NCBI RefSeq assembly: GCF_026005215.1
Contig: NZ_BPMA01000021.1
Location: 110,801-174,800, forward strand
Length of the DNA stretch: 64,000 nt
From: Capnocytophaga catalasegens
GTDB taxonomy: Bacteria; Bacteroidota; Bacteroidia; Flavobacteriales; Flavobacteriaceae
Direction of reading: 5' to 3'
Shown piece by piece: positions 1-64,000 of the stretch (position 1 is the stretch's first letter; the number at the start of each line of letters is the position of its first letter). Both the position numbers and the translations under genes were made by a program. The notes beneath the pieces were generated by a model, which saw nothing but the letters and a program-made list of their open reading frames with translations, did not search any database and was not told the origin of the DNA.

Positions 1-1
1 T

Positions 2-1111
2 GCCTCAGAACCTCCTATTATGGACGGGTCTGCGAAATTCTTTGTAGAAGCCATTGAGAAGGCAGGAGTTGTAGTGCAAGATGCCGAGCGCAATGAATAT
101 ATCGTTCGGGAGGTAATCTCTTATGTAAATGAAGAAACAGGTTCGGAAATAACGATAATCCCTTCAGAGGAGTATCAGGTTACTACGATGGTCGATTTTG
201 GGACAAAAATTCTCGGCACGCAGAATGCATATATGAATTCGCTCAAAGAATTTCCAAAAGATATAGCTTCGGCACGGACATTCAGTTTCTTACACGAGCT
301 TGAAACACTTCTGGATCATGGACTTATCAAAGGAGGCGACTTGAACAACGCTATCATCTACGTAGATAAGGAATTATCAGAAGAAACGATGGATAAGCTG
401 AAAAAAATCTTCAATAAAGACAAGGTTGCTGTTAATCCCAATGGGATATTGGACAATATAACACTACACTACTCTAATGAGGCAGCACGGCATAAGTTAT
501 TGGACGTGATTGGCGATTTGGCGCTTGTAGGTACATACATAAGAGGCAAAGTAATTGCTAATAAACCCGGACACTTTACCAATACACAATTTGCAAAAAA
601 ATTATCAAAAATCATTGCCAACGAAAAGAAAAACGATATTCCGAAAGTAGATTTAAACCAAAAACCATTGCTCGATACGGTTCAAATAATGAATTTGTTA
701 CCGCATCGTCCTCCAATGCTTTTGGTTGATAAGGTATTCGAACTTTCAGACAAACACGTAGTTGCTACTAAGAACGTAACGATGAACGAACCATTCTTCG
801 TTGGTCACTTCCCAGGCGCACCGATAATGCCAGGTGTTCTCCAAATAGAAGCAATGGCGCAGGCAGGAGGTGTACTGATACTAAGCACCGTTCCCGACCC
901 TGAGAATTACCTTACTTTCTTTATGAAAATAGATAATGTAAAATTCAAAGTACCCGTAATGCCTGGTGATACACTTATCTTCAAGTTGGAATTGCTCACT
1001 CCTATTCGTCGTGGTATTTGTCATATGCAAGCATATGCGTATGCTAATGGACGACTTGTTACCGAAGGCGAGTTGATGGCAAAAATTGTTAAACGAGATA
1101 ATCAGGTATAG
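2..1111 (+). CDS. lpxC-fabZ: LpxC-FabZ fusion: UDP-3-O-acyl-GlcNAc deacetylase / 3-hydroxyacyl-ACP dehydratase (5' partial)
   Basis: A bifunctional cytoplasmic enzyme. LpxC removes the acetyl group in the committed step of lipid A synthesis; FabZ dehydrates 3-hydroxyacyl-ACP for fatty acid elongation. The frame is open from base 2, so the start lies before the window; roughly the first 95 residues of the usual ~465 are missing. The LpxC part keeps SEPPIMDGS (the catalytic Glu region), DHGLIKGGDLNNAIIYVD and HKLLDVIGDLALVG, which holds the zinc-binding His and Asp. After a short linker comes FabZ with MNLLPHRPPMLLVDKV and the catalytic His and Glu in GHFPGAPIMPG and QIEAMAQ. The fusion is normal for Bacteroidota. 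lpxA follows after 2 nt, so the two are surely co-transcribed. Confidence 0.96.
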   Translation, partial: ASEPPIMDGSAKFFVEAIEKAGVVVQDAERNEYIVREVISYVNEETGSEITIIPSEEYQVTTMVDFGTKILGTQNAYMNSLKEFPKDIASARTFSFLHELETLLDHGLIKGGDLNNAIIYVDKELSEETMDKLKKIFNKDKVAVNPNGILDNITLHYSNEAARHKLLDVIGDLALVGTYIRGKVIANKPGHFTNTQFAKKLSKIIANEKKNDIPKVDLNQKPLLDTVQIMNLLPHRPPMLLVDKVFELSDKHVVATKNVTMNEPFFVGHFPGAPIMPGVLQIEAMAQAGGVLILSTVPDPENYLTFFMKIDNVKFKVPVMPGDTLIFKLELLTPIRRGICHMQAYAYANGRLVTEGELMAKIVKRDNQV

Positions 1112-1113
1112 CT

Positions 1114-1902
1114 ATGAATCAACCTTTGGCATATATACACCCCGAAGCTAAAATTGCACAAAATGTAGTGATAGAACCTTTTGCTGTGATTTCTAAGAAT
1201 GTTACCATAGGCGAAGGCACTTGGATTGGGTCAAACGTAACGATAATGGAAGGAGCTCACATTGGGAAGAATTGTCGTATCTTCCCTAGCGCTGTAATCT
1301 CTGCCATCCCGCAAGATTTAAAATATCAAGGCGAGGAAACCACTGTGCATATTGGTGATAACACAACAATACGAGAGTGTGTAACCATTAACAAAGGTAC
1401 TTTTGACCGAATGAAAACTGTTGTAGGTACGAATTGTTTGATTATGGCGTATTGCCATATAGCTCACGATTGTATTGTGGGAGATGGTTGTATTTTTTCA
1501 AATGGGACGACGCTTGCCGGACATGTAAGCGTGGGCAATTCGGTAGTTATGGCAGGAATGACTGCTGTACATCAGTTCTGTTCGATAGGAAATTATGCTT
1601 TTGTAACGGGCGGGTCGTTAGTTCGTAAAGATGTTCCTCCGTATGTAAAAGCAGCGCGCGAGCCGTTATCTTATGTAGGAATAAATTCGGTTGGATTGCG
1701 TCGCCGTGGGTTTTCTTCTGAGAAAATTCGAGAAATACAGAATATCTATCGAATTCTTTTCCAGAAAAATTTGAATAATTCGCAAGCCCTCGAATATATT
1801 GAAGCAGAACTGGAGGCTACACCCGAGCGTGATGAGATTGTTCAATTCGTACGCGATTCACAACGTGGAATTATGAAAGGATATTTTAATTCAAGTAATT
1901 GA
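1114..1902 (+). CDS. lpxA: UDP-N-acetylglucosamine O-acyltransferase
   Basis: First enzyme of lipid A synthesis: it transfers a 3-hydroxyacyl chain from ACP to UDP-GlcNAc in the cytoplasm. The protein has 262 residues, the usual length. It starts with a left-handed beta-helix of hexapeptide repeats (about residues 5-190), containing AYCHIAHDCIVGDGC; the His of HIAHD matches the catalytic His125 of E. coli LpxA. An alpha-helical C-terminal domain follows (RRRGFSSEKIREIQNIYRIL). It begins 2 nt after lpxC-fabZ, giving the conserved flavobacterial order lpxC/fabZ-lpxA-efp. Confidence 0.97.
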   Translation: MNQPLAYIHPEAKIAQNVVIEPFAVISKNVTIGEGTWIGSNVTIMEGAHIGKNCRIFPSAVISAIPQDLKYQGEETTVHIGDNTTIRECVTINKGTFDRMKTVVGTNCLIMAYCHIAHDCIVGDGCIFSNGTTLAGHVSVGNSVVMAGMTAVHQFCSIGNYAFVTGGSLVRKDVPPYVKAAREPLSYVGINSVGLRRRGFSSEKIREIQNIYRILFQKNLNNSQALEYIEAELEATPERDEIVQFVRDSQRGIMKGYFNSSN

Positions 1903-2057
1903 TATTAAAGTAAAAACTATTAAAAATCACAACTTTTCATTCGAATGCATATCATAGTGTTTATTATGCTTATGCAATGTGGCAACAAATAAAAACACTA
2001 CAACACAATTTTATTTAGAATTGAACACAGAAATATTATAAATTAAATACATTTTTT

Positions 2058-2624
2058 ATGGCTTCAACAGCAGACATTAGAAAAGGATTGTGCATCAGAT
2101 ACAATCACGATATTTACAAAATCATTGAATTCTTACACGTAAAACCAGGAAAAGGTCCTGCTTTCGTTCGTACAAAACTCAAAAGCGTAACAACAGGTAA
2201 GACCATCGATAACACCTTTTCGGCAGGGCATAAAATAGAAGATGTACGTGTAGAAACGCGTTCGTTTCAATATCTTTACGAAGAGGGTGATACCTTTATA
2301 TTTATGAATACTGATGATTACAATCAGGTAGCTATCCGAAAAGATATGCTCGACACACCAGACCTTCTCAAAGAAGGCGAAATAGTGATGATTATCTTCA
2401 ATGCCGAAGACGAGTCACCCCTATCGGTGGAGATGCCTGCCAATGTGATTCTGACTGTAACACACGTAGAGCCTGGTGTAAAAGGTAACACCGCTACCAA
2501 TGCAACCAAACCTGCAACCGTAGAAACAGGCGCTATTGTCAATGTACCTTTATTCATCAACGAAGGAGATCGCATTAAGGTTGAAACCGAAAAAGGTACA
2601 TACGTAGAGCGAATGAAAGATTAA
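2058..2624 (+). CDS. efp: Translation elongation factor P
   Basis: EF-P binds between the P and E sites of the ribosome and relieves stalling at polyproline stretches. The 188-residue length is standard. An N-terminal KOW-like domain carries the HVKPGKGPAF loop, whose Lys (near residue 33) is the position modified in other bacteria; two OB-fold domains follow. The end of domain III (NVPLFINEGDRIKVETEKGTYVERMKD) matches the family signature. No epmA-type modification gene is in the window. It lies 155 nt after lpxA, and a hairpin at 2742-2770 probably ends its transcript. Confidence 0.97.
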   Translation: MASTADIRKGLCIRYNHDIYKIIEFLHVKPGKGPAFVRTKLKSVTTGKTIDNTFSAGHKIEDVRVETRSFQYLYEEGDTFIFMNTDDYNQVAIRKDMLDTPDLLKEGEIVMIIFNAEDESPLSVEMPANVILTVTHVEPGVKGNTATNATKPATVETGAIVNVPLFINEGDRIKVETEKGTYVERMKD

Positions 2625-2741
2625 CCAATGTAATAAATCACAAGTATTATTATTTTAAGTATAAATAAAAAAGTTTTCATTTTTTTTAAACTACACGTTT
2701 TTTATTACTATCTTTTTAAAGTTGTTAAATTTTTATTAGTT

Positions 2742-2770
2742 ATCTGTTTATATATTTTATATAAGCAGAT
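2742..2770 (+). terminator. Probable terminator after efp
   Basis: A 13-bp stem (2742-2754 with 2758-2770, one G-U pair) closes a 3-nt loop and is followed by a T run (from about 2773). The stem is AU-rich, so efficiency is uncertain. Confidence 0.5.
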
Positions 2771-2950
2771 ACTTTTTTTATAAAACTACCTAATATAAAT
2801 TATTTTTTATCACAAACTATCTATTTAATAGATTTATATATACACATATCAATTAAATATATTATAAAATAATTTTTAACATATAACCTCCTTGACTTGT
2901 TTATTATAAAAATATTTATTTTATGTAAAAAATATATCTTTTAATATAAA

Positions 2951-3220
2951 AATGAAAGAATTTTTAATCTCCGTAACTTGATGGAAAAGAAAAATGAAAT
3001 CATTTTTAATCTCCGTAACTTGACGGAAAAGAAAAATGAAAGCATTTTTAATCTCCGTAACTTGACGGAAAAGAAAAATAAAATCATTTTTAATCTCTGC
3101 AAACTGACGGAAAAGAAGAATAAAATCATTTTTAATCTCCGTAACCTGACAGAAAAGAAAAATGAAATCATTTTTAATCTCCGTAACTTGACGGAAAAGA
3201 AAAATGAAAGCATTTTTAAT
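2951..3220. repeat. 42-bp tandem repeat array 1 (6.4 units)
   Basis: Units begin at 2951, 2993, 3035, 3077, 3119 and 3161, with a partial unit at 3203. Each has two dyads: AAATGA-aa-TCATTT (or a G variant; centre 2998.5 in the first good copy) and CCGT-aacttg-ACGG (centre 3019.5). The centres are exactly 21 bp apart, so dyads recur about every two helical turns. The unit also reads as 14 codons on both strands (plus-strand motif NLRNLTEKKN). It ends about 190 bp before the next gene. The fourth unit is the most diverged. Confidence 0.95.
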
Positions 3221-3358
3221 ATTTTCAATTATTAAAACAATAAAAATAACTATATATTTATATATATAGGATATAAGATACTAATTTACAATTTGTAATA
3301 TTACAAAAATAAATTATTTTTTTTTACATAAAATTTTTTTTTATTAAAAAAATAATTA

Positions 3359-3366
3359 TATCTTTG
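3359..3366 (+). promoter_or_regulatory. Promoter -7 box (TATCTTTG) for the first DUF6261-like operon
   Basis: TATCTTTG fits the Bacteroidota TAnnTTTG consensus and lies 47 nt before the ATG at 3413. No clear TTG box is seen upstream. The string TATCTTTGTCCCATAAA recurs exactly at the second locus (57249-57265). Confidence 0.7.
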
Positions 3367-3412
3367 TCCCATAAACTAAAAATAAATCAAAGTTAAATTA
3401 AAATTAGTTATT

Positions 3413-4120
3413 ATGAAAGCAGGATTAACAAAACTATCTACCAAAGAATTAGCAACACTTGCCGAACAAGTTATCAATGCTACTAAACAATCAAATGTAA
3501 ATGAAGCTAAAAAGCATTCGTTTTTATCTCAATTAGAAACTTCTTATGAAGAATATACTCCAGTACTATTTAAAACAACATATAGTGGTAAAGGAAAAAG
3601 TGTAGCTCAAGCAGATAAAGAAAGAGATACTTATTTACGTAGTTTTAAACTTATTTTAGAAGGTTATGCTAAACTTAAATCAATTACAAACTATGCTGAT
3701 GCAGATAGTTTATATAATATACTAAAAGTACACGGTCTTAATTATGATAAACTATCATACTCTGAACAAACAGCACAGCTTAATAAATTAATAGAAGTAT
3801 TGGAAATAGCAGAGAATACAGCCAAATTAGAAAAATTTCATTTAATAGAAATTTTTGATTTGATTAAAAGTGCACAAGAAAATTTTAAATCTATTTATGA
3901 TGAACAAGCACTTGCTAATGCTGAACTTAGAAAAATAAAACCTGCATCTGTATTACGTAAAGATTTAGAGAAAAATCTAAAACGTTTCTTAGATTATGTT
4001 ACACTTATGATTGATACTCCTTCTTGGAAGCCTCTTTATAATCAGCTTAATGAATATGTAAAAGCAAGTAAAAAACCTAATATAGCAAAAGAAGATAAAT
4101 CAGATATAACAATATCTTAA
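3413..4120 (+). CDS. DUF6261-like protein, copy 1
   Basis: A 235-residue soluble, mostly helical protein with no signal peptide or membrane segment; its function is unknown. It is a clear paralogue of the gene at 57289-57996: same length, a nearly identical core (YSGKGKSVAQADKERD), LSYSEQTAQLNKLI, and a C-terminal helix region with SVLRKDLEK. Its size, helical character and multi-copy habit resemble the Bacteroidota family DUF6261; that name is from memory. It opens a run of close same-strand genes (DUF3137, LemA, asnA, lpxD). The 42-bp array and TATCTTTG box lie upstream. Codon use is much more AT-rich than in the second copy. Confidence 0.8.
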   Translation: MKAGLTKLSTKELATLAEQVINATKQSNVNEAKKHSFLSQLETSYEEYTPVLFKTTYSGKGKSVAQADKERDTYLRSFKLILEGYAKLKSITNYADADSLYNILKVHGLNYDKLSYSEQTAQLNKLIEVLEIAENTAKLEKFHLIEIFDLIKSAQENFKSIYDEQALANAELRKIKPASVLRKDLEKNLKRFLDYVTLMIDTPSWKPLYNQLNEYVKASKKPNIAKEDKSDITIS

Positions 4121-4157
4121 AAAAAGATTATATTATGTAATATGACTATTAGTTAAA

Positions 4158-5480
4158 ATGACATTATCAGAAATAAAAGATATTATTCTAAAGGCACAAA
4201 AAGAAGAAAAAAAAGTATATACAAATTATTTTATTATAACAAGTATTATTTGTCTTTTACTTTTATTTATAATTCCTATATTGCTAATAGTTCCTATTAT
4301 ATTTCTTTTATTCAAAATTTATCTAAAAGAAGAATCAAAACGAGTTAATCTATTTTTTGAACATATTTCAAAAGGAAAAAAAGCAGTTGTAATAGGTGAT
4401 TTTTATTGTCGATTTGAATTTATACATAATTTTATAACATTAGATAATCTATACTATATACGTATAAATATAGATAATCAAACGATTACTATTCCTATCT
4501 TAAAGGAATATCTTTCAGAAATAAAAATAGCTCTTAGTAATGTTAATAAACAGGAATATCATCAAGTTATAAATCAATTATATAAAAATGAAAATCTTGC
4601 AACTTCTTATACTCCTACAACTATTATGCCTGTTAGTGAATTTCTTACTTATGCAAAAAAAGAGATTATTCTTGATTTATCAACAGATAAAAAATTAAAT
4701 AAAGGAATTAGTTTAGAAGATATCCTTTCTATTTTAAGTATTTATTTTTTTAAAAAAGATATACAATTAGAAGAAAGACAAGAGTTATTTTATAAAAAAG
4801 AGAAAATTTTTACTAAAATAGTAAACTATATCAATCCTACATTTTCTTATGTAAAGGAAGGACATATTAGTCTTAAAGAATTTCTTTACTCAGGATTATA
4901 TATTGAAGATGATTATATTGTAGATGGTAATGATTTAATATTTGGTAACTATAATGGAATACCTTTTCAACTATGTCAGTTAGATGTAAAGCTACCTTAT
5001 AAAAATAAACAAGATAAATCATTGAATTATGACAATATTTTTAATGGATGGTATTTCATTGGCAATTATCCTAAAAAGATACCATCTCCTTTAATTATCG
5101 TTCCTAAAAAAAATATTACAAATTGGTTTGAAAATAATTTAAATTATAAAAACCTAAATAAGTATTTAGAAGATATTGATTTAGAAGACCCCGAGTTCAA
5201 AAAAAAATATAATATTTATTGCAATGACCAAATTATGGCAAGATATATTCTTACTCCTATAATGATAGAGAAAATAAAACAACTCTACGCACAAAGTAAA
5301 AATGGATTCTTTATGGTATTTCATCAGCATACAATTATAATAGCTATTCATCATAATAAATATCAAAATACAGAATTTGATGAAATCAATTTTAACTCTG
5401 AAATAGAAAGTCTAAATTTATTAAATAATTTATATAGAAATATTACACTACCATTGCAGATGGTACAATCTTTACAATAA
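4158..5480 (+). CDS. DUF3137 membrane protein
   Basis: A 440-residue protein with two close hydrophobic segments (about residues 22-55), then a large, probably cytoplasmic domain. The C-terminal half matches DUF3137: NYINPTFSYVKEGHISLKEF, YNGIPFQLCQLDVKLPYK, then DLEDPEFKKKYNIYCNDQIM and ARYILTPIMIEKI, the hallmark LEDPEFxxxFxVY-DQxxARYILTP pattern. The function is unknown. DUF3137 genes commonly sit next to lemA, as here: the LemA gene starts 57 nt downstream and the DUF6261-like gene ends 37 nt upstream. The gene is very AT-rich. Confidence 0.82.
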   Translation: MTLSEIKDIILKAQKEEKKVYTNYFIITSIICLLLLFIIPILLIVPIIFLLFKIYLKEESKRVNLFFEHISKGKKAVVIGDFYCRFEFIHNFITLDNLYYIRINIDNQTITIPILKEYLSEIKIALSNVNKQEYHQVINQLYKNENLATSYTPTTIMPVSEFLTYAKKEIILDLSTDKKLNKGISLEDILSILSIYFFKKDIQLEERQELFYKKEKIFTKIVNYINPTFSYVKEGHISLKEFLYSGLYIEDDYIVDGNDLIFGNYNGIPFQLCQLDVKLPYKNKQDKSLNYDNIFNGWYFIGNYPKKIPSPLIIVPKKNITNWFENNLNYKNLNKYLEDIDLEDPEFKKKYNIYCNDQIMARYILTPIMIEKIKQLYAQSKNGFFMVFHQHTIIIAIHHNKYQNTEFDEINFNSEIESLNLLNNLYRNITLPLQMVQSLQ

Positions 5481-5537
5481 AATACTACCACTTGGTAATA
5501 TATAAACATAAATAATTTACTTTTAAATAAAATTCAT

Positions 5538-6086
5538 ATGATAATTATTACTATTATTTTAATTATAATTGTATTCTTAGTATCATCATATAATACAATA
5601 GTATCAAATAAAAATCAGATACAGAATGCTATTTCATCGTTAGATGCTCTTTTTATACAGCGTTCCGATTTAATTCCTAATATGGTAGCTACTGCTAAAA
5701 GATATGCTATTTTTGAAAGAGAAACTCTTGAACGTATTATAGAGCTTCGCAATTCAGAAAAAGTTACTAATCAAGAAAATGCTTATATACAAGAAGATAA
5801 AATAAGTTCATTACTGAAAGAATTACGGATACAAATAGAGAACTATCCTGAACTAAAAACAAATGAACAATTTATGGCAATACAAAGACAACTTATCAAT
5901 TGTGAAGAACAAATTGTAGCAGGAAGAAGATTTGTAAGTAGTTCTATTACTATTTATAATAATAGTATTGTAGTATTTCCTAATATACTTATTGCTCGTA
6001 GTTTTGGGTTTGTTACTTATCAATGGCAATATGCACAAGAAAAGCAAAAAGAAGTTCCTAAGGTTGATGAATTATTTCAAAAATAA
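5538..6086 (+). CDS. lemA: LemA family protein
   Basis: A 182-residue protein with one N-terminal membrane helix (residues 1-18), then a long helical domain. YNTIVSNKNQIQNAISSLDA and RSDLIPNMVATAKRYAIFER match the conserved start of LemA (YNxLV..RN.V.NA...D, DLIPNLV.T.K.YA.HE). LemA proteins are membrane-anchored helical bundles of uncertain function. The usual C-terminal YFxA region is weak here. It lies between DUF3137 and asnA (15 nt gap), so it is probably in the same transcript. Unlike many lemA genes it has no TPM-domain neighbour. Confidence 0.85.
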   Translation: MIIITIILIIIVFLVSSYNTIVSNKNQIQNAISSLDALFIQRSDLIPNMVATAKRYAIFERETLERIIELRNSEKVTNQENAYIQEDKISSLLKELRIQIENYPELKTNEQFMAIQRQLINCEEQIVAGRRFVSSSITIYNNSIVVFPNILIARSFGFVTYQWQYAQEKQKEVPKVDELFQK

Positions 6087-6101
6087 ATTTTTTTATATAA
6101 A

Positions 6102-7136
6102 ATGAGTTATTTAATAAAACCCAAAGACTATAAACCTATTCTAGATTTACAACAAACAGAATTAGGAATACAGAAAATAAAAGATTTTTTTCAAGTAAAT
6201 CTATCTGCTGAACTTCGATTACGAAGAGTTACCGCTCCCCTATTCGTTTTACAAGGTACAGGACTTAATGATGATTTGAATGGAATAGAACGTGCTGTTC
6301 AGTTTCCTATTAAAGATATAGATAATGCAAAAGCAGAAGTTGTTCATTCTTTAGCTAAATGGAAACGTGTAATGCTTGCCGATTATAATATTAGACAAGG
6401 ATACGGAATATATACTGATATGAATGCTATCAGAGCTGATGAAGAGTTAGGAAATCTTCACTCACTTTATGTAGATCAATGGGATTGGGAAATGGTCATC
6501 AGCGAAGAACAACGCACTATTTCTTTTCTTAAAAATATTGTGAAAAGAATTTATGCCACCTTACTTAGAACAGAATATTTGGTTTGCGAAAGTTTTTCAG
6601 ATATAAAACCAATATTACCTCCTGATATATATTTTATTCACTCTGAAGAACTTTTACAAAAATATCCGAACCTTTCTGCTAAGGAAAGAGAAGCCGCTAT
6701 AGCAAAAGAGCATAAAGCTGTTTTCATAATAGGAATAGGTGGAAAACTCTCTAACGGCGAAAAGCACGATGGAAGAGCGCCCGATTATGATGATTGGAGT
6801 ACATTATCTGAAAACTATTTAGGACTAAATGGCGATATTATTCTTTGGAATCCTATTTTAAATGTTCCTTTTGAAATATCATCAATGGGAATACGTGTAG
6901 ATAAAAAAGCTCTTTTGTATCAACTAAGTCAAGAAGGAAAAGAAGACAGACTACAATTTTACTTTCACCATCGATTAGTTAGTGATTCACTTCCTCTTTC
7001 CATCGGTGGAGGAATAGGTCAGTCAAGACTTTGTATGTTTTTACTTCACAAAGCACATATAGGAGAAATTCAAGCAAGTATTTGGTCAAAAAAAATGATT
7101 GAAGATTGTAAAAAAATAAATATACCTTTAATATAA
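6102..7136 (+). CDS. asnA: Aspartate-ammonia ligase (asparagine synthetase A)
   Basis: Converts aspartate, ammonia and ATP to asparagine, AMP and pyrophosphate in the cytoplasm. The 344 residues cover the full family length (about 330-345). Family landmarks are ELRLRRVTAPLFVLQGTGLNDDLNG, with the following GIERAVQF, HSLAKWKRVMLADY, DQWDWE and the class II synthetase-like end GGGIGQSRLCMFLL. It lies 15 nt after lemA and 15 nt before a second lpxD, so an amino-acid biosynthesis gene is embedded in an envelope gene run. Confidence 0.96.
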   Translation: MSYLIKPKDYKPILDLQQTELGIQKIKDFFQVNLSAELRLRRVTAPLFVLQGTGLNDDLNGIERAVQFPIKDIDNAKAEVVHSLAKWKRVMLADYNIRQGYGIYTDMNAIRADEELGNLHSLYVDQWDWEMVISEEQRTISFLKNIVKRIYATLLRTEYLVCESFSDIKPILPPDIYFIHSEELLQKYPNLSAKEREAAIAKEHKAVFIIGIGGKLSNGEKHDGRAPDYDDWSTLSENYLGLNGDIILWNPILNVPFEISSMGIRVDKKALLYQLSQEGKEDRLQFYFHHRLVSDSLPLSIGGGIGQSRLCMFLLHKAHIGEIQASIWSKKMIEDCKKINIPLI

Positions 7137-7151
7137 TGTAATTAAAAAATT

Positions 7152-8072
7152 ATGAAATTTATACAACCTTATACCTTAGAACAAATAGCTACAATTATTA
7201 ACTCAAAATATGTAGGAAATAGTAATTTCCCAGTACTTGGAATGAATGAAATCCATGTAGTTGAAGAAGGAGATATTGTTTTTGTTGATCATCCTAAGTA
7301 TTACGACAAAGCCTTACAATCACGAGCTACTATTATTCTTATAAATAAAGAAGTAGAATGCCCAACAGGAAAAGCACTTCTTATATCTGATGATCCCTTT
7401 CGTGATTTTAACAAATTAACTGATTTTTTCAAGCCTTTTCAAGAAGCACAAACAAATATAGCGCCTTCAGCAGTCATTGGAAAAAATACAATTATACAAC
7501 CCAACGTTTTCATTGGAAATAATGTAAAAATTGGAAGTAATTGCCTTATTCATGCGGGAGTTACTATTTATGATGATTGCATTATCGGAGATAATGTTAC
7601 TATTCATTCAGGAACTATTCTTGGTGCCGATGCTTTTTATTATAAAAAACGTCCTGAAGGTTTCGACAAATTAAAATCTGGTGGAAGAGTTGTTATTCAA
7701 AATAACGTTGATTTAGGTGCTCTTTGTACTATTGACAGAGGCGTTACGAACGATACAACTATTGGTCAAGGAACTAAAATTGATAATCAAGTTCACGTAG
7801 GACACGATACTGTTATTGGAAAAAAATGCCTAATTGCATCACAAGTAGGAATAGCAGGTTGTGTTATCATTGAAGATGAAGTTACCATCTGGGGACAAGT
7901 AGGAATAACAAGTGGAATTACCATTGGAGAGAAAGCAGTTATTTTAGCACAGAGTGGTATCTCCAAATCCCTCGAAGCACGAAAAACTTATTTTGGTTAC
8001 CCCGCCGAAGAAGCTCGCAAGAAATATAAAGAAATGGGAGCTATTCGGGCTTTAATCCATCATAAAGAATAA
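7152..8072 (+). CDS. lpxD: LpxD-type UDP-3-O-acylglucosamine N-acyltransferase
   Basis: The LpxD reaction adds the N-linked hydroxyacyl chain to UDP-3-O-acylglucosamine in lipid A synthesis. The 306-residue protein has an N-terminal uridine-binding domain (about 1-100, with EEGDIVFVDHPKYYDKAL), then hexapeptide repeats (IGKNTIIQPNVFIGNN, VTIHSGTILGADAF) with NQVHVGHDTVIG, which holds the catalytic His. Bacteroidota often have one lpxD before lpxC-fabZ and another after efp; this would be the second. It is somewhat shorter than E. coli LpxD (341), so it could act on another substrate. A strong hairpin follows at 8240-8273. Confidence 0.85.
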   Translation: MKFIQPYTLEQIATIINSKYVGNSNFPVLGMNEIHVVEEGDIVFVDHPKYYDKALQSRATIILINKEVECPTGKALLISDDPFRDFNKLTDFFKPFQEAQTNIAPSAVIGKNTIIQPNVFIGNNVKIGSNCLIHAGVTIYDDCIIGDNVTIHSGTILGADAFYYKKRPEGFDKLKSGGRVVIQNNVDLGALCTIDRGVTNDTTIGQGTKIDNQVHVGHDTVIGKKCLIASQVGIAGCVIIEDEVTIWGQVGITSGITIGEKAVILAQSGISKSLEARKTYFGYPAEEARKKYKEMGAIRALIHHKE

Positions 8073-8239
8073 AATAATTTTCTATTCAAAGTAGAATATA
8101 ATTTATTTATTATAAAAAATAATCTAATAAAACAATATAGAAAACTATTTGTATTTTACCATTTATAATTATTGTTTGTTTATTGTTTTTATATTTGATA
8201 TATAATATAAACAATTCTGATTATCATTTATCAAAAATA

Positions 8240-8273
8240 AAAAGGCTTTACATAAATTTATGTAAAGCCTTTT
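8240..8273. terminator. Bidirectional terminator between lpxD and the tRNA array
   Basis: A perfect 15-bp stem (AAAAGGCTTTACATA with its complement) and 4-nt loop, with A and T tracts on either side. It suits both converging units: lpxD on plus and the tRNA genes on minus. Confidence 0.9.
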
Positions 8274-8274
8274 G

Positions 8275-8358
8275 TGCCTACGACTGGATTCGAACCAGCA
8301 CGCCCGAACGAGCACCACCCCCTCAAGATGGCGAGTCTACCAATTTCTCCACGTAGGC
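8275..8358 (-). tRNA. tRNA-Leu (GAG)
   Basis: 84 nt, with a perfect 7-bp acceptor stem (GCCTACG/CGTAGGC), a long variable arm, a T loop with GGTTCGAATCC, and a 5-bp anticodon stem around TTGAGGG, giving anticodon GAG. CCA is not encoded. Third and last gene of a minus-strand tRNA unit. Confidence 0.95.
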
Positions 8359-8400
8359 ATATTGCTAATAAAAAAAGTTAAGTTGTGTAACTTAACCTTG

Positions 8401-8473
8401 TGACCTGGCTGGGGCTCGAACCCAGGACCCCAACATTAAAAGTGTTGTGCTCTACCAACTGAGCTACCAAGTC
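8401..8473 (-). tRNA. tRNA-Lys (TTT), copy 2
   Basis: 73-nt cloverleaf with acceptor GACTTGG/CCAGGTC, D arm AGCTCAGTTGGTAGAGC and anticodon loop CTTTTAA (TTT). Identical over the mature sequence to the copy at 8509-8581. No encoded CCA. Confidence 0.96.
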
Positions 8474-8508
8474 TAAAAAAATACTCTTATGAAAAAAAAT
8501 TAAAATTG

Positions 8509-8581
8509 TGACCTGGCTGGGGCTCGAACCCAGGACCCCAACATTAAAAGTGTTGTGCTCTACCAACTGAGCTACCAAGTC
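8509..8581 (-). tRNA. tRNA-Lys (TTT), copy 1
   Basis: 73-nt cloverleaf identical to the next copy 35 nt downstream: acceptor GACTTGG, anticodon TTT, T loop GGTTCGAGCCC. First gene of the Lys-Lys-Leu unit, preceded by a good promoter at 8609-8638. Confidence 0.96.
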
Positions 8582-8608
8582 CTTAACTTTCTTATCAGAA
8601 TGCGGGTG

Positions 8609-8638
8609 CAAATATACAACAAAATCTTTATAACACAA
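8609..8638 (-). promoter_or_regulatory. Promoter of the tRNA-Lys-Lys-Leu unit
   Basis: On the minus strand, TTG (8636-8638), a 19-bp spacer and TATATTTG (8609-8616) match the Bacteroidota primary-sigma promoter. It lies 27 nt before the first tRNA. Confidence 0.85.
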
Positions 8639-8707
8639 GTAAAAAATTATTATTTTTGCACTTTATTTTTATGTATATATTCAACTTTTTGAAAAACAGC
8701 ATTTTAT

Positions 8708-9265
8708 ATGAGTAAAAAAATTATTCTTATCGGTTATATGGGTTCTGGGAAATCAGTAATTGGAAAGTTTTTAGCTCAAAAAATAAATCTTCCTTTTATT
8801 GATTTAGACCTTTTTATTGAAGAAAAGGAACAAAAAACAATTTCAGAAATCTTTAAATTGAATGGAGAAATTTATTTTCGTAAAATAGAAACTATGTATC
8901 TGAATCAATTATTAGATAGTAAAAAAGATTTTGTGCTTTCTGTAGGAGGAGGAACTCCTTGTTTTGGTACAAATATACAGCAAATAAACAAGGCTTCTGA
9001 ATTTGTTTTTTATTTGCAACTCAATGCTCAAAGTTTAACCAAACGCCTTACTACACAAAAAGGAAAACGTCCTCTCCTTACAGGATTACAAGATGATAAA
9101 ATTTTGGAAGATTTTATAAACAAACATCTTTTCGATAGAAATCCTTATTACAGACAAGCACATATTATCTTACCCTCAGACGGGCTTTCTATTACAGAAA
9201 TAGTTAATAAAATAATCACGTTTTTACCTTCTGATTTATTTAAAAAGAAAAATGTAATAGAATAA
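8708..9265 (+). CDS. aroK: Shikimate kinase
   Basis: Phosphorylates shikimate at O3 with ATP in the chorismate pathway, in the cytoplasm. The 185-residue protein begins with the Walker A motif GYMGSGKS (residues 9-16), then the shikimate-binding DLD (about 33-35), FR at about 57, and the GGG of SVGGGTPC. The lid carries KGKRPLL, and RNPYYRQAH is the usual C-terminal adenine-binding region. It is transcribed away from the tRNA unit; a TATTTTTG box at 8651-8658 is its likely promoter. Part of aroA, in the same pathway, lies at the far end of the window. Confidence 0.96.
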   Translation: MSKKIILIGYMGSGKSVIGKFLAQKINLPFIDLDLFIEEKEQKTISEIFKLNGEIYFRKIETMYLNQLLDSKKDFVLSVGGGTPCFGTNIQQINKASEFVFYLQLNAQSLTKRLTTQKGKRPLLTGLQDDKILEDFINKHLFDRNPYYRQAHIILPSDGLSITEIVNKIITFLPSDLFKKKNVIE

Positions 9266-9377
9266 AGATTAAATAGTTTTTTATATAATATTTTCCAATA
9301 ATAATTTACTCGAAAACGTAAAAGTTTTTATACTTGGAGAAAATATAATCTTCTTCTGTAAAATGTATATTTTTTCA

Positions 9378-9385
9378 TAATTTTG
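9378..9385 (+). promoter_or_regulatory. Promoter -7 box (TAATTTTG) before the exporter genes
   Basis: TAATTTTG, 23 nt before the ATG at 9409, with a weak CTG in place of TTG about 19 nt upstream. Confidence 0.6.
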
Positions 9386-9408
9386 CACTTTACAAACAAT
9401 TTTATTTT

Positions 9409-10191
9409 ATGTTGATATCTAAAAAAAACTTGGAGAGAACAACTCATCTTCTTGCTGATATTAGTGCATTGTTAATTGGAAGTGGTTCTAACACTCGACG
9501 TGCATTACGTAATGTAGAACGAATAGCCAATGCCTTGGGGTATCATTCGGAGATTTTTCATTCATATTCAGGTGTAATACTTACTGTATATGATAAAACA
9601 ACACAAGAAAAAGAAACTTTAGTACTGACTATACCTCATCACGGAGTTAATTTTAATGCTATTTCTGCTATTAGCATTCTTTCGTGGCAAGCTATCGAAC
9701 AAAAATTATCTATTGATGATATTGAAAAAGAAGTAGCTTTTATAAAGAAGCAACCTCATTATAATATGGTCTTAATGTGGTTTTTCACAGCCATAGCAGG
9801 AGGTTCATTAGCTTATATTTTTGGAGGTAACAATGGTAGTTATATTGAATTTGGAATTTCATTCTTAGCTACTTTTGCAGGAATTTCAGCAAGAAAACTT
9901 TTACAAATAAAGCATTTTAACCATTTTATTTGTTGGGCTTGGGCGGCATTCGTCTCTGTATCAGTTGTGAATATATTCCGAATGTTGGAGGTTGAACCGA
10001 TAAACAATGCGTTGGCTGCTTGTGTTTTATGGTTAGTACCTGGAGTTCCTCTCATTAACGGATTCATAGATTTACTTACTGGACACGTAGTTTCTGGATG
10101 GGCAAAAATATCTACAACAGGTATTTTGGTTTTTATGATAGCTATTGGTTTTTATCTTTCACTTATTCTTTTTGGTTATGAATTACTTTGA
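9409..10191 (+). CDS. ThrE/YjjP-family exporter subunit (N-terminal half)
   Basis: A 260-residue protein of the ThrE/YjjP family (DUF1212). Such proteins export threonine/serine in corynebacteria, and the E. coli YjjP-YjjB pair exports succinate; the substrate here is unknown. The cytoplasmic N-terminal domain (about 1-120) has LLADISALLIGSGSNTRRALRNV and LTIPHHGVNFNAISAIS. About five membrane helices follow. The single-chain ThrE is split into two genes here: the second half begins at 10178, inside the end of this gene, which suggests translational coupling and a heteromeric complex. Confidence 0.88.
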   Translation: MLISKKNLERTTHLLADISALLIGSGSNTRRALRNVERIANALGYHSEIFHSYSGVILTVYDKTTQEKETLVLTIPHHGVNFNAISAISILSWQAIEQKLSIDDIEKEVAFIKKQPHYNMVLMWFFTAIAGGSLAYIFGGNNGSYIEFGISFLATFAGISARKLLQIKHFNHFICWAWAAFVSVSVVNIFRMLEVEPINNALAACVLWLVPGVPLINGFIDLLTGHVVSGWAKISTTGILVFMIAIGFYLSLILFGYELL

Positions 10192-10747
10192 TATATTTTT
10201 ACAACTTTCTGAACGTATTTTCTGGTCAATGTGGGTTTCTATTGGTTTTGCCATGTTATTTAATACACCTCGCAGGGCCATGTGGATTGTTGGTCTATTA
10301 GGAGCAATTGGCTGGGCTATTAAAGCTATACTTTTACATACATTGATGCCTGCACAAGTTGTTCTAACAACTTTTGTTGCTGCTTGTGCTGTTGGATTTC
10401 TGGGTATGTATTTTGCTCATCGAGTACATACTCCACCTGTGGTTTTTACCATTCCTGCAGTTATCAATATGGTTCCAGGCAAATATGGCTATGAATTTAT
10501 GATGGGACTTATTAAAATTGTTACTTTACAAAATGAAAATGACCTCACTACAGAACTTGTTTTCAAAACGTTAAGACAAGGGCTACAAACTGGATTTATA
10601 ACAATGAGTTTGGCTTTCGGAGTGATTGCTCCTATACTATTATTGAATACATATTCCGTCAAAGGAAAAGATTTGAACAAATTTATTGCACAACGAATCA
10701 AAAAACGTAGAAAAATAAATAATAATTCACAAAACACATCAGCTTAA
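10178..10747 (+). CDS. ThrE_2/YjjB-family exporter subunit (C-terminal half)
   Basis: The membrane partner of the upstream YjjP-like protein (DUF3815 type). I place the start at the ATG at 10178 (MNYFDIFLQLSERIFWS), 14 nt before the upstream stop; the same frame is open back to a GTG-type start at 10145, but that would overlap more and add a needless hydrophobic stretch. The protein is about 189 residues with about five membrane helices, including WSMWVSIGFAMLFNTPRRAM and the conserved IPAVINMVPGKYGYEFM loop. pepE starts at the next base after its stop triplet begins (TAATGA overlap). Confidence 0.87.
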   Translation: MNYFDIFLQLSERIFWSMWVSIGFAMLFNTPRRAMWIVGLLGAIGWAIKAILLHTLMPAQVVLTTFVAACAVGFLGMYFAHRVHTPPVVFTIPAVINMVPGKYGYEFMMGLIKIVTLQNENDLTTELVFKTLRQGLQTGFITMSLAFGVIAPILLLNTYSVKGKDLNKFIAQRIKKRRKINNNSQNTSA

Positions 10748-11454
10748 TGAAAAAATTACTTTTGGCAAGTACCTCTACTCTACACGAGGGTACTTATTTG
10801 TCATATTTACAAGAAGAATTGTATCATTTTTTTGAAAAAATTGATGAAATTTTGTTTATTCCGTATGCACGCCCCAGTGGTATTTCTCACGACCAATATA
10901 CAAAAATCGCACAACAAGGATTTTCTCATATTGGTAAAAAAATTATTGGAATCCACACTCTTGACAACCAATACGAAGCTATCAGACAAGCACAAGCAAT
11001 TTTTACAGGAGGAGGAAATACGTTTTTACTCGTAAATGAATTATATCAACTACAACTTATTGATATTCTAAGAGATACTATTAACAAAGGAACACCTTAT
11101 ATAGGAACAAGTGCTGGAAGCAATATTGCAGGGCAAACGATGCAAACTACCAATGATATGCCTATTATTTATCCTCCAAGTTTTCAAACTTTGGGACTTG
11201 TTCCTTTCAATCTGAATCCGCATTACTTAGACCCTGACCCTAAAAGTACTCACAAAGGAGAAACTCGCGAGACTCGCATTAAAGAATTTCATACTCTGAA
11301 TAATATTCCTGTTGTGGGGCTTCGTGAAGGAAGCTGGTTACTTATTAACAATGAGCGCATTACACTAAAAGGTAATCTCACTGCACGTATTTTTGAACAA
11401 GGAAAAATTCCCTATGAATGGGACGGAAAAACAAATTTGCCTTTTATAAAATAA
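10747..11454 (+). CDS. pepE: Peptidase E (alpha-aspartyl dipeptidase)
   Basis: A cytoplasmic serine peptidase of family S51 that cleaves dipeptides with N-terminal aspartate. 235 residues, close to the 229 of the Salmonella enzyme. AIFTGGGNTFLLVNEL precedes the nucleophile Ser in GTSAGSNIA; the His and Asp region is FNLNPHYLDPDP, and TRETRIKEFH follows as in the family. It overlaps the exporter gene by one base, so it is in the same operon. Confidence 0.94.
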   Translation: MKKLLLASTSTLHEGTYLSYLQEELYHFFEKIDEILFIPYARPSGISHDQYTKIAQQGFSHIGKKIIGIHTLDNQYEAIRQAQAIFTGGGNTFLLVNELYQLQLIDILRDTINKGTPYIGTSAGSNIAGQTMQTTNDMPIIYPPSFQTLGLVPFNLNPHYLDPDPKSTHKGETRETRIKEFHTLNNIPVVGLREGSWLLINNERITLKGNLTARIFEQGKIPYEWDGKTNLPFIK

Positions 11455-11626
11455 TTAAAAAATAACACACTTCACAAGAGATTTGAATTGCAAAATATAA
11501 TTTGCTTTATCATAAATATATTTTTATAGTGATTATTTGCTTAAAAAATAGTATCTTTACGCTCAAATTTTTGTTAGAGAACAAAAAAGATAATATATTG
11601 TTTTCTAATCACTTAAAAATAAAAAA

Positions 11627-14600
11627 ATGTATTTAATATTCGATACCGAAACCACAGGACTTCCTAAGAATTACAATGCTCCTATTTCTGATAGTGAAAA
11701 CTGGCCTCGTGCTGTGCAGATTGCTTGGCAATTACACGATGAAATGGGGCAACTGATTGAACATCAAGATTATTTAATACAACCTGACGGATTTAATATT
11801 CCGTACGATTCAGAGCGAGTTCACGGAATATCAACAGAACTTGCTCAACAACAAGGTATTACAATCCGTGAAGTTTTGCAAAAATTCCAAGAGGCTCTTA
11901 GCAAAACAACCTATATTGTAGGGCAAAATGTTAGTTTTGACATCAATATTATGGGAGCCGAATTTTATCGATACAAAATAGAAACAAACCTTGCCGAATT
12001 TCCTGTTTTAGATACTTGTACCGAGATTACAGCAGAGCTGTGTCAAATACCTGGTGGTCGAGGAGGACGTTTCAAACTACCAACCTTGACTGAACTTCAC
12101 GAATTTTTATTTAAAATTCCTTTTGCCGAAGCTCACAACGCAACTGCCGATGTTGAAGCTACCTCGCGCTGTTTTTTTGAGTTAATCCGTATTGGAGAAG
12201 GTTTTTCCGAAGAACAGATTTCAAAAGAATACATAGACAGATTTCGGATTGCTAATCCTGAGACAATACAACTTATTGGTTTAAAACACATTAACCTAAA
12301 AAAGGCTTCAGAAGAAATTCGAGAAAAATTACAGAAAAGTAATATTCTTAATGATATTTCAGAACAACAAATACAAGAAAATTTAGCTCTATTAGCCGAT
12401 GCTCCTTTTGTTCATCTGCATAATCACACTCAATTTTCGGTTTTACAAGCAACAGCTTCTATCGCTGAGTTAGTCAAAGCTACTGCCCAACAAAAAATGC
12501 CTGCCGTTGCAATTACCGACATAGGAAATATGATGGGAACTTTTCATTTTATCAAAGAAATTGCCACATATAACAAAGGTGTAAAAATACGCAATCAAGA
12601 AGCTATTGAAAAAGGAGATGAATCTCAAGAACTTTCTATAAAACCTATTGTAGGTTGTGAGTTTTTTGTTTGTCAAAATCATCTTGACAAAACACAGAAA
12701 GACAATGGTTATCAAATAGTTATGATTGCTAAAAACAAAAAAGGTTATCATAACTTGGCCAAAATGGCTTCTATTGCTTATACTGAAGGTTTTTATTACG
12801 TTCCTCGCATTGATAGAAAAATTGTAGAAAAATACAAAGATGATTTGATTATTCTTTCCGGAAATTTGTTTGGCGAAATTCCTTCCAAAATTCTCTACGT
12901 TGGTGAAAAACAAGCTGAAGAATCTCTTTTGTGGTGGAAAGAACTTTTCGGAGAAGATTTTTATTTGGAAATTATGAGACATGGGCAAGAAGATGAAGAC
13001 CGCGTTAATTCTGTTTTACTTAATTTTTCTAAAAAGCACAATATCAAGTTAGTAGCTACAAATAATACTTATTATATAAACCCAGAAGATGCCAATGCAC
13101 ACGACATTTTACTTTGTGTGAAAGAAGGTGAAAAACAAACAACAGAAATTGGTCGTGGTCGTGGATACCGATATGGATTGCCGAATCAGGAATACTATTT
13201 CAAGTCAGCACAAGCAATGAAAAATCTTTTTAAAGATATTCCTGAAACCATTCTATCAATAAAAGAAATTATTGAAAAAATTGAACCTTATGAGCTGGCT
13301 CGTGAGGTGCTTTTGCCAAAATTTGATATTCCGGAAGAATTTCAGGTAGAAGATGATGAAACAGGTAAAAAAGGAGAGAACAAATATCTTAAACACTTAG
13401 CTTATCTGGGAGCTGAAAAAAAATATAAATCAATTACTGACCAAATAAAAGAACGTCTTGATTTTGAGCTTTCAATCATTGAAAAAACAGGATATCCTGG
13501 GTATTTTCTCATCGTACAAGATTTTATCGCTGCGGCTCGGTCTATGGGAGTTTCGGTAGGCCCAGGACGTGGTTCTGCTGCGGGTTCAGCTGTGGCTTAT
13601 TGCTTAGGAATTACCAATATTGACCCTATAAAATACGATTTACTTTTTGAACGTTTTCTGAATCCTGACCGAGTAAGTATGCCCGATATTGATATTGATT
13701 TTGATGATGAAGGACGAGGGCGTGTAATGGAATACGTTATTGACAAATATGGTGCCAACCAAGTAGCTCAAATAATTACTTACGGCACAATGGCTGCCAA
13801 ATCCTCTATTCGTGATACAGCAAGAGTGTTGGATTTGCCTCTTTCTGATGCCGATAAAATAGCCAAACTTGTCCCTACTATAACAGATAAAAAACTCAAT
13901 ACGCTCAACAAACTTATCGCTGCCGATGAACAACTTTTACGCGAAAAACTTCGTTCGGAAGATGTAGAAAAAACACATCAGCTAAAACAACTCTCACAAG
14001 GGAATGACCTACTGGGAGAAACTATTCAGCAGGCTAAATTGTTGGAAGGTTCTATCCGAAATACGGGAATTCACGCCTGTGGAGTTATTATCACTCCTGA
14101 TGATATTACTAATTTTGTTCCTGTTTCGATTGCCAAAGATTCTGACCTATGGGTAACACAATTTGATAACTCCGTGGTTGAAAGTGCTGGACTTCTGAAA
14201 ATGGATTTCTTGGGACTAAAAACACTCACTTTGATAAAAGATACCGTTAAATTGGTCAAAGAAACGAGAAATATCGACCTAAATCCTGATGATTTTCCTA
14301 TTGATGATGAGAAAACTTATCAGCTTTTTCAACGAGGTGAAACTGTTGGAATTTTCCAATATGAATCGGCAGGAATGCAAAAATATATGAAAGAGTTGAA
14401 ACCGACTGTTTTTGCTGACCTTATTGCGATGAATGCACTTTATCGTCCAGGTCCTTTGGAATATATCCCAAGTTTTATCAGACGAAAACACGGTTTGGAG
14501 CCCATTTCGTACGATTTGGACGATATGGAAGAATACCTAAAAGAAACGTACGGAATTACCGTATATCAAGAGCAAGTTATGCTTCTTTCGCAGAAATTGG

Positions 14601-16126
14601 CAGGTTTTTCAAAAGGTGAAGCCGATATGCTACGTAAAGCGATGGGGAAAAAACAAAAAGATGTTTTGGATAAAATGCGTCCAAAATTCATTGAACAAGC
14701 CTCTGAAAAAGGATATGACACGGAAAAATTGGCTAAAATATGGCAAGATTGGGAAGCCTTTGCAAGTTACGCCTTTAACAAATCTCACTCTACCTGCTAT
14801 GCTTGGGTTGCTTACCAAACGGCTTATCTTAAAGCCAATTATCCTGCCGAATATATGGCGGCGGTTCTCTCTAACAATATGAATGATATTAAATCGGTTC
14901 GCTTCTTCTTGGAAGAATGTCATCGTATGGGAATCAAGGTGTTAGGCCCCGATGTGAATGAATCGAATTACAAATTTGCAGTGAATAAAGATGGAGCAGT
15001 TCGCTTTGGAATGGGCGCGATAAAAGGCGTTGGCAAAACCGCTGTTGATACCATTGTTGAGAACAGAGAAAACGGGCATTACAAATCTATCTTTGATATG
15101 GCAAAACGTGTTGATTTGCGTGCTGCCAACAAAAAAGCCTTTGAAAATATCGCCTTGGCTGGTGGTTTCGATTCGCTGGGAGCCGCACATCGAGCTCAAT
15201 ATTTTTATACTGAAGTCGGAGAACAAAGTTCGCTTTTGGAAAAAGCAATTCGTTATGGTTCCAAAGCACAAGAAAGCGCTAACTCTCTGCAAATGAGTCT
15301 TTTTGGCGAAACAAACGAAATCGAAATTCCAGAACCTACAATGCCTACTTGCAACGAGTGGGGAACTTTGGAGAAACTTCGCCGAGAAAAAGAAGTTGTC
15401 GGAATGTACATTTCGGGACACCCGCTTGATGATTTCAAACACGAAATAAAAAATTTCTGTAATAGCGAATCGTACAATCCTTCTGAGCTTGAAAACTTGG
15501 TGGGCAAAGAAATAAAAATGGCTGGTATGGTAACCCAAGTTGAACACAAAACAGCTATGGACGGAAGAAAATGGGCTATTTTTTCAATAGAAGATTATGA
15601 TAATATACACGAATTTCGAATATTCAAAGATGATTATCTGAAATACCATATCTATCTGGTTACCAATCAGTTTATATATTTTAAAATAAAAATAGAAGAA
15701 GGATTTTTTGATAAAAAAACCAATCAACGTGGAAAACCAAGAGTTGTTTTCACTCAAATGTATTCATTGCAAGATGTTTTAACCAAAAATGTAAAAAAAG
15801 TAGATATTTGGTTAGATTTAAAAGATATTTCGATAGAAAATATCGCACAACTCAAATATATAACTGAGAAATATGCTGGTAATATTCCTTTGAATTTTTT
15901 AATCTACGAACCTCAAAGTACATCGGTTAACGTAGTTGATACCGAAATAGAAGAGAATTCAGAAGAGAATTTGGAGATGGCAGAAATAGCCCCTTCACAA
16001 GAAGGTATTCGACGTGAAGATATGAAGATATCTTTGGAAATGTATAGTCGAAAGACAAAAATTCAACTTAATAAAGACTTTTTGAACGAACTTGAATACA
16101 ACAAATATTATTTCAAATTAAGTTAA
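11627..16126 (+). CDS. dnaE: DNA polymerase III alpha subunit with N-terminal proofreading exonuclease
   Basis: Replicative DNA polymerase, 1499 residues. Residues 1-190 form a DEDDh 3'-5' exonuclease: FDTETTGLP (Exo I), VGQNVSFDINIMGAEF (Exo II), AHNATADVEAT (Exo III). A PHP domain starts at about 265 (FVHLHNHTQFSVL). The catalytic palm follows with GPGRGSAAGSAVAY and the aspartates in MPDIDIDFDDEGRGRV, then KSHSTCYAWVAYQTAYLKAN, a helix-hairpin-helix region and an OB-fold (GKEIKMAGMVTQVEHKTAMDG). Exo-fused DnaE is known in Bacteroidota. In the PHP domain the usual TDHGN reads TDIGN, losing a metal-binding His. The start is set by the Exo I motif, 4 residues in. Confidence 0.96.
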   Translation: MYLIFDTETTGLPKNYNAPISDSENWPRAVQIAWQLHDEMGQLIEHQDYLIQPDGFNIPYDSERVHGISTELAQQQGITIREVLQKFQEALSKTTYIVGQNVSFDINIMGAEFYRYKIETNLAEFPVLDTCTEITAELCQIPGGRGGRFKLPTLTELHEFLFKIPFAEAHNATADVEATSRCFFELIRIGEGFSEEQISKEYIDRFRIANPETIQLIGLKHINLKKASEEIREKLQKSNILNDISEQQIQENLALLADAPFVHLHNHTQFSVLQATASIAELVKATAQQKMPAVAITDIGNMMGTFHFIKEIATYNKGVKIRNQEAIEKGDESQELSIKPIVGCEFFVCQNHLDKTQKDNGYQIVMIAKNKKGYHNLAKMASIAYTEGFYYVPRIDRKIVEKYKDDLIILSGNLFGEIPSKILYVGEKQAEESLLWWKELFGEDFYLEIMRHGQEDEDRVNSVLLNFSKKHNIKLVATNNTYYINPEDANAHDILLCVKEGEKQTTEIGRGRGYRYGLPNQEYYFKSAQAMKNLFKDIPETILSIKEIIEKIEPYELAREVLLPKFDIPEEFQVEDDETGKKGENKYLKHLAYLGAEKKYKSITDQIKERLDFELSIIEKTGYPGYFLIVQDFIAAARSMGVSVGPGRGSAAGSAVAYCLGITNIDPIKYDLLFERFLNPDRVSMPDIDIDFDDEGRGRVMEYVIDKYGANQVAQIITYGTMAAKSSIRDTARVLDLPLSDADKIAKLVPTITDKKLNTLNKLIAADEQLLREKLRSEDVEKTHQLKQLSQGNDLLGETIQQAKLLEGSIRNTGIHACGVIITPDDITNFVPVSIAKDSDLWVTQFDNSVVESAGLLKMDFLGLKTLTLIKDTVKLVKETRNIDLNPDDFPIDDEKTYQLFQRGETVGIFQYESAGMQKYMKELKPTVFADLIAMNALYRPGPLEYIPSFIRRKHGLEPISYDLDDMEEYLKETYGITVYQEQVMLLSQKLAGFSKGEADMLRKAMGKKQKDVLDKMRPKFIEQASEKGYDTEKLAKIWQDWEAFASYAFNKSHSTCYAWVAYQTAYLKANYPAEYMAAVLSNNMNDIKSVRFFLEECHRMGIKVLGPDVNESNYKFAVNKDGAVRFGMGAIKGVGKTAVDTIVENRENGHYKSIFDMAKRVDLRAANKKAFENIALAGGFDSLGAAHRAQYFYTEVGEQSSLLEKAIRYGSKAQESANSLQMSLFGETNEIEIPEPTMPTCNEWGTLEKLRREKEVVGMYISGHPLDDFKHEIKNFCNSESYNPSELENLVGKEIKMAGMVTQVEHKTAMDGRKWAIFSIEDYDNIHEFRIFKDDYLKYHIYLVTNQFIYFKIKIEEGFFDKKTNQRGKPRVVFTQMYSLQDVLTKNVKKVDIWLDLKDISIENIAQLKYITEKYAGNIPLNFLIYEPQSTSVNVVDTEIEENSEENLEMAEIAPSQEGIRREDMKISLEMYSRKTKIQLNKDFLNELEYNKYYFKLS

Positions 16127-16158
16127 AAATCAATTTAAAACTAATTTTCAATATATTT

Positions 16159-19029
16159 TTATTGAAATGTTATTAAGAATTCAGTTAAATTATCTTCTTC
16201 AGATAGGTTAAGTTTTTTGCGAAGACGATATCGAGCTGTTTCTATCCCTCGCACCGAAACTCCTTGCATCGTGGCAATATCTTTGGTAGAATAATTAAGT
16301 CGCAACAATACACAAAGTTTCAAATCAGCAGGTGTTAAATTGGCGTATTTCAGTTTGAGATTTCGGAAAAAATTCTGATGTATCATATCAAAATTTTCTT
16401 GAAACATTTGCCATTGGTCTTGGGTAGAAATATGTTCTCTAATATGCTGAATAATATGATTTCCTTGTTGTTTAGTAAGTTTATTTTCTGTTAAAAAACA
16501 TTGAAATTCTTGTAAAAGATTTTTTAGAAAATCATCATGTTTAATATTCAATATAGTAGCACTTGCCAACGCTTTGCTTTTGTGTTCCAATTCTGATTCA
16601 AGTTTTTCGTTACGAAGTTTTGTTATTTCTTCTTGTTGTTTTTCAAGTAGTCGTTGTTTTTTGGCTTTTTCTCTCACAAAAAGCTGTTCCTTCTTTTTTA
16701 ATTTATATCGATAATAAAATATTGTAAATAAAGAAGTTATAGCCAAAAAAGTAAATCCATACAAGACAAAAGCCTTAGCCGATTTGTACCATGGAGTAGT
16801 TATCTCAAAGGGAATTTTACACGACGCTATTTCTTGATTTAATTCATTGATTATCTTAGTTTTAAGTAGATATTTTCCTTGCGGAATATTTTGATATGTA
16901 ATTGTAAAGTCAGAGCTATTTTCGTTCCATCGCTTGTCATAATTCTCCAAATAATACTGCAAACGATAGTTTTGTTGTGAGAAATTAGGATATTGCAACT
17001 CAAAAACCAAATTATTCTTTGTATAATCAAAAGACATTCGGTCTTTTATTCGCTCCGATGTGCATTGGTCAGTATTTCTATCATAAGATTTCAAAGACGA
17101 TAAAACCAAAGGGGGAGTCGAACTTCGAATAATTTTTTCCATAGAATGATACAATGCTATTCCTTCGTTCAAACAAAAATAAGAATTGCCTTGTTCAACA
17201 AAAATAGTTGCTCGTCGCTCGCTTGATGGATTTAAAAGATTATTAAATGCGATTTTATCTTCAATAGAATACGCACCATCTTTGAACTTCACTGCGTAAT
17301 ATTCTTTATCTGTAATAAACCAAAACAAATTATCATTAACAGGTACTATCTTTCTGGTTTTGACCAAATTGGGCAAGTTTTTATTAAGTAATTCATAAGA
17401 TATAACTTGCTGATTATCATCATTGTAAATATAAAATTGTTGATTATCTGTAAAAATTATTTTTCCTCGTAATTTTAATAATTTAAGTGGTTTATTTTCA
17501 GAAAATTGTTCATAAAATTCTTTATTTTTGATATGAATTAAATCTTCTTTCAGAGCAATTCGATAAACACCTTTATGTGGATGATTTGCCCAAATATTGC
17601 CTACATTATCTATTTCAATATTCTGTATCAAATCCGAAAAATCAGAAATTGAATGAGAAACTATCCATTTTCCTTGATTATTTTTCTTAAAAATAGTCAA
17701 ATACGTATATGATGATGCTACTAAAACCTCTTGTCCGTGAATAATCCCTTTTTTCATATCCGTCCCTCCTACTCCTATATTATTAAGATTTTGTATATGT
17801 TGTGTATTATCAATAACAGATGTTCCCTTATTATGCCCTACAAACAACTGATTATCAAATCTTTTGACAAACCAAACTTGCGAATCTAAATTGGGTAACT
17901 TACGTAATTTTCTATCATAAAATTCATAAACTCCTTTATTAGAAGCCAAGTACATTTTTCCAAAAAACACTTCCATATCTTCCACTAATTCAATATCCGA
18001 TTTGAAATCAAAAAATTGAAGTTTAGAATGAGGTTTCAAGTACGAAATTCCATTATCAAGAGCCAGCCATATATTCTGTTGTACATCTTGAAATAATCCT
18101 AGTATTGTATTGTTTTTCAATCCATTAGATTTATTGATATGCCATATTTTTTTTCCTTGAAAATCCAAAGCAAAAATTCCCTCATCTAAACTACCCAAAA
18201 TCAGTAACGAATCAGAAGTTATAAGAGTTCTATTAAGTGATATTTTTGAAAATTCTTGGTCAAAATCTGTTTTCTTTCGTTGCAACTGTTTGGTTTTCAA
18301 ACTATAAGAAAACAAACCATTTTTTATAGTTGTCAGAATAAGGCTATCTCTATGCTGAAAAAGTCCAATTATTTTATCATTATATATCTGTTCCTGTTTT
18401 ATAACAAGTTCGAGCGAATCATTGTTTAATTGATAAAAATCTCCTTCAATTCCTTGCATATAAAGAGCTTGCGGAGTTGGGTATATTCCCAAAGGAGAAG
18501 GATTGGGTTTGTGAATTTTTATATGTTTTCCATCATAGGTAAAATACGAAGAAAAGGTCTGAAAATACAACTTTTTTCCATATTTGACAATAGACCAAAC
18601 TTCATCATTTTGAAAAGGATAATCTGTAAGTTGCTCACTTAAAGATTGATAGACCAATTGATAAGAATCTGTCCGGTAAAAAAAGCCAAACTCTTCAAAC
18701 GAACCTACATATATGCGCTCCTGTCCGAAAATTTTATCAACAAAAACCGCACGTACTATTTTGTTTTCAGGCAAAGTATATAATTTCCATTTTTTACCAT
18801 CAAAACAAAGTAATCCTTGGTTATTAGCTATGTAAATAACTCCGTTCGAATCTTGTGCAATGCCCCAATTCTGCGTACCTGCTTCGTATTGATATTGCGA
18901 ATAATTATGTACAAAAGGTACAAAAGGCAATTTTTGTCCTAAAAAAGTGCCTGAAATAAATAACAAAATAAACAAAAAAAGATTTTTTCGCTTCTGTTCA
19001 TACCTATTTTGTTTTTTCTTTTGTATCAT
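16159..19029 (-). CDS. Sensor-regulator with beta-propeller, Y_Y_Y domain, membrane helix and LuxR-type HTH
   Basis: A 956-residue one-piece membrane regulator. After a cationic N terminus and signal/anchor (about 15-32) comes a large periplasmic region of propeller-type repeats (GIAQDSNGVIYIANNQGLL, NIWLALDNGISYL), then a triple-tyrosine (Y_Y_Y) domain (YPNFSQQNYRLQYYLENYDK), a membrane helix near 745, a coiled coil (about 780-830), and a LuxR-like HTH at the C terminus (LNYSTKDIATMQGVSVRGIE). There is no histidine kinase or receiver domain, so it differs from hybrid two-component systems. Its ligand and targets are unknown. It stands alone, separated from the creD unit by a terminator at 19074-19113. 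Confidence 0.85.
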   Translation of the reverse strand: MIQKKKQNRYEQKRKNLFLFILLFISGTFLGQKLPFVPFVHNYSQYQYEAGTQNWGIAQDSNGVIYIANNQGLLCFDGKKWKLYTLPENKIVRAVFVDKIFGQERIYVGSFEEFGFFYRTDSYQLVYQSLSEQLTDYPFQNDEVWSIVKYGKKLYFQTFSSYFTYDGKHIKIHKPNPSPLGIYPTPQALYMQGIEGDFYQLNNDSLELVIKQEQIYNDKIIGLFQHRDSLILTTIKNGLFSYSLKTKQLQRKKTDFDQEFSKISLNRTLITSDSLLILGSLDEGIFALDFQGKKIWHINKSNGLKNNTILGLFQDVQQNIWLALDNGISYLKPHSKLQFFDFKSDIELVEDMEVFFGKMYLASNKGVYEFYDRKLRKLPNLDSQVWFVKRFDNQLFVGHNKGTSVIDNTQHIQNLNNIGVGGTDMKKGIIHGQEVLVASSYTYLTIFKKNNQGKWIVSHSISDFSDLIQNIEIDNVGNIWANHPHKGVYRIALKEDLIHIKNKEFYEQFSENKPLKLLKLRGKIIFTDNQQFYIYNDDNQQVISYELLNKNLPNLVKTRKIVPVNDNLFWFITDKEYYAVKFKDGAYSIEDKIAFNNLLNPSSERRATIFVEQGNSYFCLNEGIALYHSMEKIIRSSTPPLVLSSLKSYDRNTDQCTSERIKDRMSFDYTKNNLVFELQYPNFSQQNYRLQYYLENYDKRWNENSSDFTITYQNIPQGKYLLKTKIINELNQEIASCKIPFEITTPWYKSAKAFVLYGFTFLAITSLFTIFYYRYKLKKKEQLFVREKAKKQRLLEKQQEEITKLRNEKLESELEHKSKALASATILNIKHDDFLKNLLQEFQCFLTENKLTKQQGNHIIQHIREHISTQDQWQMFQENFDMIHQNFFRNLKLKYANLTPADLKLCVLLRLNYSTKDIATMQGVSVRGIETARYRLRKKLNLSEEDNLTEFLITFQ

Positions 19030-19073
19030 AACATTGTAATTATTAGATTTTTACATAAAAAAATAAAAATAAA

Positions 19074-19113
19074 AAAAGAAGATTATTCATCTTTACAAAA
19101 ATAATCTTCTTTT
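19074..19113 (-). terminator. Terminator after creD
   Basis: A perfect 14-bp stem (19074-19087 with 19100-19113) with a 12-nt loop and a T run on the minus strand, between the creD stop and the next gene. Confidence 0.85.
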
Positions 19114-19145
19114 AAGAAAAAAACACTATATTTTGTCATTTTTTT

Positions 19146-20510
19146 CTAATTTCCCCAATCAATTTTTCTTGAAGCGTACATAACTATGGCTAAAATGGCA
19201 AACAAACCAAGACTTCCTACCAAAAGCGCATAGCTTTCTAACTGAATAATTACAAATATAAATCCGTACAAAGCCAAAAGAGAAAGTCCTATAAATAGTG
19301 GAAATTTCTTATTTTTCAATATTGAAATCGAATAAAGGCTAATGAGTGAAACTACTAATAATGAGGCTATTAAGTAGGCTTTAAGAAAACTACTATGCTC
19401 GGTTATCGAAATGAGCAAGGTGTAAAACATCACAAGCGAAAGACCTATCATTGTATATTGAAAAATATGAATTTTTATCTTACTTATGGTTTGTATCAGA
19501 AAGAAAATCAAAAATGTGAGCCCAATAACCAGAAAACCATACTTGGAGGCTCTTTCGTTTTGTTGATATTCATCAACAGGGATTACAAAATCAACTTCAA
19601 AAGCATACTGACGGATATTGGGCAAAACTTCAAATGATTGTTGCGAAAAAGGTCTATTTATATGCAAAATTTTCCAATTTGCCGAGAATCCATTATTTGT
19701 AATTTCTTTTTGATAAGGCAAAAAACTTCCTGTAAAACTTGGAGACTTCCAATTGGATTGCATCGTACTTTCGGTAACTTTTCCTATGGGAACAATTCCT
19801 ATCTTGGAACTTCCGTCATACATTATTGAAAAACTAAAATCTCCTTCTTCAAACGCAGTCAAATCAATAAATGATGTTTCAAGTGAAGAAATATCTGTCT
19901 GATAATACGACCCATCATAACTTTCTGCTGTCGATTGATTATCATAAATCGGTTCAAAAGTATAATTTTTGCCTGCCAAATTGATAGAAACTTCATTTTT
20001 GATACTTGACAAATTGGTTGTACGAATAAGAATAGTCGCCTTATTCCATTGAATATCTTTGTTAGAAATATTTTTAGACGAAAAATCGGGTTTTAGATAT
20101 TTTCCAACAAAATCCATTTGTGTAGAAAATACAACCGATTCGTAATTATTGCGTTTCTTAGTTTCGGTGGTTACCTGAGATGAATTTTTCAGTAATTCTG
20201 GAAAAAAATAAGCATAATTTTGAAAACTCTCTCGCTGAATTATTATTTTTTTAGTTGTTTGGTCATATACTTCATTTTCTTTGTATGCTGTATACGGAAT
20301 TTTCAAAATAGGTCCGTAGAGGAAAACGTCTTTTCCCCATTTTGAATTGATTTCATTGACTACACTTAACTGACGTTCTGCTCGTTCTTCAATAAGATTT
20401 CTTACCAAGAATAAAGGTATCAGTAAGAAAAGTGTTAAAAATCCAATCATAATAAGCCGTGCTGTATTCGATTGAAAAAATGATCCGATGTTTTTTGAAT
20501 TTGTGTTCAT
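19146..20510 (-). CDS. creD: CreD-family inner membrane protein
   Basis: A 454-residue CreD homologue. CreD belongs to the CreBC regulon in enterobacteria and is linked to envelope integrity and beta-lactam response; its biochemical role is unknown. There is one N-terminal membrane helix (about 18-37), a large periplasmic domain with GPILKIPYTAY and the conserved INRPFSQQ region, and about five C-terminal helices (from about 325). No creBC genes are nearby. It follows a winged-helix regulator by 93 nt, a pairing I believe recurs in Bacteroidota. Confidence 0.9.
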   Translation of the reverse strand: MNTNSKNIGSFFQSNTARLIMIGFLTLFLLIPLFLVRNLIEERAERQLSVVNEINSKWGKDVFLYGPILKIPYTAYKENEVYDQTTKKIIIQRESFQNYAYFFPELLKNSSQVTTETKKRNNYESVVFSTQMDFVGKYLKPDFSSKNISNKDIQWNKATILIRTTNLSSIKNEVSINLAGKNYTFEPIYDNQSTAESYDGSYYQTDISSLETSFIDLTAFEEGDFSFSIMYDGSSKIGIVPIGKVTESTMQSNWKSPSFTGSFLPYQKEITNNGFSANWKILHINRPFSQQSFEVLPNIRQYAFEVDFVIPVDEYQQNERASKYGFLVIGLTFLIFFLIQTISKIKIHIFQYTMIGLSLVMFYTLLISITEHSSFLKAYLIASLLVVSLISLYSISILKNKKFPLFIGLSLLALYGFIFVIIQLESYALLVGSLGLFAILAIVMYASRKIDWGN

Positions 20511-20603
20511 AAAAATTCTTTTTTTAAAAATTAATATTATAGTATTTATTATTATTTCGTAATAAAAAGCACTTTGTTTTTCAAAGTATTTATGTAAAAA
20601 AAA

Positions 20604-20906
20604 TTATTTTCGCATATTTTCGGCTATTTTTTCCAAAGCGTTCAAATGTTCTTCAAAAGCCTTTCTTCCTTTAAGTGTAGCTTGATAAGTAGTATTAGTC
20701 TTTCTCCCAATAAAATTCTTTTGTACTTCTATATATTGTTCATTTGCAAGTGTTTTAGTATGATTTGCCAAATTTCCATCAGTAACATTTAGTAACTCTT
20801 TGAGCGTATTGAAATCGGCTTTTTCATTCACCATAAGAACCGACATAATTCCCAATCGAATTCGATTATCAAAAGCTTTATTTATATGTTGTAAAATTTC
20901 TTTCAA
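20604..20906 (-). CDS. Winged-helix transcriptional regulator
   Basis: A 100-residue ArsR/MarR-like winged helix of the type with a C-terminal helix: FDNRIRLGIMSVLMVNEKAD, FNTLKELLNVTDGNLANHTK (recognition region), then the wing QKNFIGRKTNTTYQATLKGR. No sensory domain is visible. It lies between a membrane protein gene (24 nt upstream) and creD (93 nt downstream), so it probably controls this operon. Confidence 0.88.
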   Translation of the reverse strand: MKEILQHINKAFDNRIRLGIMSVLMVNEKADFNTLKELLNVTDGNLANHTKTLANEQYIEVQKNFIGRKTNTTYQATLKGRKAFEEHLNALEKIAENMRK

Positions 20907-20930
20907 ATGTCAAATTTTCAATTAAACAAT

Positions 20931-21539
20931 CTAATTTCTATCATATTTAAAATACATTATTGCTCCATACAAAATATGACAAATTCCAAATCCAATAACC
21001 CAAAAAAGTAATCCATATCCTGAAAAATAAACTGCCAAAAATCCTAAAATAATTTCAGTAATGCCTAAATATCGAACATCTCTGAATGTGTATTTGCTCA
21101 CATTGACACAAGATAATCCGTAGAAAATCAAAGTCATAGGCGACAAAAGTCCATAATATTGATTTTTTAATAACAGAATTATCAATATACCTCCTGTTAA
21201 CATCGGAATAGAAAAATTCCAAAATGCTCGTTTGGAAGTCGTATTGATAAGCATTTCTCCTTTACGTTTTGCTTTTCTTAATGACAAAAAATAAGCTGTT
21301 GCTAGTGAAAATATTAACACAATAAAAGCTATGATAAGAATTGCTTTAAAAGTCCAACTCTCAAGAGTTATACACTGATATGGGTGTTTTTCAATAAGAT
21401 AATAAACCCAATAGGCTCCCACCAAGGCATAAATTCCTGCTAAAACTCCCGAAAGTCCGCTCAATGACAAAAATTGTGTTGATTTACTCATCAGTTGTTT
21501 AATATCTTGTAAATCTTTTAAATAGTTTTTATCTTTCAT
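20931..21539 (-). CDS. Hypothetical multi-pass membrane protein upstream of the creD regulator
   Basis: A 202-residue protein with a short soluble N terminus (MKDKNYLKDLQDIKQLMSKS) and about five to six membrane helices (near 25-45, 65-87, 110-125, 130-145, 155-190). I do not recognise a named family. First gene of a three-gene minus-strand unit with the winged-helix regulator and creD. It could be the membrane partner or sensor of that regulator; this is inference from position only. Confidence 0.75.
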   Translation of the reverse strand: MKDKNYLKDLQDIKQLMSKSTQFLSLSGLSGVLAGIYALVGAYWVYYLIEKHPYQCITLESWTFKAILIIAFIVLIFSLATAYFLSLRKAKRKGEMLINTTSKRAFWNFSIPMLTGGILIILLLKNQYYGLLSPMTLIFYGLSCVNVSKYTFRDVRYLGITEIILGFLAVYFSGYGLLFWVIGFGICHILYGAIMYFKYDRN

Positions 21540-21613
21540 ACAAAAAGTACTTTGAGTTGCAAAGTAAAAACAAATTTTTGAGACTACAAAATTTTTTGCC
21601 TATTTTTTATAAA

Positions 21614-21645
21614 AAAGCGAGTTTTTACAACTAAAAACTCGCTTT
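21614..21645 (-). terminator. Terminator after the first YD-repeat gene
   Basis: A perfect 13-bp stem (AAAGCGAGTTTTT) with a 6-nt loop; on the minus strand it follows the stop at 21670 and is followed by T-rich sequence. Confidence 0.85.
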
Positions 21646-21669
21646 AAAGATTATGAAATATTTCTAATT

Positions 21670-22530
21670 TTAATGATATGTAATCTCTCGAACCAAAATC
21701 AATTTCGGAAATTCATTTATATATTCAATGCGTTCTACCCAATTTCCTTTTTGGTCAAATTTATAAACAAATTTCTTTTCTTCAACGAATGTATCATTTC
21801 CATCAAAAATACGTTGTCCAATTTCATTTCCCAAATTATCATATTTGAATATTGTCTTTTGTACTAATGTGTTATTTTTGTATAAATCAGTTTGCAAAAG
21901 TCTTCCTTGTTTATCATAAGTATACTTTTCACAGTTTTCAGGTTGTTCTTCTTGTTTGTTATATTTGCAAAGTTCTACTACTTTTCCTATATTGTTATAA
22001 CTATATGTATATTTACCACACGGGGTATTTTTAAATCGGGTACATACTTCTTCTATTTCTCTTCCTTTTGCATCATTTTTGTAAGTAAAAGAATTAGTTA
22101 GTTCGCCTTTGGCATTATAACTATTATATGCTATTTTAAAGCCATTAGTATCATATACGTACAGGTTTTTTTGAAAAATTTTCCCATGTGAATCATAAAT
22201 ATCTCGAGTGGTACGTTTACGTTTTGCATTGTATTTGAAGATAACTTTCTGATTGAGTTTTCCTGTTTTATCGTGATAATTAGTTTCTGTTTTGTAACCT
22301 TCTTTGTCAAAAACAGAGATAATGTCACCTCTCCAAAAATCAGCTTTGTCTCCTTTTTCTATAACACCAAAACTCTCAACAACTTTATAAGGAGTGATGT
22401 AAATAGATTGTACATTAGCTTTCAAACCAAGCTCTTTTAGGTGGCTAACAGGCTTCTCTGGCAATACCATTTGTCCCATAGCAATATTACACATAACAAG
22501 TGCAATTGTTAATAAAATATTAGTTTTCAT
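21670..22530 (-). CDS. Secreted YD-repeat-like protein, copy 1
   Basis: A 286-residue exported protein of unknown function. An N-terminal signal peptide (residues 1-19, ending IAMGQ) is followed by about eight short repeats of the pattern YD-x-x-G (VFDKEGYKTET, YDSHGKIFQK, YDTNGFKIAYNSYN, YDKQGRLLQTDLY, YDNLGNEI), resembling the YD repeats of RHS proteins but without core or toxin domains. The C terminus REITYH matches REITYY of its paralogue at 27494-28366, which lies inverted 5 kb away. Cell-surface or periplasmic location is likely. A TAACTTTG box precedes it (22581-22588). Confidence 0.8.
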   Translation of the reverse strand: MKTNILLTIALVMCNIAMGQMVLPEKPVSHLKELGLKANVQSIYITPYKVVESFGVIEKGDKADFWRGDIISVFDKEGYKTETNYHDKTGKLNQKVIFKYNAKRKRTTRDIYDSHGKIFQKNLYVYDTNGFKIAYNSYNAKGELTNSFTYKNDAKGREIEEVCTRFKNTPCGKYTYSYNNIGKVVELCKYNKQEEQPENCEKYTYDKQGRLLQTDLYKNNTLVQKTIFKYDNLGNEIGQRIFDGNDTFVEEKKFVYKFDQKGNWVERIEYINEFPKLILVREITYH

Positions 22531-22580
22531 TAGTAAAAAAGTTATTTATATATTTATTTAATAAAAAATGTTTCTCTGGG

Positions 22581-22588
22581 CAAAGTTA
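22581..22588 (-). promoter_or_regulatory. Promoter -7 box (TAACTTTG) of YD-repeat copy 1
   Basis: On the minus strand TAACTTTG lies about 50 nt before the start at 22530; no good TTG box is seen. Confidence 0.6.
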
Positions 22589-22704
22589 CATAAAAAAATT
22601 AAATAAAAAAACTAAGTTTGTAAAATTTAAACAAAAAATAATAATAAACTAAAAAAATAAGTCTTAAAGAAGTATTATTTTTTAAGTTTTTAAATAAAAA
22701 AATG

Positions 22705-22712
22705 TAATTTTG
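22705..22712 (+). promoter_or_regulatory. Promoter -7 box (TAATTTTG) before the DUF456 gene
   Basis: TAATTTTG lies 19 nt before the ATG at 22732, giving a very short leader. Confidence 0.6.
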
Positions 22713-22731
22713 CCTGCTCTAATTTATTATT

Positions 22732-23217
22732 ATGGAAATATTTTTCTCATTATTAGCATCATTGCTAATACTAATAGGTATTATAGGAGTTATTGTACCT
22801 GCTTTACCTGGGGTTATTTTATGTTATATCGGGATATTATTACATTATTTTTTAGGCTCGGGAACAATTTCTTGGGTTTGGCTACTTATTTTTGGGATTT
22901 TGACTATTTTTACATTAGTACTTAACTATATTATTCCTCTTAAAACAACTCGAAAATATGGAGGAAGCAAATGGGGCGATATAGGTGGATTAGTCGGAAT
23001 GCTTGTTGGTTTTTTTTGGATTCCCGTACCATTTGGTTTTCTTATCGGAATGTTTGCCGGTGTTTTTCTGGGTGAATATGTACAGAATAAGAAAGCCAAA
23101 ACAGCATTCAAAGCGACCAAAGGAGCATTGATTGGTTTTTTGTATAGCACAACATTTAGTTTCTTGGTAGGGCTTTCGATGTTAGTCGTTCAACTATATT
23201 ATTTTATATTAGGATAA
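22732..23217 (+). CDS. DUF456 family membrane protein
   Basis: A 161-residue, very hydrophobic protein with four to five membrane helices. The pattern GVIVPALPGVILCYIGIL, then KYGGSKWGDIGGLVGMLVGF and FGFLIGMFAGVFLGEY fits DUF456, whose glycine-rich helices are typical and whose function is unknown. Monocistronic: an own promoter box precedes it and a tRNA-Glu unit with its own promoter follows. Confidence 0.88.
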   Translation: MEIFFSLLASLLILIGIIGVIVPALPGVILCYIGILLHYFLGSGTISWVWLLIFGILTIFTLVLNYIIPLKTTRKYGGSKWGDIGGLVGMLVGFFWIPVPFGFLIGMFAGVFLGEYVQNKKAKTAFKATKGALIGFLYSTTFSFLVGLSMLVVQLYYFILG

Positions 23218-23325
23218 TCGTTTATGTAAAAAATTATTTTTTTAAATATTTTTGTTTTTAAATTATTAAAAATCAAACATTTAGTAATTTCATATTAAAA
23301 ATATTTATTTTTTAAAGAAGAAAAA

Positions 23326-23356
23326 TTTGCATAATAAAAAAAAAGTTGTAATTTTG
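23326..23356 (+). promoter_or_regulatory. Promoter of the tRNA-Glu genes
   Basis: TTTG (23326-23329), a 19-bp spacer and TAATTTTG (23349-23356) fit the Bacteroidota consensus, 35 nt before the first tRNA-Glu. Confidence 0.85.
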
Positions 23357-23391
23357 CACTCGCATTTTGAAAATCATAATTCATTCAATTT

Positions 23392-23463
23392 GGCCCGTTC
23401 GTCTATCGGTTAGGACGCCAGGTTTTCATCCTGGTAAGAAGGGTTCGATTCCCTTACGGGCTA
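23392..23463 (+). tRNA. tRNA-Glu (TTC), copy 1
   Basis: 72 nt with acceptor GGCCCGT/ACGGGCT (first pair G-U), anticodon loop TTTTCAT (TTC) and T loop GGTTCGATTCC. CCA not encoded. Differs from copy 2 in the acceptor stem, D loop and T stem. Confidence 0.95.
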
Positions 23464-23491
23464 CAAATCAAAATATTAAAAATTAGTATTA

Positions 23492-23563
23492 GGTCCGTTC
23501 GTCTAGGGGTTAGGACGCCAGGTTTTCATCCTGGTAACAGGGGTTCGATTCCCCTACGGACTA
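23492..23563 (+). tRNA. tRNA-Glu (TTC), copy 2
   Basis: 72 nt with acceptor GGTCCGT/ACGGACT, anticodon TTC and T arm AGGGGTTCGATTCCCCT. It lies 28 nt after copy 1 and 50 nt before rpsT, so the tRNAs and rpsT may share a transcript. Confidence 0.96.
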
Positions 23564-23613
23564 CAATTATTGTGGTGTAAATCTTTACTTAATAAAATTA
23601 AAAGAATTGAGAA

Positions 23614-23871
23614 ATGGCAAATCATAAGTCAGCATTAAAAAGAATTAGAAGAAACGAAGCTGTTCGTTTGAGAAATCGTTACCAACATAAAACAACACGT
23701 AATGCTATTAAGCGTCTACGTAATACAGAAGATGCTAATGTAGCAAAAGAACTTCTACCGACTGTTGTTTCTATGATTGATAAACTAGCAAAAAAGAATA
23801 TTATTCATAAAAATAAAGCAGGAAACTTAAAAAGTAACTTGACAAAACATGTCAATAAATTAGTGGCTTAG
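23614..23871 (+). CDS. rpsT: 30S ribosomal protein S20
   Basis: An 85-residue basic three-helix protein that binds 16S rRNA in the small subunit. [20 protein letters not shown] and the end [18 protein letters not shown] are diagnostic. It follows two tRNA-Glu genes and is closed by a strong hairpin at 23918-23947. Confidence 0.97.
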
Positions 23872-23917
23872 TTCGAAAAAATTGTTTCATAAGTATAATA
23901 TATTTAATAGATTTTTG

Positions 23918-23947
23918 GAAAAGATTATCCCTATGGATAATCTTTTC
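23918..23947 (+). terminator. rpsT terminator
   Basis: A perfect 13-bp stem (GAAAAGATTATCC) with a CTAT loop, followed by T-rich sequence. Confidence 0.92.
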
Positions 23948-24107
23948 TTTTTAATAAAATAAGTAATAGTAATTGATTTGTAAGTGTTAACTTTTACAAA
24001 TGATGTAAATAACAATATATATCATAAAAAATCCATCTGTCTATTGAGTCGAATATTCAAAAGTTAAAAAAATTAGATAAAAAACTTTTTAATTCATAAA
24101 AAAAAAC

Positions 24108-24115
24108 TATCTTTG
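24108..24115 (+). promoter_or_regulatory. Promoter -7 box (TATCTTTG) of the disrupted lipoprotein gene
   Basis: TATCTTTG followed by CCC, 31 nt before the ATG at 24146. It shows the disrupted gene still has a promoter. Confidence 0.65.
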
Positions 24116-24145
24116 CCCAAGATTAACATATAAATTTTTATAAGT

Positions 24146-25281
24146 ATGAAAAAAAATTCTTTTTTGCTTAGTTAGTATTTTCTTTATTACAACCTCTTGT
24201 AATAATAAAGATGATGATGGGGATACAACTCCTCCACTATCTACAACACAAATCGTATTTGGAACCAAGAATGACTTGGAAAAATACAATGTTCCCAAAA
24301 CAATACCAATCAATTATTTTGGGTATAAAAATATGTGTATTATACCCGATGATGAAAATTCTATAAAATTATCAAATGTAAAATTAAATGAGTTTTATCA
24401 GAAGTATACCTTTGTAAATGTTGAAAAGAAAGAAATTACACATACCTCAGATGGGATAGCTTTTGTTTCTGAAGAACATCGTTTGAAGTATCTTAGAAAA
24501 CCATTGAAATTTGAAGTAGATTGCAGACTAACAATGCCTGTTGCTTCATCAGGAAATATAATATATGGTCTGATGGAGAAAGAACGAATAGTAGCTTTTT
24601 ATACTTTTAAAAGTGGAATAGCAGAATATAAAAAAGGAGATGGATATTTGTACGAAACATCCAATTTTTATGTATTTCCGACCGATGAAGCCTATAGAGA
24701 ATATCTTAGTATTCTTAAATCAATTCATTATGACCCAACAGAAATATATAAATTTGTAGATGCTCACAAGCCTGCATTGCCTTTGGTTTTATTAGGATTT
24801 AGAGATGAAGATATTCCAAAAAGTGTCCCCAAAACAACGTCATATAATAACCAAAATTCAAATCCATTTACTTTTTATAATTCAGAAACTCGTATGTATA
24901 TATTGAATGACAGATATAAAGATACTTATATAGGTAAATATAGATTTGAACCCTACAATAAATGGGAATGTTAATACAGGACAGTTTATGCATGAACCTA
25001 TTGTTATAGAAAATCTTGAAAAAGCTTATGAACCTAATTCACAGCGAGATGATAAATATTTAGCCTTATATATAGGAGGAGTATATGGACGTAGAGTAAA
25101 TTTAGATAATAGTACAAGAATAAAACTCATGGAAGGAGAAAAAATAATTTCATTTTATTGGGGTGGGCTTTTAGATGCTTTTATTTTATTTCCTAATATA
25201 GAGTCATATAAAGAATATGAAGCTATTCTCAAAGATATTATTAAAAACAAACCAGCGCAAGACCTTATTTTCATCAAATAA
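24146..25281 (+). pseudogene. Frame-disrupted two-domain lipoprotein gene
   Basis: The ATG at 24146 is followed by eight A residues (24149-24156) and runs into a stop after 9 codons. With seven As it would read a full lipoprotein signal, MKKILFCLVSIFFITTSCNN (Cys anchor near residue 18), and stay open to 24974. There a second shift is needed to reach the frame that runs to 25281. The two parts look like duplicated domains: LMEKERIVAFY with FPTDEAYREYLSILKSI in the first, LMEGEKIISFY with FPNIESYKEYEAILKDI in the second. So it is best read as one gene with two breaks. Either a dying gene or, at the A tract, slippage-prone expression. I do not recognise the family. Confidence 0.75.
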
Positions 25282-25297
25282 CGAATGGAAAATTACA

Positions 25298-25326
25298 AAA
25301 AACTCTATTTTTTAAATAGAGTTTTT
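25298..25326 (+). terminator. Terminator after the disrupted lipoprotein gene
   Basis: A 13-bp stem (AAAAACTCTATTT) with a 3-nt loop, running into eight Ts. Confidence 0.9.
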
Positions 25327-25350
25327 TTTGTGAATTTTTTTCATTTTTTA

Positions 25351-25381
25351 TTGTATAAAAATGAAAAAAAGACTAACTTTG
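25351..25381 (+). promoter_or_regulatory. Phosphoglucomutase promoter
   Basis: TTG (25351-25353), a 20-bp spacer and TAACTTTG (25374-25381). It lies inside the upstream extension of the open frame and so supports the later start at 25427. Confidence 0.8.
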
Positions 25382-25426
25382 TCTGTTGAACAATTAGATT
25401 ATTTAATAATAAAAATTACATATATT

Positions 25427-27148
25427 ATGGACAAGATGTTAGAACATAGTAAAGAAGTAGCAAAAATGTGGTTGTCTCCCATTTTTGATGACCAAACCCA
25501 AGACAAAGTGAGAGATTTACTTGAAAATAATCTTGAAGAACTTAAAGAATGTTTTCATAAAAACTTGGAATTTGGAACTGGAGGTATGCGTGGAATTATG
25601 GGGATTGGAACCAATCGAATCAACCGATATACGCTTGGAAAAAATACTCAAGGACTGAGCAATTATCTCAAAAAAGTGTTTGCTAATGAACAAATAAAAG
25701 TAGCAATTGCTTATGATTGTCGTCATAACTCACAAACACTTGCCAAAGTTGTTGCCGATGTATTTTCTGCCAATGGAATAAAAGTATATCTTTTCTCAGA
25801 ATTAAGACCAACACCTGAACTTTCGTTTGCAGTTCGTTACCTGAAATGTCATTGTGGAATAGTCTTAACAGCATCTCATAATCCGCCAGAATACAATGGT
25901 TACAAGGTATATTGGGCTGATGGTGGGCAGATTGTTCCTCCGCAAGATATGGAGGTTGTTAAAACTATTGACCAATTACAATTTTCAGATATTAACTTCA
26001 ATGCTAATGAAAATCTGATTGAAAAAATAGATACTCAAATAGATGAGGCTTTTGCTGATGCATCGTTAGAAAATGCAAATTTCAATGCGCCCGACAAAGA
26101 CAAATTTAGCATTGTATTTACTTCATTGCACGGAACCTCCATCACAATGGTTCCACAAGTATTGGAGCGAGCAGGATTCAAAAATGTGCATATTGTAAAG
26201 GAACAATCCCAACCCAATGGAGATTTTCCAACGGTAAAATCACCCAATCCTGAAGAACCCGAAGCTCTTACAATGGCACTTAAAAAAGCAGACGAAATAG
26301 GAGCTGATATCGTAATAGGAACTGACCCTGATTGTGATAGAATAGGAGTAGCAGTGCGTGATTTAGATGGAAAAATGGTTCTTCTTAACGGAAATCAGAC
26401 GATGATAATGATGACTAAGTTTTTACTAGACCGCTGGAAAGAAAAAGGCTTTAAAGGAAATGAATTTATCGCATCTACGATTGTTTCTACTCCAATGATG
26501 AGTGAAATTGCTAATGCTTATGGTGTAGAATGTAAAGTAGGACTTACTGGCTTTAAATGGATCGCTAAAATGATTAAAGATTTTCCTCAGCAAAAATTTG
26601 TTGGAGGTGGTGAGGAAAGTTTCGGGTTTATGGTTGGAGATTTTGTTCGAGATAAAGATGCTGTTACAGCTACTCTTTTGGCGTGCGAAATTGGTGCAAC
26701 TGCCAAAGCCAAAGGAAGTTCTTTCTATAAAGAGTTATTAAAAGCATATACCGAATTTGGTCTATTCAAAGAACGCTTGATTTCGCTGGTTCGCAAGGGA
26801 ATTAGTGGTTCTCAAGAAATAGCACAAATGATGATTGACCTTAGAGAAAATCCACTTCGAGAAATTGCAGGTGAAAAAGTTGTAATGATTGAAGATTATC
26901 AATCGTCGGTAGCACGAGATTTAATTCGTGAGGAAGAACATTTTATAGATATCCCTAAATCGAATGTACTTATTTATTATACTGAAAAAGGTAGCAAAAT
27001 TGCAGCTCGACCAAGTGGTACAGAACCTAAAATTAAGTTTTATTTCAGTGTAAATTGTCCTCTTGAAAGTATTGAAAAATTTTCAGAAACCGATAAAAAA
27101 TTAGATAAAAAAATCAATACGATTATTAAAGAAATGAAACTTGAATAA
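25427..27148 (+). CDS. Phosphoglucomutase/phosphomannomutase family protein
   Basis: Interconverts hexose 1- and 6-phosphates in the cytoplasm, feeding glycogen and surface-sugar synthesis. I start at ATG 25427 (MDKMLEHSKEVAKMWL), because an ATG at 25361 in the same frame lies upstream of the promoter -7 box. About 573 residues. Family motifs in order: FGTGGMRGIMGIG, the phosphoserine loop TASHNPPEYNGYKVYW, metal-binding DPDCDRIG, sugar-binding GGEESFGF and phosphate-binding RPSGTEPKIKFY. The length and GMRG start fit the PgcA/PGM2-like branch. The exact sugar preference cannot be told from sequence. Confidence 0.93.
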   Translation: MDKMLEHSKEVAKMWLSPIFDDQTQDKVRDLLENNLEELKECFHKNLEFGTGGMRGIMGIGTNRINRYTLGKNTQGLSNYLKKVFANEQIKVAIAYDCRHNSQTLAKVVADVFSANGIKVYLFSELRPTPELSFAVRYLKCHCGIVLTASHNPPEYNGYKVYWADGGQIVPPQDMEVVKTIDQLQFSDINFNANENLIEKIDTQIDEAFADASLENANFNAPDKDKFSIVFTSLHGTSITMVPQVLERAGFKNVHIVKEQSQPNGDFPTVKSPNPEEPEALTMALKKADEIGADIVIGTDPDCDRIGVAVRDLDGKMVLLNGNQTMIMMTKFLLDRWKEKGFKGNEFIASTIVSTPMMSEIANAYGVECKVGLTGFKWIAKMIKDFPQQKFVGGGEESFGFMVGDFVRDKDAVTATLLACEIGATAKAKGSSFYKELLKAYTEFGLFKERLISLVRKGISGSQEIAQMMIDLRENPLREIAGEKVVMIEDYQSSVARDLIREEEHFIDIPKSNVLIYYTEKGSKIAARPSGTEPKIKFYFSVNCPLESIEKFSETDKKLDKKINTIIKEMKLE

Positions 27149-27173
27149 AAATAATTTTTATTGAATATAATCA

Positions 27174-27199
27174 AAAAAACGCTTTATAAGGCGTTTTTT
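27174..27199 (+). terminator. Phosphoglucomutase terminator
   Basis: A 9-bp stem (AAAAAACGC) with an 8-nt loop, ending in a long T run. Confidence 0.88.
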
Positions 27200-27427
27200 T
27201 TTGATTTTTGTGAAAAAAATACATTTTTTTATCTGTATATCCGTTTAGTGTAATAAATGATTTTTTTTGTAATAATTTATCAAAAATATGAAAATATAAC
27301 TATTTGGTTTTCAGTTATATATCTTTACATTTGACTTATAAAATTTAGCAATTATATTCTTTTATTAGTAATAACGGAGATACATTTTTTTTTATTACTT
27401 TTCCTTTTATTATTCAATATTTTTTTA

Positions 27428-27435
27428 TAATTTTG
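27428..27435 (+). promoter_or_regulatory. Promoter -7 box (TAATTTTG) of YD-repeat copy 2
   Basis: TAATTTTG followed by CC, 58 nt before the start at 27494. Confidence 0.65.
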
Positions 27436-27493
27436 CCACAACTTATTTAAAACATCTAACAATTATTACATCTAACTTAAATTTTATGAGAAT

Positions 27494-28366
27494 ATGAAAA
27501 AAACATTCTATTCAATGCTCTTGCTATGTGTTTTTTTTAGCCAAAACTTGTTGGCTGATGATACTCCCAAAAAAACACAAAATCACTTGAAAGATTTGAA
27601 TCTTAAAGGAAATGTGAAAACTTTTAAACTAACACCTTACAAAGCCGTTGATTATTTTGGAAAAATAATTAAAGGTAACAAACAAGATTTCTGGAATGGT
27701 GATGTGGTTATTGTTTTTGACCAAGAAGGATTCAAGACAGAAACGAATCGGTACAACAAAATAGGACAACTTTCTCAAAAAGTTATCTACAAGTATGACG
27801 AACAAGGGAAACGAACTACCCGTGATGTATACAATTCGTTTGGAAAAGTACAAGTCAAATTCTTGTATGTATATGATGACAAAGGTAATAAAGTTGCCTA
27901 TAACAGCTACTCACCTACTGGAGAACTTAATGACACTTATTCTTATGTGAATGACGAAAAAGGACGTATCTTGGAAGAACTTTGGACAAAAAGCGATAAA
28001 TCGTTCGGCTCCAAATATACCTACAAATACGATCCGAAAACAAATCATTTGATAGAAACCTGTCAATATACGAAATCTGAAACAGAAATTGATAATTGTA
28101 CACGATACAAATACAATAACAAAACGGGGCTTATTACAGAAATTGAAATTTACAATTCTGAAAATGTCTTAATTCGTAAAACTGTTATCTCTTATGATGA
28201 AAAAGGCAATGAGAAAAGTTTGAAAAACTTCAACAAAGATGGTGATTTTATTGACGAAAAAGAATATTCGTATGTGTATGACAACAATGGAAATTGGATA
28301 GAACGTACTGAATATGTAAATCAGTTTCCGAAATCTATTATTGAACGAGAAATTACATATTATTAA
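27494..28366 (+). CDS. Secreted YD-repeat-like protein, copy 2
   Basis: A 290-residue paralogue of the gene at 21670-22530, roughly half identical by eye. The signal peptide (about residues 1-21, ending LLA) is followed by the shared start HLKDLNLKGNVKTFKLTPYK and by YD-type repeats (YDEQGKRTTRDVY, YDDKGNKVAYNSY, YDEKGNEKSLKNF, YDNNGNWIERTEYVNQFPK). No catalytic motif is visible. Function unknown; an exported beta-rich binding or structural protein is likely. Monocistronic, with its own promoter box and a strong terminator. Confidence 0.8.
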   Translation: MKKTFYSMLLLCVFFSQNLLADDTPKKTQNHLKDLNLKGNVKTFKLTPYKAVDYFGKIIKGNKQDFWNGDVVIVFDQEGFKTETNRYNKIGQLSQKVIYKYDEQGKRTTRDVYNSFGKVQVKFLYVYDDKGNKVAYNSYSPTGELNDTYSYVNDEKGRILEELWTKSDKSFGSKYTYKYDPKTNHLIETCQYTKSETEIDNCTRYKYNNKTGLITEIEIYNSENVLIRKTVISYDEKGNEKSLKNFNKDGDFIDEKEYSYVYDNNGNWIERTEYVNQFPKSIIEREITYY

Positions 28367-28381
28367 AATTTTATTTGTTTG

Positions 28382-28414
28382 AAAAAATGGATTACCCAGA
28401 GTAATCCATTTTTT
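28382..28414 (+). terminator. Terminator after YD-repeat copy 2
   Basis: A perfect 14-bp stem (AAAAAATGGATTAC) with a 5-nt loop and a T tract. Confidence 0.93.
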
Positions 28415-28493
28415 TTTATTCTAACCTAAAACGATTACGCTGACTTATCAAGAATAAAAGTCAGAAATGTTTTTGAAAATTCTTTTTTATTTC

Positions 28494-28501
28494 TATATTT
28501 G
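28494..28501 (+). promoter_or_regulatory. Promoter -7 box (TATATTTG) of mdh
   Basis: TATATTTG followed by CAC, 173 nt before the ATG at 28675. Confidence 0.6.
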
Positions 28502-28674
28502 CACTACTAAAAAATAAGAATCATAAATTTAAGTATTCTATTTTTTATACTTAATTAGTTGCGGAAAAAATTTATATGAATTTGACAACTTAATTTTTCG
28601 AATACAAATATACTATACAATTTTGAGTATTATCCTAAATAAAATAAGTAAAATAAGATATAAAAATAACATAT

Positions 28675-29607
28675 ATGAAAGTAACAGTTGTAGGAGCAGG
28701 TGCTGTGGGCGCAAGTTGTGCTGAGTACATTGCTATTAAAAACTTCGCTTCGGAAGTAGTTTTGGTTGATATCAAAGAAGGATTTGCCGAAGGGAAAGCT
28801 ATGGATTTGATGCAAACAGCATCACTTAATGGATTTGATACAAAAATTACAGGAGTAACCAACGATTACTCTAAAACGGCTGGTAGTGATGTAGCTGTTA
28901 TCACTTCGGGAATTCCTCGAAAACCAGGAATGACTCGTGAAGAGCTTATCGGAACTAATGCCAACATTGTCAAATCGGTTGTAGAACAATTAGTAAAGCA
29001 TTCGCCAAATGTTATTGTTATCGTAGTTAGTAACCCAATGGATACAATGACGTACTTGGTACATAAAGCAACTAAATTGCCTAAAAATCGTATTTTAGGT
29101 ATGGGTGGTGCTTTGGATAGCGCACGTTTCAAATACAGACTTGCTGAAGCACTTGATTGTCCTATTTCTGATGTTGATGGTATGGTAATTGCAGCTCATA
29201 GCGATACTGGTATGTTGCCACTTACTCGCTTGGCATCTCGTAATGGAGTACCTGTAAGCCAATTCCTTAGTCAAGAAAGACTCAATCAAGTAGCTGAAGA
29301 TACTAAAGTTGGGGGAGCTACCCTTACTAAACTTTTGGGTACATCTGCTTGGTATGCGCCAGGAGCTGCCGTTTCGGCTATGGTACAAGCGATCGCTTGC
29401 GACCAGAAAAAAATGTTCCCTTGCTCTACCCTATTGGAAGGAGAATATGGACTTTCTGATATTTGCTTAGGAGTTCCTGTACTTGTTGGAAAAAATGGTA
29501 TTGAACAAATCGTTACTATCGATTTGAATGATGCTGAAAAAGCAAAATTCAAAGAAAATGCAGAAGCAGTACGTGAAGTAAATAAAGCTCTTGATAGCGT
29601 AATTTAG
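28675..29607 (+). CDS. mdh: Malate dehydrogenase
   Basis: Oxidises malate to oxaloacetate with NAD+ in the TCA cycle. The 310-residue protein is of the LDH-like MDH group: Rossmann motif VVGAGAVGASCAEY (residues 4-17), Asp at the end of beta-2 (VVLVDIKEG, NAD preference), substrate-binding Arg in SGIPRKPGMTREEL, NPMDTMTYL, and the catalytic His in IAAHSDTGMLPLTR. The family usually has GGHGDTM there; AAHSDTG is a variant but keeps His-x-Asp. A terminator follows at 29634-29662. Confidence 0.95.
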   Translation: MKVTVVGAGAVGASCAEYIAIKNFASEVVLVDIKEGFAEGKAMDLMQTASLNGFDTKITGVTNDYSKTAGSDVAVITSGIPRKPGMTREELIGTNANIVKSVVEQLVKHSPNVIVIVVSNPMDTMTYLVHKATKLPKNRILGMGGALDSARFKYRLAEALDCPISDVDGMVIAAHSDTGMLPLTRLASRNGVPVSQFLSQERLNQVAEDTKVGGATLTKLLGTSAWYAPGAAVSAMVQAIACDQKKMFPCSTLLEGEYGLSDICLGVPVLVGKNGIEQIVTIDLNDAEKAKFKENAEAVREVNKALDSVI

Positions 29608-29633
29608 AATTTTTATTTTTTTTTCATAACAAA

Positions 29634-29662
29634 AAATAGGTGGTTTTAAAAACCACCTATTT
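29634..29662. terminator. Terminator between mdh and the convergent small gene
   Basis: A perfect 13-bp stem (AAATAGGTGGTTT) with a 3-nt loop, usable from both sides because mdh (plus) and the 48-residue gene (minus) converge. Confidence 0.9.
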
Positions 29663-29683
29663 AATTTTATCTTTTACTATTAT

Positions 29684-29830
29684 TTAAGCATTATAAGCTA
29701 ATAAAAAAATTAGTGCAACTATAAACGCAATTCCTCCCACAATTACCACGCCCAAAAGCCAAAACAAAAGTTTATTTGTCTGCTCCATTCTTTTATCTAA
29801 ATGTTCAACTGCTTGTGTAAATTCTTTCAT
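29684..29830 (-). CDS. Small single-pass membrane protein (48 aa)
   Basis: A short open frame: MKEFTQAVEHLDKRMEQTNK, then one strong membrane helix (about residues 21-45, LLFWLLGVVIVGGIAFIVAL) and the end YNA. The amphipathic charged N terminus followed by a tail anchor is a believable small-protein design. It starts 63 nt after the hemD stop and ends just before a terminator, so it could be the last gene of the hemD unit. It is not a recognised family. Confidence 0.55.
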   Translation of the reverse strand: MKEFTQAVEHLDKRMEQTNKLLFWLLGVVIVGGIAFIVALIFLLAYNA

Positions 29831-29893
29831 ATCCTGTTTTGTTTTAAGGATAATAATTTTTAAAATAGTTTGTTTTTGCTCAGTGGCAATTTG

Positions 29894-30640
29894 TCAGTTT
29901 CTTTTATTATTTTTTTCGAGATATTTTTCTAATGCTACGGTCATAGAAGGCGCTTCGGAAATGGGCGCTTGTATATCGACTATCAGACCTGCTTTTTGAG
30001 CTGCTTCAAGAGTAGAACTTCCAAAAGTAGCTATTCTAATATCATTTTGTTTAAAATCGGGAAAATTCTTAAACAAAGACTCAATGCCAGCGGGGCTAAA
30101 AAAAGCAACAATATCGTATTTAATATTTTTCAAATCACTAAGATCAGAATAGACTGTTTTATAAAAAACTCCTCTTTTCCAGTTAATTTTCAGATCATTA
30201 AGTGCTTTTTCTACTTCTATTTTAAGTATATCAGAGGTAGGAAACAAAAATTTTTCTTCTTTATGTTTTTTAATAATTGGTATTAACTCACTAAAATCTC
30301 GTTTTCCTACATAAATTTTTCTTTTTCTATAAGTTATATATTTTTGTAGATAATAAGCAACCGCTTCAGATTGACAAAAGTACTTCATCGTATCGGGTAC
30401 CTTAAAGCGCATTTCTTCTGCTACTCTAAAAAAATGATCCACAGCCTTTCGACTTGTCATAATAATTGCTGTATGTTGTTGTAAATCAATCTTTTGAACT
30501 CGCAAATCTTTTCCTGACATACCTTGTACTTGGACAAACGGCTTAAAATCAACTTTTATTTTGTGTTTTTCGATAATTTGATGATATGGTGTACTATCAG
30601 CTTGTGCTGGTTGTGACACCAAAATAGATTTGACTCTCAT
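29894..30640 (-). CDS. hemD: Uroporphyrinogen-III synthase
   Basis: Cyclises hydroxymethylbilane to uroporphyrinogen III in haem synthesis. 248 residues with the two-lobed HemD pattern: ILVSQPAQADSTPYHQIIEK at the start, IIMTSRKAVDHFF in the first lobe, and YDIVAFFSPAGIESLFKNFP with IATFGSSTLEAAQKAGL in the second. HemD is poorly conserved, but these segments and the DUF4271 neighbour (25 nt upstream), a flavobacterial pairing, support the call. Confidence 0.93.
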   Translation of the reverse strand: MRVKSILVSQPAQADSTPYHQIIEKHKIKVDFKPFVQVQGMSGKDLRVQKIDLQQHTAIIMTSRKAVDHFFRVAEEMRFKVPDTMKYFCQSEAVAYYLQKYITYRKRKIYVGKRDFSELIPIIKKHKEEKFLFPTSDILKIEVEKALNDLKINWKRGVFYKTVYSDLSDLKNIKYDIVAFFSPAGIESLFKNFPDFKQNDIRIATFGSSTLEAAQKAGLIVDIQAPISEAPSMTVALEKYLEKNNKRN

Positions 30641-30665
30641 AAAAACGAGTTTAATTTTGCTTTAA

Positions 30666-31328
30666 TCAATATTTAATCAAATACCCTATGAAAATATAAG
30701 GTGCTATTTCAAAAGTGCAAAGATACAAAATAAAATAAAATAAATATGGTTTAATTGATTTTTTATATAATTTTATGAAAGAAAATAGCCCAAAAACAAG
30801 TATATATAGAAATATTATCAATGAAATATAGAAAAAATATCTATTAAAAGATACCCCATAAATAGTTATCATATTCAGTATAAAAAGTAAGAAACTAGCG
30901 TAATTTGAATAAGTTAACCTATTGAAAAAAAACATTTTTCCAAAATTTGATATATCAAAAATATAAATGATTAGATATTGTACTAACATTTTCAATAGTA
31001 AAAAAATCAATATTAAGAAAAAAATAACAAACTCAAAAGGTATTGGCAATGGAAAAAAATCAGTTGATAGTCCAAAAATATAAAAAAAAATATATACAGA
31101 AATACTCAGTGTAAGCCATTGAATTAGAAAAAATAACATTGTAAAAAACAATCGAACTTTTTCTTTTTTACCATATATTACAATATATCGGTCATTGAAT
31201 ATAAGCTGTAAAAATTCTTTGGTTTGATATGCATAATGCCTTTTGATAAAAGCAAAAAGCAATAAAATAATTACAAAAATAACAAATAACCAATTGTGAG
31301 ATTGTGTATGTAAGTCAATCCAATTCAC
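30666..31328 (-). CDS. DUF4271 membrane protein
   Basis: A 220-residue protein with about six to seven membrane helices from residue 14 on. The segment FLQLIFNDRYIVIYGKKEKV lies between helices 1 and 2. Size, topology and the position directly before hemD fit DUF4271 of Bacteroidota; function unknown. It lies 27 nt after the DUF4296 gene. Confidence 0.8.
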   Translation of the reverse strand: MNWIDLHTQSHNWLFVIFVIILLLFAFIKRHYAYQTKEFLQLIFNDRYIVIYGKKEKVRLFFTMLFFLIQWLTLSISVYIFFYIFGLSTDFFPLPIPFEFVIFFLILIFLLLKMLVQYLIIYIFDISNFGKMFFFNRLTYSNYASFLLFILNMITIYGVSFNRYFFYISLIIFLYILVFGLFSFIKLYKKSIKPYLFYFILYLCTFEIAPYIFIGYLIKY

Positions 31329-31355
31329 TATATACTAAGCATTTAAGATTTTAAT

Positions 31356-31730
31356 TTATTTTTCTATAGTTGGAAGTTTTTCTAATTTTAGCGTATCTTT
31401 TTTCTGTGCAAGACTATCTTCTTTCTTTAACCGAAGTTGCACATTATCAATTATTTTGCTGTAAATATTGGGATGAGAAGCATAATAAATCATATTTTCG
31501 ACTAATTGGAGACTATCTATTCCGTTTGTTTTGTAAAGAATTTCGTTCACATCAACAAAATGATTATCAAAAATATGTGCATCAACACTTTTGGCAGCAT
31601 TAAGAATAGCCAAATCGTAGAGAATTTGCTCCATTTTTTCTTTTGGAATAAACTTTTGGGGCTTTTCAATTACATTTTGCCCACACGAAAAAAGTGCCAA
31701 CACAATAATGTACAACCAATTATACTTCAT
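31356..31730 (-). CDS. DUF4296 lipoprotein
   Basis: A 124-residue lipoprotein: MKYNWLYIIVLALFSCGQN gives a signal peptide with lipobox Cys16. The mature part starts with a proline-rich stretch and then PKEKMEQILYDLAILNAAKS and NEILYKTNGIDSLQLVENMIYYASHPN, the pattern of DUF4296. Envelope location; function unknown. First of the DUF4296-DUF4271-hemD run; the gene before it is closed off by a terminator at 31829-31873. Confidence 0.82.
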   Translation of the reverse strand: MKYNWLYIIVLALFSCGQNVIEKPQKFIPKEKMEQILYDLAILNAAKSVDAHIFDNHFVDVNEILYKTNGIDSLQLVENMIYYASHPNIYSKIIDNVQLRLKKEDSLAQKKDTLKLEKLPTIEK

Positions 31731-31828
31731 TTTTTTATTTTAAAAATACACTGCAAAGTTATTATTTTTTTTTGTATCAAACATTTTTCTTGCAAAAAAG
31801 ATAGCAAAATTTGTATTTTTATAAAAAG

Positions 31829-31873
31829 AAAAATGAATATAGAAAAGGAAAAATCTTTTCTATATTCATTTTT
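31829..31873 (-). terminator. Terminator after the 245-residue secreted protein gene
   Basis: A perfect 19-bp stem (31829-31847 with 31855-31873) and 7-nt loop with a T tract on the minus strand. Confidence 0.93.
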
Positions 31874-31891
31874 ATTCATACTTAAAAATAT

Positions 31892-32629
31892 TTAATCTAT
31901 TCCAAAAAGACCAAATGTCATACGTGAGGTATCAAGTGTTATGGCATATTCTCCTTCTTTTTCTATATCCAATTCTATAATAAAAGAACTATTTTTGTAT
32001 CGATACGCATTAAATGGCAGAAAATCAATATCTGCTGACTTGCTTCCTGCAAAAGTATGTGCTTCACTTACGACAACAAAACGAATTTTTCTATCTGCTT
32101 GTAACTGAAATATATTAAAAATTTCTTTTGGATCTATATTTGGGTTATCAACTTTGGTAAATAAACGTATTTTTCCTTTGGGTAATCGCACTGTTGATTT
32201 TCCTCCTTTTACGTAATTTCTTGTTTTGGCACTACCTATTCCAACTATATATACAGAAGCAGTAGCATTGGTTTTTACACTTGATTTTTGTGTTTCTAAT
32301 GTATTGAGTATTGTACCATTTTCGTCAATATAATAAATTATTCCAACATATTGAGGCTCTGGTATATCAAATGTATAAGGAGAGTTTTCAACTGCAAGAT
32401 TGTCAAACTTTTGCACTCTACCTAACTTGTATTTTATCTCCTTAATTTGGTTTGTAAAATAGCGATTTATTAGTGTTTCCTTTTCGTAACTAAAAATCAC
32501 TTCAGAAAGGGTAACTTCTTTAATATTTGCTTTAATTTCCTCTCCATTTCTAAGAGTTATAACATCTTGTGCCTGCACACTTAAAAATCCTATTACAAAA
32601 AATACACTTATTAAAAATTTTTTTTTCAT
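31892..32629 (-). CDS. Hypothetical secreted protein
   Basis: A 245-residue protein with a clear signal peptide (residues 1-20, ending VQAQ). The mature start DVITLRNGEEIKANIKEVTL resembles short beta-strand domains seen in many exported Bacteroidota proteins (pattern D-x-I-x-L-x-[ND]-G). The rest is beta-rich with no motif I recognise. It follows the lipoprotein gene at 32658 by 28 nt and is probably co-transcribed with it. Confidence 0.75.
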   Translation of the reverse strand: MKKKFLISVFFVIGFLSVQAQDVITLRNGEEIKANIKEVTLSEVIFSYEKETLINRYFTNQIKEIKYKLGRVQKFDNLAVENSPYTFDIPEPQYVGIIYYIDENGTILNTLETQKSSVKTNATASVYIVGIGSAKTRNYVKGGKSTVRLPKGKIRLFTKVDNPNIDPKEIFNIFQLQADRKIRFVVVSEAHTFAGSKSADIDFLPFNAYRYKNSSFIIELDIEKEGEYAITLDTSRMTFGLFGID

Positions 32630-32657
32630 ATCAATATTATTTAATTTTTTACTCTAA

Positions 32658-33209
32658 TCAATAAGTTCTACCTTTTTCATTCATAAGTCGCCAACCTTTA
32701 TCCTCTGTCTTATAAAACAGTACATCTTGTACTGAGAAGTCAGTTGGGTCATCTTCAAAAATAAAGAAAGGAGTTTTATCTTTTTTCTTAAACTTTGCTT
32801 TGGATGTTGCTGTTTTTTCTTCTTTTCTGATAAAAATATCGCTAATTTCGTCTAATTCAATCGTATAGGTTCTCATTTCATAACGTGTTTTCTCATCATC
32901 CGGAATTATTTTTAAAACAAAATCTTGTGATTTATTTGTCAAAGATATTATATAATACTTATCTATTGACCAACGTCCTCGCTCTTCTTCCTTGTATTCC
33001 ATATTTAAGTATCTGTCAGCTGCCAATTTTTTGTACTTTTCAAGATTACCTCCCATCAGATAGTAACTATCTGCATTTATTTTTCCTGCATAAACAGCAA
33101 CCTGTCCGTTTTTAGGTTTTTCTTTCAAATACTCCTCAACAATATCTTCTGCCTTAGAAGTTGTAAGATTTTCAGAGCAAGATGTTAATAAAAATCCTGT
33201 ACATAACAT
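32658..33209 (-). CDS. Hypothetical lipoprotein, paralogue of the gene at 58090; signal peptide possibly cut by a stop codon
   Basis: As it stands, the ATG at 33209 gives MLCTGFLLTSCSEN, a signal peptide with no positive charge. Upstream in frame the sequence reads ATG (33227) AGA TGA GTT ATT ATT ATG: if the TGA were an Arg codon, a classic lipoprotein signal MR-R-VIIMLCTGFLLTSC would result. So a nonsense change at 33219-33221 is likely. The mature part resembles the 58090 protein: TSKAEDIVEEYLKEKP against STAKDLIESHLANEK, and KTPFFIFEDD...KGWRL against KTPFYSFGKD...NGWEI. Function unknown. Confidence 0.7.
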   Translation of the reverse strand: MLCTGFLLTSCSENLTTSKAEDIVEEYLKEKPKNGQVAVYAGKINADSYYLMGGNLEKYKKLAADRYLNMEYKEEERGRWSIDKYYIISLTNKSQDFVLKIIPDDEKTRYEMRTYTIELDEISDIFIRKEEKTATSKAKFKKKDKTPFFIFEDDPTDFSVQDVLFYKTEDKGWRLMNEKGRTY

Positions 33210-33257
33210 AATAATAACTCATCTCATATCTGTCTAATTTTGTTAATTTTTACTATG

Positions 33258-33265
33258 CAAAATTA
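33258..33265 (-). promoter_or_regulatory. Promoter -7 box (TAATTTTG) of the lipoprotein gene
   Basis: On the minus strand, TAATTTTG 30 nt before the presumed original ATG at 33227 and 48 nt before the present one at 33209. Confidence 0.6.
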
Positions 33266-33338
33266 CTACAAAAAGCGTATTATTGATTATTCAAAAAATA
33301 GATATTTTATTTCTTTTTTTGCATAAAATTTTATTGCT

Positions 33339-33710
33339 ATGAATGTATTAGTTGGACAAAAAATAAAAAATTTACGAAAAAAGAAAAGACTTTCGCAAGA
33401 AGAAATTGCCGAGTACATACACACAGCACAATCAACTTATGCTCGTATTGAAAACGGAATTGGTAATTCGTGGGCAAATTACATTATGCCTCTTTGTGAA
33501 TTATTTGATATTGAACCCGAAGATTTGTTAAAATCAGACCAAGTTATTATTCATAACACCAATCAAAGTACAGGTGTTTTCAAAGGAGCTTATATAATCA
33601 ACGAACTCTCCGACAAACTTATTGAGCAATTTGAAAAACGTCTTGAAGAAAAAGATAATTATATTGCCGAACTTAAAGAAAAAATTACCTCATTAGAAAG
33701 AGAGAAATAA
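33339..33710 (+). CDS. XRE-family helix-turn-helix regulator
   Basis: A 123-residue DNA-binding protein. Residues 4-60 form an XRE HTH: GQKIKNLRKKKRLSQEEIAE, then YIHTAQSTYARIENGIGNSW (the recognition part) and LCELFDIEPEDLL. A C-terminal coiled coil (about 90-122, EKRLEEKDNYIAELKEKITS) probably dimerises it. It lies divergently from the lipoprotein gene pair at 33209-31892 and may control it; this is inference. Confidence 0.9.
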   Translation: MNVLVGQKIKNLRKKKRLSQEEIAEYIHTAQSTYARIENGIGNSWANYIMPLCELFDIEPEDLLKSDQVIIHNTNQSTGVFKGAYIINELSDKLIEQFEKRLEEKDNYIAELKEKITSLEREK

Positions 33711-33729
33711 TCCCCTTTTTCTAATGAGG
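33688..33729 (-). terminator. Hairpin at the end of the XRE gene; terminator for the acyltransferase gene
   Basis: A perfect 12-bp stem (CCTCATTAGAAA with its complement) spans the XRE stop codon; read on the minus strand it is followed by a T tract, so it suits the convergent acyltransferase gene. Confidence 0.65.
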
Positions 33730-33753
33730 CTCTATACAAAAATAAATTTCTTT

Positions 33754-34878
33754 CTAACGTTTAAAAAAGCGTTTTATCAACAATTTGCGTATAGGTTCAT
33801 CATACAACTTCAAACAAAGATAAGCTAATACCATACACCCCATAACAAGCGCTAAAGCTCCATATATAGATTGGGTAAATGTCAAATTTTCATTTTTTAC
33901 CCAAGCATAATATATATATATAAAAGGATAGTGTACCATATAAAGTGGATAAGATATATTTCCTAAAAATTTACATATTCGAGCAGTTAATGGAGTGGTT
34001 GTTGTTTCAGAAGCTCCAAAGATAACAAGCAATGGAAAAATAATCAATACACAAAACATTTCGTACAAGCCATTTGCCCAAAGATTTTCACTTCCTCCTA
34101 TGCGAGGCATTGCCGTTAGTAAAATAAACACCAAACTTCCTATCCAAAAAATTCCTTGTATTTTGACAGGTTTAAATATACGCGATAGTAACAAACCTGC
34201 TGAAAATGAAAATAATAACCGAAATGAACCACCTATCATTTCTTGACCTGTCATTGTCCAACCTGCACAAATATCTCCATAAGGTCCCCAAATAGCAAAT
34301 ATAGCCAAGCCACACCCTGCCAAAGCTACCCATACCGAAAGTATTTTTGTAGGAAGTTTACGAAGAAAAAAGGCATACAAAATATTACCTATATATTCAA
34401 AAAATAAAGACCAACTGGGACCATTGAGCGGATACATCTCTCCTAAGCCTCGGATTTCGGTAGTGGGAGTGGCTGGAATTAAAAACATATTGAGTATCAT
34501 AGCTCCTAAGAGCATCAATATTGATGTTTCTGAAACATTCCACTGCGAATAATCCTGAAAATAATACAAAACAGCACCTATAATTGCTCCCATAATTACC
34601 ATAGGGTGTAAACGAATAATCCTACGTTTTATAAAATCTTTTATGCTTAATGTTCCCCACCGGTCGTTATAAGCATATCCTATAACAAATCCCGAAAGAA
34701 CAAAAAAGAAATCTACTGCCAAATATCCGTGATTAACTATCTGGTCTAAATGGCTGGTTGCATAGGCTTCAAATATATGAAACCATACGACGATGATTGC
34801 TGCCACACCACGCAATCCATCAAGTATAAGATAATGAGGTTTAGCATCGGCAAATGCTACTGATGAAATTTTTGACAT
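33754..34878 (-). CDS. Acyltransferase-3 family membrane protein (OafA/YrhL type)
   Basis: A 374-residue protein with about ten membrane helices. Family signs: LRGVAAIIVVWFHIFEAY near the N terminus with the catalytic-type His, FFVLSGFVIGYAYNDRW, IKRRIIRLHPM and GPSWSLFFEYIGN. Such enzymes O-acetylate surface polysaccharides or antibiotics; the substrate is unknown. A TACCTTTG box (minus strand, 34902-34909) precedes it. It stands next to glnN but on its own transcript. Confidence 0.92.
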   Translation of the reverse strand: MSKISSVAFADAKPHYLILDGLRGVAAIIVVWFHIFEAYATSHLDQIVNHGYLAVDFFFVLSGFVIGYAYNDRWGTLSIKDFIKRRIIRLHPMVIMGAIIGAVLYYFQDYSQWNVSETSILMLLGAMILNMFLIPATPTTEIRGLGEMYPLNGPSWSLFFEYIGNILYAFFLRKLPTKILSVWVALAGCGLAIFAIWGPYGDICAGWTMTGQEMIGGSFRLLFSFSAGLLLSRIFKPVKIQGIFWIGSLVFILLTAMPRIGGSENLWANGLYEMFCVLIIFPLLVIFGASETTTTPLTARICKFLGNISYPLYMVHYPFIYIYYAWVKNENLTFTQSIYGALALVMGCMVLAYLCLKLYDEPIRKLLIKRFFKR

Positions 34879-34901
34879 TTTTTATATGCTATTTAGCCTT
34901 G

Positions 34902-34909
34902 CAAAGGTA
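34902..34909 (-). promoter_or_regulatory. Promoter -7 box (TACCTTTG) of the acyltransferase gene
   Basis: On the minus strand, TACCTTTG 23 nt before the start at 34878, lying only 10 nt past the glnN stop. Confidence 0.6.
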
Positions 34910-34919
34910 CAAAATAAAA

Positions 34920-37106
34920 CTAATTAGTAAATAACAATTCTCTATATTTTGTCATTGACCAAAGTTCATCATCAACAATTATTTCAAGTTTGTCGCAATG
35001 ATAGCGAATGGTGTCAAAAAAAGGCTTTACTTCATTACAATACGCATAGGCTTTACTTGCTACGTCGGTAAGTTTGTTAGCTTTTTTGCGAACCTCAACC
35101 ATTGCATCAACCTGATTATAAATCACCGCTATGTGTTGTGATATTCGGCGAATTAAATCCATTTGTTCTTCTGCGTATTGAATATAATCGTCTGCAAAAA
35201 TATCTTTCAATCCACGAACGTTTTTGACTAAAATATTTTGATATTTAACCGCTGTGGGAACAATATGATTGCGAGCAATATCACCAATTATACGACTTTC
35301 TATCTGAATATTTTTCATATATTCTTCAAGTTCTATCTCATAGCGAGCCTCTATTTCAATATGATTGAGAATTTTCATTTCTTGAAAAAGTTTTATACTT
35401 TTCTCACTCACAAGTACTTTGAGTGCTTCGGGCGTGGTTTTATTGTTGCTAAGTCCGCGATTTTGAGCTTCTTTTTCCCACATTTGGCTATATCCATCGC
35501 CTTCAAAACGAATTTTCTTAGACGATTTTATATATTCTCTCAATACGTTAAAAATGGCTTCATCTTTTTTCAAATTTTTTGTTTCGATAAGAAAATCAAC
35601 TTCTTTTTTAAATTCGGTTAATTGTTTAGCTACAATCATATTGAGTATCATCATTGGTTTTCCACAATTCGCCTTAGAACCTACGGCTCTAAATTCAAAC
35701 TTATTCCCCGTAAAAGCAAAGGTTGAGGTACGATTTCTATCCGTATTATCAAGTAATACATCAGGTATTTTACCAACTACATTGAGTTTCAGTTCGGTTT
35801 TTTCTTCGGGAGAAAGTTTTCCATCAGAGACACCTTCCAATTCGTTTAAAACTTTGGTAAGTTGTTCGCCTATAAAAACCGAAACAATAGCAGGAGGAGC
35901 TTCATTAGCTCCCAAACGATGGTCATTACTTGCCGAAGCTACCGAAGCCCGAAGCAATTCTTCGTACTCTGCCACAGCTTTAATTGTATTTATGAAGAAG
36001 GTAAGAAATTGCAAATTTTTCATCGGAGTACTCCCTGGAGCAAGCAAATTAACGCCTGTATTGGTTGCTAAAGACCAATTATTATGCTTCCCCGAACCAT
36101 TTATCCCCGCGAATGGTTTTTCGTGAAACAAGACAACAAAATTATGTTTTCCTGCTACTTTGTTCATTACATCCATCAGAAGTGAATTTTGATCAACAGC
36201 CAAATTCGCTTCTTCAAAAATAGGTGCTAATTCATATTGATTAGGTGCCACTTCGTTATGGCGAGTTTTCACCGGAATTCCAAGTTTTAAACATTCTATT
36301 TCGAGTTCTCGCATATAATTAAGAACTCTTTGCGGTATCGCTCCAAAATAATGGTCATCTAATTGTTGTCCTTTGGCAGGCGAATGTCCCAAAAGCGTTC
36401 TCCCTGCCAGTTTAATATCTGGACGAGAATGTGCTAAGGCTTTATCAATTAAAAAATATTCTTGTTCCCAACCCAGAGTTGCATTAACTTTGGTTACATT
36501 TTTATCAAAATATTTGGCAACATCGGTAGCTGCTATATCAATAGCTTGCAAAGCTCTAAGTAAAGGCGCTTTATGGTCAAGTGCTTCTCCGGTATATGAT
36601 ACGAATACGGTGGGAATACAAAGTACTGTTCCCAGAATAAAAGCGGGCGAAGTAGGGTCCCAAGCCGTATATCCTCGAGCTTCAAATGTATTTCTAATAC
36701 CTCCATTAGGAAAACTTGACGCATCAGATTCTTGTTGTACGAGCTGACCTCCGCCAAATTTTTCGATGGCACGACCTCTCGTTATAGGTTCGAAAAAAGC
36801 ATCATGTTTTTCGGCTGTTGTTCCCGTAAGTGGCTGAAACCAATGTGTATAATGCGTAGCCCCTTTCGATATTGCCCAATCACGCATTGCTGCTGCCACC
36901 TGGTCTGCTACTTTTCTATCTATTTTTTTTCCTTCATTCATAGCGCTCATTACACTATCAAAAGCATCTTTGGTCATATACTGACGCATAGCATCTTCAT
37001 TGAAAACATTTTTCCCAAATAATTCCGAACGCTTTCCTTCTTCTTCAACAGTAACAGGTTCTCTATAAAGAACATCTTGCAAAGCATTAAAACGAATTTT
37101 TGACAT
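34920..37106 (-). CDS. glnN: Glutamine synthetase type III
   Basis: Assimilates ammonia by making glutamine from glutamate and ATP. The 728 residues and the N terminus (FNALQDVLYREPVTVEE, LFGKNVFNEDAMRQY) are typical of GSIII, the dodecameric form common in Bacteroidota. Active-site segments are WFQPLTGTTAEKHDAFFEP, LGWEQEYFLIDKAL, KTRHNEVAPNQYELAPIFEE, INGSGKHNNWSLATNTG and NRTSTFAFTGNKFEFRAVGS. The C-terminal region is helical. A well-formed promoter lies upstream (37128-37157). No regulatory PII gene is adjacent. Confidence 0.96.
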   Translation of the reverse strand: MSKIRFNALQDVLYREPVTVEEEGKRSELFGKNVFNEDAMRQYMTKDAFDSVMSAMNEGKKIDRKVADQVAAAMRDWAISKGATHYTHWFQPLTGTTAEKHDAFFEPITRGRAIEKFGGGQLVQQESDASSFPNGGIRNTFEARGYTAWDPTSPAFILGTVLCIPTVFVSYTGEALDHKAPLLRALQAIDIAATDVAKYFDKNVTKVNATLGWEQEYFLIDKALAHSRPDIKLAGRTLLGHSPAKGQQLDDHYFGAIPQRVLNYMRELEIECLKLGIPVKTRHNEVAPNQYELAPIFEEANLAVDQNSLLMDVMNKVAGKHNFVVLFHEKPFAGINGSGKHNNWSLATNTGVNLLAPGSTPMKNLQFLTFFINTIKAVAEYEELLRASVASASNDHRLGANEAPPAIVSVFIGEQLTKVLNELEGVSDGKLSPEEKTELKLNVVGKIPDVLLDNTDRNRTSTFAFTGNKFEFRAVGSKANCGKPMMILNMIVAKQLTEFKKEVDFLIETKNLKKDEAIFNVLREYIKSSKKIRFEGDGYSQMWEKEAQNRGLSNNKTTPEALKVLVSEKSIKLFQEMKILNHIEIEARYEIELEEYMKNIQIESRIIGDIARNHIVPTAVKYQNILVKNVRGLKDIFADDYIQYAEEQMDLIRRISQHIAVIYNQVDAMVEVRKKANKLTDVASKAYAYCNEVKPFFDTIRYHCDKLEIIVDDELWSMTKYRELLFTN

Positions 37107-37127
37107 AATACCCTATTTTTTTAGGGG

Positions 37128-37157
37128 CAAAATTAAAAAATACATACAAAAAAACAA
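37128..37157 (-). promoter_or_regulatory. glnN promoter
   Basis: On the minus strand TTG (37155-37157), a 19-bp spacer and TAATTTTG (37128-37135), 21 nt before the glnN start. Confidence 0.85.
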
Positions 37158-37217
37158 AATAACCCCTTATATTTTTTCACCAAATTAAAAAATTTCTTTT
37201 CATTCCCTATCTTTCAA

Positions 37218-37704
37218 GTCAAACGCACGAAAATTATGAAGGAATGTCATTATGTAGTGTAACTATAAAATTTTAAAACTAAGTTTTTTGATAATTTTTT
37301 AAGCCCAAATACATCTGTATAGAATTTTCTAATCAAAAAATTTATTTAAAACATATATGTAGGAAACTTTTTTTATCAAAAAATATCTCAAACACATTTG
37401 TAAAAGATTTTCCAATTGTTGGAAAATACAAAACATTCGTGCAAGAAACTTTTTTATCCAAAAAATATCTCAAACATGTTTGCAAAGGGTTTCCAATGAT
37501 TGAAAAATGTAAAACATTCATGTAGGAAACTTTTTTATCCAAAAAATATCTCAAACACGTTTGTAAAAGGTTTTCCAATGATTGGAAAATGAAAAACATT
37601 CGTACAGAAAACTTTTTTTGTAAAAATTTGAGCAAAACAAATTGAAATTAGGTCAAAGACACGAAAATTTTGGAGAAATATCAAAATATTTTCGTGCGTT
37701 TGAC
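37218..37704. repeat. Element with 17-bp terminal inverted repeats
   Basis: GTCAAACGCACGAAAAT at 37218-37234 is repeated exactly, in inverse orientation, at 37688-37704. A third copy with two changes (GTCAAAGACACGAAAAT) lies at 37652-37668 in the left orientation and forms a hairpin with the right end. At 487 bp, without a coding gene, it looks like a non-autonomous MITE-like element or a fixed regulatory structure. No target-site duplication is obvious. Confidence 0.6.
37358..37612. repeat. 81-82-bp tandem repeat array (about 3.2 units)
   Basis: The segment GGAAACTTTTTTATC recurs with its final AAAC ending at 37367, 37449, 37530 and 37612, giving steps of 82, 81 and 82 bp. Each unit also has AAATATCTCAAACAYGTTTG and a near-palindrome TTTTCCAATGATTGGAAAA. 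The array sits inside the inverted-repeat element. Confidence 0.9.
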
Positions 37705-37747
37705 CTACTTATCTTTTATTTCAAACTGAACTATTATAAAAATTTCT

Positions 37748-37755
37748 TATCTTTG
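37748..37755 (+). promoter_or_regulatory. Promoter -7 box (TATCTTTG) of uvrA
   Basis: TATCTTTG followed by CCC, 18 nt before the ATG at 37774; the element hairpin (37652-37704) ends 44 bp upstream, across the expected -33 region's upstream flank. Confidence 0.7.
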
Positions 37756-37773
37756 CCCTTTATTTTTTGAGTA

Positions 37774-40602
37774 ATGAAAAAGAAACAAACCATTGAGGTA
37801 CAAGGAGCAAGAGTACATAATTTAAAAAATATAGACGTAAGTATTCCTCGTGGAGCATTAGTTGTTATTACAGGTCTTTCTGGTTCGGGAAAATCTTCTT
37901 TGGCATTTGATACTATTTATGCCGAAGGACAACGGCGCTATATCGAAACTTTCTCAGCGTATGCAAGACAATTTCTGGGAGGATTGGAACGCCCTGATGT
38001 AGATAAAATTGATGGGCTATCTCCTGTTATTGCCATTGAACAGAAAACAACCTCCAAGTCGCCTCGTTCTACGGTTGGAACGATTACAGAAATTTATGAT
38101 TTCTTACGACTGTTATTTGCTCGTGCTTCCGATGCGTATAGCTATCTCTCTGGCGAAAAAATGGTAAGTTATTCCGATTCCCAAATTCAAGAACTAATTC
38201 TTTCTAAATATAAAGGCGTTAATATCAATATTCTGGCACCTATTATACAATCGCGCAAAGGACACTACCGAGAACTTTTTGAACAAATTGCCAAGCAAGG
38301 CTTTGTAAAAGTTCGCGTTGATGGCCAAATATGCGATATAGAGCAAGGAATGAAACTTGACCGATACAAAACACACGATATTGAAATTGTTATTGACCGA
38401 ATAAAAATAAGTCATGATGAGAATTCGCTTAAACGACTCTCTGATAGCTTACAAGTAGCTATACAACAAGGCAATGGCGTACTTATGATACTTGCACAAG
38501 GAGAAAACAAACCACGATATTTCAGTAGAAACTTAATGTGCCCTTCGACAGGTATTTCATATCCACTACCCGAACCGAATACTTTTTCATTCAATTCACC
38601 CAAAGGAATGTGCCCACATTGCAATGGCTTAGGGATTGTTCAAGAAGTAAATATTGACAAAATTGTTCCAAATAAATCACTCTCTATCAAAAGTGGAGCT
38701 ATTGCCCCCATTGGAGAAGCTGATAATAAATGGATTTTCAAGCAAATAGAACTTATTTTGCTTCGTTTTGGACACAAAATAACCGATGCTTTTAACGATT
38801 TATCTCCTGAATGTGTTCAAATGCTTTTTTATGGAGGTGATGAACAATTTTCAACCAAATTAGAATCGGCGGGAGTTACCAAGACACATTCTATTCATTT
38901 CAAAGGAATTATCAATTTTATTCAAAGCCAACAAGAATCTGACAACGCCTCTATTCAACGCTGGGCAAAAGAATTTACAGACGAAAAAATCTGTCCAGAA
39001 TGTCAAGGAACCCGATTGCGAAAAGAAGCTCTTTTCTTCCGCATCAATGAGTATAATATCTCACAACTTGCAACAATGGATATGGACGAATTAGCTCAAT
39101 GGTTCAAACATTTACCTGAAAAACTATCTGCAAAACAACAAAAAATTGCTTCAGAAATTATTAAAGAAATTACTTCTCGAATAGGTTTTTTGTTAGATGT
39201 AGGGTTAAATTATTTGTCACTTAATCGAAGTTCTAAATCACTTTCAGGAGGCGAGGCGCAACGCATTCGATTGGCTACACAAATAGGTTCAAAACTGACC
39301 AATGTACTCTATATTCTGGACGAACCAAGTATCGGATTGCATCAACGAGATAACGAACGTTTGATACATTCGTTGAAAGCCTTGCGCGATATTGGCAACT
39401 CAATCTTGGTTGTTGAACACGATGCTGATATGATTTTGCATGCTGATTATATAATTGACATTGGTCCCAAAGCTGGAAAAAATGGAGGGGAAATCATTTT
39501 TGCAGGAACTCCTTCTCAGATGATGAAAAAAAATACTTTAACTGCCAATTATTTAAACGGAAAACAAAAAATAGAAATTCCTACTCAATACCGAAAAGGC
39601 AATGGGAAAAGCATTGTACTTTCTGGTTGTACAGGTAATAATCTAAAAAATGTTAGTGTTTCCTTTCCTTTGGGAAAAATTATTGGTGTTACTGGCGTGT
39701 CGGGAAGTGGTAAATCAACTCTTATCAACGAAACGCTTTATCCTATTTTGAATGCACATTTTTACAATGCTGTCAAAAAACCAATGCCTTATACTTCAAT
39801 TGAAGGACTTGAATATATTGACAAAGTAATTGATATAGACCAATCACCTATCGGACGTACACCAAGGTCTAATCCTGCCACTTATACAGGAGTTTTCAGT
39901 GAAATAAGAGACCTTTTTGCCAAAACTCCTGAAGCAATGATACGTGGGTACAAGCCTGGTCGATTTTCTTTCAATGTAAAAGGAGGAAGATGTGAAACTT
40001 GCGAAGGTGCAGGACTTAAAGTAATTGAAATGAATTTCTTGCCCGATGTTTATGTAGAATGCGAAACCTGCAATGGCAAGCGTTTTAACCGCGAAACACT
40101 CGAAATTCGTTACAAAGGTAAATCAATCGCCGATGTTTTAGAAATGACCATTGATGATGCTGTAACTTTCTTTGAACCTATTCCAAAAATATATCGAAAA
40201 CTCAAAACAATACAAGATGTTGGCTTAGGATACATCACTCTGGGGCAACAATCAACAACACTCTCAGGAGGTGAAGCTCAACGAATCAAACTAGCTACTG
40301 AACTATCAAAACGAGATACAGGAAACACTTTTTATATTCTTGATGAACCAACAACAGGACTACATTTTGAAGATATTAACGTACTGATGGATGTTCTGAA
40401 TCGGCTTGCCGACCGCGGAAATACTATATTGATAATCGAACACAACTTAGATGTTATCAAAATGGCTGATTATATTATTGACATTGGTAAAGAAGGCGGA
40501 AAAGGTGGTGGCGAAATCATTGCTTATGGCACACCCCAAGAAGTTGCTCAAAGCAAAAATAGTTATACAGCAAAATTTTTAAAAGAAATTCTAAGTAAAT
40601 AA
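37774..40602 (+). CDS. uvrA: Excinuclease ABC subunit A
   Basis: DNA-damage recognition ATPase of nucleotide excision repair. 942 residues, full length. Two ABC modules: Walker [15 protein letters not shown] (about 32-45) and [14 protein letters not shown] (second half), signatures [15 protein letters not shown] and [15 protein letters not shown], and Walker [14 protein letters not shown] and [13 protein letters not shown]. The zinc finger of the second half is [11 protein letters not shown] and [14 protein letters not shown]. In the first finger the usual CPxC reads CPST, so the module probably lost one zinc ligand, a lineage trait I believe is common in Bacteroidota. tatD follows 6 nt later. 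Confidence 0.97.
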
Positions 40603-40608
40603 GTCAAA

Positions 40609-41379
40609 ATGATGACAATAACCGATACGCATACACATTTGTATAGCGAAGAGTTCAATAATGACCGTAGCGAAATGATTCACAGAGCATTACAATTAGG
40701 TATTACACGATTTTTCGTACCTGCTATTGATTCGAATTATACCGAGCAAATGCTTCTTTTACAAGAAAAGTTCCCTTCTAATATATTTCTGATGAATGGA
40801 CTTCATCCGTGTAGTGTAAGAGAAAATTATCAAGAGGAATTATCTCATATAGAGCAACTTATGAAAACATATCGTTTTTATGCTATCGGTGAAACAGGAA
40901 TTGATTTATATTGGGATAAAACTTTTTTCAAAGAGCAACAAGAAGCCTTTCGATGGCAAATTCGTCTTGCTAAAGAAAATAAATTACCTATTGTAATCCA
41001 TTGCAGAGATGCTTTTGACGAGGTTTTTGAAATTCTCGAAGAAGAAAAATCGCCACTTTTACAGGGTATCTTTCATTGTTTTACAGGAACAGAACATCAG
41101 GCTTGGCTAGCTATCTCTTATGGTATGAAACTTGGAATAGGTGGTGTTGTTACTTTCAAAAATGGGAAAATTGACCAATTTTTACAAAATATACCTCTTG
41201 AACATATCGTATTAGAAACTGATGCTCCTTATTTAGCTCCTGTTCCCCACAGAGGCAAACGTAACGAAAGTGCTTATTTGACATATATAATAGAAAGATT
41301 ATCAAATATTTACAAACTTCCTGAAACAACGATAGCTTCGGTTACTACCAATAATTCTAAAAAAGTTTTTGGTGTATAA
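40609..41379 (+). CDS. tatD: TatD-family metal-dependent hydrolase
   Basis: A 256-residue TIM-barrel nuclease/hydrolase of the TatD family (DNA 3'-5' exonuclease in E. coli). Metal ligands are in TDTHTHLYSEEF, GETGIDLYWDK, VIHCRDAFDEV, FHCFTGTEHQ and ETDAPYLAPVPHRGKRNE. It begins 6 nt after uvrA, so the two are co-transcribed, which fits a DNA-repair or quality-control role. Two adjacent ATG codons could serve as start. Confidence 0.93.
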   Translation: MMTITDTHTHLYSEEFNNDRSEMIHRALQLGITRFFVPAIDSNYTEQMLLLQEKFPSNIFLMNGLHPCSVRENYQEELSHIEQLMKTYRFYAIGETGIDLYWDKTFFKEQQEAFRWQIRLAKENKLPIVIHCRDAFDEVFEILEEEKSPLLQGIFHCFTGTEHQAWLAISYGMKLGIGGVVTFKNGKIDQFLQNIPLEHIVLETDAPYLAPVPHRGKRNESAYLTYIIERLSNIYKLPETTIASVTTNNSKKVFGV

Positions 41380-41403
41380 TGTAATATTTATAAAAATATT
41401 CCG

Positions 41404-41411
41404 TATCTTTG
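41404..41411 (+). promoter_or_regulatory. Promoter -7 box (TATCTTTG) of the acyltransferase-ansA unit
   Basis: TATCTTTG followed by CC, 44 nt before the TTG start at 41455. Confidence 0.7.
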
Positions 41412-41454
41412 CCTGATAATTTGAAATAAAATTTCAACTAAAAGAATAATTATT

Positions 41455-42582
41455 TTGAGTGAATTCAGTGAAATAAGACCTTTTCATAACAGCGAAGTTT
41501 CAGAGGTTTTGAACCAATTTAAAAACCATGAAATGGTGCAGCAGTTATTACAAATTGGTTTTCCAAATCTTTCTAATGAAGAACGTAATAGAAAGTTATT
41601 GGAATGTCAAAAAATAACTGATTTTCAAGTCAAAATAATGTATCCCATCATTCAAGGTGTTATCAACAAAAGTGTGACAGAACTTTCAAGCGAAGGGTTT
41701 GATAAACTTGATACAAATAAAGCATTTCTGTTCATTTCTAACCATCGAGATATTATTTTAGATACTTCTTTTCTAAATTTTAAACTTCATGACTTTGGTC
41801 ACAAAATGACAGCTTCAGCCGTAGGAGATAATCTAGTCAAAAAACCTCTTGTTTTAGCTTTTGCAAGACTTAATCGGAATTTTCTTATTCACAGAGGATT
41901 ACCTCCTCGTGAAACTCTCGAAAAATCAAAAATTGTTTCTAAGTTTATCTATCGATATACTATTGAAAAAAAACGTTCTGTTTGGATAGCTCAACGTGAA
42001 GGACGAACCAAAGACGGCGACGACCGTACTCAACAAGGTGTACTGAAAATGCTTTCGATGAATTGCCCAAAAGAAATGCCTGTTATGCAATACTTCAAAA
42101 CCTTACATATCGTTCCAACAGCTATTTCGTACGAATTTGACCCTACCGATGCAATGAAGATGCCTACTCTTTTAGCTCAACACGAAGGAATCGAATATAT
42201 TAAAACAACAAATGAAGATTTTAATAATATTGTACAAGGATTTATCGGTCAAAAAGGGCGAGTGCATTTGAGTGTTGGTAGTCCACTTGATACAGAATTA
42301 GATATTATTGAAAAAGAGTTTTCACATCCAAACAGACAAATACAAGCATTAGCAGAATTGATGGATCAAAAAATTTATTCATTATATAAACTCTTTCCTA
42401 CTAACTATATTGCATACGATTTGCTAACTGGTTTAAACGAATTTGCAAGTGAATATACTGAGAAAGAATTACGCCAATTTGAACGACGTATTGTCAATCG
42501 AAGCTCTTCAGATAACGAAATTTCAAAGCAAAAATTTCTTGAAATGTATGCTAATCCTGTACGAAATAAGTATAAATTATAA
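41455..42582 (+). CDS. Glycerol-3-phosphate acyltransferase family protein (PlsC-like)
   Basis: A 375-residue acyltransferase, probably of 1-acylglycerol-3-phosphate type, making phosphatidic acid for membrane lipids. The catalytic HX4D motif is in FISNHRDIILDTSFL (about 98-112), then a GxxFIxR-like RNFLIHRG, and VWIAQREGRTKDGDD. The first ATG in frame is far inside, so a TTG start at 41455 is needed to give the family N terminus (SEFSEIRPFHNSEV). It has no membrane helix. ansA overlaps its stop by one base. Confidence 0.85.
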   Translation: MSEFSEIRPFHNSEVSEVLNQFKNHEMVQQLLQIGFPNLSNEERNRKLLECQKITDFQVKIMYPIIQGVINKSVTELSSEGFDKLDTNKAFLFISNHRDIILDTSFLNFKLHDFGHKMTASAVGDNLVKKPLVLAFARLNRNFLIHRGLPPRETLEKSKIVSKFIYRYTIEKKRSVWIAQREGRTKDGDDRTQQGVLKMLSMNCPKEMPVMQYFKTLHIVPTAISYEFDPTDAMKMPTLLAQHEGIEYIKTTNEDFNNIVQGFIGQKGRVHLSVGSPLDTELDIIEKEFSHPNRQIQALAELMDQKIYSLYKLFPTNYIAYDLLTGLNEFASEYTEKELRQFERRIVNRSSSDNEISKQKFLEMYANPVRNKYKL

Positions 42583-43619
42583 TGAAAAAAGCACATATCC
42601 TTTTAATATATACAGGTGGAACCATCGGAATGGCAAAAGATTTTCAAACAGGAACTTTGAAAGCTTTTCATTTTGAAAAAATAACAGAACGCCTACCCGA
42701 ATTATCGTTTTTAGATTGTGAAATAGATACTATTTCTTTTTCACAACCCATTGATTCGTCTGATATGAATCCTATTCTTTGGACAGAAATAGCCACTATT
42801 ATACAAGATAACTATAACGCTTTTGATGGTTTTGTTATCTTGCACGGAAGTGATACAATGAGTTACTCTGCTTCTGCACTGAGTTTTATGTTAGAAAATC
42901 TGTCAAAACCTGTAATATTTACAGGTTCGCAACTTCCCATAGGAGATTTACGTACCGATGCCCGTGAAAATCTGATTACATCTATTCAATTAGCAAGCCT
43001 CAAAGAAAATAAACAAGCTATTATTCAAGAAGTTTGTTTGTATTTTGAATATAAATTGTATAGAGCTAATCGAACTACTAAAATTGATGCTGAAAATTTT
43101 CAAGCATTTGCTTCAATGAACTATCCAACATTGGCTGAAAGCGGTGTTCATCTGAAAATAAATAGAGAATATTTGTTTAGACGAAAAAATAATGTACCTT
43201 TGTCTGTTTTTAATCAGTTAGATACCAATGTTGCAATAATCAAAATATTCCCTGGAATTTCAGAGAAAATTTTGAACGGATTTTTATCTATTAATGGGCT
43301 AAAAGCTGTAGTTTTAGAAACATATGGTTCAGGGAATGCTCCAACAGGAAAATGGTTTTTAGATACACTTTCTGATGCTATAAAAAGAGGATTACATATA
43401 GTAAACGTAACTCAATGTGCAGGAGGAACAGTAATGCCAGGTATATATGATGCTGGTTCTTACTTTGATAAAATAGGAATTATCAACGGAAAAGATATTA
43501 CAACCGAAGCAGCTATTAGCAAATTGATGTTTTTACTTGGAAAAAATATAAATGCTAAAGAACTGAAAATCAGATTTGAAACCCCTATATGTGGAGAAAT
43601 TTCAAAAAAAAGTTTATAA
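42582..43619 (+). CDS. ansA: Type I L-asparaginase
   Basis: Hydrolyses asparagine to aspartate and ammonia; no signal peptide, so cytoplasmic. 345 residues. First threonine in LIYTGGTIGMAKD, second in VILHGSDTMSYSASALSF, and the C-terminal LETYGSGNAPT and TQCAGGTVMPGIYDAG, all type I signs. Starts on the last base of the upstream stop (TAATG). The window also has asnA, so both making and breaking asparagine are encoded here. Confidence 0.95.
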   Translation: MKKAHILLIYTGGTIGMAKDFQTGTLKAFHFEKITERLPELSFLDCEIDTISFSQPIDSSDMNPILWTEIATIIQDNYNAFDGFVILHGSDTMSYSASALSFMLENLSKPVIFTGSQLPIGDLRTDARENLITSIQLASLKENKQAIIQEVCLYFEYKLYRANRTTKIDAENFQAFASMNYPTLAESGVHLKINREYLFRRKNNVPLSVFNQLDTNVAIIKIFPGISEKILNGFLSINGLKAVVLETYGSGNAPTGKWFLDTLSDAIKRGLHIVNVTQCAGGTVMPGIYDAGSYFDKIGIINGKDITTEAAISKLMFLLGKNINAKELKIRFETPICGEISKKSL

Positions 43620-43666
43620 AAAATTTGTTCAATTAAAAAAAAAGCTATAATTTAGCTCTTTGTAAC

Positions 43667-43754
43667 AGAGAGGTGTCCGAGTGGTTGAAGGAGCACGCCT
43701 GGAAAGTGTGTATACGTCAAAAGCGTATCGAGGGTTCGAATCCCTTCCTCTCTG
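43667..43754 (+). tRNA. tRNA-Ser (GGA)
   Basis: 88 nt with acceptor AGAGAGG/CCTCTCT, D arm TCCGAGTGGTTGAAGGA, anticodon loop CTGGAAA (GGA), a long variable arm and T loop GGTTCGAATCC, discriminator G. CCA is not encoded. It begins with A rather than the usual G, paired to U72. Confidence 0.94.
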
Positions 43755-43818
43755 CACAAAATAAAATTGTAAACGTAAAACCCTTTTTAATTATAATAAC
43801 ATTTAAAATTTTTAAAAG

Positions 43819-44547
43819 ATGAGAAAAATGTATGCTAAGGTAGCATTCGTTGCTATGTTAATTATGAATGTCGCTATTGTAAATGCACAAGAAGTAGCTG
43901 AAACAGCTGAACAATCACAAAGTTTTCACCAAGTACTAAAACAACGTTTTATTGAGGGTGGACCTGAATTTATGGGAATCGTACTCTTGTGCTTGATACT
44001 TGGTTTAGCCGTAGCTATTGAACGGATTATTTTCTTGAATGCTTCTACTACAAACTCTAAGAAATTATTAGCAAAAGTTGAAGATGCCCTTCAAAATGGT
44101 GGTGTTGAAGCAGCTAAGGAAGTATGCCGTAACACTCCTGGTCCAGTAGCATCTATCTTTTATCAAGGTCTTGACCGTGTAAATGAAGGCTTAGATGTAG
44201 TAGAAAAATCAGTGGTATCTTACGGAGGTGTTCAAATGGGTCAATTAGAGAAAAATGTATCTTGGATTTCACTCTTTATCGCTGTAGCTCCGATGCTTGG
44301 GTTTATGGGAACGGTAATTGGTATGATTTTGGCGTTCGATAAAATTAGTGCTGCAGGAGGATTAGATGCTTCACTCATTGCAGGAGATATTAAAGTAGCA
44401 TTACTTACTACTGTATTTGGTCTTATTGTTGCTATTATTCTTCAAGTATTCTACAACTATATCATTGCTAAAATTGATGCAATTGTAAATGATATGGAAG
44501 ATGCTTCTATCTCATTGATTGATTTACTTGTAAGATTTAAAAAGTAA
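43819..44547 (+). CDS. exbB: MotA/TolQ/ExbB proton channel family protein
   Basis: The inner-membrane proton channel that, with ExbD, energises TonB or Tol-like systems. The 242-residue protein has a signal-like first segment (about 5-24), then three ExbB helices: EFMGIVLLCLILGLAVAIER, then the conserved VAPMLGFMGTVIGMILAFDK, and VALLTTVFGLIVAIILQVFY. The extra N-terminal segment is known in Bacteroidota homologues. It heads a four-gene unit with a small membrane protein and two exbD genes, and follows tRNA-Ser. Confidence 0.93.
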   Translation: MRKMYAKVAFVAMLIMNVAIVNAQEVAETAEQSQSFHQVLKQRFIEGGPEFMGIVLLCLILGLAVAIERIIFLNASTTNSKKLLAKVEDALQNGGVEAAKEVCRNTPGPVASIFYQGLDRVNEGLDVVEKSVVSYGGVQMGQLEKNVSWISLFIAVAPMLGFMGTVIGMILAFDKISAAGGLDASLIAGDIKVALLTTVFGLIVAIILQVFYNYIIAKIDAIVNDMEDASISLIDLLVRFKK

Positions 44548-44578
44548 TAAATTTTATTTGAATAAAAAATCGTAAATT

Positions 44579-44974
44579 ATGTATAAAATATCAAAAATAA
44601 GTGTCTATATCTTAGGTATTATAGGAGCTATTCTATGGATTGCTCTTGCAGGATTTGCCGATGGAAATGACATAAATAATGCTCCTATGCAATGGATGTT
44701 CATCATTTCGTACATACTTTTAGCAATAGCAATTTTGATGGCAACAATTTCAGGGGCTAAGAACATAATGTCTTCACCCAAAGCATTGAAAAAAACACTT
44801 CTATATACAGGAGTATTCGTCGTTATTGTATTAGTTTCGTATCTTCTTGCTATGGGAGAATCTAACACAACAGAACATTGGGTAAGTACAGGTCTAATTG
44901 CATTCTACATTCTTACAGCGATGGCTACAGGATTACTTATATTCACAGGTATTAAGAATGCTTTAATAAAATAA
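44579..44974 (+). CDS. Hypothetical four-helix membrane protein in the exbBD operon
   Basis: A 131-residue protein with four membrane helices (about 9-27, 40-58, 76-93, 105-127) and short loops. I recognise no family. It is tightly placed between exbB (31 nt) and exbD (7 nt), so a role in the proton-channel complex, its assembly or tuning, is suggested by position only. Confidence 0.78.
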   Translation: MYKISKISVYILGIIGAILWIALAGFADGNDINNAPMQWMFIISYILLAIAILMATISGAKNIMSSPKALKKTLLYTGVFVVIVLVSYLLAMGESNTTEHWVSTGLIAFYILTAMATGLLIFTGIKNALIK

Positions 44975-44981
44975 TAATACT

Positions 44982-45599
44982 ATGGCAAAAAGAGCAATAC
45001 CTGAGGTAAATGCAGGTTCGATGGCTGATATTGCTTTCTTGTTGTTGATTTTCTTCTTAGTAACAACAACTATCGAAACGAATGCAGGTATATCGACCAA
45101 ATTGCCTCCCAAAGTAGAAAAACCAGATACCCCTCCTGTTAAGGAACGTAATCTGTTTGTAGTAATTGTTAATAAAAATAATCAACTTTTGGTAAGAGAC
45201 CAATTGATGAATATTAAAGATTTGCGAAAAGCAACTAAGGAATTTTTAGATAATGGTGGTGGTGTAGGAGATATGGCTTGCAAACACTGTAAAGGTGCTA
45301 AATCAGAAAGTTCTTCTGAAAATCCAGATCAAGCTGTTATTTCTTTGCAAAATGATCGTGAAACTTCGTATAACACGTATATTGCTGTTCAGAATGAACT
45401 TATTGCAGCTTATAACGAACTTAGAGAACGGGAACGTCAAAGACTTTTTCCCAATGAAGTTTCTTACGTAGAAATGGATGCAGAGTTCAATGCAGCAAAA
45501 ACTCCAAAAGCTCGTAAAGATGCTCTAAAACCTAAAATCGAAGAATTACAAAAGCTATATCCACGTAAGTTGGTTGAAGCAAGTATTAAGAAAAATTAA
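44982..45599 (+). CDS. exbD: ExbD-family biopolymer transport protein, copy 1
   Basis: A 205-residue ExbD: a short cytoplasmic start, one membrane helix with the conserved Asp (SMADIAFLLLIFFLVTTTIE), then a periplasmic domain longer than usual (ExbD is about 140). The extra part includes MACKHCKGAKSESSSENPDQ, with a CxxC pair, and a helical segment (YIAVQNELIAAYNELRERER). The Asp is the proton relay in the family. It is followed by a second exbD 12 nt later. Confidence 0.92.
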   Translation: MAKRAIPEVNAGSMADIAFLLLIFFLVTTTIETNAGISTKLPPKVEKPDTPPVKERNLFVVIVNKNNQLLVRDQLMNIKDLRKATKEFLDNGGGVGDMACKHCKGAKSESSSENPDQAVISLQNDRETSYNTYIAVQNELIAAYNELRERERQRLFPNEVSYVEMDAEFNAAKTPKARKDALKPKIEELQKLYPRKLVEASIKKN

Positions 45600-45611
45600 A
45601 ATTTAGAACAA

Positions 45612-46097
45612 ATGGCAAAATTTACAAAGAAAAAAAGTGGTGAATTGCCTCCTGTTTCAACAGCATCTTTACCCGATATCGTATTTATGCTCTTGTTCTT
45701 CTTTATGACCGTAACACAAATGAAAAATAGTGATCTTATGGTTTATAATGAAGTTCCTACTGCTAATCAAGTACAGAAATTGGATAAAAAAGACCCTGTT
45801 ATGTACGTTTTTGCAGGAGAACCTTTGGAAAGATTTCAAGCAAAATATGGTAAGAATGCAAAATTACAAATAAATGATAAATTTGCTGAGGTAAAAGAAG
45901 TTGCCCCTTTTGTACTCAAATACAAAGATGGACTTCGACAAGAATTACAAGATATTTTTATTACTGCTTTAAAAGTAGATAAAGATACCAAAATGGGGAT
46001 TGTTAGTGATGTGAAAGAAGAATTACGTAATATTAACGCTTTGAAAATCACTTATATTACCAAAGAAGGTAATGCTATTGAAGCATTAGGTAAATAA
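45612..46097 (+). CDS. exbD: ExbD-family biopolymer transport protein, copy 2
   Basis: A 161-residue ExbD-like protein with helix STASLPDIVFMLLFFFMTVT, keeping the conserved Asp, and a periplasmic domain without cysteines. Two different ExbD proteins next to one ExbB suggest a mixed ExbD dimer in the channel pore, as proposed for other Bacteroidota. Last gene before the terminator at 46120-46151. Confidence 0.92.
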   Translation: MAKFTKKKSGELPPVSTASLPDIVFMLLFFFMTVTQMKNSDLMVYNEVPTANQVQKLDKKDPVMYVFAGEPLERFQAKYGKNAKLQINDKFAEVKEVAPFVLKYKDGLRQELQDIFITALKVDKDTKMGIVSDVKEELRNINALKITYITKEGNAIEALGK

Positions 46098-46119
46098 ATA
46101 TAGTATATGTCTATAACTA

Positions 46120-46151
46120 AAAGTGCTTTACAAATTGATGTAAAGCACTTT
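46120..46151 (+). terminator. Terminator of the exbB-exbD unit
   Basis: A perfect 13-bp stem (AAAGTGCTTTACA) with a 6-nt loop, followed by six Ts in all. Confidence 0.93.
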
Positions 46152-46171
46152 TTTATTTCATTTTTGGTTTG

Positions 46172-46179
46172 TACATTTG
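46172..46179 (+). promoter_or_regulatory. Promoter -7 box (TACATTTG) just before an outer-membrane protein gene
   Basis: TACATTTG ends only 13 nt before the ATG at 46193, so the leader would be only a few nucleotides. No TTG box is evident. Confidence 0.5.
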
Positions 46180-46192
46180 CAAAAAAATTCAA

Positions 46193-46885
46193 ATGAAATC
46201 AATTATTTTTTTTATCTTACTTTTTCTAAGTATTCAAAACACATTTACTCAAATAGATTCTACGCAAATTGACACAAAATATTTGGAAGACCAATTTTAT
46301 ATTGGTATTTCGTATAATCTATTGACTAATAAGCCTTCGAAAGTTAATCAATACAATCTTTCTAGAAGCATGTATGGAGGATTTATCAGAGATATTCCAA
46401 TGAATAAACAACGTAATATAGGTATTGGAATCGGTATTGGATACTCGTACAACCTGATATATACTAATATTAAAGCCACTTCAACTTCTTCGAAAATATT
46501 ATATGATATTGTTTCAATGAATGATAATAATATAGAAAAAAATTATTATCAATGGCACTCTATGGATTTTATTCCTATGGAATTTCGATGGAGAACATCT
46601 ACTGCTTATTATCACAAATTTTGGCGTATTTATACGGGAATAAAAGCTTCATATTTATTCGGTTCGAGCTATCGAATGAAAAATGACACAGAACAATTGT
46701 TTTACAAAAGTCCCGATACTCAAAAATATTTTGAATGGAAAATATACACATCTGTTGGGCATAATACTTGGAATTTGTTTGTACAATATTCTTTGCGCCC
46801 ACTTTTCAAAGATCAAACAACCCAATCGGGAGTTCCTATTGATATGAATGTACTCAATATTGGTTTAATATTTTATATTTTATAA
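46193..46885 (+). CDS. Outer-membrane beta-barrel protein
   Basis: About 230 residues. I start at ATG 46193 (MKSIIFFILLFLSIQNTFTQ, a signal peptide ending at about 20), not the earlier frame start at 46169, which would lie upstream of the promoter -7 box. The mature part has alternating beta-strands (GIGIGIGYSYNLIYTNI, WRIYTGIKASYLFGSSYRM, WNLFVQYSLRPLF) and ends in aromatic LIFYIL, as outer-membrane barrels do. It resembles PorT-like/porin-family barrel proteins found near exbD in flavobacteria, but I would not assign PorT function. Confidence 0.78.
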   Translation: MKSIIFFILLFLSIQNTFTQIDSTQIDTKYLEDQFYIGISYNLLTNKPSKVNQYNLSRSMYGGFIRDIPMNKQRNIGIGIGIGYSYNLIYTNIKATSTSSKILYDIVSMNDNNIEKNYYQWHSMDFIPMEFRWRTSTAYYHKFWRIYTGIKASYLFGSSYRMKNDTEQLFYKSPDTQKYFEWKIYTSVGHNTWNLFVQYSLRPLFKDQTTQSGVPIDMNVLNIGLIFYIL

Positions 46886-46955
46886 CAATTTTTTACACAA
46901 AATAATTAGAATACTAATTTATTATTTATTTAACATTTAATATAAATAAAACTCT

Positions 46956-46963
46956 TATATTTG
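46956..46963 (+). promoter_or_regulatory. Promoter -7 box (TATATTTG) of mscL
   Basis: TATATTTG followed by CCC, 31 nt before the mscL start. Confidence 0.65.
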
Positions 46964-46994
46964 CCCTCGAAATAGTAATTTTAATTTTATCATT

Positions 46995-47378
46995 ATGGGA
47001 TTTTTAAAAGAATTCAAAGAATTTGCCGTAAAAGGAAATGTAGTTGACATGGCTGTTGGGGTTATCATAGGTGGAGCTTTTGGGAAAATAGTTAGCTCTT
47101 TTATTGAAGATGTTATTACCCCTCTTCTTCTTACACCTGCATTAGAAGCTGCAAATTTAAAAAACATTGAAGAACTTACAATCTTCGGAGGTGTTAAGTA
47201 CGGAATGTTTCTCTCTGCGGTAATTAACTTTGTTATTATTGCATTTATTTTATTCTTGATGATTAAAGGAATAAATAAACTTAAAAATGAAAAACCTGCA
47301 GAAGAACCAGCTGCACCAGCAGGTCCTACTCAAGAGGAACTTTTGTCTGAAATCAGAGATTTGTTGAAAAACAAATAA
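46995..47378 (+). CDS. mscL: Large-conductance mechanosensitive channel
   Basis: A 127-residue channel that opens on membrane tension and releases solutes at hypo-osmotic shock. The N-terminal amphipathic helix FLKEFKEFAVKGNVVDMAVG and the pore helix VIIGGAFGKIVSSFIEDVIT are diagnostic; the second helix follows (about 68-90), and a C-terminal helical bundle with a proline/alanine-rich linker. Monocistronic. Confidence 0.97.
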   Translation: MGFLKEFKEFAVKGNVVDMAVGVIIGGAFGKIVSSFIEDVITPLLLTPALEAANLKNIEELTIFGGVKYGMFLSAVINFVIIAFILFLMIKGINKLKNEKPAEEPAAPAGPTQEELLSEIRDLLKNK

Positions 47379-47426
47379 GAAAGATGTATGACTTGTAATC
47401 ATTTCTACGCACAAATTAGTAATGTT

Positions 47427-47451
47427 AAACCACGCCCAAAGAGCGTGGTTT
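47427..47451. terminator. Bidirectional terminator between mscL and clpX
   Basis: A 9-bp stem AAACCACGC with a 7-nt loop and T runs on both strands, between convergent genes. Confidence 0.88.
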
Positions 47452-47478
47452 TTTATTAGATATATATTTTTTTAATAT

Positions 47479-48708
47479 TTATGATACAAATCTATTTTCA
47501 GTTAAAGATACTTTTTGTTCAGCATAAGCCTTATCAACATTAAATGTTTTAATTTCTGTACCTGGTAAATCATACATCGCATCTGTGAGAATAGTTTCAC
47601 AAAGAGAACGTAATCCACGAGCTCCAAGTTTATATTCAATCGCCTTTTCAACAATATAATCAAGCGCTTGTTCGTCTATCGAAAAATCTATCCCATCCAT
47701 GGCAAAAAGTTTGGTGTATTGCTTAATAATAGCATTTTTCGGTTCAGTCAAAATCATTCTTAGCGCCTTTTTATCAAGCGGATTCATATGAGTTAATACA
47801 GGTAATCGGCCTATAATTTCAGGAATTAGTCCAAAATCTTTTAAATCTTTCGGGGTCAAATATTGCAATAAATTTTCGTGATCAATTCGAGCTTCTTTTG
47901 AAGCACTATAACCAACAGCTTGCATATTCATTCGCTTGGAAATAATAGATTCTATTCCATCAAAAGCACCTCCTGCAATGAATAAAATATGCTCTGTATT
48001 TACCTCAATGTATTTTTGATCTGGATGTTTTCTACCTCCTTTGGGTGGTACATTAACTATCGAACCTTCCAAAAGTTTTAGTAAAGCTTGTTGTACTCCC
48101 TCTCCTGAAACGTCTCGCGTAATAGAAGGATTTCCACTTTTACGAGCAATTTTATCAATTTCATCAATAAAAACAATTCCTTTTTCAGCTTTTTCTACAT
48201 TATAATCTGCTGCTTGCAACAAACGAGTAAGTATACTTTCTACATCTTCCCCAACATATCCTGCTTCGGTAAGCACTGTAGCATCAACAATAGCCAAAGG
48301 AACATTTAACATTTTAGCAATAGTCTTGGCAATCAAGGTTTTTCCTGTTCCTGTTTGCCCAACCATTATAATATTACTCTTTTGTATTTCGACCTCATTC
48401 TCATCATTGGGCTGTATCAACCGCTTATAATGATTATATACAGCAACTGAAAGTACCTTTTTAGTATAATCTTGACCTATAACATATTGGTCTAAAAACG
48501 TTTTTATTTCTTGGGGCTTCTTGAGAATAATCTCCTCATTAGATTCCTTTACTGAATTGATATATTCCAAATCAGCCATCCACATAGCGTAACCTTGTTC
48601 TATACAATGATTACAAATATACGCATTAGTGCCACCACTTGAAATAAGCAATTCAACTTCTTCGCGGATACGCCCACAAAAAGAACAGGAAGCATTTTTT
48701 TCACTCAT
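47479..48708 (-). CDS. clpX: ATP-dependent Clp protease ATP-binding subunit ClpX
   Basis: An AAA+ unfoldase that feeds substrates to ClpP. 409 residues. N-terminal zinc domain CSFCG with CNHC (residues 8-35), Walker [13 protein letters not shown], Walker [14 protein letters not shown], an RKH loop (GGRKHPDQ) and the C-terminal small domain ([11 protein letters not shown]). The ClpP-docking loop reads IIGRLPV nearby. It is on the same strand as tig-clpP but separated from them by the DUF4139 gene. Confidence 0.97.
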
Positions 48709-48759
48709 AAATAATCAATATTGATATATAATTTAGAATTTTATTTTGCAAATATTTAG

Positions 48760-50667
48760 TTACTCGATATACAAGGTTTTGTCTTTTGGATATTTAATGA
48801 TATATTCTAATTCAAGTTCCTGTTTCTGAGTAGGTTGTAATGAAATAAACCATTGTATGATACCTGTTTCTTTATTTAGTTTGCCATTAGAAATATTTTT
48901 GGTAATAACTTCAATTTCTTTGTTAGTCGAAACAGGTATTTGATCAAAAACTAAAAGCTTTATAGGTTGATTTTTATTATTTCGAATGGTAATTTTCCAA
49001 AGTTTTGAAACTTCTTTTCGGTTACCAATGAATTGTTTGGTATCAAAATCTTTTACTTTTTCACGTTGAATAGAAACTTTGCTATCTTGTCCAAGCGAAA
49101 TTTTCAATGTATCAGAAATTTGTGAAGTAGATAATTGTGTTTTGCCAACATAAGTATCTTCAAAGAAAATAGCAGCTTCTCCTTCTAACAAATTATATTT
49201 TTCCCAATCTGTAACATATCCTAAAAGAAAAGCTGTTGATTCAACTTTGGGTACTACATGATATTGATAATCAGTCGGTAATTCAATTGCTTGCATTTCA
49301 ACTACGTAATTCTGATTATTAGATTTAATAGAATAAAGTTCCATTATTTCAAATTGGATATTAGTTGGAGTAGATGAAGTTTGTAAATCTATATAGTCCT
49401 TTTCAGGAGAAACAACATTGATATTTCCATTGAGTGCTTTGGCTATTTTTTTTTCTCCAAAAGATTCACGATTATTTGTATTTTCTTCAATTCTTTTTGC
49501 ATATCCTGTCATCACAACCTCTTCTAACTCTTGATTATCTTCTTCTAACTGAATAGTCATAATAGATTTAGGAGCAACCAACTGCGATTTAAAACCAATA
49601 GACGAAATTTCTAACATATTTGTTCCGACTTTTTCAGCACTAATAGAAAATTTTCCATCAAAATCAGTAGAAACACCATGTTCTTTTCCTTTGACAATAA
49701 TCGAAACTCCTGGTAAAGGTTCTCCTTGTTGATCAACAACAATTCCTTGAATAAGACCTCTAACTGAATTGATTGATTTCTGTTGCTTTTGATAAGAAGG
49801 AGGTCGTGTATTGTATCCAAGAAAATAAGTTTTCAATTCGGGAGCATCATTGTTAATATAAGGATTTGCCGAAGAAAGTTTGAGTTTAACATTTTCCCAA
49901 TCTTCTTTTGTATCTTGTTTAACATTCGCTTTGTAAATCAAAGTTATTGGACGAGAAATATCAGTCGTACGCAGGTCATAACTTGGTGTCCAAGAAGCAT
50001 TTTCAACAACATAAGATAACTCGAATGGAACGGAGATTGTTTTTTCAGAATTTATTTTTACGACAATTTCACTAGTTTCAATATTGAGTTTCCCTGAAAT
50101 TGTACTTTTCTGATTTTCAACTTCATGTTGTTTTTTAATGAGCTCTACAAGTCGATTGTTCCGTTCATTTTCTTTGAATTTTAAATCTGTAATTCGTTGG
50201 TTATAAAAATCTAAAACTTGTTGCAAATTTGTAGCAGAAATAGGATTATTTTTACCGCTTAAATCTTTATTCTTTTGTAATAAATCAATATTTTCTTTAA
50301 TAATTGATAAATGAGTGCGTTCAATTTTTATTTGATTTTCAAGCGTTTCGAGCGTTTTATTTAATAATTCAATCTCAGAAGGTGTTTTTAATTTATCTAA
50401 AAAATTTATTTGATGAGATACAGACAATATAGTAATTCCTGATATAGCTTTCAAATGAATACTTTCAGAATTGATATAAGGTGATAAATCTTTGAATTTC
50501 AATTCAGTAATACCTTTTGATATTTCAATTTGCTTTTTTCGTACTATTTGAGCTCCATTACTAAAAATAGTAACTTCATTAACTTTTGTCTTAACTTCTC
50601 TCAATTGTTGTTGTCCATAGGTACAAAGACTTAAAAATACAACAATGCTACAAATAATTATTCTCAT
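48760..50667 (-). CDS. DUF4139 protein with an inserted carboxypeptidase-D-like domain
   Basis: A 635-residue exported protein: signal peptide (1-18), DUF4140-like N-terminal domain (about 26-125, VNEVTIFSNGAQIVRKKQIE), coiled coil (about 85-185), then DUF4139 from about 200. Into it is inserted a carboxypeptidase-D-like fold (about 290-370, GLIQGIVVDQQGEPLPGVSI, STDFDGKFSISA) followed by LEEVVMTGYAKR, which looks like the start of a TonB-receptor plug. DUF4139 resumes at about 430 (SSTPTNIQFEIMELYSI) to the end. The family is sometimes labelled mucoidy inhibitor MuiA; function unknown. Confidence 0.85.
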   Translation of the reverse strand: MRIIICSIVVFLSLCTYGQQQLREVKTKVNEVTIFSNGAQIVRKKQIEISKGITELKFKDLSPYINSESIHLKAISGITILSVSHQINFLDKLKTPSEIELLNKTLETLENQIKIERTHLSIIKENIDLLQKNKDLSGKNNPISATNLQQVLDFYNQRITDLKFKENERNNRLVELIKKQHEVENQKSTISGKLNIETSEIVVKINSEKTISVPFELSYVVENASWTPSYDLRTTDISRPITLIYKANVKQDTKEDWENVKLKLSSANPYINNDAPELKTYFLGYNTRPPSYQKQQKSINSVRGLIQGIVVDQQGEPLPGVSIIVKGKEHGVSTDFDGKFSISAEKVGTNMLEISSIGFKSQLVAPKSIMTIQLEEDNQELEEVVMTGYAKRIEENTNNRESFGEKKIAKALNGNINVVSPEKDYIDLQTSSTPTNIQFEIMELYSIKSNNQNYVVEMQAIELPTDYQYHVVPKVESTAFLLGYVTDWEKYNLLEGEAAIFFEDTYVGKTQLSTSQISDTLKISLGQDSKVSIQREKVKDFDTKQFIGNRKEVSKLWKITIRNNKNQPIKLLVFDQIPVSTNKEIEVITKNISNGKLNKETGIIQWFISLQPTQKQELELEYIIKYPKDKTLYIE

Positions 50668-50680
50668 AGAAATAATATTA

Positions 50681-50714
50681 AAAACTTTGCCCTCATTAGA
50701 AAAGGCAAAGTTTT
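50681..50714 (-). terminator. clpP terminator
   Basis: An 11-bp stem AAAACTTTGCC with a 12-nt loop and a T tract on the minus strand, just after the clpP stop. It separates clpP from the DUF4139 gene. Confidence 0.85.
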
Positions 50715-50720
50715 ATTAGA

Positions 50721-51380
50721 TTAACTACGTATTAACACTTCATCTATAATTCCATATTCTTTTGCTTCTTGTGCAATCATCCAATAATCTCTTTCCGAAT
50801 CATTGTATATTTTCTCAAAGGGTTGTCCTGAATGTTTGGCTATAATTTCATATAGTTCATTTTTTATTTTCAACATTTCTTTGAGATTTATTTCTACATC
50901 AGTAGCTACTCCATGCGCACCCCCCGAAGGCTGATGAATCATAACACGTGAATGAGGAAGTCCAGAACGTTTTCCTTTGGCCCCTGCACACAAAAGAATA
51001 GCTCCCATAGAAGCAGCCATACCTGTACAAATAGTCGCCACATCAGGTTTGATAAACTGCATGGTATCATAAATACCTAATCCCGCATATACATCTCCTC
51101 CTGGTGAATTGATATAAATTTGTACATCTTTCTGACTATCAACACTTTCTAAGAATAAAAGTTGTGCCTGAATTACATTTGCCATTTGAGAATTAACATC
51201 TGTTCCCAAAAAAATAATTCTATCCATCATCAAGCGAGAAAAAACATCCATTTGCGCTACATTCAACTGGCGTTCTTCCATAATATATGGAGTCATACTT
51301 GCTATTATTTTATCATAATATAAGCTATTGACACCCCGATGTTTGATCGCATATTTTCTAAATTCTTTTGAATAGTTCAT
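50721..51380 (-). CDS. clpP: ATP-dependent Clp protease proteolytic subunit
   Basis: A tetradecameric serine peptidase. 219 residues. Catalytic Ser in TGMAASMGAILL, His in RVMIHQPSGG, Asp in the following helix region (GVATDVEINLKEM); INSPGGDVYAGLGIYDTMQ is the typical handle. The N-terminal stretch before MTPYIMEERQ is longer than in E. coli and may be removed. It starts 22 nt after tig, so tig-clpP form an operon, as in many bacteria. Confidence 0.97.
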   Translation of the reverse strand: MNYSKEFRKYAIKHRGVNSLYYDKIIASMTPYIMEERQLNVAQMDVFSRLMMDRIIFLGTDVNSQMANVIQAQLLFLESVDSQKDVQIYINSPGGDVYAGLGIYDTMQFIKPDVATICTGMAASMGAILLCAGAKGKRSGLPHSRVMIHQPSGGAHGVATDVEINLKEMLKIKNELYEIIAKHSGQPFEKIYNDSERDYWMIAQEAKEYGIIDEVLIRS

Positions 51381-51402
51381 TTCTAAATTTTATTGATTTT
51401 TT

Positions 51403-52725
51403 TTAGTTTTCATTTGGAAAAACTTCTTTGATAAATTCATCGTAAGTAACTTCTTTTTTGTCCAAATTCAGATTTTCTTTATAGAAAGTAATCAGTTTTT
51501 GGCTCAAAATCTGCTGATTAAGACGATTTAGTTCTTCCTGATTTTGCATAATACGCTTTACAATATCTTCAATCTGTGCATCATCAGGAGGCATTCCAAA
51601 TTGTAACATCTGCTGGCGTACATAATTTTTAGCAAATTCTTTCAATTCTTCAAAAGTTACTCGCAAATTATTATCTGCAATTATTTTTCCTTCAATAAGC
51701 TGATAACGAAGTCCTTTTTCTGATTTTTCGTACTCATCGTTTGCTTCTTCTTCGCTTAAAACTTTTTCGCCTGCTGTACGAAGCCATTTTTTCAAAAATT
51801 CGGAAGGAAGTTCAAATTTTGTAGTATCTAACAAATAATCAGTCGTATCATTAAGTAATTGTTGGTCAGCTTGTTGTGCGTACTGTTGTTTTGCATTTTC
51901 AGCTATTTTAGTACGAAGTTCTGCTTCTGAGGTAACTTCTCCTGCAGGGAATAATTTATCAAAAAGTTCTTGATTTAACTCCGCTGGTTCACGTTTATTC
52001 ACTTCTTCAATTGTAAATGTAACATCAACATTCAAATGATGAGCTTCATCATGAGACACTCCCAAGAAATGCATCAAATCGTGTACATCTTTGAAAAGAT
52101 TTTGCGTATTGAGCGTAAGTTGATCGCCTACTTTTTTACCTTTGAATTCTTTAAAACTCTTATCTGATAATGTTTCTACTTTAAAAGTTGATGTTTTGTC
52201 AATATTTTTTTCTTCATTGAAAAAACTTCCTGTAAGTTCAATATTTTCAGTAACTTTTGCTTCTGTAACCAATTTACCAAACTGCGTACGAATACGCTCT
52301 ACTTGGTTATCAATGACACTATCTTCTACTTTTATATCAAAGAAACGAACTCCTTTTTTGGGTTGTAAATTCACGTCAAAAGCTGGTGCTAATCCTATTT
52401 CAAAATCAAAAGTTAGACTTTCAGCATCCCAATCAATATCATTTTCTTTTGGAAGCGGATTTCCTAAAATATCCAATTTTTCATCAACCAAATATTTGTT
52501 TAATGAGTCTTGCAATAACCGGTTAATTTCTTCAACTTGTATAGCTCTTCCATATTGTTTTCTAATCATTCCCATCGGAACGTGTCCTTTACGAAACCCT
52601 GGTATATTAGCTGTTTTACGATAATTATTCAAAGTATTTTCTACTTTGTCAGTATAATCTGCTCTGTCAATTGTTACGCTAAGTACCGCATTTAGTGGGT
52701 TTATTTGTTCTTTGGTAATTTTCAT
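51403..52725 (-). CDS. tig: Trigger factor (ribosome-associated chaperone)
   Basis: Binds nascent chains at the ribosome exit. 440 residues, the usual length. The ribosome-binding signature reads IPGFRKGHVPMGMIRKQYG (about 40-58, canonical GFRxGxxP). The middle region is FKBP-like (ELTGSFFNEEKNI, HDLMHFLGVSHDEAH) but is divergent, so prolyl isomerase activity is doubtful, as in other Bacteroidota. The C-terminal arm domain is helical. A promoter lies at 52760-52790. Confidence 0.94.
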   Translation of the reverse strand: MKITKEQINPLNAVLSVTIDRADYTDKVENTLNNYRKTANIPGFRKGHVPMGMIRKQYGRAIQVEEINRLLQDSLNKYLVDEKLDILGNPLPKENDIDWDAESLTFDFEIGLAPAFDVNLQPKKGVRFFDIKVEDSVIDNQVERIRTQFGKLVTEAKVTENIELTGSFFNEEKNIDKTSTFKVETLSDKSFKEFKGKKVGDQLTLNTQNLFKDVHDLMHFLGVSHDEAHHLNVDVTFTIEEVNKREPAELNQELFDKLFPAGEVTSEAELRTKIAENAKQQYAQQADQQLLNDTTDYLLDTTKFELPSEFLKKWLRTAGEKVLSEEEANDEYEKSEKGLRYQLIEGKIIADNNLRVTFEELKEFAKNYVRQQMLQFGMPPDDAQIEDIVKRIMQNQEELNRLNQQILSQKLITFYKENLNLDKKEVTYDEFIKEVFPNEN

Positions 52726-52759
52726 TTGTTTTTGTATTAAATGCTAAAAATTCGGTCGG

Positions 52760-52790
52760 CAAAGGTAACATAAATAATTGAGGTTGTCAA
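52760..52790 (-). promoter_or_regulatory. Promoter of tig-clpP
   Basis: On the minus strand TTG (52788-52790), a 20-bp spacer and TACCTTTG (52760-52767), 34 nt before the tig start. Confidence 0.8.
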
Positions 52791-52863
52791 ATTTTTTTTA
52801 CAAAATATCTCTTAAAACAAATGTCTTGTTTTGATTTTTTCTTTATTACTGAGAAAAATAAAA

Positions 52864-52890
52864 AAAATCGCTCCTACAAAGAGCGATTTT
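52864..52890 (-). terminator. ald terminator
   Basis: A perfect 10-bp stem (AAAATCGCTC) with a 7-nt loop and a T run on the minus strand after the ald stop. Confidence 0.9.
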
Positions 52891-52908
52891 ATATTGATTT
52901 TAATCTAT

Positions 52909-54024
52909 TCAAAGGAATTCACTTACCGAATGATAAGGCAAGTTTAGTGAAGTTGCTACACCTTTGAAGACAACTTTGTGGTCAATTATATTAAGACCTT
53001 GCTGTAAATCAGGGTATTTGCGGCAGGCTTCTTTCCAACCCAAATTTGCTAACTTAACCACATACGGAAGTGTAGCATTAGTCAAGGCTTGTGTGGAGGT
53101 CATCGGGACGGCACCTGGAATATTCGCTACACAATAATGTACAATACCATCTACTTCGTAAATAGGTTCGGTATGTGTGGTAGGTCGTGTGGTTTCAAAG
53201 CAACCTCCTTGATCTACTGAAACATCAACCAAAACACTACCTTTTTGCATCAATTTAAGCATCTGTTTGGTAACCAAATGAGGAGCTTTCTCCCCAACAG
53301 TTAAAGTTGCTCCCACAACCAAATCGGCGGTTTTGAGTAATTCTGAAATCACATACTGATTGGAATATTGGGTAACTACATTTTTCGGCAACACTTCACT
53401 TAGGTAACGAAGTCGGTTCAAATTCACGTCCAAAATGGCAACATTGGCTCCCATACCAGCAGCTACTTGTGCGGCTTGTGTTCCCACGACCCCTGCTCCT
53501 ATTACAACAACATTGGCAGGTCGCACTCCTGGTACACCGCCAAGCAAAATTCCTTTGCCTCCTTGTGGTTTTTCCAAATATTTAGCTCCTTGTTGAATAG
53601 ACATTCTTCCTGCTACTTCACTCATTGGGGTAAGCAAAGGCAACCTTCCGTTTTGGTCAATAACTGTTTCGTAAGCGATACAAATGGCGCCACTTTTCAA
53701 AAGGGCATCGGTTAGTTTTTGAGAAGAAGCCAAGTGCAGATAAGTAAATAATACTTGATTTTTGCGCAAAAGTCCGTATTCTTGTTCAATAGGTTCTTTG
53801 ACCTTAACAATCATATCGGCGGTTTGATACACCTGCTCAATGGTATCGAGCAGTTCTGCACCAGCATTTACGTAGTCTTGGTCTGAAAATCCGCTACCTT
53901 GACCAGCTGTTTTCTGCACAAATACTTGGTGATGATGTTTTTCAACAAGCTCCATAACACCTGCGGGAGTCATTGCCACTCGGCTTTCTTGAGCTTTAAT
54001 CTCTTTGGGTATTCCTATTTTCAT
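52909..54024 (-). CDS. ald: Alanine dehydrogenase
   Basis: Interconverts alanine and pyruvate plus ammonia with NAD. 371 residues. Substrate-binding start IGIPKEIKAQESRVAMTPAG, MSEVAGRMSIQQGAKYLEKP, and the Rossmann motif VIGAGVVGTQAAQVAAGMGA with Asp at the beta-2 end (VAILDVN). The loop VDVSVDQGGCFETTRPTTHT is typical. GC content is visibly higher than in the region around 4-8 kb. A perfect dyad overlaps its promoter (54047-54064). Confidence 0.96.
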   Translation of the reverse strand: MKIGIPKEIKAQESRVAMTPAGVMELVEKHHHQVFVQKTAGQGSGFSDQDYVNAGAELLDTIEQVYQTADMIVKVKEPIEQEYGLLRKNQVLFTYLHLASSQKLTDALLKSGAICIAYETVIDQNGRLPLLTPMSEVAGRMSIQQGAKYLEKPQGGKGILLGGVPGVRPANVVVIGAGVVGTQAAQVAAGMGANVAILDVNLNRLRYLSEVLPKNVVTQYSNQYVISELLKTADLVVGATLTVGEKAPHLVTKQMLKLMQKGSVLVDVSVDQGGCFETTRPTTHTEPIYEVDGIVHYCVANIPGAVPMTSTQALTNATLPYVVKLANLGWKEACRKYPDLQQGLNIIDHKVVFKGVATSLNLPYHSVSEFL

Positions 54025-54046
54025 ATTAAATTATAATTAAATTTAG

Positions 54047-54064
54047 CTCGTACAAAGGTACGAG
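54047..54064 (-). promoter_or_regulatory. Dyad over the ald promoter
   Basis: CTCGTAC-aaag-GTACGAG is a perfect 7-bp inverted repeat that includes the minus-strand -7 box TACCTTTG (54053-54060), 29 nt before the ald start. It could be an operator that blocks RNA polymerase, or a structure at the very 5' end of the transcript. Confidence 0.65.
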
Positions 54065-54176
54065 TTTTTATTTTAAAATATATTTTTTGTTGAGAAAAAA
54101 AATTTTTTTCTCGATAGAAATTGTTTTATAAAAAAAAAGTTTTAACTTTACGCCAAATTAAAATATATCATGTTTT

Positions 54177-54569
54177 ATGAAAAATGTAAACTTAGGACTG
54201 CTTATTATGCGCTTATCGGTGGGAGTACTTATGCTTCTGCATGGAATAGCAAAACTCAACGGGGTAGGACACATTAAAGGCATGCTTGAAAATCAAGGGT
54301 TGCCTACAATTCTGGCGTATGGAGCTTATTTAGGCGAAATTGTTGCACCTTTGCTTCTTATTGTAGGCTATCGAACTCGCTTTGCGGCACTTATGCTTGT
54401 AATAAATTGCATCGCAATCATCTTTTTAGGAGGTTACTCTGTATTGGGATTGGGACAATATGGAGGCTGGAGTGCTGAACTTCCGGGGTTGTTCTTATTT
54501 GGTGCGCTAGCTCTTTTTTTCACAGGAGGAGGAAAATATGCGCTCTCGACCAAAAGTAGTTGGGATTAA
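54177..54569 (+). CDS. DoxX family membrane protein
   Basis: A 130-residue protein with four membrane helices. LLIMRLSVGVLMLLHGIAKL and LGEIVAPLLLIVGYRTRFAA match the DoxX/YphA group, for which quinol-oxidase-linked or redox-protective roles have been proposed. A TAACTTTA near-consensus box precedes it. It is divergent from ald and ends in a long hairpin at 54592-54638. Confidence 0.9.
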   Translation: MKNVNLGLLIMRLSVGVLMLLHGIAKLNGVGHIKGMLENQGLPTILAYGAYLGEIVAPLLLIVGYRTRFAALMLVINCIAIIFLGGYSVLGLGQYGGWSAELPGLFLFGALALFFTGGGKYALSTKSSWD

Positions 54570-54591
54570 ATTTCGTTTAAAATTTATCACT

Positions 54592-54638
54592 ACAAGGTTT
54601 ATTGCATCGTGTATATAATGGCAATAAGCCTTGTTTTT
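54592..54638 (+). terminator. Terminator after the DoxX gene
   Basis: A 14-bp stem (54592-54605 with 54621-54634, one G-U pair) around a 15-nt loop, ending in a T run. The rest of the 278-bp gap before the porin holds nothing I recognise. Confidence 0.85.
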
Positions 54639-54847
54639 CGTTAGTAAAAAATAGGAATTGACAAAGCGACTGCAACCGAAATTATTTATACATATAATAA
54701 TGTATATACACTTTCAAAAGTAGTTTTATTCAAATCTGAAAAGGTCAAAGAATATTTTGTCAGAAAAAAATAAAAAGTGAAAGCTGCCAGAAAACTTTCG
54801 AGTCATTGTTTATTATTTTCATTTACATTATTAAAAAAAGAGAATTG

Positions 54848-56791
54848 ATGAAGAAACTTATCTATATCTGTATTCTTTTGTGGTCGATTGGAATATGGGC
54901 GCAAGAGGAAAAGAAAGAAGATGAAACAGGGACATTTAAATCGATACGTCCCAAGCGAAAGAAGCAAGATAGTATTACATTCACAGCACTCGATTACAAA
55001 ATAATCTCATTAGTTCGAGATACAACTGCTATTGATACGAGCCTTACTGTTCGCTCAGAATATAAGCATCACCCAGTGGGCAAAGACATGTTTGAGTACA
55101 TGGAGTTCTCTAATATGGGACAGACTTATAACGCACTTGCGATTGATTTGCGCAACAAAAGCATCAGACCAGAAATGGGTGCAACTGCTAACAATTTCTA
55201 CTACATACGCTCACACGAAGTGCCATATTATTATCTACCCACACCGATTACTGAGTTTATGTACAAGTCAGGAATAGAGCAAGGTCAAGTACTTCACACG
55301 CTGTTTGCAGCGAATATAAATCCGAATTTGAATATTTTCATTCGCTACAATGCACTTCGTTCGCTGGGTAAGTATCAAAACATTCTTTCGAGTATAGGGA
55401 ACTTCGTAGGGGGGGCATCTTACACATCTAAGAATAAAAGATATTGGATATTTGGGCATTATTCTGACCAAGATATTTTTCATCAGGAGAATGGAGGGTT
55501 ATCAAATCCTTCTCAATTTACTTCGGGCGATCCTCGTTTTTCAAATCGTGGAGGAATTGATGTTTCGATGACTGATGCAGAGACTGAATGGATTTCTAAG
55601 CGTTATTTCTTACATCATCAGTTCAATTTTCTACGCAATGAAAATGCAATCAATGCACAGATTCTCTTAAAGCACCAGATAGAATATGAATCGAAACACT
55701 ATTCATTTAGCGAAACTTCGGTAGCGCCCAATGGCTATTTGGGCGATAGTTATACAACCTCCAAATTATATGATAAGGCATCACTGAAAACCTTTACAAA
55801 TCAGCTTGGAGCGGAGTTAGTTCTCCCCTATTTGGGACAAACATACGTGTATGGTAAATCCTATTTTTACAACTACTTCTTTAATCGTTTGCATTATGAT
55901 ATAAACGGGAACGCTTTGCCCAATAAAATTAGTAAAACTGATTACGGAATTGGTCTTTCGTGGAATAAATCGTACAAAGGTTTTTTGATAAATGCATCGG
56001 GGGAACAAATGATACTTGGAACACTTTTGGGTACGTATCTTTCGGGAAAAATCGGGTATGAGCTTGATGAGAAAAATAAGTTATACGCAGGAATTCAGGT
56101 GCGTTCTGCAATGCCGAACTTTAATATGCTTTTGTATCAGAGTGATTACAAGAACTATAACTGGTATAATCTTGACCAATTTGAACGAGAGAATACCCAG
56201 ACGCTCTTTGCAGACCTACACAGCCAGTGGGGCAATGCCTCTGTGGATATTAACAACATCAGTAACTACACGTATTTTAAACTCAATGACCCTGTAAGCA
56301 ATGAACGATTGCAATCAAAACCTGCGCAATATTCGGGAGCAATTCAACACTTGAAAGTAAAGGTTTCTAAGGATTTCAAATTTTGGAAATTCGGACTTGA
56401 TAACACACTTATGTATCAGCAAGTAATTCAAGATGATGCTATTTTGAATGTACCGACTTTCACTACACGCAACACGCTTTATTATTCCGATTACTTGTTT
56501 GAAAAAGCTATGTACTTGCAGACTGGTGTATCGTTCAAGTATTTTACTTCATACTATGCGAACAGATATAACCCACTACTGAGCGAGTTTGAAGTTCAGA
56601 CGCAAGAGAAGATAGGCAACTATCCTTTATTTGACTTTTTCATAAATGCAAAAGTACGTACAATGCGTATATTTCTCAAATTGGAGCATTTTAATTCAAG
56701 TTTCTTTAAATATGATTACTTCGCTGCGCCTCAACAACCTTATCGAGACCTTATTATTCGATTTGGCGTGAGTTGGAACTTCTTTACATAA
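54848..56791 (+). CDS. Putative outer-membrane porin
   Basis: About 647 residues. I start at ATG 54848 (MKKLIYICILLWSIGIWAQE, a signal peptide), with a purine-rich stretch just upstream; the frame is open to 54806 but adds only a non-cleavable extension. The mature protein is rich in alternating aromatic beta-strands (GYELDEKNKLYAGIQVRS, FRYNALRSLGKY-like loops) and ends in LIIRFGVSWNFFT, with the terminal aromatic residue typical for barrels sorted by BamA. It fits the Bacteroidota 'putative porin' family; solute unknown. Confidence 0.85.
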   Translation: MKKLIYICILLWSIGIWAQEEKKEDETGTFKSIRPKRKKQDSITFTALDYKIISLVRDTTAIDTSLTVRSEYKHHPVGKDMFEYMEFSNMGQTYNALAIDLRNKSIRPEMGATANNFYYIRSHEVPYYYLPTPITEFMYKSGIEQGQVLHTLFAANINPNLNIFIRYNALRSLGKYQNILSSIGNFVGGASYTSKNKRYWIFGHYSDQDIFHQENGGLSNPSQFTSGDPRFSNRGGIDVSMTDAETEWISKRYFLHHQFNFLRNENAINAQILLKHQIEYESKHYSFSETSVAPNGYLGDSYTTSKLYDKASLKTFTNQLGAELVLPYLGQTYVYGKSYFYNYFFNRLHYDINGNALPNKISKTDYGIGLSWNKSYKGFLINASGEQMILGTLLGTYLSGKIGYELDEKNKLYAGIQVRSAMPNFNMLLYQSDYKNYNWYNLDQFERENTQTLFADLHSQWGNASVDINNISNYTYFKLNDPVSNERLQSKPAQYSGAIQHLKVKVSKDFKFWKFGLDNTLMYQQVIQDDAILNVPTFTTRNTLYYSDYLFEKAMYLQTGVSFKYFTSYYANRYNPLLSEFEVQTQEKIGNYPLFDFFINAKVRTMRIFLKLEHFNSSFFKYDYFAAPQQPYRDLIIRFGVSWNFFT

Positions 56792-56885
56792 TATACAAAT
56801 GAAAAACACACAAAAGTAATTAATCATACAATTATTTTTAATCAACGCATTTTTTGAACTTTTTATTTTATAATTATTTGATTGG

Positions 56886-56917
56886 AAAATAGGAGCAATG
56901 TATTTTGTTCCTATTTT
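56886..56917 (+). terminator. Porin terminator
   Basis: A 13-bp stem (AAAATAGGAGCAA with TTGTTCCTATTTT, one G-U pair) with a 6-nt loop and a T tract. Confidence 0.88.
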
Positions 56918-56930
56918 TTTTATTATCAAA

Positions 56931-57098
56931 TCAATATTGATTTTTTATAAAAATACTATTCATATAATATTTTCAACAGTGAAGTTATTAAATACACTAT
57001 GCATTCATATAAATTCAATATTGAAGTTATTAAAAAAATAAATATTTCAAATAAACTCAGTATTGATTTTATTATAAATATCTATTTTTTAAATAAAA
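56931..57098. repeat. 42-bp tandem repeat array 2 (four degenerate units)
   Basis: Units begin exactly 42 bp apart at 56931, 56973, 57015 and 57057, headed by TCAATATTGA, TCAACAGTGA, TCAATATTGA and TCAGTATTGA; the perfect form is a 10-bp palindrome. The heads are followed by TTTTTTATAAA or AGTTATTAAA-like segments, and the second halves are only loosely alike. A weak fifth unit may start at 57099. It ends about 190 bp before the gene, as array 1 does, but with different sequence. Confidence 0.8.
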
Positions 57099-57226
57099 TC
57101 ATTTTATTTTTATAGTAAAATACACATATTACACATAATTATCTACTATATTTCATAAAAAAACATATTTATAAATATCTATTTATACTATTTTTTATAT
57201 ATAAAATAAAAAAATTAAAAAAAAAT

Positions 57227-57256
57227 TTGTTTGTATAAAAAAAATATGTATCTTTG
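57227..57256 (+). promoter_or_regulatory. Promoter of DUF6261-like copy 2
   Basis: TTG, a 19-bp spacer and TATCTTTG (57249-57256). The stretch TATCTTTGTCCCATAAA is identical to that before copy 1. The -7 box lies 33 nt before the ATG. Confidence 0.8.
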
Positions 57257-57288
57257 TCCCATAAATTTTAAAAACGATATATAATATT

Positions 57289-57996
57289 ATGAATTTAGGA
57301 TTACGAAAACTAAGCACGAGAGATTTGGCAACACTTGCAGAGCGAGTAATCACGGCTACAAAACAATCTGATGTAAAAGAAGCTAAAAAACATGTTTTCT
57401 TAGAACATTTGGAGAAAGCATACAAAGAATATAGCGCTGTTCTTTCTAAAACCACATATAGCGGTAAGGGAAAAAGTGTAGCACAGGCAGATAAGGAACG
57501 TGATGTTGCCTTTTCGTCTATGAAATCATTTTTGACTGGATACGTAAAACTTCCTTCTGCTCCATTTCACGAAGAAGCCTTAGCACTTAACGAAATATTT
57601 AAAACATATGGAGTTAATATAAGTAGACTTAGTTACTCAGAACAAACGGCACAGCTTAATAAACTTATTGATATATTAGATACACCTGAGCATCTTGAAA
57701 AGATGCAAAAACTATCACTTGAAACGGCTTTTAACGAAATAAAAACCACCAATGATAATTTTAAATCTATCATAGATGAGCAAGCTCAGGCAAATTCTGA
57801 ACTTAGAGAAACACAAAGTGCCTCTGTTCTTAGAAAAGACTTAGAGAAAGCACTCAAACGTTATTTAGATTTGGTTACACTTATGTTCGATATGGAAGGT
57901 TGGAAAACTCTTTACAATAAGTTCAACGAGTTTGTAAAAGCAACCAAAAAACCTACCAATTCGAAAAAAGAGACTTCAATAAAAGAAAATTCATGA
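57289..57996 (+). CDS. DUF6261-like protein, copy 2
   Basis: A 235-residue paralogue of the gene at 3413-4120, equal in length, with the strongest identity in LSTRDLATLAERVITATKQS, YSGKGKSVAQADKERD and LSYSEQTAQLNKLI, and a more variable centre (about residues 75-110). No signal peptide or membrane helix; helical throughout. Function unknown. Codon use is less AT-rich than in copy 1. Unlike copy 1 it is closed by its own terminator (58017-58052), so it is monocistronic; a lipoprotein gene follows. The family name is tentative. Confidence 0.8.
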   Translation: MNLGLRKLSTRDLATLAERVITATKQSDVKEAKKHVFLEHLEKAYKEYSAVLSKTTYSGKGKSVAQADKERDVAFSSMKSFLTGYVKLPSAPFHEEALALNEIFKTYGVNISRLSYSEQTAQLNKLIDILDTPEHLEKMQKLSLETAFNEIKTTNDNFKSIIDEQAQANSELRETQSASVLRKDLEKALKRYLDLVTLMFDMEGWKTLYNKFNEFVKATKKPTNSKKETSIKENS

Positions 57997-58016
57997 TAGC
58001 TTTTTTATAATTATTT

Positions 58017-58052
58017 ACTCCCGTTCTCTTTCATTTTTATATAAACGGGAGT
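58017..58052 (+). terminator. Terminator after DUF6261-like copy 2
   Basis: A 9-bp stem ACTCCCGTT/AACGGGAGT with an 18-nt loop, followed by a T-rich run. Confidence 0.82.
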
Positions 58053-58089
58053 ATTTTTATTTATTTTACTAATTTTTTATTTAATTCTT

Positions 58090-58644
58090 ATGAAAAAATA
58101 TCTTATATATACTTTATTACTAAGCATATTTGTTGCATGTAGCGAAAAAGGACAATTGTCTCAATCAACTGCGAAAGACCTTATCGAATCGCACCTTGCC
58201 AATGAAAAGGTTTTTGAATCTGCTACTATTACACTCGGAGAAATGAAGCTAAAAACTAATAAAGATACTGAAAAAATAAAGCAGATTAAACTCTTAGGAA
58301 ATGAAAACTTCTTTGACATAGAAGAAATTAAATCTAAAAAAAGATTATTTTCAAGTGATAGTCTATGGATTATTAACATAAAACTTGATGAGAAAGCCCT
58401 CCCATATGTTATTGAACTAAAAGAAACCAAAGCCAAAGTAAAAACAATAGAATATCAGCTAACAACAAGTAAAGATATTACAATTGAACAAAAAGGAGAA
58501 AAAAGAGCAAACGCTTCGGCAATTCTACGAAAAGTAAAAACACCTTTTTACAGCTTTGGTAAAGATAAAACAGAACAAGATTTTATAGTTAAAACCTTCA
58601 AGTTCAAATATTCGGACGAAAATGGTTGGGAAATTATTAGATAG
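58090..58644 (+). CDS. Hypothetical lipoprotein, paralogue of the gene at 32658
   Basis: A 184-residue lipoprotein: MKKYLIYTLLLSIFVACSEK, with the anchoring Cys at 17. Its intact signal peptide supports the idea that the paralogue at 32658 has lost part of its own. The mature protein is charged and beta-rich, with KTPFYSFGKDKTEQDFIVKT and FKYSDENGWEII near the end; no catalytic motif. It could be periplasmic or surface-exposed. Function unknown. Confidence 0.78.
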   Translation: MKKYLIYTLLLSIFVACSEKGQLSQSTAKDLIESHLANEKVFESATITLGEMKLKTNKDTEKIKQIKLLGNENFFDIEEIKSKKRLFSSDSLWIINIKLDEKALPYVIELKETKAKVKTIEYQLTTSKDITIEQKGEKRANASAILRKVKTPFYSFGKDKTEQDFIVKTFKFKYSDENGWEIIR

Positions 58645-58716
58645 TATATTCTTTCAAATCGTTTTAATTCGTTAGTTACCTATTTTAAAAAACAATTCAT
58701 TACACTTTATTTGCTA

Positions 58717-59190
58717 ATGAGATATACGTCTTTACTATTACTTCAAGCCTTTTTGTCAGTTATATCGGGCATACTTATCACAAAAATGTCTTTTTTGGGA
58801 CGTATTGGTGTGCATACAATGTATCGAGAATATTTGGTATTTCGCAGTTGGTACAAAACCGCATTGCTTCTATTTGTTGTACAAGTTGTTCTTATTTTAA
58901 TACTTTCTATTTGCAAAAAAATAATGACTACTGCTTTAACACGTTTTGTTAGTCTTTGTTTTATCGCAGTAGGAGCTATCGGACTTTTCTTTACCTATAC
59001 AGATTTCACAACAACCTCACATAGAGTGATGAAATCCAGTTTTCATTGGGGATTTTATATTTTTTGGATAGGGTGGTTTATAAGTTGTTTGTTTTTCTTA
59101 TTTAAGAAATCAAATACTACCAAATCACTTATTCAATTGCCAAATGAGAATACTATTTCTGTTGAAGAATCATTAAAAGCAGAAGAATAA
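58717..59190 (+). CDS. Hypothetical four-helix membrane protein
   Basis: About 157 residues. I start at the ATG at 58717 (MRYTSLLLLQAFLSVISGIL); the frame also allows a TTG at 58711. Four membrane helices (about 5-23, 45-66, 78-97, 112-130) and a charged C-terminal tail with glutamates. It resembles small DUF4293-type proteins only in topology; I would not assign a family. It follows the lipoprotein gene by 72 nt on the same strand. Confidence 0.7.
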   Translation: MRYTSLLLLQAFLSVISGILITKMSFLGRIGVHTMYREYLVFRSWYKTALLLFVVQVVLILILSICKKIMTTALTRFVSLCFIAVGAIGLFFTYTDFTTTSHRVMKSSFHWGFYIFWIGWFISCLFFLFKKSNTTKSLIQLPNENTISVEESLKAEE

Positions 59191-59196
59191 TTTTTA

Positions 59197-59769
59197 CTAC
59201 AAGGAAAGAGAAGGTTCTTTCTGTGATATTTTTTTCTTATACAGATAGAAAAAAAGATAGGCTACAGAACTTCCTACACACATTCCTACAAGTATATCAA
59301 GTGGAAAGTGTACGCCTAAGTACATCCGACTGAAAGCATACGGAACTGCCCATACATATACCCACCACGCCCAGCGCATACGCTCACGGAATGTTAAGTA
59401 TAAAAACGTACAGATAGCAAAACTATTGCTTGTATGTCCTGAGAAAAAACTATATCCTTGCTCTGGTGTAACTATGCGTAACAAGGGAATAAGTTCCTCA
59501 TTGTGTATTGGGCGAAGACGTGCAACGAGTTCTTTCGTTCCGTTGGTTAATAAGATAGTAGTCAAAAGGGTCAAAATCGTAAAGAGAAGTATTTGCCCAG
59601 CTTGTTGTTTGGGAAAAAATCGAAAGCAGATAAATAATAAGAATATAAAAAAGGGAATCCAATGGGTTGCATCTGTAATGTATAACCAGAATTTGTCTTG
59701 TGAGGCAGTTCCCATTTGATTTATTTTCACAAGAAGCTGATGGTCAAGGTCAATAATTTTTTGCCACAT
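59197..59769 (-). CDS. PAP2-family membrane phosphatase
   Basis: A 190-residue membrane phosphatase, perhaps acting on undecaprenyl diphosphate, phosphatidylglycerophosphate or lipid A. The three PAP2 motifs are present: KELVARLRP, SGHTSNSFA and SRMYLGVHFPLD. Four to five membrane helices. It begins on the last base of the tatA stop (TAATG), so translation is coupled to tatA. Confidence 0.94.
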   Translation of the reverse strand: MWQKIIDLDHQLLVKINQMGTASQDKFWLYITDATHWIPFFIFLLFICFRFFPKQQAGQILLFTILTLLTTILLTNGTKELVARLRPIHNEELIPLLRIVTPEQGYSFFSGHTSNSFAICTFLYLTFRERMRWAWWVYVWAVPYAFSRMYLGVHFPLDILVGMCVGSSVAYLFFYLYKKKISQKEPSLSL

Positions 59770-60041
59770 TATTTATTTCGTTTTACACGCCCCAAAGGGT
59801 CTTCTATTTCATCTTTTATTGTATCTATTTCTTTCTGAATATCATCAATAAGCGAGGTATCAATGTTATTCTTTTCAGCAGATTTATTTATTTCAGATTT
59901 AATTTCATTCGTTGCATCACGAAGTTGTCGAAATATCTTTCCTAGTGTGCGTGCAATTTCTGGAATTTTATCTGCCCCAAAGAGCATTAAAGCAATAAAT
60001 AAGATAGTTAATATCTCGGGAGGACTAATGAAAAGTACCAT
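59769..60041 (-). CDS. tatA: Twin-arginine translocase subunit TatA/E family
   Basis: About 90 residues. I choose the ATG at 60041 (MVLFISPPEILTILFIALML), since a longer frame start at 60176 would place 45 extra unrelated residues before the helix. One N-terminal membrane helix, the FGADKIPEIARTLGK hinge-amphipathic helix and a charged tail are typical TatA/TatB features. No tatC is nearby, as often seen in Bacteroidota. The protein moves folded Tat substrates across the inner membrane. Confidence 0.9.
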   Translation of the reverse strand: MVLFISPPEILTILFIALMLFGADKIPEIARTLGKIFRQLRDATNEIKSEINKSAEKNNIDTSLIDDIQKEIDTIKDEIEDPLGRVKRNK

Positions 60042-60116
60042 AAGTGTTTTTTTTTGCAAATATACAAATTCTTTTATTATCTTGTCAAAAAACTTTTTAT
60101 TTTTATTGCATTTAAT

Positions 60117-60124
60117 TATCTTTG
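60117..60124 (+). promoter_or_regulatory. Promoter -7 box (TATCTTTG) of the DUF445 gene
   Basis: TATCTTTG 21 nt before the ATG at 60146. It overlaps the start of the longer open frame (60122), which argues for the later start. Confidence 0.7.
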
Positions 60125-60145
60125 CAAATACAAAATTGTAAATAC

Positions 60146-61384
60146 ATGGTACATACAAAAAAACAAAAGTTAACATATCATAAACGCATAGCTACTGGGC
60201 TTTTCCTTGCCATGTTTTTTTTATACATCGCAATGATTTATAGCGAAAATGTTTGGCAGCTATCTGGTTGGACAGGCTATGTGAAAGCCTTTGCCGAAGC
60301 AGCTATGGTAGGTGCTCTTGCCGACTGGTTTGCCGTAACAGCTTTATTTCATTACCCACTCGGAATACAAATTCCGCATACGAATTTAATTGAAAACCGA
60401 AAAAAAGACATTGCCGACAACTTAGGGCATTTTGTAGTTGATAACTTTCTAAGTACTAGTACAATTCGTCCTTATATCTACCGAATTGAAGTTACTAAAA
60501 ACATAGCAAATTGGTTTCTTATCGATAAAAATAAACAACGCGTAAGTGATGAAATACGCAAAATAATAGTAAGCTATCTTCTTTCGACTAATGATAAAGC
60601 AATTACTAGATTTTTATCTGAAAAAATAAGTGATTTTACTCCCAAAATTCCAGCAAACAAATTACTCTCACAAGCAATTTTTTATCTTTATGAACATCGT
60701 TGGCAAGATAAAATTCTTACGTATCTATTAAATCAAATTGACAAATATCTCGCTCAAAACAAACATTTGATACAAGATAAAGTGCAATTTGCACTCCTCC
60801 CCGATTTTGTCAATGCACTTCTATCGCAAAAAATTACCGAAGGATTACAAGATTTTATAACCGAAATCATTCAAAATCCAACACATGCTATTCGCAAAGA
60901 GATTGATCAGAAAATAGTTTCTTTCACCAAAGAGCTCTCCTACTCTCCCCAATGGGAACAATCACTCTCCGAATTGAAAAATCAATGGCTTTCAAAAGAA
61001 AATTTACAGCCGCATATTACCAATTTATGGTTTTTTATCAAAACACAACTCCTTGAAGATTTAGAAAAACAACAAAATTCAAATATTGATATATTTTTAA
61101 ATAAAAATATAGATAAATTGGCTTCCTCACTGGCAAATGACTTCTCAAAACAACAACAAATTGACCGCTGGATACAGAAAAATATATATCAGTTTGTGCT
61201 TAGAAACAAATCGCAAATCAATACACTTATAAGCAATACCATTGGAAACTGGCACGGACGCGAATTAAGTGAAAAACTCGAACTCGAAGTCGGAAAAGAC
61301 TTACAATTTATTCGTATCAATGGAACATTAGTTGGTGGTCTCGTCGGATTGATTATCTACATCTTGACCAGACTTATCTTTTAG
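60146..61384 (+). CDS. DUF445 family membrane protein
   Basis: About 412 residues. Starts at ATG 60146 (MVHTKKQKLTYHKRIATGLF) because the promoter box overlaps the earlier frame start. A membrane helix at about 17-35, then the DUF445 core: VKAFAEAAMVGALADWFAVT, LFHYPLGIQIPHTNLIENRK and KKDIADNLGHFVVDNFLS, a long helical domain, and a C-terminal membrane helix (about 390-410) preceded by INGTLVGGLVGL. Both ends in the membrane suggest a tether; function unknown. Confidence 0.9.
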   Translation: MVHTKKQKLTYHKRIATGLFLAMFFLYIAMIYSENVWQLSGWTGYVKAFAEAAMVGALADWFAVTALFHYPLGIQIPHTNLIENRKKDIADNLGHFVVDNFLSTSTIRPYIYRIEVTKNIANWFLIDKNKQRVSDEIRKIIVSYLLSTNDKAITRFLSEKISDFTPKIPANKLLSQAIFYLYEHRWQDKILTYLLNQIDKYLAQNKHLIQDKVQFALLPDFVNALLSQKITEGLQDFITEIIQNPTHAIRKEIDQKIVSFTKELSYSPQWEQSLSELKNQWLSKENLQPHITNLWFFIKTQLLEDLEKQQNSNIDIFLNKNIDKLASSLANDFSKQQQIDRWIQKNIYQFVLRNKSQINTLISNTIGNWHGRELSEKLELEVGKDLQFIRINGTLVGGLVGLIIYILTRLIF

Positions 61385-61392
61385 AAACAAAA

Positions 61393-61421
61393 AATGACGT
61401 TATTGTTGCAATAACGTCATT
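61393..61421. terminator. Bidirectional terminator between DUF445 and rng
   Basis: A perfect 13-bp stem AATGACGTTATTG with a TTG loop between convergent genes. Confidence 0.9.
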
Positions 61422-61426
61422 CTTTT

Positions 61427-62968
61427 CTATAATGGAGTTCCTTCATTGGTCTTAAACCTATATTCTAAGTACGTATATGCATCGCGCGGCAATATACGAA
61501 TCCAACGTTTGTATTTCAAAAACCATTTAACCCGAATCGATAAAAATCCATTTGTTAAGTATGCTGCAATAAAAGGATGTGCATTCAAACAAATTCGTCC
61601 TTTATATGTACTCTCTGACATTATTTTCTCTAACTCGGTGGTTATTTTATCTATGATAACAATGGGAGCTTCTATCTCTCCCCCTTGATTTGGATTTTCT
61701 TCTCTGGTCTTTATATGCAACTCAGGTCGTACGCGTTGTCGGGTTATTTGAATCAATCCGAACTTACTCGGAGGCAATATTTTATGTTTTGCTCTATCAT
61801 CTTTCATCTCTTCACGAAGAAATTCATACAATTTTTGTCTATTCTCTCCGTTATTCATATCAATAAAATCAACGACAATAATCCCTCCCATATCACGCAA
61901 GCGTAATTGTCTTGCTATTTCTGACGCTGCTATTAAATTAACCTCGTAAGCTGTATTTTCTTGATTGGTTGCTTTGTTAGAATGGTTACCGCTATTCACA
62001 TCAATAACGTGCAATGCTTCGGTATGCTCAATTACCAAATAAGCTCCTTTACTCATTGAAACAGTACGTCCAAAACTTGTTTTTATCTGTCTTTCTATAT
62101 GAAATCTTTCAAAAATAGGTACAGATGATTGATATAGTTTGACAATATTCACTTTATCAGGAGCTATTTCGTACAAATACTCTCGTATTTGGTCATACAA
62201 GGTGTCATCGTTAGTATGTATTCCTGAAAAAGATTCATTGAATACATCACGTAAAATGGCTCCTGCTTTATTAACTTCACTTAATACTTTGGAAGGATAA
62301 TTGGCACGAGGTATCTTTTTGCACATTAAAATCCAGCGATTTACCAAATTTTGCAAATCTTTGTCGAGTTCTGCTACTTTTTTGCCTTGTGCTACGGTAC
62401 GGACAATGACCCCGAAACCTTTGGGCTTTATACTTTGTACTATACGCTTTAATCGGTCTTTTTCTGCTTTGTCCTCTATTTTCTGTGAAATAGAAATTCG
62501 CTCAGAAAAAGGCACTAAAACCAAATAACGCCCTGCAATGGAAAGCTCTGAACTCAATCTTGGCCCTTTGGTTGAAATAGGTTCTTTAACTATCTGTACC
62601 AAAATAGGCTGCCCAGGCTTTAAGACCTCTAAAATACTTCCGTTTTTATTTATATCAGATTCTATTTTGAAATCTTTTAAAGAAAAATCTTTTTGCTTGC
62701 CTGTACTTACATCTTTCACAAATTTCAATAATGTTGTTAGTTGAGGGCCTAAATCATGATAATGCAAGAAAGCCTCTTTCTCATATCCAACATTAACAAA
62801 AGCTGCATTAAGTCCTTGCACAGGTTTATGTATTTTGGCAAGCATAATATCACCTACAGCAATATTATTTGTATCTTCTTCCTTATGTAATTCAATAAGT
62901 TTTCCATTTTTTAATAAAGCAAAATCAACATCAGATGAACCCGAACGAATAATCAATTCTTTATTCAC
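61427..62968 (-). CDS. rng: Ribonuclease G/E family endoribonuclease
   Basis: Processes rRNA and degrades mRNA. 513 residues, near RNase G length (489) and without the long RNase E scaffold tail. An S1 domain at about 37-130 (KPVQGLNAAFVNVGYEKEAF), the RNase H-like/DNase I-like core with catalytic aspartates (ALHVIDVNSG, GIIVVDFIDM) and the usual ITRQRVRP before the zinc-link region. The zinc-link cysteines of RNase E are not obvious. It lies after hup and the small basic protein gene, so it may be co-transcribed with them. Confidence 0.95.
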   Translation of the reverse strand: MNKELIIRSGSSDVDFALLKNGKLIELHKEEDTNNIAVGDIMLAKIHKPVQGLNAAFVNVGYEKEAFLHYHDLGPQLTTLLKFVKDVSTGKQKDFSLKDFKIESDINKNGSILEVLKPGQPILVQIVKEPISTKGPRLSSELSIAGRYLVLVPFSERISISQKIEDKAEKDRLKRIVQSIKPKGFGVIVRTVAQGKKVAELDKDLQNLVNRWILMCKKIPRANYPSKVLSEVNKAGAILRDVFNESFSGIHTNDDTLYDQIREYLYEIAPDKVNIVKLYQSSVPIFERFHIERQIKTSFGRTVSMSKGAYLVIEHTEALHVIDVNSGNHSNKATNQENTAYEVNLIAASEIARQLRLRDMGGIIVVDFIDMNNGENRQKLYEFLREEMKDDRAKHKILPPSKFGLIQITRQRVRPELHIKTREENPNQGGEIEAPIVIIDKITTELEKIMSESTYKGRICLNAHPFIAAYLTNGFLSIRVKWFLKYKRWIRILPRDAYTYLEYRFKTNEGTPL

Positions 62969-63079
62969 GCTGTTATGATTTAATGATTTAATGATTTATA
63001 AAAATATATTTTGTTTACTCTGTGTTAACAAAATCACGAAATACTTTGCAATATTCCAAAGAACTTCACACAAAGTGAA

Positions 63080-63106
63080 AAAAAGTAGTTAAAAAAACTA
63101 CTTTTT
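63080..63106 (-). terminator. Hairpin at the end of the small basic protein gene
   Basis: An 11-bp stem AAAAAGTAGTT with a 5-nt loop; on the minus strand the stem contains the TAG stop of the 30-residue gene. It could attenuate read-through from hup into rng. Confidence 0.6.
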
Positions 63107-63190
63107 CTTTTTATGACGGTTAGCTCTTGCTCTTTTTTTACGTTTGTGCGTTGCTACCTTATGTCTTTTTCTTTTTTTTCCGCTTGGCAT
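63098..63190 (-). CDS. Small basic protein (30 aa), probable ribosomal protein bL38-like
   Basis: MPSGKKRKRHKVATHKRKKR followed by ARANRHKKKK: 30 residues, nearly half of them Lys or Arg, without acidic residues. It lies 29 nt after hup and 129 nt before rng. Such a peptide is a typical rRNA-binding component. A Bacteroidota-specific ribosomal protein, bL38, was found in the Flavobacterium johnsoniae ribosome structure; this could be the same protein, but I cannot check the sequence. It is too small for automated gene finding by length. Confidence 0.8.
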   Translation of the reverse strand: MPSGKKRKRHKVATHKRKKRARANRHKKKK

Positions 63191-63219
63191 AAGCTTATTT
63201 TTTTATAGTTAATACTCCG

Positions 63220-63513
63220 TTATTTTTTTATTTTCACTTTTTTCTTAACTCCTTCTACAAAAACTTTAGAAGCTTTAAACGCTGGTATATTATGTGCTGG
63301 AATTGTAATTGTAGTATTTTTAGAAATATTACGTCCTGTTTTTTCAGCACGTTTTTTTATAATAAAACTACCAAATCCACGTAAATATACATTATTTCCC
63401 TTTTCAAGAGAAGATTTAATTTCTTCCATAAACTTCTCTACGACAGTTTGCACATCTGTCCTATCAATTCCTGAATTATCAGCAATTTTTGCTACAATTT
63501 CTGCTTTGGTCAT
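63220..63513 (-). CDS. hup: HU-family DNA-binding protein
   Basis: A 97-residue histone-like protein that bends and compacts DNA. MTKAEIVAKIADNSGIDRTD, the turn VYLRGFGSFIIKKRAEKTGR and the arm region ITIPAHNIPAFKASKVF are diagnostic; a lysine-rich tail follows. The well-formed promoter is at 63567-63598. The small basic protein gene is next on the same strand. Confidence 0.96.
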   Translation of the reverse strand: MTKAEIVAKIADNSGIDRTDVQTVVEKFMEEIKSSLEKGNNVYLRGFGSFIIKKRAEKTGRNISKNTTITIPAHNIPAFKASKVFVEGVKKKVKIKK

Positions 63514-63566
63514 TTCTTTAAATTTTTAAATTATATACTAATTTTGTTATCTCAGTAATCGGGTTG

Positions 63567-63598
63567 CAAATATACGAATAAAATCTGTAAAAAAACAA
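63567..63598 (-). promoter_or_regulatory. hup promoter
   Basis: On the minus strand TTG (63596-63598), a 21-bp spacer and TATATTTG (63567-63574), 54 nt before the hup start. Confidence 0.75.
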
Positions 63599-63734
63599 GC
63601 TAATTGATTAAAATTTAATGAAATAACTTAAAAAAAATTTTGTTACTAATTTTATAAGCTTTTTACATTACACAAAATTAAGCTACTAAGATGTATTTTA
63701 ATTGGAGAAATATTCCATAAATCAATAAAAAATT

Positions 63735-64000
63735 TTATATATCAACCATTATTCTGTTAAAATCTATCCAAAAGTTAGGATATGATTTAGATACAACATC
63801 AGCATCATTGATGACAATCGGTACACACAGGGAAAGTGGTGCAAATGCCATCGCCATTCGATGATCATTATAGGTATCAATTTTTACATTTTCAACTATT
63901 TGAAAAGGAATGATTTTTATTTTTTCATCTGTAATATAAACTTGTGCACCAAGCTTGCTAAGCTCTATTTTTAGAGCTTCTAATCGATTTGTTTCTTTTA
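63735..64000 (-). CDS. aroA: 3-phosphoshikimate 1-carboxyvinyltransferase, C-terminal part (partial)
   Basis: EPSP synthase of the chorismate pathway. Only the last ~88 residues are in the window; the start lies beyond 64000. The frame reads KETNRLEALKIELSKLGAQV and then DTYNDHRMAMAFAPLSLCVP, where NDHRMAMA is the conserved C-terminal AroA motif, and ends in RIMVDI. Its position next to hup is not an obvious operon. aroK, which makes its substrate, is also in the window, 55 kb away. Confidence 0.93.
   Translation of the reverse strand, partial: KETNRLEALKIELSKLGAQVYITDEKIKIIPFQIVENVKIDTYNDHRMAMAFAPLSLCVPIVINDADVVSKSYPNFWIDFNRIMVDI

Follow-up and report, generated by a model that had tools for sequence, protein, structure and literature searches.

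The window, i.e. the whole stretch of 64,000 nucleotides that was analysed, raises the question why two paralogous genes of the DUF6261 family each stand behind a tandem array of the same period when these arrays have no unit in common. We give about even odds (a probability of roughly 0.5) to the answer that such arrays are helically phased DNA sites bound by the protein encoded next to them, in the manner of iterons but with unrelated proteins. The two loci consist of the following elements:

2948..3220, forward strand: 42-bp array with the unit AAAAATGAAATCATTTTTAATCTCCGTAACTTGACGGAAAAG, 5' of the first DUF6261 gene (TRF; 6.5 copies, 91% match)
3359..3375, forward strand: promoter core TATCTTTGTCCCATAAA of the first locus, in the interval from array to gene (exact copy)
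3413..4120, forward strand: DUF6261 gene, 235 aa (PF19775, 68.5 bits against a cut-off of 27)
56955..57140 (about), forward strand: weak 42-bp array 5' of the second DUF6261 gene (autocorrelation; TRF core 57004-57101)
57249..57265, forward strand: promoter core TATCTTTGTCCCATAAA of the second locus, in the interval from array to gene (exact copy)
57289..57996, forward strand: DUF6261 gene, 235 aa, product predicted to be all helical (PF19775, 90.2 bits; AlphaFold2)

The sequence-only reading of this DNA had described 235-residue DUF6261-like paralogues behind 42-bp arrays that end about 190 bp upstream and agree in period and place but not in sequence, and all of this holds. Both proteins exceed the Pfam cut-off and are 60% identical across 230 residues; the distance from array end to ATG is 192 bp at the first and 187 bp at the second locus, and a lag of 41-43 is significant at both (p<=0.0005, 2000 dinucleotide shuffles). 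The second array is weak, with 2-4 copies (TRF core: period 42, 2.3 copies, 78% match), and the two upstream regions agree best over a segment of 46 bp close to the promoter, with no common array unit. The promoter core, claimed as common to the pair, is exact in both but is not specific for these genes, being an ordinary Bacteroidota element: its motif TAnnTTTG, which we take to be the general -7 element of this phylum, is found at most 130 bp from the ATG in 47 of 106 DUF6261 genes (9.9 expected). The efp-linked module of the window is also found in G016 in the same place and with the same period, its proteins being 63% identical and its arrays weakly matching. The module is thus known from G000 and G016; in the other 17 genomes examined the 1.5 kb that follow efp contain no DUF6261 gene.

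This arrangement is typical of the whole family. The genome that contains the window (a 2.9 Mb draft of 100 contigs) has 29 DUF6261 genes above the Pfam cut-off, spread over many contigs, and in the 1 kb upstream of 20 of them TRF detects a period of 41-43 with a different unit each time; across loci the arrays comprise about 2 to 11.5 copies. Autocorrelation of the 650 bp upstream, with the best lag taken among 25-65, places this lag at 41-43 for 98 of 119 testable genes from Flavobacteriales and more distant Bacteroidota (orthologues included, hence not all independent). Of 193 control regions, taken 5' of long ORFs in the same genome, 23 show such a lag. Of the 119 regions 103 beat dinucleotide shuffles at p<0.05. 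The first 105 loci differ from the controls with a Fisher p of 5e-37, and against shuffles 92 of them are significant at 0.05 and 86 at 0.01. Of these loci 28 are from the own genome (of 29 genes), 59 from five other genomes of the genus (of 60 retrieved) and 18 from other families and orders; the best lag is 41, 42 or 43 in 25/28, 47/59 and 17/18, respectively. The loci of the five relatives were drawn from the DUF6261 matches listed, mostly the stronger ones (16 of 20 in G003, 11 of 13 in G011, 9 of 9 in G016, 21 of 25 in G009 and 3 of 16 in G008); left out were L117 (a duplicate of L107), L042 and L176 (upstream region ends at a contig end) and L118 (no start found). Fifteen extra genes came from eight same-genus genomes (G004, G005, G006, G008, G010, G017, G018, G019), and among the 14 testable ones (L106 is too short) nine have the best lag at 41-43 and 11 reach p<0.05. 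The linkage extends to the Weeksellaceae, and the loci include Epilithonimonas, Chryseobacterium, Riemerella and a plasmid of Prevotella nigrescens; another homologue (L114) is found in a Capnocytophaga MAG. The number of DUF6261 genes varies from 0 to 29 among 20 same-genus genomes.

Several trivial origins of the arrays can be dismissed. Chance and AT-richness are ruled out by the shuffles and the 193 control regions. The arrays are not coding repeats, since 41 and 43 are periods not divisible by three; a single 42-bp match (C12:97530) looks coding. They are not CRISPR arrays either, the strong ones being contiguous copies with, for example, 91-95% match across the whole unit.

A significant lag of 41-43 is absent upstream of 16 of the 119 genes, including both genes of G004. 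Such copies had been named in advance as evidence against the linkage, and they do exist, yet the two in the window's own genome have their array behind at least one other gene. Three own genes lack a best lag of 41-43, namely L015, L020 and L039; L020 is nevertheless significant against shuffles, and it is L015 and L039 whose array lies farther upstream with at least one gene in between. N runs are found within or beside two arrays (contigs C16:102217 and C18:124835) and two DUF6261 loci lie near contig ends (C2, C23), so that draft assemblies may under-count these loci.

Two plasmid records carry DUF6261. On the Prevotella nigrescens plasmid NZ_CP082843.1 (L108) a 41-bp array with the dyad TGCCGAAGTTCGGCA occupies positions 2119-2301 directly before the DUF6261 gene, whose annotated start (2234) falls within the array and is probably set too far upstream. 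A second repeat of this plasmid (1584-1979, period 120 bp, 3.3 copies, 98% match) is located upstream of the 41-bp array and underlies an annotated “hypothetical protein”. No viral contig relative of the window's DUF6261 subfamily was found; of two short faecal records labelled as phage (labels unverified) one has a weak 41/83 lag and the other no array.

The geometry is kept while the sequence diverges. Among reciprocal-best pairs with at least 80% protein identity the arrays are alignable in 22 of 22 cases, and among those below 75% identity 30 of 38 pairs have no array match at E<=1e-4 and the remaining eight only a short weak one; in 20 of these 30 unalignable pairs both partners still have their best lag at 41-43. 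On a protein tree of 65 members below 75% identity, with arrays mostly unalignable among them, 21 changes of the exact period (41, 42 or 43) are counted, compared with 26.4 +/- 1.9 after shuffling of the labels (p=0.01); this speaks, if modestly, for a period tied to the lineage of the protein. Lag peaks of DUF6261 loci lie at 41-43 and 82-86, with none at 21 or 63. The sequence-only reading had proposed that spacing conserved without sequence reflects a structural role on DNA, and this is strongly supported by the 98 of 119 loci, in which a period near 42 recurs with units that differ as it had predicted, by the unalignable pairs and by the period of a second protein family. Its suggestion that the arrays serve as recombination substrate for the shuffling of gene copies is not supported, as it does not fit units that are different at each locus.

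The second family, NCBIfam NF052641 (“PQLLE”), was reached via arrays that have no DUF6261 neighbour. Upstream arrays occur at 24 of 24 testable PQLLE genes with periods at multiples of 21 bp, or rather nearer 20.5 in four cases (lags of 21, 42, 63 and 84 in 20 genes; 41, 62 and 82 in four orthologues); the sample consisted of 27 genes taken from the 61 matches listed, L230, L233 and L249 being too short. Among distant homologues from other Bacteroidota seven of nine testable loci show PQLLE-like lags, in a sample of 10 of the 12 matches listed outside the own genome, with L295 too short and L301 and L296 weak. Below the NCBIfam cut-off are L294, L295, L296, L299, L300 and L301; three of the seven agreeing loci belong here, including the gene fragment L299. 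Two of the seven are from one genome and have 69% G+C at those loci. Of the same-genus genomes, 12 of the 13 that have DUF6261 also contain PQLLE genes above cut-off, and none of the six that lack it does (Fisher p=2.6e-4); the copy numbers of both families correlate (Spearman 0.94 across 20 genomes, 0.86 across the 14 with DUF6261), figures that ignore shared descent. G008 has eight PQLLE genes above cut-off and G007, which is devoid of DUF6261, a PQLLE fragment below it. A third, unnamed family of proteins of about 230 aa is represented in the own genome by L302 (C65:34118-34807), with relatives L304-L313; one member scanned has no Pfam or NCBIfam name above cut-off. Lags near multiples of 21 are found upstream of 7 of its 10 testable genes (12 matches, L303 and L311 too short), and its genes in G001 and G012, genomes free of both DUF6261 and PQLLE, have no arrays. 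Homology among the three families was considered and dropped, as hhalign comparisons are not significant. In terms of the double helix 21 bp correspond to two turns and 42 bp to four, and each family adheres to its own step.

Arrays are also found without a gene. A scan of 863,554 bases of the own genome at lags 30-60 yielded 30 repeats, 28 of them with a period of 41-44; 12 such repeats lie up to 900 bp from a DUF6261 domain match on its upstream side and serve 12 of the 13 DUF6261 genes in this portion, one of them (L039) across another gene. With lags from 15 upwards the same scan yields noncoding periods of 21 (six), 41-44 (24) and 16 (one). Noncoding 41-44 arrays are absent from 80 kb of G014 (no DUF6261 gene), 197.5 kb of G017 and 200 kb of G010 (one gene each). 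In G003, with 20 DUF6261 genes, 200 kb away from the listed genes contain neither a gene-less 41-43 nor a noncoding 41-44 array, so that trans sites do not occur consistently and no genome-wide enrichment in DUF6261-rich genomes is claimed.

Gene-less arrays are intergenic, many of them between housekeeping genes, in convergent, divergent and tandem arrangements. Arrays scattered apart from the family had been regarded as an argument against the linkage; they exist, yet six of 14 can be assigned to a particular gene-linked array in the own genome, with scores above those of permuted controls. Taken together, these two conditions named in advance give a mixed picture that leans towards the linkage. 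These pairs are C12_57959 with L034, C12_172094 with L014, C16_102217 with L022, C18_9690 and window 37361 both with L031, and C32_3091 with the window's own L041, C32_3091 having originally been found by its similarity to the L041 array. The other eight have no clear gene-linked match in the own genome. The window contains one member of the matched group:

37361..37618, no strand assigned: array of period 81 (2 x 41) without DUF6261 gene (TRF)

It carries the palindrome TTTTCCAATGATTGGAAAA, lies between divergent genes for glutamine synthetase III and an UvrA-like protein, and scores 43.6 bits in BLAST with the L031 array, where permuted nulls reach at most 34.3, and 69.8 bits with C18_9690. 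That the matched arrays are remnants with a decayed DUF6261 gene was rejected, since tblastn of their flanks gave just two short hits of chance level at E<=0.05 (E 0.005 at window 37361 and E 0.023 at C12:172094). A gene-less 21-bp array (C18:35409) matches two PQLLE arrays. Apart from these, about eight near-identical 21-bp repeats TGATTGAGCTTTTAGCTTCGA lie between two glycosidase-like genes at C16:61999-62293 (L074), with no known array-linked gene beside them, and a perfect 22-bp repeat array AGAAGAAACTACAACGACGCTA is found at 1849-2081 of L211 (G017:C1:300001-320000); this genome has a single gene each of DUF6261 and PQLLE.

The proteins themselves reveal little about their role. The AlphaFold2 model of DUF6261 (pLDDT 84, pTM 0.53, 11 sequences) predicts ten helices and no strand, i.e. 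helical bundles without recognisable DNA-binding domain. Fold searches with it returned generic helical bundles only, so that no function follows from structure, and a PDB sequence search gave nothing specific. In Pfam the window proteins match DUF6261 and one sub-threshold DUF only, and neither they nor one PQLLE protein match PADLOC anti-phage models at E<=1. Profile self-comparison indicates a clear internal duplication in PQLLE (96.6% probability, E 5e-10); the signal is weaker in DUF6261 (26%, E 7e-4), and the third family shows no such signal. With a median pI of 9.0 the DUF6261 proteins are basic, those of PQLLE not notably so (7.7).

Arrays are linked to genes, their period is specific for the family and outlives the sequence, and cognate-like arrays occur in trans. 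From these observations we infer that the encoded protein binds its array, that binding is cooperative and that distant arrays may be bridged. A DUF6261 module would comprise a protein with a duplicated helical domain and a private upstream array of DNA sites, most likely occupied cooperatively with one complex per 42 bp. As this step equals four helical turns, all bound complexes would come to lie on the same side of the helix, and selection would keep the spacing fixed, as neighbouring complexes can bind cooperatively only when they are in helical register. The unit sequence may drift together with the protein while repeat turnover keeps units within an array alike, so that dozens of paralogues could maintain separate addresses. 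PQLLE and the third family would follow the same scheme with a step of 21 bp (two turns). The same protein would also occupy the matching arrays at other places in the genome; as these are found between genes of all orientations, they may serve bridging or local organisation rather than promoter control. Helically phased cooperative binding by the encoded protein would be expected to leave just this combination of a fixed, family-specific period of whole turns and a free sequence.

Cooperative binding to DNA has to be weighed against a role of the array as RNA, e.g. as repeated antitoxin or regulatory RNA for the downstream protein as in type III toxin–antitoxin systems, which we regard as quite improbable. 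Short tandem repeats directly upstream of one gene with units private to each locus would suit it, and DUF6261 units have hairpin potential: dyads are enriched (13 of 54 at p<0.05, Fisher 2e-8 versus shuffles), albeit not present in every unit, and the arrays fold better than column-permuted ones. Both strands behave alike in this respect, however (z-scores, p=0.3), and PQLLE arrays have no excess structure, although their raw fold energy differs between strands (p=0.036), which would speak for RNA. Two dyads per unit were considered as a general rule, which was dropped because only four of 54 arrays are significant for dyads 21 bp apart; it holds in L016, L037, L162 and the window array 2948-3220, where an axis scan places the two centres 21 bp apart. 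Where a promoter element is seen, it stands between array and gene (TAnnTTTG in this interval at 30 of 78 loci, 8.0 expected), and neither window locus has a terminator-like site there; the second has one after the upstream porin gene, before the array. A comparison with Rfam matched tRNAs only and no family at the arrays. An RNA would moreover offer no reason for steps of 21 and 42, and the modelled protein is all helical. Dyad enrichment without strand bias together with an element that follows the array favours a role as DNA, and the evidence also favours a two-fold element in many 42-bp units, with the 21-bp arrays being plain direct repeats.

Also on the DNA level other explanations have to be considered. 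The arrays might be selfish or neutral satellite DNA, by-products of the spread or replication of the gene modules, with gene-less arrays as scars of lost modules. This is unlikely but agrees with the volatile copy number (0 to 29 genes among 20 same-genus genomes), with the presence of the efp-linked module in G000 and G016 and the lack of a DUF6261 gene in the 1.5 kb behind efp in the remaining 17, and with those gene-less arrays that match specific gene-linked ones. Slippage, however, favours neither one helical period nor family-specific multiples, the period outlasts the sequence in diverged pairs, and beside the matched gene-less arrays there are only the two chance-level hits mentioned above. 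Whole helical turns with free unit sequence could likewise be explained by phasing of a general DNA-bending host protein, as the sequence-only reading had suggested, or of intrinsic bends upstream of the promoter, the encoded protein having a different job. A common host factor leaves family-specific multiples and a period that follows the protein tree unexplained, and gene-less arrays occur between convergent genes as well, so this explanation seems to us as improbable as that by RNA. The least probable alternative, and a very unlikely one, is a contingency locus in which repeat number tunes or switches gene expression; the wide range of copies between loci (about 2 to 11.5) would be in line with it, but it needs neither a constant nor a family-specific period.

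If cooperative binding in helical register is correct, the implications reach beyond this locus. Conserved DNA geometry without conserved sequence, fixed by family across a phylum, would surprise most specialists, and it gives a first functional handle on DUF6261 and PQLLE, both families of unknown function. Provided that each protein reads its array, about 29 natural and presumably orthogonal protein–array pairs would coexist in one genome as material for studies of DNA specificity and repeat co-evolution. The arrays suggest an undescribed layer of chromosome organisation. In its widest form this would be a modular chromosome-addressing system of Bacteroidota, in which dozens of paralogues from at least three families (at least two with duplicated helical domains) would each bind a private satellite in strict helical register (two or four turns) and link it with cognate arrays at other sites, the satellites co-evolving with their proteins like fast-evolving centromere satellites; so far-reaching a scheme is put forward as a tentative idea against which the odds still stand. 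No description of the array–gene pattern was found in the open-access literature, as judged by titles and the beginnings of abstracts; the pattern itself points to an undescribed kind of protein–DNA pairing.

Among known systems iterons come closest in design. Iterons lie at plasmid replication origins and adjoin the rep gene, and Rep initiators are built from winged-helix domains, i.e. helices with beta wings. According to PMC4980987 iterons of theta plasmids measure 17-22 bp, and separation of two iterons by half a turn abolishes the cooperativity of Rep (citing Bowers 2007). The two systems have in common direct repeats of whole helical turns beside a gene, a sequence private to the module and a diverse protein family. 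DUF6261 modules differ in their location on many contigs, with up to 29 paralogues per genome, in the 42-bp step and in a predicted structure without winged-helix domain, and no replication function is known for them. Type III toxins have a beta-rich endoribonuclease fold. In the loci of ToxIN, CptIN and TenpIN, as presented in PMC8860590, a promoter lies ahead of the repeats and a terminator behind them. Both there and here short tandem repeats stand immediately before one gene, with a unit specific to the locus. In DUF6261 loci, by contrast, the promoter element follows the array where one is seen, the window has no terminator-like site at that position, the modelled protein is all helical with no endoribonuclease predicted, and gene-less copies exist in trans. 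In centromere modules of the ParR/parC type tandem direct repeats in helical register are bound by the protein of the adjoining gene, which couples them to a filament ATPase (ParM). DUF6261 modules resemble them in having tandem direct repeats at helical period beside a gene, whose product would be the binding protein, but are present in many copies per genome. The TAACTGA heptamers of Beggiatoaceae and a few Bacteroidetes are likewise intergenic direct repeats upstream of genes, as outlined in PMC4679880. In contrast with this one fixed sequence of seven bases, the arrays presented here are free in sequence, fixed in period and tied to protein families.
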